A stretch of DNA of 40,393 nt from a virus, in the IMG/VR virus record IMGVR_UViG_3300044638_003989, positions 1 through 40,393 of that record, one strand, 5' to 3'. The position numbers were made by a program, and so were the translations under genes. The notes under the pieces were generated by a model. That model saw only the letters and a list, made by a program, of their open reading frames with translations, was not told the DNA's origin and searched no databases. Below are positions 1 through 40,393 of the stretch, piece after piece (positions within the stretch are counted from its first letter, which is position 1; every line of letters starts with the position of its first letter).

Positions 1-126
1 CTTTAATCTATGAGCGGAGTATTTGAAAACACACTTTGCAGCACTCCATATCAAGGAGATTATCTAGCTACGGCTAGTGCCACTGCTAATGCCCTTGACC
101 TGTCCGCGACCGCCGCGCTGATCGAG
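1..126. repeat. Left copy of the terminal direct repeat
   Basis: These bases are identical to 40260-40385. The downstream gene can be read from either copy, so this is the overlap of a circular or terminally redundant genome, giving a unit of 40,259 bp. Whether it is a physical terminal repeat or an assembly overlap cannot be decided from the sequence. Its short length, and its position inside a coding region, favour assembly overlap. Confidence 0.9.
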
Positions 127-1455
127 CGCGAGGGCCTGCGATTCGACGGCACGGCGGGGGCGGTGATTGGCAACGGCGGGATTCCGGCGGTGGGGACGGG
201 AGATTTTACGGTTTTGTTTAATATCAACCAAGATGCTGCGAGTTCTCGGTGGATTATTGGTGGAAGCGGAGGATCGACATTCCAGTTGGCGGTTTATCAT
301 TACGGTGCTGGATACTTGGCTAGAACAGTTTTGGGCTCTCCGTTCCAAGCATATAGTAATTCGGTTGTTCCTGTAGGTACTAACGCCGTATTGGGGTACG
401 TTAGATCAAGCGGAGTCGGTACGTTTAAGGTTGGTGCATCAGACGACGGTTCGGCGGCTGATGCCAACAATTACACTAGTCCGATCAATGTATTTTCTGG
501 CGCTTACGAAAGCGGCTCGATCGTGCCTGGTCTGGCTAGAAAATTATCGCGTCTCCTCTTCTTCAACTACGCCCTCGCCCAATCCGAAATCACGGCGCTA
601 ATCGGACGCGGTCTGGTCACGCTGCCCGAGCAGCGCGGCGGGAGTATGGTGACATTAAATACGGGATTCACTGGAACAGGAACGGGTGGTGGTATAACTT
701 CATCAACGAGTGGACCCACTAATTTAGTTCTTAATGGCACCGCTAGTAGTAACATGTTCTATAACGGGACGTATCCTGCGGGTTCGTATGGCCGTGGACG
801 CAGATTCTTAATTAGTTTTACTAAGACTACGGGTGCTCTTCGATTTGTTACAGGCGCATTAACTTTCACTACAAATTCATCTAGTGGCGGAATTTCAGAA
901 TTTAATAATCTATCGGCTGCGGGAACCTACACCATAGACGTAACTGTATCTACTGGCACCCTTTCCCCATATTTTTACGTCCAAACAGGGGATGTTGCAG
1001 CGACCACAGTTTCAAACTTTTCAGTCATCCCCCTCGGCACCCTCTTCGAACAAGATTCCGGCCAGCGCAACGCTGGGTACACGGTGCGCGATACAAGCGG
1101 CAACAACGCCGACATCATCCTGCCCGCTTCCGGCGTTTCGGTCATCGATCCGGCCATGCGTGGAGTCATTCGGTTTACGACGAATACCTCGGGCAATCAG
1201 CAGATCGGAGGCTCGCAAGTCATCATTCCCACCAACGCTCGCATTTCGAGCTGGGTGATTAACTCCAGCGGCACACCCAACGTGACCTTGGGCAACGTAT
1301 CGGCAGGCGCTCAATACCGCGCCTCTGCTGCCGTCGTTTCGGGCGACAATCAAATCACGCTCCTTACGCCCTTTACGCCCACCGGCAATCTTTGGGTCAA
1401 CTCCAGCACCACCGCCACCCTCGAGCACACGATTATGTGGGAATACCTTCAATGA
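10..1455 (+). CDS. Receptor-binding or fibre-like protein with lectin-like (LamG/ConA) fold
   Basis: The 481 residues are rich in Gly, Thr, Ser and Asn. The N-terminal 210 residues look like a concanavalin A/LamG-type jelly roll: an LRFDGTAG start, alternating beta strands, then FNYALAQSEITALIGRG, a common LamG ending. A second beta domain (about 215-345) and a third (about 350-481) follow. This suggests an adhesin binding a surface glycan. The gene follows two small paralogous virion proteins across the genome junction and overlaps the next gene by ATGA. Parts of the gene (about 95-180, 540-660 and 1021-1440) look clearly more GC-rich than the AT-richer middle, as expected for a mosaic adhesin. 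The function is inferred from composition and position; catalytic activity is not evident. Confidence 0.6.
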   Translation: MSGVFENTLCSTPYQGDYLATASATANALDLSATAALIEREGLRFDGTAGAVIGNGGIPAVGTGDFTVLFNINQDAASSRWIIGGSGGSTFQLAVYHYGAGYLARTVLGSPFQAYSNSVVPVGTNAVLGYVRSSGVGTFKVGASDDGSAADANNYTSPINVFSGAYESGSIVPGLARKLSRLLFFNYALAQSEITALIGRGLVTLPEQRGGSMVTLNTGFTGTGTGGGITSSTSGPTNLVLNGTASSNMFYNGTYPAGSYGRGRRFLISFTKTTGALRFVTGALTFTTNSSSGGISEFNNLSAAGTYTIDVTVSTGTLSPYFYVQTGDVAATTVSNFSVIPLGTLFEQDSGQRNAGYTVRDTSGNNADIILPASGVSVIDPAMRGVIRFTTNTSGNQQIGGSQVIIPTNARISSWVINSSGTPNVTLGNVSAGAQYRASAAVVSGDNQITLLTPFTPTGNLWVNSSTTATLEHTIMWEYLQ

Positions 1456-1916
1456 GCGACTTAACCCAACAGCCTACCGTAGAACTCTCGCCGTGGCCGA
1501 TGTCGGTCACGGTATCCACCGAACCCGAGGTTATTGTCACCGTTACTGGAATCTCCGGCAACAGTTACGTGGTTCTCCGTGATGGCGCGGCCATTGGCTT
1601 TGTTTCCCATACTACGGCCAACGAGGATAACGTGGAAGCAGAACTACCAATTCTTTGGGCAACTCCTTTTGTCCCTCCCACTCCACCGCCATCGCCCGTA
1701 ACGCCACTACAAATCCGCCGAGCGCTCAATTCAGTAGGTATGCGCAGCCAAGTCGAGGCCATTCTTGTTGCTGCATCACAAGACGCTAAAGATGCCTGGG
1801 AATTTGCTTCTGAAATTAATAGGTATGATCCTATGCTTTGCACAATGGCATCTTCGCTCGGAATGACAGAGGAAGAAATTGACCAAGTATTCACTCTTGC
1901 TGCTACTTTTAAGTAG
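1452..1916 (+). CDS. Tail-associated protein with C-terminal helical domain
   Basis: The chosen start at 1452 gives 154 residues and overlaps the previous stop as ATGA; a start at 1392 would add 20 residues lying inside the upstream gene. The N-terminal 75 residues form a small beta domain (TVELSPWPMSVTV through VVLRDGAAIGFVS). A Pro-rich linker (PPTPPPSPVTPLQ) leads to a C-terminal helical domain of about 70 residues (RRALNSVGMRSQVEAIL to EIDQVFTLAATF). I recognise that helical domain as common in phage tail or lysis-region proteins, usually without assigned function. Its place between the adhesin and the lysis genes suggests a fibre accessory protein. Confidence 0.5.
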   Translation: MSDLTQQPTVELSPWPMSVTVSTEPEVIVTVTGISGNSYVVLRDGAAIGFVSHTTANEDNVEAELPILWATPFVPPTPPPSPVTPLQIRRALNSVGMRSQVEAILVAASQDAKDAWEFASEINRYDPMLCTMASSLGMTEEEIDQVFTLAATFK

Positions 1917-1935
1917 GCACAGCAGGTTTTAATTC

Positions 1936-2382
1936 GTGAATAAGGTCTTTTACGCAATTATTTTGGCAATAATTTGCTCCCTGTTAACAATTGTTGCCAT
2001 TAACATGATTAAGGATAAAAAACCGCACCCTTCCATTGTTGAAATAAACAGTTTTGACGTGGACTCAATGTTGCGTTCACATAGCAACGTAGTAGCAATT
2101 AAGGGAACTGGCTCCATGCGCCCTTTAATTCCTGCTGGAAAGCCTGATGAAATTGTTGCGTGGGCAGTTGTGAATAACTCCCATGATTTTGCACTTCTTG
2201 TCACTGGTGATGTAGTTGTTTTTGAACATAAAAATGGTAGTCTAATAATCCATGAGCTTAATGTCTTAGACGGCGAAGGATGGATTAGCTCAGGCTCTTA
2301 CAACAAGTTTTACGACTCCAATAGGGTAACTCGCAAAAACTTGCGCGGAGTGGTAACCTTAATCTATAAATTGAAGCAATGA
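1936..2382 (+). CDS. Signal peptidase I-like (S26/S24) membrane serine peptidase
   Basis: This gene has a GTG start and 148 residues. Residues 4-25 are a hydrophobic membrane anchor. Next comes GTGSMRP with a candidate nucleophile Ser60, then GDVVVF (91-96) and IIHEL with His106. This order matches type I signal peptidases. His in place of the usual bacterial Lys resembles the archaeal/ER (Sec11) subtype. The short length fits a minimal catalytic domain. It sits directly upstream of the holin, overlapping it by ATGA, where an endolysin would be expected. It could process a phage membrane or secreted protein, or act in lysis; both are inferences. The Ser/His assignment is by eye. Confidence 0.6.
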   Translation: MNKVFYAIILAIICSLLTIVAINMIKDKKPHPSIVEINSFDVDSMLRSHSNVVAIKGTGSMRPLIPAGKPDEIVAWAVVNNSHDFALLVTGDVVVFEHKNGSLIIHELNVLDGEGWISSGSYNKFYDSNRVTRKNLRGVVTLIYKLKQ

Positions 2383-2822
2383 ACCCCCTAATCACAACAA
2401 TTTTAGGAGGGTTAAACATTGATGGAATTCTTGGCCGCTTTTTTCCATCTAAAGAAAAGGCACAAAAGTTTAAAGCCACGATTGAGCAAGAGTTGCTTCG
2501 GCAAGAAGGAGAAATTACCAAAGCTGCTATTGCAGCACAATCAGCGCAAATTGAGGTAAATAAGGTAGAAGCATCTAGTGCTTCGGTTTTTATTGCTGGT
2601 TGGCGTCCTTTTATTGGCTGGGTGTGTGGCTCTGCTTTGGTTGTTCAGTACATTGCTTCTCCGCTTCTTCCATGGTTTGCTACAGTGATGGGGTTTGATG
2701 TGCCTCCGATTCCTTCATTGGACGATAGCTTGTGGCAACTAATGGCTGGCCTTCTTGGACTTGGTGGTATGCGTACTTTTGAGAAAATGAAAGGTGTAGA
2801 CCGAGGATCACTTAAAAAATGA
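2379..2822 (+). CDS. Holin of the 3-TM gene-transfer-agent type
   Basis: The 147-residue protein has an N-terminal amphipathic part (residues 1-65, with KEKAQKFKATIEQELL), a membrane hairpin from about 68 to 103 (AGWRPFIGWVCGSALVVQY, then PLLPWFATVMGF) and a C-terminal LLGLGGMRTFEKMKGV. The AGWRP-IGW and GLGGMRT-EK signatures are those of the 3-TM holin family known from gene transfer agents and many phages. It would form inner-membrane lesions at lysis. It overlaps the signal-peptidase-like gene and the next small membrane gene by ATGA, so the three are likely co-translated. Confidence 0.8.
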   Translation: MNPLITTILGGLNIDGILGRFFPSKEKAQKFKATIEQELLRQEGEITKAAIAAQSAQIEVNKVEASSASVFIAGWRPFIGWVCGSALVVQYIASPLLPWFATVMGFDVPPIPSLDDSLWQLMAGLLGLGGMRTFEKMKGVDRGSLKK

Positions 2823-3004
2823 GACATTACTTAAATGAAAACATTGGGTTTATTGGAAGCTTCTCAGGCTTTTGGGCTTGGGCGCAATCGCTATACCCAA
2901 TAATGAAAGGCTTTATTGGTGAACTTTCTTTTTGGGCAGGTGTAATTTTATGCGCAATGGCGCTAATTGATAGAATCCGTAAATCTGAATCTAATTCTAA
3001 GTAA
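2819..3004 (+). CDS. Small membrane protein in the lysis cassette
   Basis: The 61 residues include one strongly hydrophobic stretch, about 35-52 (GELSFWAGVILCAMALI), followed by a basic tail (DRIRKSESNSK). A weaker aromatic hydrophobic segment lies at residues 9-30. It overlaps the holin stop as ATGA. The position and layout fit a second holin, antiholin or spanin-like accessory. No lipobox is seen, so a lipoprotein spanin is unlikely. Confidence 0.5.
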   Translation: MRHYLNENIGFIGSFSGFWAWAQSLYPIMKGFIGELSFWAGVILCAMALIDRIRKSESNSK

Positions 3005-3005
3005 C

Positions 3006-3155
3006 ATGAGCAAATCCGGCGAACAGTATAAGTCCAAAAAACAGGAAATGAAGCATGAGCGTGGCGAAAGCAAGCGCGAGCGCAAGATGGAATATGGTTC
3101 TGCTAAAGGCGGAATAAAAATGTCTGACCATTCCAGCAAGCGTAAAGGCTGCTAA
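3006..3155 (+). CDS. Small highly charged hypothetical protein
   Basis: The ATG at 3006 lies one base after the upstream stop and gives 49 residues, nearly half of them Lys, Arg or Glu (MSKSGEQYKSKKQEMKHERG onward, ending KRKGC). A start at 2967 would extend it into the upstream gene and is less likely. Such short basic proteins are common beside phage lysis or head genes and may bind nucleic acid, but nothing shows function. Confidence 0.45.
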   Translation: MSKSGEQYKSKKQEMKHERGESKRERKMEYGSAKGGIKMSDHSSKRKGC

Positions 3156-3157
3156 TT

Positions 3158-3484
3158 ATGGCAATTCAAGGTGAGGTACCCATTCAGCAAGTGGTTCGTG
3201 GCGATACGCTAGAATCGCGCAATTTCACCATTTTGGTAAACAATGTGGCACCTACTATCACCTCTGCCACTTTTGGCGTTAAACACGGCTCTGTGCTCAT
3301 CTACGGGCCTGTTAGCTGTGTCGTTTCTTCCAATGTTGTAACGCGGCCTGCAATTGCTGATACCGTAACGCAAGACTGGGGTAAGCAACAGTACAGCTGG
3401 GATATTCGTTGCACAATTTCTGGAGTTGCTAAAACATGGATTAAAGGTTCGTTTACAATGCTCAGAAGCGAGCAAGAAGTGTAA
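3158..3484 (+). CDS. Small beta-rich tail or baseplate-like protein
   Basis: The 108 residues are dominated by predicted beta strands (NFTILVNNVAPTITSATFGV, SWDIRCTISGVAKTWIKGSF). The layout (polarity pattern RGDTL..NFTI, SATFGVK, YSWDI..I.GV..T...G.F) resembles small immunoglobulin-like baseplate or fibre-attachment domains. It is packed between the lysis cassette and the fibre/spike genes, with its stop touching the next start (TAATG). It is probably a virion adaptor for a fibre; a specific family is not assigned. Confidence 0.4.
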   Translation: MAIQGEVPIQQVVRGDTLESRNFTILVNNVAPTITSATFGVKHGSVLIYGPVSCVVSSNVVTRPAIADTVTQDWGKQQYSWDIRCTISGVAKTWIKGSFTMLRSEQEV

Positions 3485-4005
3485 TGCCCGATGAAGTTTC
3501 AGTTTCATCGCCATTAACTACTAATGACGTAAGTTTTAGTTTTACTTTAGTAGACAATCCTGTATATGTATCTTCGCCAATTTCGATTGACGATGTTTTG
3601 GTTTCCGTAAATGAGGCAGATGATTCCGTTTCTGTTTCTGTAGCCAGTGAAATTACGGATGTTTCCGTAACGGTAGAAAACGTAACAAATCCTATTTCAG
3701 TTTCTATAACTGAGGCATTAACTGAAGTTAATGTTGAGGTTTCTACTGGTTCAGCACAGTGGACTGAATCTTTTGATACGGTTAGTAGGAATTTAAGTGG
3801 ATACCCATATACTGTTTATTGGAATGGAAACTACATTAGTAATGTTGTTTTTAACTTAGGCTTATCAACAGTTACCAAAACATATAATTACACGTCAGGA
3901 AAATTGACTTCAATCGTACTATCTGGAAACACTCCAAGCGGAATAAGTTTGGTTAAAACATTGTCATACTTTGACAATAAAATTCAGTCAGTAACATATT
4001 CGTAA
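3484..4005 (+). CDS. Beta-repeat virion protein
   Basis: The 173 residues are Val/Ser/Thr-rich. Residues 1-90 consist of short strand-like repeats alternating VSVSV, ISIDDVLVSV and ITDVSVTVENV. The C-terminal half (95-173) has an aromatic YWNGNYISNVVF-type beta domain ending in YSGK/NKIQSVTYS hairpins like those seen in phage fibre tips. It overlaps the spike gene by TAATG. It is likely a stalk-like fibre or spike adaptor, inferred from composition and neighbours. Confidence 0.4.
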   Translation: MPDEVSVSSPLTTNDVSFSFTLVDNPVYVSSPISIDDVLVSVNEADDSVSVSVASEITDVSVTVENVTNPISVSITEALTEVNVEVSTGSAQWTESFDTVSRNLSGYPYTVYWNGNYISNVVFNLGLSTVTKTYNYTSGKLTSIVLSGNTPSGISLVKTLSYFDNKIQSVTYS

Positions 4006-7000
4006 TGGCCGCTATAACTACCGCTCAAGCTGGATTTTATGATGTTACGACTACGTGGACTGGAGGCGTAGTTCCAGTTCAAGGTGACACGATCACGCTC
4101 AATCACGCGGTTACTATTCGCGATACTCGCATTGTTGGTACTGATCCGGGCAGCGTAACAACCCCGGCCACTTTTGCGGCTTCGACGGTAGTTACAATAG
4201 CGGCGGGAGGGCAACTGATAGCCAGCCGTGTTGCCAATTCCTCTCTTACTATTTTTGGATCGTTGGCGATTACTTCGGCTACTTCGGTAATTGATTACGG
4301 GACCGACACCAGCTGCATCAGTCCCTACAACGTTGATTCACCTATTCCTTCGGGCATTTCGGCTACCATTCGATTTGCCTCCGCTGGAAATCTCGTAGCG
4401 GGTAAATATGTTTTACATGATAGCGCTGGACTAGGGGCGCGGGTATTTTTTCGCGGTGCTCCAGCAACGATCAATACCACCCTTGACGCAGATTACAGCG
4501 CCGGTGCTGGCACGATTGTAGTTGCCGATGGAACTGGGTGGACCGTTGGTAATAGAATCGCCATCCACACCTCAGACTCTTTTTCTAGCCATATAGAGAC
4601 ATTTGGTATAAAGGCGATTAGCGGAACCGTGCCCGCGACAATCACACTTGGACTTGTAGCTACTCCAGCAACTTCGGCATCTCTGGCATGGACGCACATC
4701 GCGGCAACGCCAGTTTCTTTAATTTCTAGCAACGTAACGGTGGGTGGCGCAAGCAACTTTACCACTTCAGTTTCAATTCAAAGCAACGGCACTATCGCCG
4801 GGAGACACAGCCAGTTTCTCAATACCTGCTTTGAATATATGAACAACAACGGTGGTATTTATACCGGCGTAACGACAATTGGCTCAGGCGCTGGTGCGGG
4901 TATACACCATAATTTAAACGCTACCCAGAATCCGGTTGGCACTCAATATGCCTATATTGGAAAATGTAGCGTGTTTGGTGGCTCGGGTGGATTCCAAATA
5001 TCGTTTTATAAAACGGATATGCGCATTGAAGACTGCGCGCATTATTCAACAACGAGCGGAGCCACGGCATTTAATGGAACCAACTCGGTTGTGACTTTTA
5101 ATCGTTGTGTTGGTTATAATACCACGGGAGCGGGATCAGTCGGCACTGTGTTTTTCGGTTTGGCCGGAAGTAAGACTTATAATGATTGCTGGCTGGTAAG
5201 CTTGCGCGATTCCAGTAGCGACCAAATGTCAACGGCCTATTATAACCGCTGCACCTTTGGATGTAATCCACCACTCACTCAAGACAAGCCAATCGCGGTA
5301 TATAACAATTGTAACTTCGGGACTTTTGGAACCAACGGTATAACTGCACCATTGGTTATCGCGGTAACAGGAGTGGTTTCCACCATCCCGATGACCGACT
5401 GCAATTTTGTTTCTGGCGTTGTAATTCAAAACCAGTTTCAGACGATTAACCAAGTTTCTCCAACCTCGGTTTTACGGATCATTAATTACAACCAAGATAC
5501 TACCGACCAGCGAAAATATATTTTTAGCGGAAATATGGTGAGAAACAACTCCCAGTTAATTCGCTCGCGTTCATCGATTCAGCTTTCGCCCCGCCTCGCC
5601 AGCGTGCAGCACTTGGAAACATTTTCAATTTCGGCAAGTGTTGGGATTGCTTCTACGTTCCGTTTTGGGTTGCGCTATGATGCCAATTACACGAACGGTA
5701 CGCCGCCAAGCGTAACAATTTCCGGGATGGGTATTACCCCACAAACCTTTACCGCCGGGTCCTCGATAAACACGGATTACCAAGGGACCATCACCGTAAC
5801 ACCTCTCTCCGCAGGGTCGCTCACGGTCACTGTCACAACTCAATCGGTTAATACCACGGGGAATGTATATTTCTCGGGAATGAGTTTTGCTCCATGGATT
5901 GATTGGTCGCAGCATTACGGTTACCTTTACGCACCGTCCAGCGCAACTCTCACGGTGGACCCCATCGTCCAGTTGAGCGAATCCTCCGCCGCCGCATTAA
6001 CGGGCATTAGTTATAGCGCTGGAACCCTTACCCTCACCGCCAACCGAAGCATCCGGGAGATTTACGATTGGCTCAAGCAGTATGAAGCGGCCAACCAACT
6101 CGCGCCGATTGTCACCTCTTCGGACGGCGTCAATTTTTCACTATCTGCGAATTTGACCCAAGCAGGAGGCAATATCACTGGCACGGGATTCCTGACCCTT
6201 TCTACCGGCAAAACCCATGCCCCGGGGACCAACACCTCGGACGTAATTATTACCAGCGATGCGGGAACAACGGGAATCTTTACTTTGAATGGATTGGCGG
6301 CTCATACGGTCTATCTCGAAAATGGATCAGCAATTGAGCAGGATTATGAAACTAGCATTTCGGGTTTCACCTATTACATACCTGCCGGGGCGACCGGCTT
6401 GTGGCGGTGGAGGGCAGTTAAATATGGGAATATACCCGAAACGGGAACCATTGGCGTGACGGGCGGCGGGCGTTTTTCCGCTGCTGTCGCTAACATCGCT
6501 GACACCAGCATCAGCCAGCCGACGCTAGCCACGGTTTTGGCCTACACCACACTTGGAACATGGGACCGGATTTACGACTATTGCCAAGCGTATTTAACGA
6601 CCAGCAACGGCAAGACCTTGGGTCAGTTTGCGACAAAAAATGGTGCTGGTGTTGACCTTGGTTCCTATGCGCTGACGGTCGATTCTGCTGCCGCACAGGT
6701 CTTTACTCTTTCCACGGGTATCACGATAAAAGCGACGACCTTGGACGCTGGAACGCTTTTTACAGGCGGGTTAACTACGGGCGTAGTAACTACTCTAGGA
6801 AGCGCTGTTATTAACACTTGGTACACTTCCTCTACTGGACGTTCAGTTTTAATTACTGCTCCAAATATTGTATCTTCAAGCAGGGCTTGGGTTTATAATC
6901 AAACATCATCCACAACTATTGATAATAGCATAGTTGGTGCTTCCGGTGTTCGCATTAGAACTCCATGGGTTTCTGATATTACAGTAAAAATGACAGCAAC

Positions 7001-7550
7001 AAACAAAGATCGCAATCGTCTTGTTGCTAATGGAGTGTTAACGAACACCGGACTCACTTTCTTGTCTTCTCAAAGCAATGACGAAGTCTATATAGCTAAT
7101 GCAATTGATGGAGCAACTTGCGATAGTAGCAATGGTGGAGAATTTACGGCAGACCTTCCTAATGTCCAAGTGGATGTAAATGATCCAGATAATTTCACTG
7201 AGCTTTCACGCGCATACGCTTGGGCAAAGTATTTTGAAACAACCCAAAATGGAATTATTTCATTTCTAAATTGCATAACTGCAACAGATACTGCAAATTA
7301 TTTTATAGATGGAACAATTGTCAACCTTGCATTTGACAATAAAAATTCATCACTCCTTACAATTACTGGAGGTTTTATAACAAAAACCGGAGGAACCGGA
7401 CTTGTTGCTGCAACGACAACCGGAAGCATTTATTTCAATTCAGGAAAAGCTTACATTGCTCCAGTTGCTACACTAATTGAAGAAATTGAAAATTCAACTG
7501 TTTTAGCTAAGGAATCTAGCGTTCAGTTGGCAATTGCCCTTTCGGCTTAA
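4005..7550 (+). CDS. Large tail spike or fibre protein, probable beta-helix
   Basis: The 1181 residues are almost entirely Thr, Ser, Gly, Asn and Ile. The opening (TTTWTGGVVPVQGDTITLNH) has the W-GG-P-GD-V/I-I pattern of G8-like or capping domains that precede right-handed beta-helices. Residues about 200-480 contain regular NNC/NRCT-type turns (FNRCVGYN, YNRCTFGC, YNNCNFG) typical of parallel beta-helix coils. The C-terminal 100 residues end in an FNSGKAYIAPVATLIEEIENSTVLAKESS helix-strand segment, possibly for trimerisation. It probably binds or degrades a surface polysaccharide; no catalytic residues can be assigned by eye. Confidence 0.6.
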   Translation: MAAITTAQAGFYDVTTTWTGGVVPVQGDTITLNHAVTIRDTRIVGTDPGSVTTPATFAASTVVTIAAGGQLIASRVANSSLTIFGSLAITSATSVIDYGTDTSCISPYNVDSPIPSGISATIRFASAGNLVAGKYVLHDSAGLGARVFFRGAPATINTTLDADYSAGAGTIVVADGTGWTVGNRIAIHTSDSFSSHIETFGIKAISGTVPATITLGLVATPATSASLAWTHIAATPVSLISSNVTVGGASNFTTSVSIQSNGTIAGRHSQFLNTCFEYMNNNGGIYTGVTTIGSGAGAGIHHNLNATQNPVGTQYAYIGKCSVFGGSGGFQISFYKTDMRIEDCAHYSTTSGATAFNGTNSVVTFNRCVGYNTTGAGSVGTVFFGLAGSKTYNDCWLVSLRDSSSDQMSTAYYNRCTFGCNPPLTQDKPIAVYNNCNFGTFGTNGITAPLVIAVTGVVSTIPMTDCNFVSGVVIQNQFQTINQVSPTSVLRIINYNQDTTDQRKYIFSGNMVRNNSQLIRSRSSIQLSPRLASVQHLETFSISASVGIASTFRFGLRYDANYTNGTPPSVTISGMGITPQTFTAGSSINTDYQGTITVTPLSAGSLTVTVTTQSVNTTGNVYFSGMSFAPWIDWSQHYGYLYAPSSATLTVDPIVQLSESSAAALTGISYSAGTLTLTANRSIREIYDWLKQYEAANQLAPIVTSSDGVNFSLSANLTQAGGNITGTGFLTLSTGKTHAPGTNTSDVIITSDAGTTGIFTLNGLAAHTVYLENGSAIEQDYETSISGFTYYIPAGATGLWRWRAVKYGNIPETGTIGVTGGGRFSAAVANIADTSISQPTLATVLAYTTLGTWDRIYDYCQAYLTTSNGKTLGQFATKNGAGVDLGSYALTVDSAAAQVFTLSTGITIKATTLDAGTLFTGGLTTGVVTTLGSAVINTWYTSSTGRSVLITAPNIVSSSRAWVYNQTSSTTIDNSIVGASGVRIRTPWVSDITVKMTATNKDRNRLVANGVLTNTGLTFLSSQSNDEVYIANAIDGATCDSSNGGEFTADLPNVQVDVNDPDNFTELSRAYAWAKYFETTQNGIISFLNCITATDTANYFIDGTIVNLAFDNKNSSLLTITGGFITKTGGTGLVAATTTGSIYFNSGKAYIAPVATLIEEIENSTVLAKESSVQLAIALSA

Positions 7551-7555
7551 CTAAA

Positions 7556-9517
7556 ATGCCTCGCTATTCATCTAACGGCCCTAATGACACGCAAATTGTT
7601 GACGATGCGGACATGGGCTTTACGAAGCTCAACATGCGTATGCGTGCTGACCAGCTCCCCGTTGGTACGTTAGCACGGAGCGAGAATGGGCGCTTAGATG
7701 TTGATGGTAGTTGGCAACCCCGCAAGGCCATTGACGTATTTGGGCCTATTCTTGCAACAGGCAACGCCTTGCAACTTCCATTTAATTTAAATGATGCTGG
7801 CACACCTCCGTCATTATCAAATGATGTAGCAGGCATCTATGGTGCTGCGGTGTTTAGCAACCCATATAGCCAAGGAGACGACTACATTGTTTTAGCTGGC
7901 TCCAATAAGGCCGTATTCGTGAAAGTTGCTGACGGCACAAGTACGGACGTATCCTATCCTGGAACGGAAGGCGTAACAGCGGAATGCGATGTACTCCATG
8001 CGTTTAATTACGTCTTCATTCTGCGAGACGGTGAAGTGGCCTTTCAATGGGCTGCAACAAGTGCATCTATTACTGGTGCGTTTACGCTTGTTTCCAATGG
8101 TGCGTACACGCAGCCAAAAATATTTCAAACATCCACAAATACCAATATAACAAATGGTGTTGCTACAATTACGGAAACCTCACATGGCTTAATTGTAGGG
8201 GATAAAATAGAGGTTCTTGAGACAAATGATCCCTCTATTGAGGGTAAAGGATTTTATTACGTTCAAACAGTTCCAACTGCAAATACTTTTACTATTCGCT
8301 TAGAAGTAGGCAACCACACAAATAAGAGTTTTGTGTTTACAAAAGGAGTTACAGTTGGTTTAGGGTTTTCGCACATGCCAACGCCGCCTTGGGCTATTTA
8401 TCATAGTCGCCGCCTATGGATGCCGTATAAATGGAAAATGGCTGGAACCAGTGGTACGCCTACTATCACTAGCCGAAACACGCTAGATGAGTTAATTGCC
8501 TCTGACATTCTCGACCAAAACACTTATGACACCATCCAAGACCAATTTGTTATCGCGTCTGGCTCTGCCGATTACATTGTTGGCCTCAAGTCTTTTGCTG
8601 ATGACAGTATTATCGTTTTCTGTCGCAATAGCATCCATTTGGTACAGGGAACGGTGGATTTGTCTAGCACACAAGTTAAGGAGCTTACCCGTGAGGTTGG
8701 CTGTATAGCACGCAAATCTATCGTTACGGTTGGCAATAGCATTATTTTCCTTAGCGATAACGGGGTTTACTCGCTCGATTTCGGTGACTTGTATAACTTG
8801 CGTGGAGCTGGATTGCCGCTAAGTGAGTCTATTAGTCCGGTAATAAAGCGTATCAATGGAGCCTATGCAGACAAGGCTTCTGCCGTGTTTCACGACAATC
8901 GCTACTATTTGGCCGTTCCGCTGGATAGCGCGACAAGCAATAGCTCCATTTTGGTTTATAGCTTCCTTAATCAATCATGGGAAAGCGTGGACACGGTTAA
9001 TGATGACGCTACGGCCCTATTTGACGTTAAGTGGGTGTTGGAGGCGGGCGCAAGTAGCGTTAATCGCCTGTTCTATGTTTCTTCAAGTGGAGCAATACAT
9101 GAGGCTGAAACATTGGATAGCTTTCAAGACACATTGGCCCTAGAAGTGGCACAGCCAGAGACGCAGCATTCTGTGCCAAGTGAGGTGGCTTTGCGTGGTT
9201 ACACCTATGGCGTCATCGACAAGAAGCAGTGGAATAACGTGGAAATCCATGTGGAAAGCTCTGCTGCAATTGCCAGTAATGCTAGTCTGAGCCTAGAAAT
9301 CGTTAATCCTGATGACTCTGTTCAACTTAAAAGTGTTAATGAAATGCTTGGTTCAACACTTGCAGCAGGCGAGGATTCAACTTTACGAACTCGTACCGGC
9401 AACTATCGGGGCTATTCCGGTCAATTGGTTTTTACTCCTACTGCTGGCAGGCCAAAACTAAGAGCTGTTAAAATTGGCGCTGCTCTTGCGATGAAATCTC
9501 AACAATCAAGCACATAA
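7556..9517 (+). CDS. Tail hub/nozzle-like beta-propeller protein (P22 gp10 or T7 gp12-like role)
   Basis: The 653 residues have a propeller-like pattern of repeated strands: GAAVFSNPYSQGDDYIVLAGSNKAVF, FNYVFILRDGE, IYHSRRLWMPY, IIVFCRNSIHLVQG, IIFLSDNGVYSL, FHDNRYYLAVPL, SILVYSFLNQSWESVD. Short-tail nozzle or hub proteins show this 'where is the feed, is it valid, what does the instrument read' layout. A compact domain seems inserted near residues 190-270 (TSHGLIVGDKIEVLE to NTFTIRL), a phage HGL-type beta module. It lies between the spike and a fibre gene. Its role at the tail tip is inferred from layout, not from sequence identity. Confidence 0.55.
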   Translation: MPRYSSNGPNDTQIVDDADMGFTKLNMRMRADQLPVGTLARSENGRLDVDGSWQPRKAIDVFGPILATGNALQLPFNLNDAGTPPSLSNDVAGIYGAAVFSNPYSQGDDYIVLAGSNKAVFVKVADGTSTDVSYPGTEGVTAECDVLHAFNYVFILRDGEVAFQWAATSASITGAFTLVSNGAYTQPKIFQTSTNTNITNGVATITETSHGLIVGDKIEVLETNDPSIEGKGFYYVQTVPTANTFTIRLEVGNHTNKSFVFTKGVTVGLGFSHMPTPPWAIYHSRRLWMPYKWKMAGTSGTPTITSRNTLDELIASDILDQNTYDTIQDQFVIASGSADYIVGLKSFADDSIIVFCRNSIHLVQGTVDLSSTQVKELTREVGCIARKSIVTVGNSIIFLSDNGVYSLDFGDLYNLRGAGLPLSESISPVIKRINGAYADKASAVFHDNRYYLAVPLDSATSNSSILVYSFLNQSWESVDTVNDDATALFDVKWVLEAGASSVNRLFYVSSSGAIHEAETLDSFQDTLALEVAQPETQHSVPSEVALRGYTYGVIDKKQWNNVEIHVESSAAIASNASLSLEIVNPDDSVQLKSVNEMLGSTLAAGEDSTLRTRTGNYRGYSGQLVFTPTAGRPKLRAVKIGAALAMKSQQSST

Positions 9518-9520
9518 TTT

Positions 9521-10237
9521 ATGGCAATTTTAGTTAAAGGAAAAACATTCACCGGCACAGAGCAAGTTACTTCTACTAAGCTGCATCAGCTAGTTGATAG
9601 CGGCACGTTCGACACTGGTGCTGTAGATGGTGTTACCACTGCTTTGTCTGGTGGAGCAATCATTGTTAAAGATGGTGGCATTACTGGCGCAAAGTTATCT
9701 TCCACGGTAGCCATTCCGACTGGTGCTACGGCCGTAACGCAAGCTGCTGATACCAACACAACCGCTGTTGCAACGTGTGCTTTTGCTAAGGCTGAGGCTG
9801 ATGCAGCACAATCTGCTAGTTGCCAGCGTGCATCTAATTTATCTGACGTAGCCAGTGTATCCACTGCTAGAACTAATTTAGGACTTGGTACTGCTGCGAC
9901 AGCTGCTTCAGCACAAGTTTGCAAGGCATGGGTTAATTTTAACGGCACCGGCACGGTGGCTATCCGCGATCAATATAACGTCAGCTCTATCACCGATAAC
10001 GGGATTGGTGACTATACAGTGAATTTTACCAGCGCGATGAGTAACACAAATTACTCGGTCTTTGCGTCAACCCGTCGGACTAACTCAACTGCCACCGACA
10101 CATGTGCCAATGCTATTCCAAAGGGGTCTGCAACTTATCCACTTAATACAGGATCAATCGGGATTTGTGTCGGGCTACCTTCCACGGGCGGAACCGCTGA
10201 TTTTGACTTCGTCACCTGCTGTATTTTTTCAAACTAA
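9521..10237 (+). CDS. Tail fibre protein
   Basis: The 238 residues begin with an attachment-like segment (MAILVKGKTFTGTEQVTSTK), followed by ITGAKLSSTVAIPTGATAVT, a typical fibre shaft motif. A short Ala-rich linker and ASNLSDVASVSTARTNLGLG, a very common fibre motif, come next. The C-terminal 85 residues (KAWVNFNGTGTVAIRDQYNV to FVTCCIFSN) form a beta tip domain that I recognise from many phage and prophage fibres. Two chaperone-like genes follow directly, as is usual for fibres. Confidence 0.75.
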   Translation: MAILVKGKTFTGTEQVTSTKLHQLVDSGTFDTGAVDGVTTALSGGAIIVKDGGITGAKLSSTVAIPTGATAVTQAADTNTTAVATCAFAKAEADAAQSASCQRASNLSDVASVSTARTNLGLGTAATAASAQVCKAWVNFNGTGTVAIRDQYNVSSITDNGIGDYTVNFTSAMSNTNYSVFASTRRTNSTATDTCANAIPKGSATYPLNTGSIGICVGLPSTGGTADFDFVTCCIFSN

Positions 10238-10238
10238 C

Positions 10239-10553
10239 ATGAATCGCATCATTTACCCAACCGCAGACGGCATTGCTGTGCTAATCCCTGCCGATGCCAA
10301 TCTTCCGCTTTCCTACATCGCCGCAAAGGACGTGCCCGCTGGCGTGCCATTCCGCATCGTCGATGTCGCCGACATCCCCGCTGACCGCACCGAGCGCTCC
10401 GCATGGAATGCCGACTTTTCCAATCCCGACGGTCACGGGGCTGACTTTGGTGCAGGCTCCAATAACGCTGTAGTCGCCCGCGACGGTGACATACTGTTTA
10501 TTCGCAACGAACAGACTGGCGAACTTAGCACACTAAATAACACTGCTATTTAA
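10239..10553 (+). CDS. Tail fibre assembly-like protein
   Basis: The start at 10239 lies one base after the fibre stop and gives 104 residues; a longer version from 10062 would sit inside the fibre gene. The protein (MNRIIYPTADGIAVLIPADA, then VPAGVPFRIVDVADIPADRT) has the layout of the N-terminal part of phage proteins downstream of fibres that annotate as assembly chaperones. The FRNAWNADFSNPDG-like section (here SAWNADFSNPDGHG) is typical. It probably helps fold or trimerise the fibre, or decorates it. Confidence 0.5.
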   Translation: MNRIIYPTADGIAVLIPADANLPLSYIAAKDVPAGVPFRIVDVADIPADRTERSAWNADFSNPDGHGADFGAGSNNAVVARDGDILFIRNEQTGELSTLNNTAI

Positions 10554-10556
10554 ACC

Positions 10557-10730
10557 ATGATTACCATTGATCCAATTAAGAAGGCCGCTGCTGACAAGAT
10601 GCGCGAATCTATTAAAGCAAAAACATATCTGGCTTCAACTGATTGGTATGTTTCCCGCCAAGCTGAATCAGGAAAACCTATTCCTGCTGAAGTATTGAGT
10701 AAACGTGCAGAAGCGCGCTTGAAGATTTAA
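10557..10730 (+). CDS. Small tail fibre chaperone-like protein
   Basis: This gene encodes only 57 residues. It begins MITIDPIKKAAADKMRESIK and contains STDWYVSRQAESGKPIPAEV followed by RAEARLKI. The L.STDWYV.R..E.G.PIP..V..R...R pattern is that of the C-terminal segment of Caudovirales fibre-assembly chaperones. It follows the previous gene by 3 bases and its stop overlaps the next start (TAATG). The family assignment is from pattern memory, but gene order supports it strongly. Confidence 0.6.
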   Translation: MITIDPIKKAAADKMRESIKAKTYLASTDWYVSRQAESGKPIPAEVLSKRAEARLKI

Positions 10731-11062
10731 TGAAAGCAATCCAAACAGCACTATCCATGTATGGTGCTGAGGAGTTTAGCCGTTTACAGCGGCTTTATAC
10801 CATGCACGGTTACACTTACACCAGTCCAGAAGGATTGGCCTTTGCCCGTCCTTGCCGTGAAGTTAATCATGAAGAATTTACAGAAGATGGACACGACGCA
10901 TGGTTCATTGAATTAGTTGTAGGAAGTGGTAGGATGGATGAACTGATAAATAAGCTGCCTTACAACCTTCCACGCATAGGTTGGAAACGAGGATTTAAAG
11001 GTAAGGACAATGTACGTTTTTACGATTTAGGAAAACTCAAAACAATTTTAACTCGATACTAA
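10730..11062 (+). CDS. Conserved phage hypothetical upstream of the internal virion proteins
   Basis: The 110 residues form a mixed alpha/beta protein. The C-terminal part (ELINKLPYNLPRIGWKRGFKGKDNVRFYDLGKL) resembles the end of small proteins found just before ejection-protein genes in podovirus-like phages. AWFIELVVGSGRMDELI gives a possible strand-helix unit. No catalytic motif is visible. It is likely a virion-assembly or minor virion protein; its exact role is unknown. Confidence 0.4.
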   Translation: MKAIQTALSMYGAEEFSRLQRLYTMHGYTYTSPEGLAFARPCREVNHEEFTEDGHDAWFIELVVGSGRMDELINKLPYNLPRIGWKRGFKGKDNVRFYDLGKLKTILTRY

Positions 11063-11063
11063 T

Positions 11064-12143
11064 ATGGGCGGAAAAGCACCAGCAGCACCACAACCAGTTG
11101 ACGCAGCGCAAGCGTCCGGTGAATATCTCTTTGGCAAAGGTTTTACCAACTACCAAGGTGTAACCGATCCTACATTGCAGGCTAGGTTGCTTGAGGCAGA
11201 GCGCGTAAATCGCCCTCAGTATGCCGCTCTCGACTTGGCCGACATTAACACCTATATGCTTGGCACTGGAGGTCAGCAAGGTGTAATTGGCCTTACTGAG
11301 CAAGCTACACGCAAATCGGCTGAATTAGACCGTGAAGCGCAAGCTATGCAGCGTCAGCAGGACATTGCCAGCCTTAGTCAATATGGTGCTCAGACAACTG
11401 AAGCCCTACGCAACGCAGACCCCTATTCTAAGGCTATTGCCGAGGCTCAACAGGCTTATGCGCTAGATGCTTTCAATAAGGCAGGACAGCTTGGATTTGA
11501 AGATCAGCGGGCTGCTAATCAGCAAGCCCTAATGCTTGGTCAACAGGCTGGGCGTACTGGCAGTAACTCCGTAATTGCTGCGCAAATGCTCAATCGGCAG
11601 AACGCTCTTGCCCAACGTGCGCAAATGGCGCAGCAAGCAGGCCAGCAGGCTTTTGGTTATAACCGTGCTATGTCTGGTGACATTGCCAATGTGATTCTTG
11701 GTCGTCCTAGCAATGCTTTGGCTATGGGCAGTCAGTTTATGGGGCAAAGTCAGGGTATGGCTCAGAATCAAGGGCCGAAGCTGTTTGACCCCAATGCTGG
11801 CGTTAACTTGGCGTTGCAGAACTCATCTAATCAGGCCAACTATAATGCTTCTATTTTTGGCGCAAAGAGTGCTATGACGGGTGCTATCATTGGTGGTGCA
11901 CTTGGTGGTGCTGGTGCTGCCGCTGGCGGAATGTGCTGGGTAGCCCGTGAGGTTTATGGTATTGATAGCCCTTCTTGGTTACTGTTCCGTGAATGGCTTA
12001 CGCTTAAAGCACCTCTTTGGCTTTTTGATTTGTACATGAAGCACGGTGAAAAGTTTGCTTTGTGGATTGCTAATAAGCCTAAGCTGAAAAAGCTTATTAA
12101 GTATTGGATGGACGGTCGCATTGCTAACCATTTAAAGAAATAA
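11064..12143 (+). CDS. Internal virion/ejection protein with C-terminal CWVAREVYG domain
   Basis: The 359 residues begin with Ala/Gln-rich helices (residues 75-215, such as QQALMLGQQAGRTGSNSVIA). A glycine-zipper membrane-active stretch follows near 270-290 (GAIIGGALGGAGAAAGG). The ending is a compact aromatic helical domain starting CWVAREVYGIDSPSWLLFREW. Related C-termini occur in many phage virion proteins. As the first of three consecutive long helical proteins after the tail genes, it is likely packaged in the head and ejected with DNA to form a trans-envelope conduit. Confidence 0.6.
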   Translation: MGGKAPAAPQPVDAAQASGEYLFGKGFTNYQGVTDPTLQARLLEAERVNRPQYAALDLADINTYMLGTGGQQGVIGLTEQATRKSAELDREAQAMQRQQDIASLSQYGAQTTEALRNADPYSKAIAEAQQAYALDAFNKAGQLGFEDQRAANQQALMLGQQAGRTGSNSVIAAQMLNRQNALAQRAQMAQQAGQQAFGYNRAMSGDIANVILGRPSNALAMGSQFMGQSQGMAQNQGPKLFDPNAGVNLALQNSSNQANYNASIFGAKSAMTGAIIGGALGGAGAAAGGMCWVAREVYGIDSPSWLLFREWLTLKAPLWLFDLYMKHGEKFALWIANKPKLKKLIKYWMDGRIANHLKK

Positions 12144-12145
12144 TT

Positions 12146-13462
12146 ATGCCTGCTTTTGGCTCTACAATCAATCCGGCCCTTGGGCGAACAGACTACTCTG
12201 CTTACACCCAGGGGGCAGCTCAAGGTGCCCAAGCTATTGGGCAAGGTATGCAACAGCTAGGGCAGGGCATTGGTGCGGCTATTAAGCAATACCGCATGGA
12301 GCAGGAAAAGAAGGATCAAGAGGCGTCCGCTGAGCAAGCTGTTTCCAGTTTTGCCATTCAGAATCCGGAAGAAGCTAAACAAATTGGATTAACTGACCCA
12401 ACCGACAAGAAGCTGGTTAAGCATTTGGTTAAGTCCTTTGGTGGTGCAGCTCCTACGTTTCAAGTGATTAACCAGTTCTCACAGATGAAACAGCAGAAGG
12501 AGGCATTTGGTATGGAGCAAGAGAAGTTTGCTGAATACCAGAAATCCAAGGCTATTCAAGATGCTGCGATGACCGTTCGCCAAGGTCGTGCATTACCAGC
12601 AGAAACCGATCCATCTATTGCGAATGCTGCTTATGTTATGGCTAGACAGAGCAAGCAAGCAGAAGATCAGGCTGCTGCAAACTTGGATAAGACAATTGCT
12701 GAAATTGATGCACTTAAATCTGGTAAGCCACAAAAGCAGTCATATAAAACAGCAGAGGAAGCTAATACGGTTGCCGTTAAAATGGCTTCTGGAAACAAGG
12801 GATTGGTTGCTACATCTGAATTTGATCCTTCCACTGGTGGATTCATTCCGACCACCAAAGTTTTACCTGCAACGCAAGTACAAGACCCTATTGCGGCATA
12901 TACGGTAAAGGGGTTAACTTCTACGCTAGATAAGGCCCGTTCCTCTATTGAGGCGGGAAAGTCAGCTAAGGAGCAAATGGTGTTCCTCAATGACCCAAAG
13001 TTGATTACTGGCTTAATGGCTAAACCAGCAGAAATTGCATTACAGCTAGCTGGGGTATTCGACGAGAAATCGGCAGAACGTGCAGCACTTCAGTCTATCG
13101 CTACCAAGGGGCTAACAAAGGACACCATTGCTTCCTTTAAGACGTTCATGGGCGGATTGGGTGCATTGTCCGACATGGAAGGTAAGCGCGTGGAGCGTGC
13201 GCTTCCATCCATTACAGATCCAATCACATCTATTAAATTTGCCAACGCAATGACACAAATTGCTGGCGAGCGTGCTAAGTTGATGGAGGATACATTTAAC
13301 CAGATGGATGCTGAAGGTGCTAGCGTCCGCGAAATAAACATTGCGGTTAACAAGATTAAGGATGACTACAATTCCACTGATGAAGCATTGCGTCGAATTG
13401 GCAAGGCTACAGCAACTAAATCTAGCGCAGTTGACCTTGGCGGCGGTTGGTCTATGAAATAA
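12146..13462 (+). CDS. Internal virion protein candidate
   Basis: The 438 residues are mostly helical and rich in Lys, Ala, Gln and Glu. Residues 20-50 (GAAQGAQAIGQGMQQLGQGI) form an amphipathic glycine-rich segment, followed by coiled-coil-prone stretches (QYRMEQEKKDQEASAEQ). The C-terminal 150 residues (KSAERAALQSIATKGLTKDTI to INIAVNKIKDDYNS) are also helical. Position two of the putative ejection-protein trio and tight spacing (2 bases from the previous stop) support a virion role. No enzymatic motif is seen. Confidence 0.5.
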   Translation: MPAFGSTINPALGRTDYSAYTQGAAQGAQAIGQGMQQLGQGIGAAIKQYRMEQEKKDQEASAEQAVSSFAIQNPEEAKQIGLTDPTDKKLVKHLVKSFGGAAPTFQVINQFSQMKQQKEAFGMEQEKFAEYQKSKAIQDAAMTVRQGRALPAETDPSIANAAYVMARQSKQAEDQAAANLDKTIAEIDALKSGKPQKQSYKTAEEANTVAVKMASGNKGLVATSEFDPSTGGFIPTTKVLPATQVQDPIAAYTVKGLTSTLDKARSSIEAGKSAKEQMVFLNDPKLITGLMAKPAEIALQLAGVFDEKSAERAALQSIATKGLTKDTIASFKTFMGGLGALSDMEGKRVERALPSITDPITSIKFANAMTQIAGERAKLMEDTFNQMDAEGASVREINIAVNKIKDDYNSTDEALRRIGKATATKSSAVDLGGGWSMK

Positions 13463-13466
13463 TAAA

Positions 13467-16400
13467 ATGGCTACAATTACATCTCCGTCAGGCCGTGAGT
13501 ATCAATGGAATAAAGATACGCCTCCAACGGAGGATGACATTGCTTACATCAAGCAAAAGGATGCTGAGTTAAGTCAGTCGCTGCCAGCAGCACAGGAACA
13601 GCAGCCCGCTCCGCAGGGCGAAATGGCTCCCCTTAATCAGTACCTGTCGATGTCCCAAGATCAGCAGGTTCAAGCCAAGCCTGATGCGTTTTTCGATCCA
13701 ATCAACAATATAAATAATCAGGTAGCTCAAGCCAAGTCAGACATTTCTAAATTTACTGAATGGGGCTCCAATGCAATCAGCTCACTAGCTAATTCCATCC
13801 CCCAAAACAAGGAGCAGGCAATGATGCTTGCTGCTAGGGCTGCGACAAGCCGAGAATTACTGCCAACCGCTGCGCGGTTGGCTCCGTCACTAGCCATTGG
13901 GCTTTCCATGAGACAGCCCACCACGATTGCTGGTGCGGCAGGACAATCCGGCTTAATGATTCCAGCCAATTTAGCTGGGGAAACATTGGCTCAATACATT
14001 GAGTGGGGGCTTGGCGGGAAGCAGCCAACAAAGGAAAGTATTAACGCTAAGGTTGGTAGTGCTATCGCTGCATCGGCACCTATTTACGGTGGCGCACTCA
14101 AGTCTGCCGCAGCAGCTGTTGCGCTTCAAACGGCTGGTAGCCTTATTGACACGGGCAATTTGCCGGACAAGAAATCGGCAATTATTTCAGGTAGCCTTGG
14201 GTTTGGTGGAGGGCTATTAAGTCGCATGGGCCAAGGAGTGCAAAGAAGCGCCGATGCAATTGATGAGACTGCGCAGCAATTTGCTTCACTTGGAGTTAAA
14301 ATAAATGATATTCCAGTTCACTATTTATCCCCAACTGGAAGCAGCTCATCGTTCCGTAGTTCATTTGTAACTGGATCAAGTGCTGCAATAAAAGAGGCGC
14401 AGTTTTCTGCTAAAATGCTTGCTGCTGCTAAAGCAAACATCGCGGATGTATCAAATGTTCGGGTTGGTGGCGACATCGTTAGCGACTTAGGTGAGCACTT
14501 ACGGGGATTGAATGCTGCTGAAACAGCTGTTGCCGCATCATCTGCTGATGCAGCAGCTGCATTAGCCAATGTCCGTCGCGCACAATCTTTACTTGACCAA
14601 GCAACGAAAGCTAGTAACTCATTAGAGTCTGGTGCTGCGCGAACCGCACTTGTTCAAGCAAACGAGCAGCTTAATCACGCACTTGCTAGAGATGTGCAGG
14701 AGAGTGTTGCTGTTTATGCTGCTGGGGTTGGCAAAACAGGCTCAAAGGTAACGCCAACCAATATGAAGGATTATTGGGAGACTCATGTTGCCAGCAGATT
14801 AGAGGCGTATAAATCACAGCAGGCGTCCATTCGCTTTGGTGAGGAAAACCTAGGGTTTTCACCAAGCCAAACATTGCTTACCAATAAAGACATATCTGAT
14901 GCCGTTTCAGAGGCTAAAAAGGCTCTTGGTGCCTCAAACATAGAGATGCCTTCCATTAGCCTGCCTGAGAGTGGAGACCTTTCACTTAGCGCAATCAGGG
15001 ATGTTCGTAGGCAGATAGCTGATGGTGCCGCGTGGGATGCGCCAGCAGCACAGCGGCGCGTATTTAGTGCAATTGGCGATAGAGTTGCGCAAAAGACTAG
15101 AGCTGCTATTCGGCGTCAATTTGGCGAAACGAGTTTATCTAATTACGATTCAGCTAATAAGTGGTGGCGAACGATAAGTGCAGCCGAGGATAATCCATTG
15201 GGGAAGTCTCTTTTTGGTAGAGTTGTTAATGATAGTGCGCTTGACTCACTAACTGGAAACATGGTTAAGGGTTCGGCTGATGAATACAGGGCCGCCACAT
15301 CTTACATAAATGCTGTTGCTGACGGAAATCCGGTTATGCAAGCAGCAATGAAAAAAAGACTTAACTCGTTAGTTCGTGATAGGATAATATCTGATTCATC
15401 CGTTACTGCTGCATCTGGCACATTCCAAATTGACGCAAATAAGCTTCTTGGAAACTTAAAGAGCGTATCAAGGGTTAACGGGTTTAATGTTGCAGACCTT
15501 GGGTTTGGGTCAGCTGAACAGCTTAGTACCATAAGGGGCGCGCTAAATAAATACGCAGGCGCTAGCAAGCTTTCCTCGCAAGAGCTTTCTGATCTTTATA
15601 GCAAGCCAGAGGTTATTGACGCATTGCGACTTGGCAATGGCTTGTCTAAGCCAGTCGGGGAGAAGGTTGCTGAGATGGTTGCTAAACGACGTGCCTATTC
15701 TGCTGCTGTTTCTGCTGCTACTGGTAACACTAAGGGTGCTGCACAGGATTTAGCTGAGGCAAGCAGGCTATTTAGCATTTCTGGACAGTCTGAGACTGCG
15801 GCTGCTGCGCACTTAGATCAATTAAATCAATCGCCATTGATTCAAGCCCTTTCACGGGGGCGCAATAAATCAGGAGTATCCTTCGGTATTAGCGGCGCAA
15901 ATGACGATAGCTTCAATCAGTTTACGAGCTATATGCTTGATAGTGGAAGCGGGAAAATAGCAGACAAAAAGGCATTGATGGCTGCACTTGAAAATGAAAA
16001 CCCACTGCTTCGTCAAGAAATAAGCAATAGGCATCTAATGAATATGTTGGATGACTTCGCTCAAACCACAAATGTTGGACCAAACACAACCAAGGCGCTA
16101 AACTACAAGAAAATGGATGAGTTTTTCACTCCTCTGTTTTCTCAAAATGCTGGTTCTGAGTCCGCCATGACGAAAATTCTAATTGGCGATGAAGCATTTA
16201 ATAGCCTTAGCAAAATGCAGCTACCAGTAAAGCGTCTTGCTGACGCAAGGCGTAAGTTAGCTGGTGACTCAGGCTTCTCTGAAGTCGCCAATGTTGCGGG
16301 TGCAGTAAATATGGCTGCGACTCAAAGCATAACTGGTGCGTTTGCTAGGCGTACCGGGCTTAGAGTGTTGCTAGACGTAAAGGATAGCGCTGGAACAGCA

Positions 16401-16601
16401 GTAACAAGCTTGTTTCTCAGAAACCCAACTACTTTTGCCATTTACAAGGCGTCTGGAAGCATTGAAAAGGCTATTGGGTCACTGCCAGCAAAGGCATTGG
16501 CTAGAGAGGTACTAATAAACCCAGAGCTAACGCAGGAAATTCAACGCATGAAGGAGCAGAATCAGCGCCTTAACGAGCAGACACAAAAAAGCCCCCAATA
16601 A
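13467..16601 (+). CDS. Large internal virion (ejection) protein candidate
   Basis: At 1044 residues this is the last gene of the rightward late block. The N-terminus (TSPSGREYQWNKDTPPTEDDI) resembles a small beta/PT-type module seen at the start of phage internal proteins. The rest is largely helical, Ala/Ser-rich, with a glycine-rich hydrophobic stretch near 140-260. The C-terminus is charged and coiled-coil-like (ELTQEIQRMKEQNQRLNEQT). Lytic transglycosylase motifs common in T7-like gp16 homologues are not visible. The stop codon lies inside the loop of the opposite-strand terminator. Confidence 0.55.
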   Translation: MATITSPSGREYQWNKDTPPTEDDIAYIKQKDAELSQSLPAAQEQQPAPQGEMAPLNQYLSMSQDQQVQAKPDAFFDPINNINNQVAQAKSDISKFTEWGSNAISSLANSIPQNKEQAMMLAARAATSRELLPTAARLAPSLAIGLSMRQPTTIAGAAGQSGLMIPANLAGETLAQYIEWGLGGKQPTKESINAKVGSAIAASAPIYGGALKSAAAAVALQTAGSLIDTGNLPDKKSAIISGSLGFGGGLLSRMGQGVQRSADAIDETAQQFASLGVKINDIPVHYLSPTGSSSSFRSSFVTGSSAAIKEAQFSAKMLAAAKANIADVSNVRVGGDIVSDLGEHLRGLNAAETAVAASSADAAAALANVRRAQSLLDQATKASNSLESGAARTALVQANEQLNHALARDVQESVAVYAAGVGKTGSKVTPTNMKDYWETHVASRLEAYKSQQASIRFGEENLGFSPSQTLLTNKDISDAVSEAKKALGASNIEMPSISLPESGDLSLSAIRDVRRQIADGAAWDAPAAQRRVFSAIGDRVAQKTRAAIRRQFGETSLSNYDSANKWWRTISAAEDNPLGKSLFGRVVNDSALDSLTGNMVKGSADEYRAATSYINAVADGNPVMQAAMKKRLNSLVRDRIISDSSVTAASGTFQIDANKLLGNLKSVSRVNGFNVADLGFGSAEQLSTIRGALNKYAGASKLSSQELSDLYSKPEVIDALRLGNGLSKPVGEKVAEMVAKRRAYSAAVSAATGNTKGAAQDLAEASRLFSISGQSETAAAAHLDQLNQSPLIQALSRGRNKSGVSFGISGANDDSFNQFTSYMLDSGSGKIADKKALMAALENENPLLRQEISNRHLMNMLDDFAQTTNVGPNTTKALNYKKMDEFFTPLFSQNAGSESAMTKILIGDEAFNSLSKMQLPVKRLADARRKLAGDSGFSEVANVAGAVNMAATQSITGAFARRTGLRVLLDVKDSAGTAVTSLFLRNPTTFAIYKASGSIEKAIGSLPAKALAREVLINPELTQEIQRMKEQNQRLNEQTQKSPQ

Positions 16602-16609
16602 CGGGGGCT
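16585..16609 (-). terminator. Rho-independent terminator of the leftward operon
   Basis: The 7-bp perfect stem AGCCCCC (16590-16596) / GGGGGCT (16603-16609) has a 6-nt loop. On the minus strand it is followed by six T residues (the A run at 16585-16590). The plus strand has no T-tract, so it acts on leftward transcripts arriving from 16614 and beyond, preventing them from entering the late genes antisense. Confidence 0.85.
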
Positions 16610-16613
16610 AGTC

Positions 16614-16817
16614 TCACCAGAAGCCAACGTGCTTCTTTTTATCTGGCGTCGCCACTTTATTGGGCGGCAACGCCTCTATGTCTGCTAAAACGCCTAGAAT
16701 GCGCTGCAATGGCCCATTCTCGTCCTCCTCGTAGAGCATTAGCTTGCGACTATCAGCATTGGCAGTCTCCCGATAGCGAAGACCGTCAATGAAGGGCTTG
16801 TCTCTAGGGATTAGCAT
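16614..16817 (-). CDS. Small hypothetical protein
   Basis: The 67 residues are charged and contain no recognisable domain (MLIPRDKPFIDGLRYRETAN, ending KKKHVGFW). The start overlaps the stop of the upstream metallophosphoesterase (TAATG), so the two are probably co-translated. It is the last gene before the leftward terminator. No function can be assigned. Confidence 0.5.
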   Translation of the reverse strand: MLIPRDKPFIDGLRYRETANADSRKLMLYEEDENGPLQRILGVLADIEALPPNKVATPDKKKHVGFW

Positions 16818-17677
16818 TACGCTTTACCCGTAATTTTTAGCTCAATGCGATCTACCCCGTCTTTGCATACGCGAATTGGTGTCACCTCAAACTCAATTAC
16901 GCCAAGCGAACAGCCTGGATAGAGAGCATCTACGCCATAAGCCTTCTTCCCGTTCTCATAGGTCTTCAAGAAGCTACCTGTACGGCCCAAGAACGGTTGG
17001 CGAGCGCGAACAGTTACACCGTCATTTCCATTTTGCACTAGGCGCATACGAGGAAAGCTAGGCATAGTGCCCTTAGAGTGCGTGTGGCCCATAACGTAAA
17101 TGTCCGCATCAGCAACCTTCTGCATATCCTCGATGGCGTTAAACGTAGCTCCAACGGTACGACCACCCCCCTTGCCGTGATTAGCAAAAATATCTAGGTG
17201 GGTTGATTTCTTGTTGCCCAGAATAATGTTCAAGCGAACCAATGCTGTACACCCAAGGTATTTAGCTCCTAGCGAGTGAGCGAGAACGTGGTCGGTATTC
17301 TCGCCATTCTCTAGCTCATAGAAGTGGTTTCCGCCTAACATTCCGATAATACGTCCTTTCATAAAGGAGAGTTCGTTTACTAGCGTCTTAACAACCCCGC
17401 GATAAACACCCTTCATTGTGGCCTTCGTACTGTCGTGCATACCTGCGTTAGCCAAAATTTGACGCTCTGATGTTGAGCAACCATCAGTGAAATCTCCCAT
17501 GCCGAAAAAATAGGTGTTCTTCTTCTTCTTTGCGTAGGCTAAAAACTGCTCCCATTCTTCATGTGCAAATGCCTCTGATTCGCGGTGGATGTCGCCAAAG
17601 GGAATGATGTAGAAGGGCTCATTGAGCTTTGCGTTGATGATAACTGAATGTGCGCTGAATAGTCCGTCTGTTTTCAT
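16817..17677 (-). CDS. Calcineurin-like metallophosphoesterase
   Basis: The 286 residues show the full metallophosphoesterase signature in order: GDIH (28-31), GDFTD (61-65), GGNH (about 114-117), ANHGKGGG (about 163-170) and GHTH (about 196-199). These supply the Asp, His and Asn ligands for two metal ions. Phage members of the family may act on nucleic-acid ends or cyclic nucleotides; the substrate here is unknown. The gene sits in the leftward early operon with recombination genes. Its start overlaps the stop of the upstream gene by four bases. Confidence 0.9.
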   Translation of the reverse strand: MKTDGLFSAHSVIINAKLNEPFYIIPFGDIHRESEAFAHEEWEQFLAYAKKKKNTYFFGMGDFTDGCSTSERQILANAGMHDSTKATMKGVYRGVVKTLVNELSFMKGRIIGMLGGNHFYELENGENTDHVLAHSLGAKYLGCTALVRLNIILGNKKSTHLDIFANHGKGGGRTVGATFNAIEDMQKVADADIYVMGHTHSKGTMPSFPRMRLVQNGNDGVTVRARQPFLGRTGSFLKTYENGKKAYGVDALYPGCSLGVIEFEVTPIRVCKDGVDRIELKITGKA

Positions 17678-17895
17678 TTAATTTCTAATTGTGGTAGTTT
17701 GAGGAAGTCGTTATCGAGTGTCATACAAGCCTGATGCAATGCGTCTCTTGCATCATTGGTAACGTAAATGTATTGTTTGGTTTCACCATCCTTTTGCCAT
17801 GCGAAACCGTGTAGAGCTAGTGCGAGTTTCCATCCCTGTTCGCTTGCAGCCTTGGTTACATATTCGCAATATTGTTTAATTAAATTTAGACTCAT
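17674..17895 (-). CDS. Small hypothetical protein
   Basis: The ATG at 17895 gives 73 residues (MSLNLIKQYCEYVTKAASEQ onward); a TTG seven codons earlier is possible but less likely. The protein is alpha/beta with KLALALHGFAWQKDGETKQY and ends PQLEIK. An AGGG-like sequence lies about 9 bases before the ATG. It overlaps genes on both sides, as is typical for the early operon. No family is recognised. Confidence 0.5.
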   Translation of the reverse strand: MSLNLIKQYCEYVTKAASEQGWKLALALHGFAWQKDGETKQYIYVTNDARDALHQACMTLDNDFLKLPQLEIK

Positions 17896-18235
17896 ATTCT
17901 TTAACCCTGCGAGCAACTGTATCGTGTGAGCAGCTAAAGTTTTTTGAACACTGCTTTATATTGTTTTTATTTTCCTTTAAATAAGCAATCCACTTTTTCA
18001 CATCGTCATCAGTATAAGTTGCGCTTCGTCCCACTTTAAGTGGTGCAATGCCAAACTGTTTGCGAATAGATTTGGCTAATGTTTTGCTAATGTTAAACTC
18101 TATTTCTGCTTTATAAGACCCATTTACTAGAATAAATTTAGAAATTAGCTTTCGTTCTTCTTGTGTTGGAGAGCGAAATACTCCTTTGCTTTTCTTACTT
18201 GGCTTGTATCCGATTGGAGCTGGCAGGTTAATCAT
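17876..18235 (-). CDS. Putative helix-turn-helix DNA-binding protein
   Basis: The 119-residue basic protein starts MINLPAPIGYKPSKKSKGVF. The C-terminal 45 residues (TDDDVKKWIAYLKENKNNIK then CSKNFSCSHDTVARRVKEY) read as a helix-turn-helix, with NFSCSHDTVARRVKE as turn and recognition helix. It lies directly after the HNH gene, overlapping it by four bases. It could be a transcription regulator or the DNA-binding partner of a mobile endonuclease. Confidence 0.5.
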   Translation of the reverse strand: MINLPAPIGYKPSKKSKGVFRSPTQEERKLISKFILVNGSYKAEIEFNISKTLAKSIRKQFGIAPLKVGRSATYTDDDVKKWIAYLKENKNNIKQCSKNFSCSHDTVARRVKEYESKFN

Positions 18236-18636
18236 TTATTGTTTCTTCTTTCTGTGTTTTCTTGTTTTGTTTTAGTTTTATGACACTCCTTGCAAATTGC
18301 GCTAAAACCTTCTTTTTCACACCATAAGTTACGCATCACTTCATTCCAATCGTAGCCGAGAAAACCATTTGACCACTGTTTGTCAATGGGTATTACCGGA
18401 TTTTTATGGTCTGCGTGCATCATGCCCTTTGGATACACTTTCTCGCAAGTGGGGCATTTGTGTAACTTGCACGGCTTACCTGTCTTTGGGTTAATTCCAT
18501 CACCAATGTAAGCCTGTGAAATTGCTTGGTATTTAGCTGGCCATTGTGCCCTCCGTAGTGCCGACATAGCGAAACTACGCATACGGCTAATCGACCAATT
18601 TCCGCCATTGAAAGGCTTTTCAGTTTGCTTTTTCAT
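18232..18636 (-). CDS. HNH-type endonuclease with paired CxxC zinc sites
   Basis: The ATG at 18636 gives 134 residues; an upstream TTG would overlap the previous gene further. The motif order is CPTC (Cys61, Cys64), HADH (74-77), a conserved NEVMRNLWCEKEG segment and ICKECH (Cys115, Cys118, His119). This is the architecture of small phage HNH nucleases, in which the Asp/His pair sits after a zinc knuckle. It may be a homing endonuclease or a nicking enzyme in DNA processing. The KTKTKQENTERRNNK tail is basic and could bind DNA. Confidence 0.75.
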   Translation of the reverse strand: MKKQTEKPFNGGNWSISRMRSFAMSALRRAQWPAKYQAISQAYIGDGINPKTGKPCKLHKCPTCEKVYPKGMMHADHKNPVIPIDKQWSNGFLGYDWNEVMRNLWCEKEGFSAICKECHKTKTKQENTERRNNK

Positions 18637-18919
18637 AGGCGTCTTTAACCTTTTGCCATGAATTACGGTCGCAATCACCACCAAGAGTTTTGTAGTCGCA
18701 TTTCAATGCACGGGTTTCATCATCTTTCAAGAACGCTTTATCAAGCTCTTTTTTGATTAACTGCTGTACTTGCTTATCTAGTGAGTTCCAGCTTAAAGCT
18801 AAACGTTCAGCAAAGTCGCTAACTGCGTAAGACTGACGGCCTAGCATATATCTAAATGCCCAGAACACTAAGTCGCTTTTATTGAAGTAATTATCTATCG
18901 TGTATGTGTGTTTTTTCAT
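18620..18919 (-). CDS. Conserved phage hypothetical protein
   Basis: The 99 residues are mostly helical (MKKHTYTIDNYFNKSDLVFW, then FRYMLGRQSYAVSDFAERLA). The WAFRYMLGR..YAV pattern is familiar from small proteins in phage early regions, but I cannot name a function. The C-terminus (GGDCDRNSWQKVKDAYEKAN) is charged. Its stop lies inside the start of the HNH gene. It is the first coding region downstream of the tRNA on this strand. Confidence 0.5.
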   Translation of the reverse strand: MKKHTYTIDNYFNKSDLVFWAFRYMLGRQSYAVSDFAERLALSWNSLDKQVQQLIKKELDKAFLKDDETRALKCDYKTLGGDCDRNSWQKVKDAYEKAN

Positions 18920-18958
18920 TGGTTTACTGAATCAGTAAATATTATTGTTGAGTAAGAA

Positions 18959-19035
18959 TGGAGCCTCCAGTGTGAGTCGAACACACAACCTACGCATTAC
19001 AAATACGTCGCTCTAGCCAATTGAGCTATGGAGGC
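18959..19035 (-). tRNA. tRNA-Thr, anticodon UGU
   Basis: On the minus strand a full cloverleaf is present: acceptor GCCTCCA/TGGAGGC (7 bp), a D-arm with GCTC/GAGC, an anticodon stem ACGTA/TGCGT (one G-U pair) with loop TTTGTAA, a five-base variable loop and a T-arm GTGTG/CACAC with loop TTCGACT. The 3' discriminator and CCA are encoded. The loop centre TGT reads ACA codons. The gene is 77 nt including CCA and lies in the leftward transcript between the SSB-like and downstream genes. Confidence 0.95.
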
Positions 19036-19041
19036 GAAGGA

Positions 19042-19112
19042 ACCACCAGCAGGATTTCCGCCTGCATTGACTCCATTCAAGGAGCCTCTTTCGATGTTAG
19101 ATGATGGTGGGT
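19042..19112 (-). ncRNA. Degenerate tRNA-like cloverleaf
   Basis: Seven bases from the tRNA-Thr 5' end, the minus strand can fold as a second cloverleaf. It has an acceptor-like CCACCA/TGGTGG, a minimal D-stem TCT/AGA, an anticodon-like stem GCTCC/GGAGT and a T-arm GCAGG/CCTGC with a 7-nt loop CGGAAAT. The T-loop lacks TTC, the anticodon loop has six bases and no CCA is encoded, so it is not a normal tRNA. It may be a decayed tRNA or a tRNA-shaped RNA or processing signal. Confidence 0.35.
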
Positions 19113-19390
19113 AAGAACCCCCTAGTAGCGTAACGTGGCGATTGCTGCCAGACAGAGGCGAGCTAGGGGAAGATGGAGCCTAGTCATCGGTAGGACAGGC
19201 ACTATTCCGCTGTCAGCCACACACTTACTGAGTCTGTTAGCAGGCCAACACTTGATCCAGCTTTCTCACCGAAAGTTTCCAGCGATATATTCCGAAGTCT
19301 CGTCTTGCAAGGAACGGAGTTGGTGACTATTTCTAGTCTGTTAAAAGAACGTTGCCCTAATCTTAACACCTAGGGCGAGTGTGTGCTAGA
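19113..19390. other. Gene-free, hairpin-rich stretch of the leftward transcript
   Basis: No credible gene is found in this stretch. It holds the inverted repeat CCCCTAG (19119-19125) / CTAGGGG (19163-19169), enclosing a smaller TGGC/GCCA hairpin. It also holds GCCCTA (19354-19359) / TAGGGC (19371-19376) just downstream of the SSB-like gene on the minus strand. Together with the neighbouring cloverleaves, this makes about 430 nt of structured transcript. A regulatory or small RNA role is possible but unproven. Confidence 0.4.
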
Positions 19391-19702
19391 TCAGAACGGA
19401 ACGTCTTCAGACTCAACTGCCTTTGTCGCAACATTGCGAATAGGCGTTTGCGGCTTAGAATTAGCATAAGCCTCTGCAAACTTAGCGTTACCAACGTAGG
19501 GAATTTTGACCTCTGCTGCTTTAAGCTCCTTAGAGCTGCGCGGCTTAATGGAATAGTCGTTGCCAAACTTATCCGGAACTTCATTCGCCCAAAGGGTCAG
19601 ACTAATGTAGTCCTTCTTTCCTTTGAAAACAAAGGTGGGGTTCTCTTTGATAAAGTCGCGGAGAGCGTTAATGTCGATTTGTAGGTGGATGTTTTTATTC
19701 AT
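19391..19702 (-). CDS. Single-stranded DNA-binding protein-like
   Basis: The 103 residues end in ESEDVPF, which matches the acidic DxxPF tip by which SSB proteins recruit partners. The body includes strand-rich segments (NKNIHLQIDINAL, KKDYISLTLWANEVPDKF, DYSIKPRSS, VKIPYVGNAKF) compatible with a compact OB fold, but canonical SSB sequence identity is not evident. It is immediately downstream of the ERF gene, with a five-base gap, and near the exonuclease, which is the usual setting for a phage recombination SSB. Confidence 0.65.
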   Translation of the reverse strand: MNKNIHLQIDINALRDFIKENPTFVFKGKKDYISLTLWANEVPDKFGNDYSIKPRSSKELKAAEVKIPYVGNAKFAEAYANSKPQTPIRNVATKAVESEDVPF

Positions 19703-19707
19703 GGTGT

Positions 19708-20304
19708 TTACTTGGAAACTGTTTCGATGCAGCGTTTAATTACGATAGCAGATTGTTCGGCAGAAAGCTCTTTTGATGTCTTTACGCCATAATGAGCGAA
19801 GGCTTTTGCAACTACGGGGCCAGTGTCGGAAATAGAAGCGAAGGTGTTGATAGTTTCAATGTCTGCTTTGTTAGCCATTGCTGGCGATTGCGTGGCTTTT
19901 ACTGGCATTTGACTAGGCTTTGCAGCTTCCCCGTCATCGTCACTTTGGAATAGGCCGCAAATCGCAGCCAATCCATAGCGACGACCATAGGTCATAGCAG
20001 AGCCGTAACCCTGTGGATCGTTCTTAGGCAAAGGAATGATTGCAGTGTCCTCAATCCACTCACCGGACGAGTGTAAAAGAATGGTGGTAAGGCCTAGTTT
20101 TCCAGCATCGCTAGGGGTAGGATGCTGGCTAAAGAAGATACCATGCTTATTGAGCGCAGGCTTAATTGCCTCGATGACGCTTTGTAGGTCAGCATAACGG
20201 TTATTGAAATGAGGGTTTGTCGAATCCTTGGTTGCCCAAGTAATTTCAGCTTGTGCAGCTACGAGAGCGGGCGCAAGCTTAACAAGACTATTTGACGTTT
20301 TCAT
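19708..20304 (-). CDS. erf: ERF-family single-strand annealing protein
   Basis: The ATG at 20304 gives 198 residues; an ATG 20 codons upstream exists, but the family similarity begins at MKTSNSLVKLAPALVAAQAE. The domain shows NNRYADLQSVIEAIKPALNK, then GLTTILLHSSGEWIED and DPQGYGSAMTYGRRYGLAAI followed by the acidic GLFQSDDDGEAA, all ERF landmarks. The protein would anneal complementary single strands in phage recombination and genome circularisation. With the exonuclease and SSB-like genes it makes a complete recombination module. Confidence 0.92.
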   Translation of the reverse strand: MKTSNSLVKLAPALVAAQAEITWATKDSTNPHFNNRYADLQSVIEAIKPALNKHGIFFSQHPTPSDAGKLGLTTILLHSSGEWIEDTAIIPLPKNDPQGYGSAMTYGRRYGLAAICGLFQSDDDGEAAKPSQMPVKATQSPAMANKADIETINTFASISDTGPVVAKAFAHYGVKTSKELSAEQSAIVIKRCIETVSK

Positions 20305-20563
20305 GTTTCTTTTGTTTGAGTGTATCTGCGACTTTATTGAACATTTCTCCGCTAAGAGTGCCATTACGCATAGCGATAGCCATATTCAGCTTTAAATAGC
20401 GTTCAATTGCAAGGTTTTGGCCTCGCTCATCTTCGCTATGGATTACATCTGTAAGCACTTCATTGAGTGCTTCTTCTTCTTTATTACTTAGTGTTTGCAT
20501 TGCAACATAAATAGTGGCGTCTTTTCCCGTTAGGTCAAGATAAATTTGTTCCTCAAGCACCAC
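20288..20563 (-). CDS. Small helical hypothetical protein
   Basis: This is up to 91 residues from a GTG; an ATG at 20500 would give 70 residues (MQTLSNKEEEALNEVLTDVI onward). The protein is charged and helical with no known motif. The longer form overlaps the exonuclease gene by 34 bases, and the end overlaps the ERF start by 17 bases. Neither start has a convincing ribosome binding site. It is likely an accessory of the recombination module, by position only. Confidence 0.45.
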   Translation of the reverse strand: MVLEEQIYLDLTGKDATIYVAMQTLSNKEEEALNEVLTDVIHSEDERGQNLAIERYLKLNMAIAMRNGTLSGEMFNKVADTLKQKKHENVK

Positions 20564-21339
20564 AATTTATGGGTAGCCTTAAAGCACTCCCATGCGTGGC
20601 TTAATTGAGAATGGTCAAACCAAACAGTTTCTACGCGCCCAGGCTCAGTGCTGCTGATGAATACCAGCGCGGCCTTAGCCATAGGGTGAAGCTCACGTTG
20701 GCCTTTGCCAAACTTGGAAACGTGGTAGGCCGCAAGCTGCCAAGGATAGGTTTCACTAACCTCAATTTTTTCGTTCGGCTTGGTTTTCTTAGTCTTGAAG
20801 TCAACGATGACGGGAGCGGTTAAAGGCATAATGTCTGCCAGTCCTTCCGTATCGATTATCCATCCCGCCAAGTCAACGCAACCAGCGTAGCCAATCTCGC
20901 TGTTTACGGTGATGGATTCACTAACTTGCTCCTTAATGTTTATTCCACGAACAATGTCTAGTGCTGGCAATACATAGTGCTTTAGTTCCTGTGCCCATTC
21001 CTCGCCGTTTAAGGCATTTTCTAGTGCCTTATGGACGTTCGTACCGAGGTCTGCCGCCATGCCCACCTGTTGGCTCGCCTTTTCGCGTACATAAGCAATC
21101 CATTCATCTTCATTTTCTCCGCCATAAGCAGGCCGTGAATATGCCACTTTAAGAGCCTCTTTAATCTGCCACTCAGTAAGGAATGGCTTAGAGATAACAT
21201 CGAAAACTGTAGTTACCGAAGGCAATAAATTCTGCTTACGTGCATCAGTAACCGTAGTTGGTCGCGTCTTATTCTTGGACCCTGGCTTTGTAGCCTGCTT
21301 GTGGCAAGCGTTTCCGTCCTTGTCGTAATAGTGTCCCAT
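20530..21339 (-). CDS. PD-(D/E)XK exonuclease (RecB/Cas4/lambda-exo-like)
   Basis: The ATG at 21339 gives 269 residues and begins MGHYYDKDGN; a TTG 17 codons upstream lies within the previous gene. Key segments are LGTNVHKALE (about 98-107), GYAGCVDLAGW (about 149-159, the Asp) and VIVDFKTKK (about 175-183, the Asp..Glu/Lys core), followed by YPWQLAAYHV. This order is typical of phage recombination exonucleases. It would resect double-strand ends to give 3' overhangs for the ERF protein. It begins one base after the upstream stop. Confidence 0.85.
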   Translation of the reverse strand: MGHYYDKDGNACHKQATKPGSKNKTRPTTVTDARKQNLLPSVTTVFDVISKPFLTEWQIKEALKVAYSRPAYGGENEDEWIAYVREKASQQVGMAADLGTNVHKALENALNGEEWAQELKHYVLPALDIVRGINIKEQVSESITVNSEIGYAGCVDLAGWIIDTEGLADIMPLTAPVIVDFKTKKTKPNEKIEVSETYPWQLAAYHVSKFGKGQRELHPMAKAALVFISSTEPGRVETVWFDHSQLSHAWECFKATHKLWCLRNKFILT

Positions 21340-21340
21340 T

Positions 21341-21685
21341 TTAGCGTTTTTTATTTGTGTATGTTGTCTTAATTGATTCGTGCCCTGCAATTAGGTTTGA
21401 TAGTTTATCCCTATCAACATCATAAATTCCAGCTCTTTTTAAAACATTCCTAATAGAGTCATTTGACCTTCCAATTTTGTTAGCAATTACTTGAATCGGT
21501 ATCTGCTTTTGATATTGTTCAATTATTTGCTGTTTTTCGCTGTCAGTTAACTTATACCCAATTTTTGATTTTGGTAAATAAGTTCCAGTTACTGCGCCTC
21601 CACCGCGCCGATAAAACTCATATTTTTCTTTCACCTTTGCTGAATTAAGAAAAGCAAAAAGTGATGCTACGTGTTCATTACTCAT
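21341..21685 (-). CDS. Putative helix-turn-helix DNA-binding protein
   Basis: The ATG at 21685 gives 114 residues (MSNEHVASLFAFLNSAKVKE onward). It is preceded by GGAGGTGATC, a near-perfect anti-16S sequence about 3 bases upstream; this sequence also encodes the end of the previous gene. Residues about 55-90 (LTDSEKQQIIEQYQKQIPIQ, VIANKIGRSNDSIRNVLKRA, GIYD) form a resolvase/homeodomain-type HTH. It overlaps the previous gene by ATGA. It may be a regulator of the leftward operon or the targeting domain of a mobile element. Confidence 0.55.
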   Translation of the reverse strand: MSNEHVASLFAFLNSAKVKEKYEFYRRGGGAVTGTYLPKSKIGYKLTDSEKQQIIEQYQKQIPIQVIANKIGRSNDSIRNVLKRAGIYDVDRDKLSNLIAGHESIKTTYTNKKR

Positions 21686-21888
21686 TCGATCACCTCCCGT
21701 AGCCAAGAACGAGACTCGGTTTCTAGGTCATATTGCAAGTCTGCGTCGGATTGTTGAAAACGAAGGCGTTCAATTTCTTCCAGTGCCCAGAAAAGGTCTT
21801 CAATTAAGATTGATACCTCCCGGCAGTCATCCTGCGTTGCGGCCCACTTTTTGGTATTTATAAGTCTTGTATGTGGATGTTCTTCCAT
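21682..21888 (-). CDS. Small hypothetical protein
   Basis: The ATG at 21888 gives 68 residues (MEEHPHTRLINTKKWAATQD onward); an ATG 16 codons upstream would overlap the previous gene. The middle (CREVSILIEDLFWALEEIERL) is an amphipathic helix. Its 3' end carries the strong ribosome binding site of the next gene. No family is recognised. Confidence 0.5.
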   Translation of the reverse strand: MEEHPHTRLINTKKWAATQDDCREVSILIEDLFWALEEIERLRFQQSDADLQYDLETESRSWLREVIE

Positions 21889-21889
21889 T

Positions 21890-22195
21890 TTAGTAACCCC
21901 TAATCTTAATCCATTCATTGTGTAACTTGTTGGCATTATCGGATTGAATATTTGAAAACTTTGATGCTTCTACATAGTCGGAATAAGCACTTGTTTCAAC
22001 TGCTTGAAGGCGGACATATTCCGCATAAGCCTCAGTAGTTTTTTTAGTAGCATCCATATACTTTCGAAAAACCTCACTAATTTGATTTGTTGCATCTAGG
22101 CTTTTCTTAGATGCGTCCATGAAAGCTAGAAAAGCTTCCTGTTCGGCGTTTAGTTGTGTGTCAGTCATGTGTTTTTGTGTGTTAGTTGGCGCCAC
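21890..22195 (-). CDS. Small helical hypothetical protein at the start of the leftward operon
   Basis: This is 101 residues from a GTG, or 92 from the ATG at 22168. The GTG has an AGGTGA about ten bases upstream, whereas the ATG has no ribosome binding site. Nearly the whole chain is helical with repeated Asp-Ala-(Ser/Thr)-Lys-Lys units (FMDASKKSLDATN, KYMDATKKTTEAYAEY), suggesting a coiled coil. It is the first credible gene of the leftward operon. No function is evident. Confidence 0.5.
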   Translation of the reverse strand: MAPTNTQKHMTDTQLNAEQEAFLAFMDASKKSLDATNQISEVFRKYMDATKKTTEAYAEYVRLQAVETSAYSDYVEASKFSNIQSDNANKLHNEWIKIRGY

Positions 22196-22388
22196 CTTTA
22201 TTTCGTCACCTGATGGCTAGGTAAGAGGATCGTTGATGGGTTTCGTCGCCCCATGACCCAAAACCTATTTTGCGCTTGTTGAAAATGCGAGCTAATTTTT
22301 TCAACATTTTGATTTTACGGGCTGAGTTGTCGCAATACCAAGCACTTACGACATGACAAAGTTGGTAGCTGCCAGTTGACGTTTGCAC

Positions 22389-22839
22389 GAAGTGGTAGAT
22401 TGTAGTTCTTACCGAGCGGGTGGAACTGCTAGGTAAAACTAGCTTGCCCGCTCTGGTCTTAGTCCCGTACAGGCACCTCCACCCGCCCTGTACGGGATTT
22501 TATGCTTTACTCGATGGCCATACTGCCAAAAGCACGATACTCATCAGAGGATAGGTTTTGTCGCAAGTCCAAGTAAGGTTGGGAGGTATTCCTGCTTGGC
22601 AACCAATGAAATTCACGGAACTCAAGGTCAGGGAAGCGAGACAAGACCGAATAGCGACCAGTAACACGGCGATCCGAAGGGTTAGACTACCAAGGGCAGA
22701 GCTTTGCTTTGCTCCTTAAACCTCCCTTTCTGGAATCTTAGGTAGGGAAGCGAAAACGGAAGGTTGTTTTACGTTCAAACTTTAACCTTTAAATTTTTAA
22801 CTTTTTAATTTAAAAGAATAAATAATTTAGACTTGACTG
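22389..22839. other. Divergent intergenic region
   Basis: No gene is supported here, apart from the RNA structures listed separately. The 5' part contains the pseudoknot-capable hairpins. The middle, 22500-22760, has several short inverted segments, such as GGTTG/CAACC around 22577-22613 and GAGC/GCTC at about 22696-22714. The 3' part, 22775-22830, is very AT-rich with TTTAAC-like repeats and could be a DNA-unwinding or UP-type element before the rightward promoter. The promoter of the leftward operon must lie here, but I cannot place it. Confidence 0.5.
22414..22497 (+). ncRNA. Two-hairpin RNA with pseudoknot or switch potential
   Basis: Hairpin I has outer stem GAGCGGG (22414-22420) / CCCGCTC (22447-22453) and inner stem GCTAG/CTAGC (22428-22432/22439-22443). 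Hairpin II has an 11-bp perfect stem TCCCGTACAGG (22463-22473) / CCTGTACGGGA (22487-22497) with a 13-nt loop, followed by a short T run. Loop bases TCCACCCGC (22478-22486) are fully complementary to GCGGGTGGA (22416-22424) in hairpin I. The elements can therefore form a kissing or pseudoknot structure, or exclude each other. The strand and whether it terminates are uncertain, since both strands can fold. Confidence 0.5.
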
Positions 22840-22875
22840 TTGATTTTTGTAAGAAAAAAGGCATAGTTTTCTTAC
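22840..22875 (+). promoter_or_regulatory. Putative early rightward promoter with overlapping operator-like inverted repeat
   Basis: A TTGATT box (22840-22845) lies 18 bases before TAGTTT (22864-22869), a moderate sigma70-like promoter pointing at thyX. A perfect 9-bp inverted repeat, GTAAGAAAA (22849-22857) / TTTTCTTAC (22867-22875), overlaps the spacer and the -10 box. This is typical for a repressor operator, or it could be a hairpin in the 5' UTR. A second -35-like TTGACT sits at 22833. Confidence 0.45.
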
Positions 22876-22921
22876 AGTTGACAGAGGAGAAAACGCCAAA
22901 AGCAAGCACAAACTCAAAGAA

Positions 22922-23542
22922 ATGAATAACACAGTAGAATTGATTGGACATTACGGCAACGATGAGATTCACGCGCTAAGCGCATGGACTAGCACTAGCC
23001 GCGAGCTGGACGCTAAGAAAAAGGAGCGCATACCAGCGCTTTTAAGCCAGCTAGCAGAGGCCGGACACCACACGCCTTTCGAGAAGTCAATGATCCATTT
23101 TTTGGTGCGCTGCGATACCGCTAGCCACATTCACCTTTTGAAGCATCGCATCGGCGTCTCCGTTAACGGTGAGTCTGCCCGTTACAAAGAAATTAAGGCC
23201 ACCTCAAGCGTCATCCCTAGTGATTGGCCTATTGACATTCAAAATGCTCTTAAAGCGCACGCAATAGACTCTGACAGGCTTTACCACGCAACCATTGCAC
23301 GCTTAACTCCAGCTTTAGGGCGAGCCAGGGCAAAAGAAAGTGCGCGATTTTTCTTGACCTACGCAAATCAGCTTACCCTTGACGTAAGTTTCAACTTCCG
23401 CTCCTTCGTGCATTTTCTTGGTCTTCGCAACAAGCCTACGGCACAAAAAGAAATTAGGGACATAGCTGCGAATATGCTTGACCTAGTGAAAAGCATCGAA
23501 GGAAACCCGTTTAAGGCAACGATTGAGGCTTTTAAGCTATGA
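22922..23542 (+). CDS. thyX: Flavin-dependent thymidylate synthase ThyX
   Basis: The 206 residues have the ThyX fold signatures: AEAGHHTPFEKSMIHFLVRC (47-64), the active-site motif HRIGVSVNGESARY (75-88; catalytic Ser80, His75, Arg76, Arg87) and a C-terminal LRNKPTAQKEIRDIA segment that binds FAD and dUMP. The motif is one residue longer than the usual RHRxxSxNExSxRY and has Lys before HR; this variant is seen in phage ThyX. It methylates dUMP with CH2-THF, NADPH and FAD. It is the first gene of the rightward early operon. Confidence 0.92.
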   Translation: MNNTVELIGHYGNDEIHALSAWTSTSRELDAKKKERIPALLSQLAEAGHHTPFEKSMIHFLVRCDTASHIHLLKHRIGVSVNGESARYKEIKATSSVIPSDWPIDIQNALKAHAIDSDRLYHATIARLTPALGRARAKESARFFLTYANQLTLDVSFNFRSFVHFLGLRNKPTAQKEIRDIAANMLDLVKSIEGNPFKATIEAFKL

Positions 23543-23736
23543 GCACACTGAACGAGATTGAGCGTTACGCCGCATCAGAACTAGGTTTCTCCTACGGTGG
23601 AATCGTCTCTACACCTAACGAAAACCCGCACTTCTGGAAGGATGAAAGTGGAAAATGGATGAATGAGGATGAACTTAAAAAACTAATCAATGAACACTTC
23701 AAGACAGGGCGAAGCACCGTGGATTTTCTACGTTGA
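23539..23736 (+). CDS. Small hypothetical protein
   Basis: The 65 residues start by ATGA overlap with thyX. The chain is acidic and helical at the ends (MSTLNEIERYAASELGFSYG, then EDELKKLINEHFKTGRS). Its 3' end overlaps the following SWIM protein gene by about 47 bases in another frame, so one of the two starts may be different. No domain is recognised. Confidence 0.45.
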   Translation: MSTLNEIERYAASELGFSYGGIVSTPNENPHFWKDESGKWMNEDELKKLINEHFKTGRSTVDFLR

Positions 23737-23941
23737 GTCTGCATCAGGTGAAGGGGAATACACGGTTAACGCCTTAACTTCCACCTGCACTTGCAGGGAT
23801 GACATATTTCGCTGCGCTCCTAAACGTAGGGCTAATCAACCATTTGTAGCTTGGCCAAGTAAGGAAAGGACGATTTGTTCACATCAGACGCAGATTTTTC
23901 TTGCGTTAGGACGTAAGAGGGCACTTGAATGGCGTCGTTAG
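23690..23941 (+). CDS. SWIM zinc-finger-like small protein
   Basis: The 83 residues carry a CxC...CxH arrangement: CTC (about 33-35) and ICSH (about 62-65), with YTVNALTSTCTCRDD before and the QTQIFLALGR helix after. This is the SWIM finger pattern of proteins that bind DNA or other proteins. The central part carries a basic loop (RCAPKRRANQP). It ends 43 bases before the first cassette boundary. The start is ambiguous because of the overlap with the upstream gene. Confidence 0.6.
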   Translation: MNTSRQGEAPWIFYVESASGEGEYTVNALTSTCTCRDDIFRCAPKRRANQPFVAWPSKERTICSHQTQIFLALGRKRALEWRR

Positions 23942-23983
23942 CTAAATAAACAACAAAAACAAATTAAAAAGCGGGATATTCTC

Positions 23984-24001
23984 TGTAGCGACTGGTTAGG
24001 C
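23984..24001 (+). other. attC-type 3' half-site at the left edge of the cassette array
   Basis: TGTAGCGACTGGTTAGGC matches the 3' ends of the three internal sites; 16 of its bases are identical to the site ending at 25472. It ends in GTTAGGC, the G^TTRRRY crossover core. No matching 5' half (GCCYAACGTT or complementary arm) is seen upstream, so it is either a truncated attC left by an earlier cassette or an attI-like receptor. Confidence 0.6.
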
Positions 24002-24037
24002 TATGATGCTTTAATTTCTGATTAACCAATAAATAAC

Positions 24038-24202
24038 ATGAGTAACGAAAAACCTACCGTGGTAAATAAACACGGATCATCGGGCTGGTGGATTGCCGGA
24101 CTGGCGTTTGCCATAGCCTTTTATTACGTCGGTGATTCAGCGATAAAAGCATGGAAGGAAGTCGAGTTGAAGAAACTAGAATCCTGCGCGAAACCATCAT
24201 GA
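24038..24202 (+). CDS. Cassette 1 small membrane protein
   Basis: The 54 residues contain one transmembrane segment (about 17-31, WWIAGLAFAIAFYYV) and a charged C-terminal helix (AIKAWKEVELKKLESCAKPS). The start is 37 bases after the cassette boundary, downstream of CTTTAATTTCTGAWTAACC, a leader shared with cassette 2. It overlaps the next gene by ATGA. No family is recognised; small membrane proteins are frequent in integron cassettes. Confidence 0.55.
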   Translation: MSNEKPTVVNKHGSSGWWIAGLAFAIAFYYVGDSAIKAWKEVELKKLESCAKPS

Positions 24203-24384
24203 CAAAACGAATCTATAAATTAGTGCCAAGATTTCCCGGCATACTTGTTCCTACCTATAGCAAAGAAGAATATCAAAAGGTTGTTAAATCAGAGGGGCGT
24301 ACGCTTACGTTTCTTTTTGCCGGACTATGCGCAGGATCAGCATTTATAGCTGTCCTTGGGTTCCTCACTGTCTTCTCTGCCTAA
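24199..24384 (+). CDS. Cassette 1 second small membrane protein
   Basis: The 61 residues start MTKRIYKLVPRFPGILVPTY and have one C-terminal transmembrane segment (about 40-60, LTFLFAGLCAGSAFIAVLGF). A start at 24151 would lie inside the upstream gene and is rejected. The stop codon TAA lies inside the GCCTAAC core of attC1, a typical cassette-gene ending. No function can be assigned. Confidence 0.55.
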   Translation: MTKRIYKLVPRFPGILVPTYSKEEYQKVVKSEGRTLTFLFAGLCAGSAFIAVLGFLTVFSA

Positions 24385-24468
24385 CGTTCAAGCTCAGCGA
24401 TAGCCCACTGAAACTAGCCGAACCATGAGCGGCGTCTGCGGGCTATTCGCTGTAGCGCTTGGTTGGGC
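24379..24468 (+). other. attC-like site 1 (90 bp)
   Basis: It begins with GCCTAAC and ends with GTTGGGC, which pair except for wobbles. Inside are paired arms: CAAGC (24389-24393)/GCTTG (24457-24461), AGCGA (24396-24400)/TCGCT (24447-24451) and TAGCCC (24401-24406)/GGGCTA (24440-24445). The interior is a variable terminal loop. Unpaired bases between the arm blocks are asymmetric, as required for strand choice by IntI. Confidence 0.78.
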
Positions 24469-24498
24469 GTCTTTGTCTTTAATTTCTGAATAACCTAA

Positions 24499-24732
24499 AT
24501 GAAAAACATGAACTTATGTATTAACTGTAAGTGGAACGAGTCAGGGGAATGTAAGGCCCCCCAAAATATGACTAGGCTTAATCCCGTAGATGGCAGTGCA
24601 TCTTTCCGGTTTATGCGCATGTGTATATCACATCGAACCGGATTTGGTTCGGGGTGGATAGGGTGTCGATTACACAAACTATGCGGCAGAGAGGGCCGAT
24701 GGTTTCTGCCCAACGTTCAAGCTCAGCGATGA
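24499..24732 (+). CDS. Cassette 2 cysteine-rich small protein
   Basis: The 77 residues start MKNMNLCINCKWNESGECKA. The pattern C..C.W...GEC..P (Cys7, Cys10, Cys18), a later C (about 42) and LHKLCGREGRWF resemble small zinc-binding proteins widespread in phages and mobile elements, where CGREGRWF is recurrent. The reading frame runs into attC2, so the tail LPNVQAQR is encoded by the site itself. It starts after the shared cassette leader. Confidence 0.6.
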   Translation: MKNMNLCINCKWNESGECKAPQNMTRLNPVDGSASFRFMRMCISHRTGFGSGWIGCRLHKLCGREGRWFLPNVQAQR

Positions 24733-24803
24733 CCACAACACTGAAGACTCCCGAAGCATCAGAGTCAACAGCGTGGTCATTCGCCTGTAGCGCGTGGTTA
24801 GGC
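24708..24803 (+). other. attC-like site 2 (96 bp)
   Basis: It begins with GCCCAAC and ends with GTTAGGC. Its 5' half shares AACGTTCAAGCTCAGCGAT with attC1 exactly. The inner arms TGACCAC/GTGGTCA pair over 7 bp, with GCGA/TCGC next to them. The middle is unrelated to site 1, as expected from attC sites that share only their ends. Confidence 0.78.
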
Positions 24804-24898
24804 TCTGTAACTGCCTTGCTTTCCGTGGTTTGAAACTATCTTTCGATTTCGTGAAGATTGTTCTTGAAACCCAAAGCGGTTTGGGTTTTGGTCTGTGC

Positions 24899-25087
24899 AT
24901 GAACTACAACTACAACGACACCGAAATGACCGCTCTCTTAGATGCCTGCGCCGACGCTGCTGAAGCATACGCCAAAGTATCCGCCGACGACGAAGCCGCT
25001 CTCAAGTGCTGGCAAGACGCCCGCCGCGCCGTAGCCGCTGCCCGACTCGCCCGCACCCCCGCCAAGGTCAAGAAGGCCCGCAAATGA
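24899..25087 (+). CDS. Cassette 3 small helical protein
   Basis: The ATG at 24899 gives 62 residues (MNYNYNDTEMTALLDACADA onward), Ala-rich and helical with a basic end (AARLARTPAKVKKARK). An earlier ATG at 24794 lies in attC2 and is unlikely. The stop overlaps the next start by ATGA. Its base composition is distinctly GC-richer than the phage genes around it, suggesting origin outside this phage. Confidence 0.5.
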   Translation: MNYNYNDTEMTALLDACADAAEAYAKVSADDEAALKCWQDARRAVAAARLARTPAKVKKARK

Positions 25088-25389
25088 AAAATAAACACGC
25101 CGCCGCCCTCGGTAAACGGGGCGGCAAGGTCGGTGGGCGCGCTAAGTCGCCCGCGAAGACAACCGCAGCCCAAGCCAACGGCGCAAAGGGCGGACGGCCC
25201 TCGTCAACCGCGTGGGAATACACGGTTGAAAACGCGATCAAAGCCGACGCCGAATGGTGGGAATACCGCAACGGCAGCTTGAAAAGGTGGGGCGATCTAA
25301 CCCGCGCTTGTGATTCCGCGAGTCGATACGTTTTTGAGAAAACCGGACGGCGCATAAAGGCGTGGGTTTCTCTTCTGCCCAACGTTTGA
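25084..25389 (+). CDS. Cassette 3 basic KGG-type protein
   Basis: The 101 residues start MKNKHAAALGKRGGKVGGRA. The segment GKRGGKVGGRAKSPAKTTAA followed by NGAKGGRPS is the K/R-GG repeat pattern known from many small bacterial proteins, often gene-cassette or toxin-antitoxin associated. Its C-terminal half (WEYTVENAIKADAEWWEYRN) is aromatic and acidic. It ends SLLPNV, with the last residues and stop supplied by the attC3 core. DNA or RNA binding is plausible; function is unknown. Confidence 0.5.
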   Translation: MKNKHAAALGKRGGKVGGRAKSPAKTTAAQANGAKGGRPSSTAWEYTVENAIKADAEWWEYRNGSLKRWGDLTRACDSASRYVFEKTGRRIKAWVSLLPNV

Positions 25390-25472
25390 GGTGACCTATG
25401 GACGCAAAACCTGAAACCAATAAAACAATCAGCGGGCACAGCGCGGACATTAGGTCTAGCGACTGGTTAGGC
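25377..25472 (+). other. attC-like site 3 (96 bp)
   Basis: It begins with GCCCAAC and ends with GTTAGGC. Inner arms GACCTA / TAGGTC pair over 6 bp, with ATG/CAT next to them and one bulge. The 3' half TCTAGCGACTGGTTAGGC is the same family as in the other sites. The 5' half differs from sites 1 and 2 after GCCCAACGTTT. Confidence 0.7.
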
Positions 25473-25679
25473 TCCGTCTTCCTTATTTCGTGGGACGCTG
25501 ACCCTCAGCCATGGGAAAACTGGTCGCACCCATACTGCGTAATAATCGGCACCGAGGAACAAGCTAAAACATACGCAAAAGATAGGACTGAAAAGCGCGG
25601 AGGACTTTTCACTGTGGCCGAGATACGTAACGCCCCTGCCTTGGTTTTCATGCCTAATACGACCGACAATAAACCTTAA
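25398..25679 (+). CDS. Cassette 4 hypothetical protein starting within attC3
   Basis: The 93-residue frame opens at an ATG inside attC3, so residues 1-25 (MDAKPETNKTISGHSADIRS onward) are site-encoded. The cassette-specific part (SVFLISWDADPQPWENWSHP, YCVIIGTEEQAKTYAKDR) contains no other ATG, so translation may depend on the upstream site. It is a compact alpha/beta protein of unknown function. The start is uncertain; a non-ATG start after 25472 is possible. Confidence 0.45.
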   Translation: MDAKPETNKTISGHSADIRSSDWLGSVFLISWDADPQPWENWSHPYCVIIGTEEQAKTYAKDRTEKRGGLFTVAEIRNAPALVFMPNTTDNKP

Positions 25680-25687
25680 AAAGCACA

Positions 25688-25945
25688 ATGGAAACACAAT
25701 CAACAAGCATCCGCTTTACTGGAATACGCCCCGAAAAACATATGGTGCAAGGCGCAGGGCGAGCGTGCGGAAACTGCAAGCACCTGCTGCCCGACTATTC
25801 GCACCCGAACACGGACGGGAAAAGCATAATGGAACAGCGCGGATGGATATGCGCTGGCCCCGAGCTTGGCTGGTTTTCGGGATGGGGAACCGATGGATGC
25901 TGTGAAATGCATGAACGTATCTCCGCATTGCCTAACGTTGTGTAG
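25688..25945 (+). CDS. Cassette 4 cysteine-containing small protein
   Basis: The 85 residues contain CGNCKHL (27-30 region) and later CxG..., C C (ICAGPELG, TDGCCEM), a possible zinc site related in style to the cassette 2 protein. It ends SALPNVV, where the last residues come from the GCCTAACGTTGTG core of attC4. It follows the previous gene by 8 bases. No function is recognised. Confidence 0.5.
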   Translation: METQSTSIRFTGIRPEKHMVQGAGRACGNCKHLLPDYSHPNTDGKSIMEQRGWICAGPELGWFSGWGTDGCCEMHERISALPNVV

Positions 25946-26022
25946 TCTCACCTTTTCCCAGCTAATGCGGATTTAACCATTCAAACTGGAAAAAAATAAG
26001 TATTCCACAATTCCATTTAGGC
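25930..26022 (+). other. Degenerate attC-like site 4 at the right edge of the array
   Basis: It begins with a canonical GCCTAACGTT core. Ninety-three bases later is TTTAGGC, one base off the GTTAGGC core, with TTGTG / CACAA complementary near the ends. Length agrees with the other sites, but the inner arms are poor. The 5' part is convincing; the 3' end is tentative and may belong to the phage receptor sequence. Confidence 0.45.
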
Positions 26023-26099
26023 AGGATTAAAGAAATAAAACCAGTAAAAATGTGGACTTTTTGTTAATAGGCTCAAAACCCCATATAAATTGTAAAAAC

Positions 26100-26303
26100 A
26101 TGAAATTACCTAACGACATTTGCCGTTGCCACGATGCAGCCTGCGATACCCGTTATTCCTGTCTTCGCTGGCTTTGCAGAGGAACAGGTTCACCACAAAC
26201 ACCACACTGCCAGTCACATTGCAATGAAGACGGAATTTGTTACGCAATTATTGACAAGGACAAACCAACCATTCGCGACAATTACAGCGTCTTCATGGAT
26301 TGA
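26100..26303 (+). CDS. Cysteine-rich small protein
   Basis: The ATG at 26100 gives 67 residues with eight or more Cys (CRCHDAAC, YSCLRWLC, HCQSHC, GIC), a likely zinc-binding or redox mini-protein. A start at 26052 lies in the array edge and is less likely. It is 77 bases beyond the end of the cassette array and 53 bases before the helicase, so it is probably phage rather than cassette. Function unknown. Confidence 0.5.
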   Translation: MKLPNDICRCHDAACDTRYSCLRWLCRGTGSPQTPHCQSHCNEDGICYAIIDKDKPTIRDNYSVFMD

Positions 26304-26356
26304 AGCCTTAAGAACAGCTAGACAATATAGAAAACAGCACACACAAAGAGAATTAC

Positions 26357-27691
26357 ATGTCAAAACAACCTCCGCACTCCCTCGACGTTGAAGAAACTGT
26401 CATTGCCTCCGTATTTCTGGACGGTATAACTACTATTCAAGCCGCACTCGACAAGAAAGTTGGCGAAGACTCATTTTTTGATGAACGCAACCGCTTGCTT
26501 TGGAAAACATTTATTTGGGCCTTTAAGCGCGGAACGCCTTTAGAGGTTGATGCCATTGCCGAAGCCTTAAAGGAGAAGCGAAAACTCGATGACGTTGGCG
26601 GATACGATTACTTCCTTAAGGTGACTTCACGGGTTCCCACTACGGCAGGCACAAAGCACGCCATAGAAAAGCTCCAGGAATTATACATGCTGCGCGAGAT
26701 TATCAGTCGATCAAGCCAACTGATCGAAAACGCTCACTCATTTAGCGGCGACTTTTCCGTGTTCACGGCACAAATTGAAGATGCCCTACGCATTCATGAA
26801 GGACTAGAAAAGCAATTGACCATTAACGACGCTTGCGACCCCATAAACGACCGTTTAGACCGCATTGCACGGGGCGAACTCAGGGAGGGCGACAACGGTA
26901 TGGCTTGGCCTTGGAAGGACGCTACACGCTATTTAGGGCCGATTCAGAATGGCGAATTGGTTATAATTGCCGCTCGTCCTAGCCGTGGAAAATCCTCTGT
27001 AGCACGCCAGCTTGCTTGGTGTTGGTCGCAACGGTACGGAAATGTGCTGCTGTTTTCTCGCGAGATGCCTGTAGGTGAGCTACCGCCATTATTTGCCCAG
27101 TCCTTAAGCGGGTCAAGCTGGCGTGAAGCCCGCAATGGTCGTTTAACTTTTAAGGAGGTTGATGCCTTAAAGGAGGGCATGAAGGAGGTAAAAGCCAATT
27201 TAGCCCTTAAGGTGTTTGATCGTGACCGCACGTTAAGCCAAATTGCGGCACGCATTAAGGCTCAATGTTTACAGGTGAAGCCGTGCGCCGTGGTTATCGA
27301 CTATCTCCAGGCTTACGATGTGGAGCAAACTAAGGGAGAGACGCGAGACATAGCAATTGGTCGCTTTACCCGTGCGATGAAGGATTTAGCTATTGATCTA
27401 AACCTACCAATGATCCTACTCGCCCAGATTGGGCGAAGCGTCGAGAAAGAGGAGCGCGAGCCGCGCCTTAGCGACATCAGGGAGAGCGGCAACATTGAGC
27501 AAGACGCCGACAGGTGCGTATTTGTCCATTGGGCAGCAAAAAAAGCAAATGGAGAGCCGCAAGACTTGAACGATCAAAACAATATCGAAATTGAGTGTTC
27601 TCTAATTCAGGCGAAAGGCCGAGGAGAAGGGCAGGCAACATGTCCCCTTGTTTTCCATCGGCCTACGGCTACGTTTAAATCAATAGGCTGA
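26357..27691 (+). CDS. dnaB: Replicative DnaB-like helicase
   Basis: The 444 residues show the DnaB domain order. An N-terminal helical domain (1-150, SLDVEETVIASVFLDGITTI) precedes the RecA-fold ATPase. Walker A is AARPSRGKSS (205-214), with Arg replacing the common Met of GRPSMGKT. SREM follows, and Walker B is VVIDYLQ (312-318). Then come PRLSDIRESGNIEQDAD and KGRGEGQA near the end. It unwinds DNA at the phage fork. No phage primase or polymerase is visible, so host enzymes probably complete replication. A terminator follows. Confidence 0.92.
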   Translation: MSKQPPHSLDVEETVIASVFLDGITTIQAALDKKVGEDSFFDERNRLLWKTFIWAFKRGTPLEVDAIAEALKEKRKLDDVGGYDYFLKVTSRVPTTAGTKHAIEKLQELYMLREIISRSSQLIENAHSFSGDFSVFTAQIEDALRIHEGLEKQLTINDACDPINDRLDRIARGELREGDNGMAWPWKDATRYLGPIQNGELVIIAARPSRGKSSVARQLAWCWSQRYGNVLLFSREMPVGELPPLFAQSLSGSSWREARNGRLTFKEVDALKEGMKEVKANLALKVFDRDRTLSQIAARIKAQCLQVKPCAVVIDYLQAYDVEQTKGETRDIAIGRFTRAMKDLAIDLNLPMILLAQIGRSVEKEEREPRLSDIRESGNIEQDADRCVFVHWAAKKANGEPQDLNDQNNIEIECSLIQAKGRGEGQATCPLVFHRPTATFKSIG

Positions 27692-27703
27692 AGACTAGGC
27701 ACG

Positions 27704-27737
27704 AAAAAGCCGCCCCATTTACGGAGCGGCTTTTTTT
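27704..27737. terminator. Bidirectional intrinsic terminator
   Basis: AAAAAGCCGC (27704-27713) pairs with GCGGCTTTTT (27726-27735), with a 12-nt loop and T runs on both strands. It ends the rightward thyX-to-helicase transcript. On the minus strand it would also end the leftward block 29236-27743. It sits between two convergent genes. Confidence 0.9.
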
Positions 27738-27742
27738 ATAGG

Positions 27743-27907
27743 TTATTTATCTGGGTGCCATTGGTTCTCAACTATGTTTCGGCCCACTTTTATTAGTAGC
27801 TTGGCAAGCTCATCACTTATTCCGTGATGCTCTGCTATTTTTTCAACGGTTAAATAATCGTTAACGTAAAGGTGATAAAATTCTGATGCTGTTTTTCTGA
27901 TATTCAT
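27743..27907 (-). CDS. Small helical protein, HTH-like
   Basis: The 54 residues read MNIRKTASEFYHLYVNDYLT followed by VEKIAEHHGISDELAKLLIK and GRNIVENQWHPDK. The central VEKIAEHHGISDELAKLL matches a helix-turn-helix rhythm. It lies just inside the terminator, is close to the next upstream gene, and no Shine-Dalgarno is seen. It is a real gene by length and codon pattern, but function is unknown. Confidence 0.5.
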   Translation of the reverse strand: MNIRKTASEFYHLYVNDYLTVEKIAEHHGISDELAKLLIKVGRNIVENQWHPDK

Positions 27908-27924
27908 TTGCAAAATTCGTGGTT

Positions 27925-28029
27925 TTATTTCATTTCGTCGTCTTGGAGTGAGGGATGCGACTTCATGAGACCGCTAAGGGTGCATAAAATCATTATTAAA
28001 AGTGACACTGACAGGAATAGGGTGGCCAT
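27925..28029 (-). CDS. Mini membrane protein
   Basis: The 34 residues begin MATLFLSVSLLIMILCTLSG, a single hydrophobic segment, and have a polar tail (LMKSHPSLQDDEMK). The start is two bases after the stop of the upstream 322-residue gene, so it is probably translationally coupled. Such miniproteins are common in phage early operons. Confidence 0.4.
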   Translation of the reverse strand: MATLFLSVSLLIMILCTLSGLMKSHPSLQDDEMK

Positions 28030-28031
28030 TG

Positions 28032-29000
28032 TTAGCGGCTCCTGGGCTTTGCGTTAAACTTAAAAGCAACACCAGCCAGCTCGGGCCGCAATTTGCATTC
28101 ATTGGCAAACGCCATAAAATCGGCTTCACTCCAAAGCGGGTTTAAGTCCGACCAATTGGCCTCGACTGTGTTTGTGTGAGTGTATAGAATTACGTTTTTA
28201 GCGGCCCGATTGTCGGAGTCTATAACGCACAAGTTAAGCGCCAACTCGCGGGCGAGGATGGCGCGGGACTTCTCGGCATTAGCTAACGCTTCCGCCTTTG
28301 CTTTGCGCTTAGCCTCCACCTTTTTCGCCGCGTCCCGTGCCGCTATGTTTTCGGGTAAGTAATACCCGCTAGCGGTCAACTCCTCAAGCGCCTTCGCCTC
28401 CTCCTCTGTGGTTGGCTTATAGCTCAAACGCTCCCCGAGGTATTCGTATTCATTGCCCGTCTTTTCCTCTAACCATTTGCGCAACGTGTCCGCTTCCGCT
28501 TTCCACTGCTGAACAAAGCCAAGTTTTTCAAGGGTATATTTCATTTCCTTGTCGCTTCTTGGCCCTGCCTTGGTTAGGGCTTCGATCTGCTCAGGGGTTG
28601 CCCGTAAATGGTCCCGAAGGATCTCGCGGCACTTCTCGGCGCTCTTACCATCTGGACCGCTTCCGCCGTGGTATGTAGCGCCTAACCCGTCGGCAAACAT
28701 ACCCTGAAACCAATAGAGCGCATTGCCGAAAGCGTGCATGGGTACACCGTCGGACTCCGACAAGTGAACAGAGGCTAAAAGGCGAAGCTCGGGAACGTTG
28801 GGGAAACGCCTTAGGATTTCTTCATGCGCGCAGCCGCCGAAAGAGTCCACCCACCGCCCACGAGATAATTCCTCTGCGGAGCAAGTGAGGGAAAAATGCG
28901 AGTGGCCGTTTTTGCATTCGTCATTAAGCGAGGCTTTAACCGTTACCCGCTCCCGTGGTGTGGAGTGGGTGAATATATATTTAAGGTTATTTGTCTTCAT
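28032..29000 (-). CDS. Hypothetical protein of 322 residues
   Basis: I do not recognise this protein. The N-terminus (KYIFTHSTPRERVTVKASLN) is beta-rich, and residues 40-140 contain CSAEELSRGRWVDSFGGCAH and YWFQGMFADGLGATYHGGSG. A long Lys/Ala/Glu helical section (215-250) follows, then a mixed C-terminus. No catalytic motif is obvious. It is the main gene of a short leftward block that faces the helicase operon, apart from the leftward recombination operon. Confidence 0.55.
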   Translation of the reverse strand: MKTNNLKYIFTHSTPRERVTVKASLNDECKNGHSHFSLTCSAEELSRGRWVDSFGGCAHEEILRRFPNVPELRLLASVHLSESDGVPMHAFGNALYWFQGMFADGLGATYHGGSGPDGKSAEKCREILRDHLRATPEQIEALTKAGPRSDKEMKYTLEKLGFVQQWKAEADTLRKWLEEKTGNEYEYLGERLSYKPTTEEEAKALEELTASGYYLPENIAARDAAKKVEAKRKAKAEALANAEKSRAILARELALNLCVIDSDNRAAKNVILYTHTNTVEANWSDLNPLWSEADFMAFANECKLRPELAGVAFKFNAKPRSR

Positions 29001-29086
29001 TGGTGTTTAGTTTATGTCTGCGTTTTCCACAGGTTAGAGCCATGACAATGCCAAGCTACCAAAAGAAAACAAGCATAAAAAACCAT

Positions 29087-29236
29087 TTATCGCGTTTTAT
29101 TTTCTTCTGGCCACTGAGAGCATGTCTCAATAAGCTCATTTGTCGCTCTGTTGCCCTTGTGCGTGCGTAGCTCATGGAATGCCCTTTCCTTAGCTTTAGA
29201 GAGAAGCAAAGAGGTTGTTTGATCGATTGTATCCAT
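29087..29236 (-). CDS. Small hypothetical protein
   Basis: The 49 residues read MDTIDQTTSLLLSKAKERAF then HELRTHKGNRATNELIETCS, an amphipathic helix-rich protein. An AGGG-like sequence lies just upstream. It is the first gene of the leftward block. Between it and 29000 a 24-codon frame (29012-29086) with a hydrophobic start could encode a miniprotein but is too short to support. Confidence 0.4.
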   Translation of the reverse strand: MDTIDQTTSLLLSKAKERAFHELRTHKGNRATNELIETCSQWPEENKTR

Positions 29237-29705
29237 TCACCCTTAATGCCTCACACGCGCACGCGTGTCTGTTCTAGTGTGTGCTTCACTACTCTTTCAG
29301 CTCCGATCTAGTGCTTGTGCCTCACTTATTGCGACTGCTTGCCGTGGATTAGACATAATGGTCATTGTGCGGCATTCCTATTGAGACTGACCACACGTAG
29401 GGGGGGAGGGGGTCGCGATGTGGTTGGTTAATGGAAATTGCGATAGGTTAAGCAGATCATTAAAAAAATATCCTATTAGGCCCTACTTGATTCGGTTAGG
29501 TGGTTAATTGCTAGGATTGACGGAGAGCTGTTAGATGGATTATAGCTAAAGGACTGCTGTATGCGTAGTTACGGAATTTGTTTGTTAGACTACGGAAATT
29601 AGTTTGGCTAGATGTGTGTTTTTAAAAATAAATTAAAAAATTTTAAATGTATGGTGGGCTAGTAAGTTAAGTGGTCTTTTATGTTATTTAAGAATACGAA
29701 TAAGC
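29237..29705. other. Gene-free switch region between divergent blocks
   Basis: No gene is credible here. It holds a 7-bp inverted repeat ACACGCG (29253-29259) / CGCGTGT (29262-29268), a G-rich run (GTAGGGGGGGAGGGGG, 29397-29412) and an AT-rich section, 29622-29650. Lying upstream of the terminase genes, it is a candidate for the packaging (cos/pac) site or replication origin, which sequence alone cannot decide. Confidence 0.45.
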
Positions 29706-29733
29706 TTGACTTTTGGAAATGATGTAATACAAT
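29706..29733 (+). promoter_or_regulatory. Sigma70-like late promoter 1
   Basis: TTGACT (29706-29711) is separated by 16 bases from TACAAT (29728-29733), five of six matches to each consensus. It drives the rightward terminase-structural operon. Confidence 0.6.
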
Positions 29734-29750
29734 CGAACCAACGCGAAGCG

Positions 29751-29780
29751 GTGACTGTGTAGGTGAGATTGTGTTATAAT
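29751..29780 (+). promoter_or_regulatory. Sigma70-like late promoter 2 with extended -10
   Basis: A perfect TATAAT (29775-29780) is preceded by TGT (an extended -10, TGTTATAAT). A weaker -35-like GTGACT (29751-29756) lies 18 bases upstream. It forms a tandem pair with promoter 1, 45 bases apart, just before a structured leader. Confidence 0.6.
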
Positions 29781-29782
29781 TC

Positions 29783-29841
29783 TGCCAATTTCGTAGGCGT
29801 AAGTGCGGATTTCACGGTGTACGACTTCGAAAAAATTGGCA
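29783..29841 (+). promoter_or_regulatory. Structured 5' leader of the late operon
   Basis: A 9-bp perfect inverted repeat, TGCCAATTT (29783-29791) / AAATTGGCA (29833-29841), closes a 41-nt interior with smaller pairings such as CGTA/TACG and GTG/CAC. It lies directly after promoter 2, so its transcripts begin with this fold. It could stabilise mRNA or bind a regulator; no known riboswitch is recognised. Confidence 0.45.
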
Positions 29842-29967
29842 AGAACCCGTACGGAGTACTACGTCAAGAGGAAGGGAAGTGATGTTTTAGGTAATTAGTT
29901 GAAAATAGTTCTCATTTAGTTGAAGATTTATCTTGACTATCTTATGTTGCTTACTAAAGATGGGAAT

Positions 29968-30228
29968 ATGGATAACGATGATTACCTTTCCTTGATTAAG
30001 CAGATTATGGATATGTGCGGGCAAAACAATTACCTGCGGAGTAGGGTTGATATGCAGGCAAAGGAGATTACAAATCTTCGTGCGGTATCAGCCTCGCTTG
30101 ATGCTAAGGTTGGGCTTGCGTCAAACACAAAGGCAGTGGAATTGGCAAATTCGCTAATCTACCAGCTTGAGGAAGAGGTTTTGCAGTTAAAGAGAGAGCT
30201 TAGCAAGTTTACTCCAGTTAAAGAATAA
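29968..30228 (+). CDS. Coiled-coil hypothetical protein
   Basis: The ATG at 29968 gives 86 residues (MDNDDYLSLIKQIMDMCGQN onward). It is preceded by GGGA, whereas earlier TTG (29920) and ATG (29944) have no site. The chain is helical with heptad-like leucines (ITNLRAVSASLDAKVGLA, LIYQLEEEVLQLKREL). It is the first gene after the late leader. No function is known. Confidence 0.5.
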   Translation: MDNDDYLSLIKQIMDMCGQNNYLRSRVDMQAKEITNLRAVSASLDAKVGLASNTKAVELANSLIYQLEEEVLQLKRELSKFTPVKE

Positions 30229-30229
30229 T

Positions 30230-30424
30230 ATGGACTTACGGCAATTCATAAATGATCGGCATAAGCTGGTCGAAGATGAGGATGAGAAGCGGGAGAAGAA
30301 AAGTGTTAACCGTTGGTGTGCTCCTGAGCATCGGCGGATAGCTGTTAGCATGGAGAGAGACGCTAAAGGCAACCTGCTGCTTAAATGGCGGGGACTGTGG
30401 GATAAGCCGAAAGGAATGAAATGA
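30230..30424 (+). CDS. Small charged hypothetical protein
   Basis: The 64 residues are strongly charged (MDLRQFINDRHKLVEDEDEK), with Trp-rich WRGLWDKPKGMK at the end. It starts one base after the previous stop and overlaps the next start by ATGA. No domain is recognised. Confidence 0.5.
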   Translation: MDLRQFINDRHKLVEDEDEKREKKSVNRWCAPEHRRIAVSMERDAKGNLLLKWRGLWDKPKGMK

Positions 30425-30666
30425 GCTGGAAAAGCATAGTATTGGTGTTTTGTTTAATTATGCTTATCGCTAGCTTATTGCTTGGACTTCTAATGCTAGA
30501 TCGTCAGTTTTCAACCCTTCATGGCGTGCGTAAAGACGAAGGATACGCTGCATGGTGCAAGCTAACTGGCAGAACTGACTTGTCTAGGGATGAACTGTAT
30601 TCCCTTCAACGAGCTGGTCTTCTAAATGGGTATTACACGGTGGACAAACCATTGAATAACAAATGA
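30421..30666 (+). CDS. Small membrane-anchored hypothetical protein
   Basis: The 81 residues have an N-terminal transmembrane segment (about 5-26, SIVLVFCLIMLIASLLLGLL). A soluble tail with RKDEGYAAWCKLTGRTDLSR and LYSLQRAGLLNGYY follows. It overlaps neighbours by ATGA on both sides. It precedes the terminase small-subunit candidate; no function is recognised. Confidence 0.5.
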   Translation: MSWKSIVLVFCLIMLIASLLLGLLMLDRQFSTLHGVRKDEGYAAWCKLTGRTDLSRDELYSLQRAGLLNGYYTVDKPLNNK

Positions 30667-31223
30667 GCGACGAACTGGAAGCAGAGATTCCCACCATTAA
30701 GCAACTGCGCAAGCAGGTGGCAAAGTCTATCAAAGACAAAGCTATGGGTGCTACCAATCGGCTTATCGAGAAGAATGACCCTAAGCTGGCATTACAGATT
30801 ATTGAGGAATACTCTAACACTGGATCGCCGCGTCATGTTTCACAGAAGTTTGGCGTGGATAGGATGACCGTTCAACGCATTGCACGTGACCACAAGGAAG
30901 TTATTGGAACTTGGCGTGAATATGCGGCGGGTGAGGCTTTCTTGCTAAAGGCACGGTCGCAGGCCTTGCTTCACCGCAAGTTTGATATGATGGAAGATGA
31001 CGAGGAACAGGTGAAGAAAACGAACATACGTGACATTGCCCAAGCTGTGAGCTTGATGAGTGAAGGATACCAGAACTCAATTGGTGAAGGTACGAAGGCT
31101 GGTATTACGGTAAATGTTGGGCCAACATTTGAGGATGTTATACGTCACCGCGAGGAGCTTATAGAAAAGATTAGACTGAAAACCCTTAAAGTTGTAACAG
31201 AAACCCCAATTGACCTCTGCTAA
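30663..31223 (+). CDS. terS: Terminase small subunit candidate
   Basis: The 186 residues contain an N-terminal helical region and an HTH around residues 50-80 (NTGSPRHVSQKFGVDRMTVQ, RIARDHKEVI), as terminase small subunits do. Helical oligomerisation regions follow (AGEAFLLKARSQALLHRKFD, RDIAQAVSLMSEGYQNSIGE). The position two small genes before the large subunit supports DNA recognition for packaging. Family identity is by layout. Confidence 0.65.
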   Translation: MSDELEAEIPTIKQLRKQVAKSIKDKAMGATNRLIEKNDPKLALQIIEEYSNTGSPRHVSQKFGVDRMTVQRIARDHKEVIGTWREYAAGEAFLLKARSQALLHRKFDMMEDDEEQVKKTNIRDIAQAVSLMSEGYQNSIGEGTKAGITVNVGPTFEDVIRHREELIEKIRLKTLKVVTETPIDLC

Positions 31224-31447
31224 TGATTAAATACAAGAAATTAACAGTTATTGGCGTTAAAAAAACCTGTGATATTATTTACAGTTTTGACCAAGACTTA
31301 GATGCATTGCTTGAACGAAGTGAAAGCGATGGAAAGTACGGCGAAATTACTACGATACTTGAGCGAAATCACGTTTTAATTGACGGCAAACTTGAAGTGC
31401 ATAGTGCCGTAATTAAGGTCGAGAAAAAGAATAAGTCTAATGATTAA
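31223..31447 (+). CDS. Small hypothetical protein between terminase subunits
   Basis: The 74 residues are alpha/beta (YKKLTVIGVKKTCDIIYSFD then EITTILERNHVLIDGKLEVH). The start shares one base with the upstream stop and the end overlaps the next gene by eight bases. It is unknown; the arrangement suggests a packaging accessory. Confidence 0.45.
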   Translation: MIKYKKLTVIGVKKTCDIIYSFDQDLDALLERSESDGKYGEITTILERNHVLIDGKLEVHSAVIKVEKKNKSND

Positions 31448-31694
31448 CGACCTGACACCAAGAAAGCAGGATGCTATACAAGAGACTAGGCAAATCTTGC
31501 CTGAGTTTGGAATTGGTGAACGTGTCATCTTTAATGACGGCAACAATTACATCATTTATGTTTCCGGCATAATTATGCGTGGTGGTGGACAATTTACATA
31601 CTTGGTTAGCGATAGGGGCAACGAAACAGAGGTTAGAGGCTATGAGCTATTCAAGTGGGATGACTTGCCGGATGCAGAGGAGGATGACGAGTAA
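31440..31694 (+). CDS. Small beta-rich hypothetical protein
   Basis: The 84 residues contain a beta barrel-like part (FGIGERVIFNDGNNYIIYVS, GGQFTYLVSDRGNETEVRGY) and an acidic tail (DDLPDAEEDDE). It overlaps both neighbours. It looks like a compact SH3-like or chromo-like adaptor, unassigned. Confidence 0.45.
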   Translation: MINDLTPRKQDAIQETRQILPEFGIGERVIFNDGNNYIIYVSGIIMRGGGQFTYLVSDRGNETEVRGYELFKWDDLPDAEEDDE

Positions 31695-33295
31695 TGCTTA
31701 GCTGGGCGCGTCACTGCATTTTAAAAGCTCCTACGGACGAGGAACAGCTTCTAATGGAACCAGCAGACTTGCTGGCCTATTGGAGGAACTACCATGACGT
31801 AATCAAACGGGCGGAAGATGATCCTTATAGGCATGGCTTCATCTTAGAGAACTGGCGTAAGATGAAGGAATGTTTTACGCAAGTTAATGAAGTTCTAGCA
31901 CTTGGTGGAAACCGCAGTTCCAAAACATCGGCAGGTGCGTGGCTGGTAGTAAACTGCGCAATGTCTAACCCCAAGAGTTTGATTGTATGCTTTAGCCAGA
32001 ATGCAGAGTTGAGTGTGCTTGTTCAGCAGGCGTCTGTTTACAAAGCACTTCCGCAAGAACTTAAACAAAAAACCCTTGGATCAAATGAGTATATTTCATT
32101 CACTAGCCAGAACGGATTTGCTGGTTCTAGCTTTATTCTCCCCAATGGTAGCCGTGTTCTGTTTAAAACTTATTCACAGTTCAGTCAGAATAATACGGTT
32201 CTCGAAGGCATGGAACTTGGGTCGTATGAACCTAGCTCTGTTAATCTTGGCACTTGGTGCGACGAGTACCTTGGCGGCCCTGAGCTTATCAATACTCTTG
32301 TGTTCCGTCTGGCTACTCGTAATGCAAAGATGCTCCTGACGTTTACGCCGATTGATGGGTACACGCAAACCGTGCGTGAGTACCTAGACGGCGCAAGGAC
32401 GCTTGAATGGAAAAAGGCGGAGGCGCTGAATAACATAGACGTTCCTTATGTCCAGCGGGCAAAGGACAAGGATGCGGCAATCATTTACTTTCACACCAAG
32501 GATAACCCGTTCTCTGGCTATGATCGCGTGTTGAAGGAAGCTAAGGCCAAGGATGACGAGTGGATTAAGACGCGCCTTTATGGAATCCCTACTAAAAGCA
32601 TTACTAGCCTTTTTCCTCGCTTCGATGTTAAGGTCAATGTGGTTAAACACGATACGATCCCGACAAAGGGCGTTACACGCTATCTTATCATTGACCCAGC
32701 AGGCCGTAAAAACTGGTTTATGGCATGGATTGCGGTAGATGAAAGCGGTTGTTGGTACGTTTACCGCGAATGGCCGGACATTAACGTAGGCGAATGGGGC
32801 AAATGGCGTGGCAACAAGTGGACTGCGGGCGAAGGATGTAAATCGCTAGGCATGGGGATTAAGGACTACGTCGATTTGATTAACAATTCCGAGGTAGGTG
32901 AAACCGTATTTGAACGAATCATTGATCCTCGGTTGGGACAGGCTAAATACAGCAGTCACACGGGGCAATCTTCCATCATTGAGGACTTGGCAGATCAAGG
33001 CGTCATTTGTCATCCAGCTCCAGGACTCCATGAAGATGACGGTTTGCAAGCTTTGCAGAGCAAAATGGCATGGATTAACACGAAACCACTAGATGCAATT
33101 AACCGACCCCATTTTTACGTTTCCGAACGATGTGAGAACATTATTTGGGCCTTACAGGAATACACTGGCGCACAGGGGCCAGACGAACAAGCAAAAGATC
33201 CAATTGACGTTCTACGTTATGCAGCTGTTAGCGATATTTACTATGTCGATCCCAAGGATTTCAAAAACGTTAAAAGACGTTCCGGCGGCTATTGA
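31694..33295 (+). CDS. terL: Terminase large subunit
   Basis: The 533 residues show the packaging ATPase: Walker A GGNRSSKT (71-78), Walker B GTWCDEY with Asp190/Glu191, and a coupling motif LTFTPIDG (about 215). The C-terminal RNase H-like nuclease begins LIIDPAGRKNWFMAWI (about 328-343) with acidic residues following (VDESG, D in IIDPRLG). It translocates DNA into the prohead and cuts concatemers. The start overlaps the previous stop by one base. Confidence 0.93.
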   Translation: MLSWARHCILKAPTDEEQLLMEPADLLAYWRNYHDVIKRAEDDPYRHGFILENWRKMKECFTQVNEVLALGGNRSSKTSAGAWLVVNCAMSNPKSLIVCFSQNAELSVLVQQASVYKALPQELKQKTLGSNEYISFTSQNGFAGSSFILPNGSRVLFKTYSQFSQNNTVLEGMELGSYEPSSVNLGTWCDEYLGGPELINTLVFRLATRNAKMLLTFTPIDGYTQTVREYLDGARTLEWKKAEALNNIDVPYVQRAKDKDAAIIYFHTKDNPFSGYDRVLKEAKAKDDEWIKTRLYGIPTKSITSLFPRFDVKVNVVKHDTIPTKGVTRYLIIDPAGRKNWFMAWIAVDESGCWYVYREWPDINVGEWGKWRGNKWTAGEGCKSLGMGIKDYVDLINNSEVGETVFERIIDPRLGQAKYSSHTGQSSIIEDLADQGVICHPAPGLHEDDGLQALQSKMAWINTKPLDAINRPHFYVSERCENIIWALQEYTGAQGPDEQAKDPIDVLRYAAVSDIYYVDPKDFKNVKRRSGGY

Positions 33296-33310
33296 GAAAA
33301 TTTCAACTTT

Positions 33311-33700
33311 ATGAAAACACTGATTACTGATTTATCCAACGAGTTCTGTATTTCCGTCAATGATTTGATGGTTTTCCAGCAGACTATGCCGACTAAAACT
33401 TACACGGGAGTCGGCAAGCGGACTTGGTTTACCGAAGAAGGAGTAGAATTGGTGCGTAAGCATTTTACTGGTCCTCATTGCGAATCATCGTTGATTGTTG
33501 GCCAAGTTATAGGCCAATGTAAGAACCCGCGCATGGTTTATGCCACTATTCCTAATCAGGAAGGGAAGGTTATTGTTAAAATTCCCGCTCGTTTAGTTGG
33601 CAAGCTCGATAAAAAGCGTATTAATATAGAAAAAATAGTCCATGCAACAGAGACGCTTTATCAATGGGCCAAAGTTGACCAAAATGCTAACGTTTCGTAA
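33311..33700 (+). CDS. Hypothetical protein between terminase and portal
   Basis: The 129 residues form a mixed fold (DLSNEFCISVNDLMVFQQTM, WFTEEGVELVRKHFTGPHCE, MVYATIPNQEGKVIVKIPAR). The last section is a short beta barrel-like unit followed by basic residues and a helix. The initial half resembles a winged-helix layout (DLMVFQQ, TEEGVELVRKHF). DNA or head binding is possible but not shown. Confidence 0.45.
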   Translation: MKTLITDLSNEFCISVNDLMVFQQTMPTKTYTGVGKRTWFTEEGVELVRKHFTGPHCESSLIVGQVIGQCKNPRMVYATIPNQEGKVIVKIPARLVGKLDKKRINIEKIVHATETLYQWAKVDQNANVS

Positions 33701-33715
33701 AGACGCCCTGTAACA

Positions 33716-35803
33716 ATGGAAAATAAAACCCACGAATCGCTTACTTATGTATCCAAGGAGCCGGATGTCTCCACATTGCGTAAAGCGTATGAATCAACAA
33801 CCCTTGAACTGGCGCCTTACATCGACTTGTGCCGAACAAGTTATGATGATCGCCGTAACTACTGGCCAGGAAAAAGCCGTGACTTGCGAAAGCACGGTAG
33901 CGATGCTTTTCCGTGGGAGGGTGCTTCTGATACCGAAGCGCACGTTATTGACGAGCGTATTAACCGTCTTGTAGCCCTCATTATGTCTTCGCTCAACCGA
34001 GCGAATGTGCGTGCGTTCCCAACCGAGGCTAGTGACATTCCACGATCCAAGATTGTTTCGTCCTTCATGAAGTGGATGAGCAGCAGCGGTTACATTCCTC
34101 GATTCAAGCGCGAGATGGAACTTGGTGCTAATTACTTTTTGGAGCGTGGCATCCTAATTACCTATGTTGGTTGGCACCGTGAAGACCGAACCTATTTACA
34201 GCAGTTTAGCTTAGAGCAAATTGCTCAGGTTGCGCCAGAAATTGCGCAGGCCATTCTTGCTGGAAATCAGGATGAGCAAGTGATTGCTATGCTCAAGCAG
34301 GCATTTCCTACTGTACAGGATAAGCGAGCAAAGAAGGCATTGGCTCAGTTACGCAAGACGGGCAAAGGCGAGATTCCAATTGTGCGCCGTCAAATTGATG
34401 CTCCTATGGTAAAGACTCTTTCGCCTGATGGAGACTTCTTCTTTCCTCCTTACGTTACAGACCCGCAGCGTGCTCCTTATTGCTTTTGGAAGACCTTCTA
34501 CACCTCGCAAGAGTTGATGAATAAAGTTTCAACTGATGAATGGGATGAAGAGTGGGTTAATTATGTCATCGAGAAGCATCGTGGCGTTAGTGCCGATTCA
34601 ATTGATAACTACGTTGATGGTCGTAAGCAAATTTCGCTTACAACTGTCCATACAAACGATAGCGACTTAATTGAGGTTATCTATGGCTATCAACGTCTAA
34701 TTGATAAAGAAGACAATAGCGAAGGCATTTACTGCACTGTGTTTCACCGCGAGTTTAGCGGTAATGACATGGTCAATGGGTATGCTAAGTTTGAGTTGCT
34801 CAACGGCTATGAGGACTATCCCGTTGTTGTTACCCGCCTAAGCGAAGATTCCAAGCGTCTTTATGACGTTCAGACCATCCCTGACATGCTGCGCGGTATT
34901 CAGCAGCAGGTTAAGGTTGAGCGCGATTCTCGTATTGACCGCAACAGCTTGGCTACGCTTCCGCCAATCATGCACCCCATTGGTAACGCTCCTAGCGATT
35001 GGGGTCCAGGACGCTATGTTCCATACAAACGTGCGGGCGAGTTCCAGTTTGGCCCTATTCCGCAGTTTAACGCTGGTTCTGTTGAAATGGAGAACACCAT
35101 GCAACAGCAGGCTGACCGTCTCGTTGGCCTAGACATTGATAACCCGCTTTCGCAGATTAAGCAGCAGTTTATGGTGGACAAGTTCTTGTCGCACTCGGCG
35201 GAAGTCTTGAATATGTGCTATCGCTGCTTCCAGCGCTTCGGCCCAGACCAAGTGTTCTTTCAAGTTACGGGTGTTGCTGATCCACAACAGTTCAATAAGG
35301 GCAATCCTGACGAAAACTACGATACAACCATTTCCTACGATGTGCTAAATAACGATCCGGAGAATCAAGAATCCAAACTCCAACAGCTTGTTTCGCTTAT
35401 TCAGCTTGACCGTAATGGGCGTATTAACGTTGACGCTCTGCTTGATGTTATCGCCGCTTCTATTGATCCGGTTCTTGCTTCGTCTATTTTGCAGCCTTCA
35501 CAAGCGGCCCAAGAGCAAATCGTCAAGCAGGTTACGGACGACCTGACGAAGATTAGTGCATCGATTGAAATGCCAGCCCGTCCTAATGGTGCGCAAGTGG
35601 CTATGCAGGTTATCCAGCAGTATGCTCAACAGCCTGACGTTCAACAGCGTCTTGCTCAGGATGAAGCGTTCCGTGAACGACTTGAGAAATATCAGGCTCA
35701 ATATACTTTCCAAATGCAGCAGGCTCAAAATGCCCAGATAGGCAAGATTGGGACTGCACCTGCATCTATGGGCGGAATGGAAACGCAAGGAATGGGACAA
35801 TAA
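33716..35803 (+). CDS. Portal protein
   Basis: The 695 residues have a podovirus-type portal layout. An N-terminal wing domain includes YWPGKSRDLRKHGSDAFPWE and ASDTEAHVIDERINRLVALI. The clip/stem section is near 350-480 (QTIPDMLRGIQQQVKVERDS, RNSLATLPPIMHPIGNAPSD). A Gln-rich helical C-terminus (AMQVIQQYAQQPDVQQRLAQ) likely forms a barrel. It forms the dodecameric DNA gate. It directly follows the terminase region, as in most phages. Confidence 0.85.
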   Translation: MENKTHESLTYVSKEPDVSTLRKAYESTTLELAPYIDLCRTSYDDRRNYWPGKSRDLRKHGSDAFPWEGASDTEAHVIDERINRLVALIMSSLNRANVRAFPTEASDIPRSKIVSSFMKWMSSSGYIPRFKREMELGANYFLERGILITYVGWHREDRTYLQQFSLEQIAQVAPEIAQAILAGNQDEQVIAMLKQAFPTVQDKRAKKALAQLRKTGKGEIPIVRRQIDAPMVKTLSPDGDFFFPPYVTDPQRAPYCFWKTFYTSQELMNKVSTDEWDEEWVNYVIEKHRGVSADSIDNYVDGRKQISLTTVHTNDSDLIEVIYGYQRLIDKEDNSEGIYCTVFHREFSGNDMVNGYAKFELLNGYEDYPVVVTRLSEDSKRLYDVQTIPDMLRGIQQQVKVERDSRIDRNSLATLPPIMHPIGNAPSDWGPGRYVPYKRAGEFQFGPIPQFNAGSVEMENTMQQQADRLVGLDIDNPLSQIKQQFMVDKFLSHSAEVLNMCYRCFQRFGPDQVFFQVTGVADPQQFNKGNPDENYDTTISYDVLNNDPENQESKLQQLVSLIQLDRNGRINVDALLDVIAASIDPVLASSILQPSQAAQEQIVKQVTDDLTKISASIEMPARPNGAQVAMQVIQQYAQQPDVQQRLAQDEAFRERLEKYQAQYTFQMQQAQNAQIGKIGTAPASMGGMETQGMGQ

Positions 35804-35804
35804 T

Positions 35805-36017
35805 ATGAATTTAGAACAAGACTTGAAGTGGTTGAGCAATCATCCTCAGTTTGCACGTTTTGTAGCTGGAATTAAAGAAAGCCGCGAGGCTTGCATTAGT
35901 GCTTTGCATGAAGCAAAGCCAGAAAGCATCATGCAAATTAGTGGGCGTATTCTTGCCTACGATGACCTTTTTAAAATGACAAATGCGGATGATCTTATCC
36001 GCCGACATACGCAGTAA
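35805..36017 (+). CDS. Small hypothetical protein
   Basis: The ATG at 35805 gives 70 residues, starting MNLEQDLKWLSNHPQFARFV; a start at 35748 would sit in the portal gene. It is helical with ESREACISALHEAKPESIMQ. It is probably a small head-assembly protein, as its position between portal and scaffold suggests. A 67-bp gap follows with a GGTGG/CCACC hairpin (36032-36058). Confidence 0.5.
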   Translation: MNLEQDLKWLSNHPQFARFVAGIKESREACISALHEAKPESIMQISGRILAYDDLFKMTNADDLIRRHTQ

Positions 36018-36084
36018 CGTCCGTTGACGGGGGTGGTAATAATGAATTATCGCCCACCGTCTCAGGCGTTAATGAGCGTAAAAT

Positions 36085-37128
36085 ATGTCTAATGAAGTTA
36101 CTACGGAGAACGCTGGCTCCGAAATCAAAACAGTGGAAAAGTCGAACATTACAGTTGCCGAGCTTGCCGCTCGACGACTCGGAACCCCCAAGGTTCCCGT
36201 AGAAGCACCTAAAGCTATTAAGGACAATCAGCCGGAACCCGAAAAGGAACCGAAGGTTGGACCCGAACAGCCGAAGGAAAAAGACGTTCTTTCTAAGTTT
36301 GATCTTGGTGAGATGTCAGATGTGGAATTGCGCGAATTATCGGACAAGCTAGGCTCCCGTGCCGTAGCTCGCTTCGGTGAACTCACAGCAAAACGCAAAC
36401 AAGCAGAGGAGCAAATTGCCGCACTTCAGTCCGAACTGAATAAACGCAATCAAGAGTCTCCGCTTGAAGTGAAGTCGGTTGAGAAGAATCCATACGCCGC
36501 TTTAGATACCGTTGAGTCTTTGCAGGCTAAAGCCAGCGAGGTTACAGACGTTATTGAATGGGCTGAGGACAAACTTGATCAGGCTGACCACCTTGCGCAC
36601 GATGACATCGTTACAACCGTCGATGGTAGGGACATGACGAAAGCAGATATTAAAGCTGCTCTCAAAAATGCCCGTAAAGCTAAGGACAAGTTTTTGCCTG
36701 CCCAACTCCAAGAGTTGCAAGCGCGTGAGAATCGGTCTCAATTAAAAAAGTCCTTCGACGAACACGCCCGCAAGGAATTGGACTGGCTCAATGGCGAGGA
36801 TAACGACACCCGTAAGCAATATGAGGCTATGCTTGGCGACAAGCGGCTAACTAAGCTTTTGGAGGCCGATCCCGACATTGCTCCCCAGCTTCCCTACATT
36901 TTGGCTCACGCAGCCAACTCTATGTATGGACGTAAATCCATTCCCCTTACGGACGCTAAACCAAAGATTACACCCCCATCTAGCCCGACTAGCTCAACTG
37001 GTTCTTCGGAAAAACCAGAAGCGAGAAGCAGCAAAGCTATTTCAGAAACCGTCAAACGCTTTAGTTCAACAGGCAGTGTTAGTGACTATGCAGCAATGCG
37101 TGCCCTTCAATTATCTAAACGCTCTTAA
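36085..37128 (+). CDS. Scaffold protein candidate
   Basis: The 347 residues are acidic, Pro/Glu/Lys-rich and partly coiled-coil. The N-terminal 75 residues look disordered (PKVPVEAPKAIKDNQPEPEK). A long charged helix follows (ELTAKRKQAEEQIAALQSEL). Residues 140-230 contain EWAEDKLDQADHLAH-like helices, and a Ser-rich C-terminus includes PPSSPTSSTGSSEKPEARSS. Its position immediately upstream of the major capsid gene is diagnostic for scaffolding proteins. Confidence 0.75.
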   Translation: MSNEVTTENAGSEIKTVEKSNITVAELAARRLGTPKVPVEAPKAIKDNQPEPEKEPKVGPEQPKEKDVLSKFDLGEMSDVELRELSDKLGSRAVARFGELTAKRKQAEEQIAALQSELNKRNQESPLEVKSVEKNPYAALDTVESLQAKASEVTDVIEWAEDKLDQADHLAHDDIVTTVDGRDMTKADIKAALKNARKAKDKFLPAQLQELQARENRSQLKKSFDEHARKELDWLNGEDNDTRKQYEAMLGDKRLTKLLEADPDIAPQLPYILAHAANSMYGRKSIPLTDAKPKITPPSSPTSSTGSSEKPEARSSKAISETVKRFSSTGSVSDYAAMRALQLSKRS

Positions 37129-37157
37129 CGTCAGAAAACCCTTAATAACCTAATACA

Positions 37158-38141
37158 ATGGCCTTTTCAGATACCTACGACACAACCAATCCTGGTTCCG
37201 CTGTCTCCAACCGAGAGCAATTGCTCGACGTTCTTACTATTCTTGCTCCCGAAGAGACTCCCGTCCTTTCGAGTGCTTCTAAATCCAAAGCTTCCGCTAC
37301 TTTTGTTGAGTGGACTGTTGACTCGCTCGCAGCTCCTACTACCGCTGGTGTTGCTGAGGGTGCTGATGTAACCACCTTCACTGACAAGTTTAGTGGTCGT
37401 GCCCGACTCGGTAATTATGTCCAGAAGTTCCGCCGCGACTTCATGGTTAGCGACCTGCAAAATGCCGTTGATAGCGTTGGCCCAGCTAAAATTGCCCAAG
37501 CTGAAGCCAAGGCCGTGCGCGAGATTAAACGCGACATTGAAGCTACGCTCTGCTCCAATAATGACCGTTCCATCGAAGATGGCGCGGGCACTGTTTACGG
37601 CCTCCGTGGTCTTGGCAAGTGGATTGATACTGCACCCGGCTCGGATGTTCCTGCTGCCTACCGCACTCCTTCAGCTTCCATTTACGCTTCTACTGCGTTT
37701 ACGGAGACTGTGTTTAATGACCTTATCACCTCCATCTATCGCGTTACTGGCTCCACCAATAACCTGACACTGGTTGCTGATACCGCGCTGCGTCGTCGCA
37801 TCACCGATTTTGCCCGCACCTCTGGTTCGACCGATTATACCGTGCGCAATGTAAACACTGACATGGGTAACTCGACAATCAAGCTTTCGGTTGAGATGTA
37901 TCAGAGCGACCACGGTTTGGTTTCTGTTGTTAACATGAATCCCGATTGTGCTCCTGATACCACCAACAAGGACACTGGTTATTTGATTAATCCCGATTAT
38001 TACGGGGTTGCTGAATTAATTCCTCTTGGTTCTACACGTCTCCCTAACTTTGGCGGTGGCGAGCGAGGCTATGTAGATACAACCCTTACTTTGCTTGTTA
38101 AGCATCCCGGCGCACACGGCAAAATCACCCAAATCGCCTAA
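37158..38141 (+). CDS. Major capsid protein (SU10/DUF5309 type)
   Basis: The 327 residues open MAFSDTYDTTNPGSAVSNRE and contain LLDVLTILAPEETPVLSSAS, VEWTVDSLAAPTTAGVAEGA, NYVQKFRRDFMVSDLQNAVD and REIKRDIEATLCSNNDRSIE. This order is the DUF5309/SU10-like HK97-fold capsid family. The end (GYVDTTLTLLVKHPGAHGKI) matches the usual P-domain finish. It builds the icosahedral head. A decoration-like gene and a strong terminator follow. Confidence 0.9.
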   Translation: MAFSDTYDTTNPGSAVSNREQLLDVLTILAPEETPVLSSASKSKASATFVEWTVDSLAAPTTAGVAEGADVTTFTDKFSGRARLGNYVQKFRRDFMVSDLQNAVDSVGPAKIAQAEAKAVREIKRDIEATLCSNNDRSIEDGAGTVYGLRGLGKWIDTAPGSDVPAAYRTPSASIYASTAFTETVFNDLITSIYRVTGSTNNLTLVADTALRRRITDFARTSGSTDYTVRNVNTDMGNSTIKLSVEMYQSDHGLVSVVNMNPDCAPDTTNKDTGYLINPDYYGVAELIPLGSTRLPNFGGGERGYVDTTLTLLVKHPGAHGKITQIA

Positions 38142-38162
38142 TAACCCCTAATAACCACTAAT

Positions 38163-38618
38163 ATGCCTATCCTTACTGTTAATGAATCTATTGGCGATTT
38201 TACGCATATTGTTAAACTAGATTTTCGCGAGCTGCAAGCCGTTGGAACTGGCCTTAACAAGAAATTGCTTACTCTCCCTGCTGGTGCAGCTATCGACCTC
38301 GTTGGCCTTATTAACACCGTGGACATCGTCGGTTCGTCCACCCTGTCTGTTGAGGTTGGTGTTGCTGGTGCTACCACTGAGCTTCTCGCCGCAACTGACG
38401 TTGATGCGCTTACCCCAATGCTTCCTGTGTTTAACACTGGTACGCTGCTTGCTCAGGCCGCCGGTACAACTACGACCCTTGCTGGTTCTAAGCCAGCAAA
38501 GGCTGTTTCGGCCAACACTGACATTGTTATCAAAGTGACTGATGCTGCCTTGGCATCCATCACTGCTGGTGAAATTGTAATTGGTTTCCGCGTTATCAAC
38601 CTTGGTCGCTTCGCCTAA
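38163..38618 (+). CDS. Head decoration or minor capsid protein candidate
   Basis: The 151 residues are beta-rich and Ala/Thr/Val-heavy (PILTVNESIGDFTHIVKLDF, LPAGAAIDLVGLINTVDIVG, AVSANTDIVIKVTDAALASI). The abundance of small residues and the location just after the major capsid gene and before the terminator suggest a decoration or cement protein made in high amount. No family name can be given. Confidence 0.55.
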   Translation: MPILTVNESIGDFTHIVKLDFRELQAVGTGLNKKLLTLPAGAAIDLVGLINTVDIVGSSTLSVEVGVAGATTELLAATDVDALTPMLPVFNTGTLLAQAAGTTTTLAGSKPAKAVSANTDIVIKVTDAALASITAGEIVIGFRVINLGRFA

Positions 38619-38644
38619 TAGCGTTTGACCTAAGTGGTAACTTG

Positions 38645-38684
38645 AAGGGGAAGGCTCTAACAAGGGTCTTCTCCCTCTTTTTTT
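38645..38684 (+). terminator. Intrinsic terminator after the capsid genes
   Basis: The imperfect stem AGGGGAAGGCTC (38646-38657) / GGGTCTTCTCCCT (38664-38676) is followed by seven T (38678-38684). It would adjust expression between the abundant capsid genes and downstream tail genes. The next start codon follows the T run directly. Confidence 0.75.
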
Positions 38685-38993
38685 ATGCAAATTATCCAGA
38701 AGTCGGAGCAATTTACTGATGAACAAATTGATTCTGCTATCAATGATGAAATCCGTAAGTCGTTAAAGGACGAGCTTGATACGCAAGCAGAGCGCGAGAT
38801 TTTGATGCGTGGTCATGCTGCTGCTATGAAGAACCACAAGACGGTTCCCGGCTTAGGTAAGTGCGTTGGTGTATTTCCCGCACGCGAGTTCTTCCGCCTT
38901 CAAGCCAAGTATGGCGCACAGGTTTTGCACAGCGAGGAGTTCATGCAGTATTTCAACCGTAAGTTTCCTGAGCTTTCCCCTAATAAAGCCTAA
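38685..38993 (+). CDS. Small hypothetical protein after the capsid terminator
   Basis: The 102 residues are helical and charged (MQIIQKSEQFTDEQIDSAIN, DELDTQAEREILMRGHAAAM). A central GLGKCVGVFPAREFFRLQAK follows. The ATG abuts the terminator T run, with no room for a ribosome binding site outside the hairpin. The position suits a small head-tail connector accessory. Translation may be coupled to readthrough. Confidence 0.45.
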   Translation: MQIIQKSEQFTDEQIDSAINDEIRKSLKDELDTQAEREILMRGHAAAMKNHKTVPGLGKCVGVFPAREFFRLQAKYGAQVLHSEEFMQYFNRKFPELSPNKA

Positions 38994-39601
38994 TGCAAGA
39001 CAAGCTATTCACAGACCTATTTGATTTAATTCAAGCGTTAGCTGGCGTTGATTCATTTACGCCGGCAGAAACAAGCAAAGTTATAGCTCTTGCAAATCGT
39101 CGTTTATATGAGGCTTATAGTGTCAGCCAAAGCTGGACTAGGTACATTGTTGTTGGTGAGGAGCGTTTACTTTCTTCTCAAGCTATTCCGTTTAGCGAAA
39201 CAGGCTTGGATCAAGTTGCAGACTTTATTCGTATTCATCGTACACAACCTTTCCTTAATCTTAGTGCGGTTGAGTATGAGTTTTATGTAGCTGGTGATGG
39301 TGCGCATATTCTTAACCCGACAGATAATTCACCTACAGCAGCTTTTGTAACTTACAAGAAAGTTTGGGACGGCCCATTTGATGTAAGCAGTACAACAGTT
39401 CCAATGGAGTTCTTTTACTTTACAGCCCATGCCACCTACGCAGACTTCCTGCGTATGGATGGGCAACTAGATAAGGCTATGGCAGAGGAGCAGGTTGCGC
39501 AAGGTTACTTGGTTTCTGAACTTCAAAAATCCGATAGCCAGCGCAATAATAATATCACTGTTCGTCGCATTTCAACACACGGCTCCCGTCAATCTCGCTA
39601 A
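38993..39601 (+). CDS. Head-tail adaptor candidate
   Basis: The 202 residues are compatible with a podovirus adaptor (P22 gp4 or T7 gp11 role). The helical N-terminus is DLFDLIQALAGVDSFTPAET, KVIALANRRLYEAYSVSQSW. A central beta part (EERLLSSQAIPFSETGLDQV, YEFYVAGDGAHIL) and a basic C-terminal tail (RISTHGSRQSR) follow. Position between the capsid and receptor-binding genes supports it. One base overlaps the previous stop. Confidence 0.6.
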   Translation: MQDKLFTDLFDLIQALAGVDSFTPAETSKVIALANRRLYEAYSVSQSWTRYIVVGEERLLSSQAIPFSETGLDQVADFIRIHRTQPFLNLSAVEYEFYVAGDGAHILNPTDNSPTAAFVTYKKVWDGPFDVSSTTVPMEFFYFTAHATYADFLRMDGQLDKAMAEEQVAQGYLVSELQKSDSQRNNNITVRRISTHGSRQSR

Positions 39602-39603
39602 TT

Positions 39604-39927
39604 ATGGCTGAACGCATTACAAATTTAACAACGCAGATGGCTCCCAATGGGACTGTTGCTGCGCGAACCGTAACGGTTTCATCCGCTGCAATTAACTTGA
39701 TTAACACCACTTTGCTTAGTGGAACAACTTCACACGTTCAAGTTACGTTTACTGGTGCAAATGTGCGTTACACAATTGATGGAACAACTCCTTCTGCTAC
39801 TGTTGGCCATCAAATTATTGGCCCGGAAACTGTAATTTGGCACACTGATTTTGCGAATAAGGTTAAGTGCATTCGTGAAGGAATAACTGATGTTAGTGCC
39901 TATATCAGTGAATTAGTTTATATTTAA
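39604..39927 (+). CDS. Small beta virion protein, paralogue A
   Basis: The 107 residues align throughout with the next gene: MAPNGTVAARTVTVSSAAIN versus QVIPNGNVASRQVTVSSSPI, IDGTTPSATVGHQI versus IDGTNPTASVGHQI, and IREGITD versus IREGATD. The core is a jelly-roll or Ig-like beta domain. Two tandem copies of this fold suggest a connector or tail-decoration component in front of the adhesin. Confidence 0.55.
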   Translation: MAERITNLTTQMAPNGTVAARTVTVSSAAINLINTTLLSGTTSHVQVTFTGANVRYTIDGTTPSATVGHQIIGPETVIWHTDFANKVKCIREGITDVSAYISELVYI

Positions 39928-39938
39928 AAAACAATAAT

Positions 39939-40265
39939 ATGTCTAATGCACGCATCGTAAATGGACCAATGCAGGTTATTCCCAATGGGAATGTTGCATC
40001 GCGTCAAGTAACTGTATCCAGTTCGCCCATTAGTGTTATCAACACTACTGCGCTTGATTCTAATACAACCCATGTGTGGTATAGCTTAACTGGTGGAAAT
40101 ATCCGTGTTCAAATTGATGGGACAAATCCCACTGCTTCCGTTGGGCATCAAATTGCTAACGGAACCAATGGTGTTTGGTGCTCTACGTTTGCCAAGGCGG
40201 CTAAAGCAATTCGTGAAGGGGCCACTGATGGTGTTCTGCAAATCAGCCAGTGTAACTACCTTTAA
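39939..40265 (+). CDS. Small beta virion protein, paralogue B
   Basis: The 108 residues are a tandem relative of the previous gene with the same GHQI core and ending QISQCNYL. The stop lies in the terminal repeat, three bases before the start of the adhesin copy. It is likely a virion component acting with its paralogue, perhaps as a hetero-oligomer or as host-range-linked adaptors. Confidence 0.55.
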   Translation: MSNARIVNGPMQVIPNGNVASRQVTVSSSPISVINTTALDSNTTHVWYSLTGGNIRVQIDGTNPTASVGHQIANGTNGVWCSTFAKAAKAIREGATDGVLQISQCNYL

Positions 40266-40385
40266 TCTATGAGCGGAGTATTTGAAAACACACTTTGCAG
40301 CACTCCATATCAAGGAGATTATCTAGCTACGGCTAGTGCCACTGCTAATGCCCTTGACCTGTCCGCGACCGCCGCGCTGATCGAG
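40260..40385. repeat. Right copy of the terminal direct repeat
   Basis: This copy is identical to 1-126. The last eight bases of the window (40386-40393, GGCATTAG) do not match 127-134. They instead complete a 10-bp inverted repeat, CTAATGCCCT (40345-40354) / AGGGCATTAG (40384-40393), which looks like a fold-back chimera at the end of the assembly. Confidence 0.85.
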
Positions 40386-40393
40386 GGCATTAG
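40269..40393 (+). CDS. Partial second copy of the adhesin gene start
   Basis: This is the first 39 codons of the gene at 10-1455, repeated because the genome is circular or redundant. It is truncated by the window edge. It is not an extra gene; after 40385 the sequence diverges through the fold-back end. Confidence 0.85.
   Translation, partial: MSGVFENTLCSTPYQGDYLATASATANALDLSATAALIEGI

Follow-up and report, generated by a model that had tools for sequence, protein, structure and literature searches.

The two adjacent hairpins in the divergent control region of this tailed phage most likely belong to a structured RNA that is read rightward, and a pseudoknot or two-state behaviour of the pair is plausible in view of one covariation event in related contigs. 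Our leading, though tentative, reading is that they form the 5' portion of a structured transcript that does not code for protein and for which an alternative pseudoknot may be possible. A second pseudoknot, predicted about 190 bases away in the leftward operon's leader, is better supported than the finding on the hairpins, and it too rests on two distinct sequences.

The window, that is, the whole stretch of DNA analysed, covers the 40,393 bases of the virus record IMGVR_UViG_3300044638_003989, in which a DnaB-like helicase, an Erf-like annealing protein, an exonuclease, thyX, a large terminase and a major head protein are recognisable. The control region spans about 750 bases, with the first leftward gene running from approximately 22,168 and the rightward thyX from 22,922. 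Just three other contigs with the same flanks (L002, L010 and L003) were found in IMG/VR. Exact DNA patterns searched in IMG/VR and in GTDB genomes returned these three contigs and no further relatives, a ThyX search of GTDB genomes gave zero matches, and no nucleotide match to cultured phages or plasmids was obtained. Phage C75C1, the nearest annotated or cultured phage judged by the capsid (67% identity), has no recognisable copy of the control region. Among more distant exonuclease relatives (L015-L051, 32-43% identity), the blast match to the control region was a 22-nt chance match in L035 only, and L016, which was inspected directly, proved to be a different phage type.

Table 1. Features of the control region and its surroundings, in window coordinates.
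Feature	Position	Strand	Description
First gene of leftward operon	21890-22168	-	92 aa, ATG at 22168; 45% identical protein with the same start in L003
Predicted H-type pseudoknot, leftward operon leader	22191-22224	-	S1 22224-22219/22211-22206, L1 A, S2 22217-22212/22196-22191, L3 CGAAATAAA
Candidate rightward promoter	22376-22401	+	TTGACG...TGGTAGATT, extended -10 type; read by eye
Module with both hairpins and second domain	22404-22825	+	Complete in L010; in L002 until 22752; none in L003 (blastn)
Hairpin I	22411-22457	+	Outer stem ACC GAGCGGG / CCCGCTC GGT, bulged T; MFE fold
GCGGGTGGA	22416-22424	+	5' arm of hairpin I; proposed loop II partner; GCGGATGGA in L002/L010
Hairpin II	22463-22497	+	11 perfect pairs, 13-nt loop CACCTCCACCCGC, then TTTTATGCTTT
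TCCACCCGC	22478-22486	+	Loop II strand of proposed 9-bp helix; TCCATCCGC in L002/L010
Second structured domain	22554-22648	+	Closing helix 22554-22562/22640-22648, hairpin 22569-22599
thyX	22922-23542	+	First gene in the rightward operon that is clearly coding; phrog_85, E 7.9e-29

Both hairpins of the preliminary description were recovered when the segment was folded (Table 1), hairpin I enclosing an inner hairpin, GCTAG-GTAAAA-CTAGC, at 22428-22443. The minimum free energy of the segment was -46.8 kcal/mol, with a z-score of -4.8 on the plus strand, where 0 of 200 shuffles were equally stable, and of -3.5 on the minus strand. The 9 bases of loop II likewise match their partner in hairpin I's 5' arm perfectly, and GCGGGTGGA occurs exactly twice in the 40-kb record, once on each strand at these two sites (shuffles expect 0.26 matches). 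A 9-bp match of loop II to the rest of the segment was obtained in 125 of 20000 loop shuffles (0.6%), in 2 of 5000 upstream shuffles (0.04%) and with 13 of 20000 random genomic 13-mers used as the loop (0.07%). Such a match is thus locally unlikely (about 0.0004-0.006), but since a 40-kb window had been scanned by eye for oddities, the complementarity alone is a modest find and not extreme. Rfam 15 detected only tRNA in the whole window at the gathering score and nothing relevant in 22150-22950 at a relaxed threshold (E up to 5). A group I intron and RNase P were considered and set aside, as a by-eye comparison with their core motifs gave no convincing match.

Both hairpins are kept in two of the three relatives, L002 and L010, and the region is missing from L003. 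In these two contigs, G22420 is replaced by A and C22482 by T, so that a G-C pair becomes A-U and all nine pairs are preserved. Because L002 and L010 are identical across the hairpins, only two distinct sequences are available, and this covariation counts as one event that lends support to the predicted 9-bp pairing without proving it. Nine pairs are present in both distinct sequences, one of them changed on both sides. A shuffle control of this pairing (261 of 500) does not separate it from chance and is uninformative with two sequences. The outer stem of hairpin I is also kept, the C partner of the changed G22420 being deleted and the bulged T lost, and the change of A22411 to G retains pairing on the plus strand only, via G-U. 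Stem II never varies in these contigs, so that it provides no comparative signal. Indels of 1 and 2 bases among the relatives leave no conserved reading frame in the module.

A rightward RNA is favoured by several comparisons of the two strands. The consensus fold of the three-sequence alignment had a z-score of -5.3 on the plus strand and -3.4 on the minus strand, and the corresponding values for the whole module were -3.9 and -1.6. In four helices, pairs that differ among the relatives survive as G-U on the plus strand and would be A-C mismatches on the minus strand. In the second structured domain, the helices of which were picked by hand, the changes leave every pair standard on the plus strand and not every one on the minus strand, and its hairpin gains a complete base pair in the diverged L010 (CCAAGC/GCTTGG to CCATAGC/GCTATGG). 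Over 22640-22756, on the 3' side of the module, no significant consensus fold was found, and a structure for the complete module is not claimed. A ten-base direct repeat, AGGGAAGCGA, is present at 22630-22639 and 22744-22753, and both copies are conserved in L010. Upstream, TTGACG-15-TAGATT, preceded by TG and common to all four phages, could be a promoter whose start site, at about 22408, would lie at the base of hairpin I.

It is rather unlikely that the 9-base match reflects an element acting at the DNA level, in which GCGGRTGGA would be a protein-binding site present as two inverted copies in an operator or replication origin, the hairpins being incidental or cruciforms. The two copies are alike beyond the 9-mer (20-nt arms, 80%), they lie between divergent operons next to an AT-rich stretch (22775-22830), and a protein of the leftward operon has weak helix-turn-helix matches. 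However, the one-strand retention of G-U pairs and the stronger plus-strand fold point to RNA, the stems exceed the shared site in length, and A22475, which is C in L002, weakens the extended similarity of the arms. The same two copies form a quasi-palindrome, and the concerted G/A and C/T changes might instead be a mutational by-product of template switching between imperfect inverted repeats, which would leave complementarity without function. Template switching of this kind is documented, reportedly creates and maintains RNA hairpins, and yields concerted changes without selection (PMC8794818, PMC7202029). We regard it as distinctly unlikely here, since copying did not extend to the nearby A22475, which changed to C, and pairing is also retained in the helices of 22554-22648.

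Under the favoured reading, that of a structured rightward RNA, we infer transcription, its start site, pseudoknot formation and any regulatory effect as follows. A plus-strand transcript would begin near 22408 and would serve either as a leader read towards thyX or as a separate short RNA with partial termination past hairpin II. Its usual fold would be the nested hairpins I and II; in the alternative, an H-type pseudoknot, hairpin I would give up its 5' arm to loop II. Stem II would stay intact with the new helix stacked on it, and hairpin I would be left with a free 3' arm. Loop II has four bases before the 9-mer and none after it, so that standard pseudoknot geometry would allow the 9-bp helix to be stacked on stem II, its deep groove crossed by the four bases. 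The nested fold was estimated at -46.8 kcal/mol; when both 9-bp strands are freed, the rest of the segment retains -28.9 kcal/mol and the duplex adds -17.8. The two states would thus be roughly comparable before a pseudoknot penalty is applied; such a penalty would tip the balance towards the nested fold by several kcal/mol. Because the estimated energies are close, a two-state RNA is possible. The pseudoknot or switch put forward in the preliminary description is in this way made plausible by the retained structure, the compensatory pair and the similar energies, although the covariation amounts to one event.

The suggestion of attenuation control was not supported in its simple form. A weak T run does follow hairpin II, and the relatives read TTTCTGCTTT in its place, but the 9-bp pairing takes up no more of hairpin II than its loop and spares the putative terminator stem. 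A simple terminator/antiterminator switch would not be workable since stem II can stay paired when the alternative forms, and disruption of the terminator stem by the alternative pairing, as in a terminator-attenuator, was not found. The segment shares with attenuator RNAs a U tract and mutually exclusive pairings that involve a pair of adjoining hairpins, and differs from them in the spared stem, the weakness of the U tract and the lack of a conserved leader peptide. A short rightward RNA (about 95 nt) in which hairpin I is the functional part, hairpin II simply the intrinsic terminator and the 9-base match secondary is quite improbable: the GC-rich 11-bp stem is followed by UUUUAUGCUUU on the plus strand only and a candidate start is located at hairpin I, but the loop is 13 nt long, the U run is weak and broken earlier in L002 and L010, and hairpin II was missing from the list of a terminator scan, in part owing to a loop longer than the scan allows.

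The position between the leftward and thyX operons was correct; a link to either operon found no support. L003 conserves 22125-22403 and the sequence from 22826 onward, and a 158-aa ORF (4384-4860 of L003) occupies the place of the module. As this contig lacks 22404-22825 and still carries the leftward leader as well as the thyX region, the module is dispensable, and neither operon requires such a switch. In the near-identical relative L002, about 1.35 kb (L002:1607-2954) substitutes for the stretch matching 22753-22909 in the thyX control region. This segment encodes a C5 cytosine methyltransferase and a small protein that looks HNH-like by eye. Large structured non-coding RNAs such as GOLLD and ROOL occur in phage genomes (PMC12286853). 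The RNA proposed here would be of the same general kind, but it is shorter, has no sequence similarity to them and has no Rfam match at either threshold.

The leader of the leftward operon provided the clearer comparative signal. Its predicted pseudoknot, of canonical H-type form, combines S1 UUACCU/AGGUGA, a single A, S2 GCCAUC/GGUGGC and an A-rich third loop, and in L003 the two helices read UGUCCU/AGGACA and GCCAGC/GCUGGC. All 12 pairs are formed in both distinct sequences, three of them with compensatory changes, whereas slid controls were 25-54% paired with zero compensatory changes. None of 1000 column-shuffled alignments yielded any pseudoknot of this type; a letter-shuffle control, which is weak with two sequences, gave 65 of 500. 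Among 31,132 aligned columns on both strands, this was the sole site with more than one double change, and two interleaved helices are thus conserved with covariation, in two distinct sequences only. The G-U pairs indicate the minus strand, which is the sense strand of the leftward mRNA. The spacing to the ATG is 22 nt in both phages, and the intervening bases differ. A minus-strand ORF at 22206-22388 was rejected as a gene because its frame is lost in L003 and its changes are not coding-like.

This leader resembles, by analogy, the translational operator of T4 gene 32, a 5' leader pseudoknot bound by gp32 (PMC535899). It is likewise a compact H-type knot (6 + 6 bp, 1-nt L1, A-rich L3) just upstream of an A-rich initiation region, and, like the T4 structure with its overlap of segG, it extends into the end of an open frame that lies upstream (PMC535899). 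It differs in lying 22 nt from the AUG, compared with more than 40 nt in T4, and in the absence of UUAAA repeats. An autogenous operator of the gp32 type precedes the gene for a single-strand binding protein that binds the pseudoknot, whereas the 92-aa protein is not a recognisable protein of this type: it had no match in PHROG and none in Pfam above the cut-off. Hairpins I and II have another architecture than the T4 operator. It appears unlikely that the divergent region holds two unrelated RNA switches of a novel type, namely a rightward RNA alternating between two forms, nested hairpins or a stacked pseudoknot of 20 bp, and a leftward mRNA leader whose small H-type pseudoknot would set how strongly the recombination operon is translated in the absence of a Shine-Dalgarno site.

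Other elements were observed in the window. Upstream of thyX, a hairpin at 22848-22876 (TGTAAGAAAA/TTTTCTTACA) reads GTAACAAAA/TTTTTGTTAC in L003, and this G-C to C-G swap suggests either an RNA hairpin or an operator. Another, at 22270-22307 (GTTGAAAA/TTTTCAAC), has a conserved loop and is identical in L003 despite differing flanks; a plus-strand pseudoknot with one compensatory pair may form there. Integron attC-like sites were recognised by eye at 24375-24470, 24703-24805 and 25373-25474, with a half site at 23974-24002. These sites, with GCCTAAC/GCCCAAC ... GTTAGGC/GTTGGGC arms, are in tandem with small ORFs between them, an apparent gene cassette array in the phage, and no integron integrase was seen among the proteins scanned. 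At 24696-24805 the minus strand folds better (-46.9 versus -35.9), and one attC-like copy is carried by L067 (5504-5599). Clusters of attC sites have already been reported in virulent phages (PMC9892861). A very stable plus-strand hairpin (35971-36080, -45.9 kcal/mol, z -4.7) lies between the gene at 33716-35803 and that at 36085, and a tRNA-Thr(TGT) gene is present at 18959-19035 on the minus strand, L010 having one too.

Structured leader RNAs of uncultured phages are seldom recognised because few relatives are available. If real, the structures described here would provide two compact and testable RNA elements, one of them with clear compensatory changes. Obvious Shine-Dalgarno sites are absent from the recombination operon and thyX genes, and these elements may set the expression of both.
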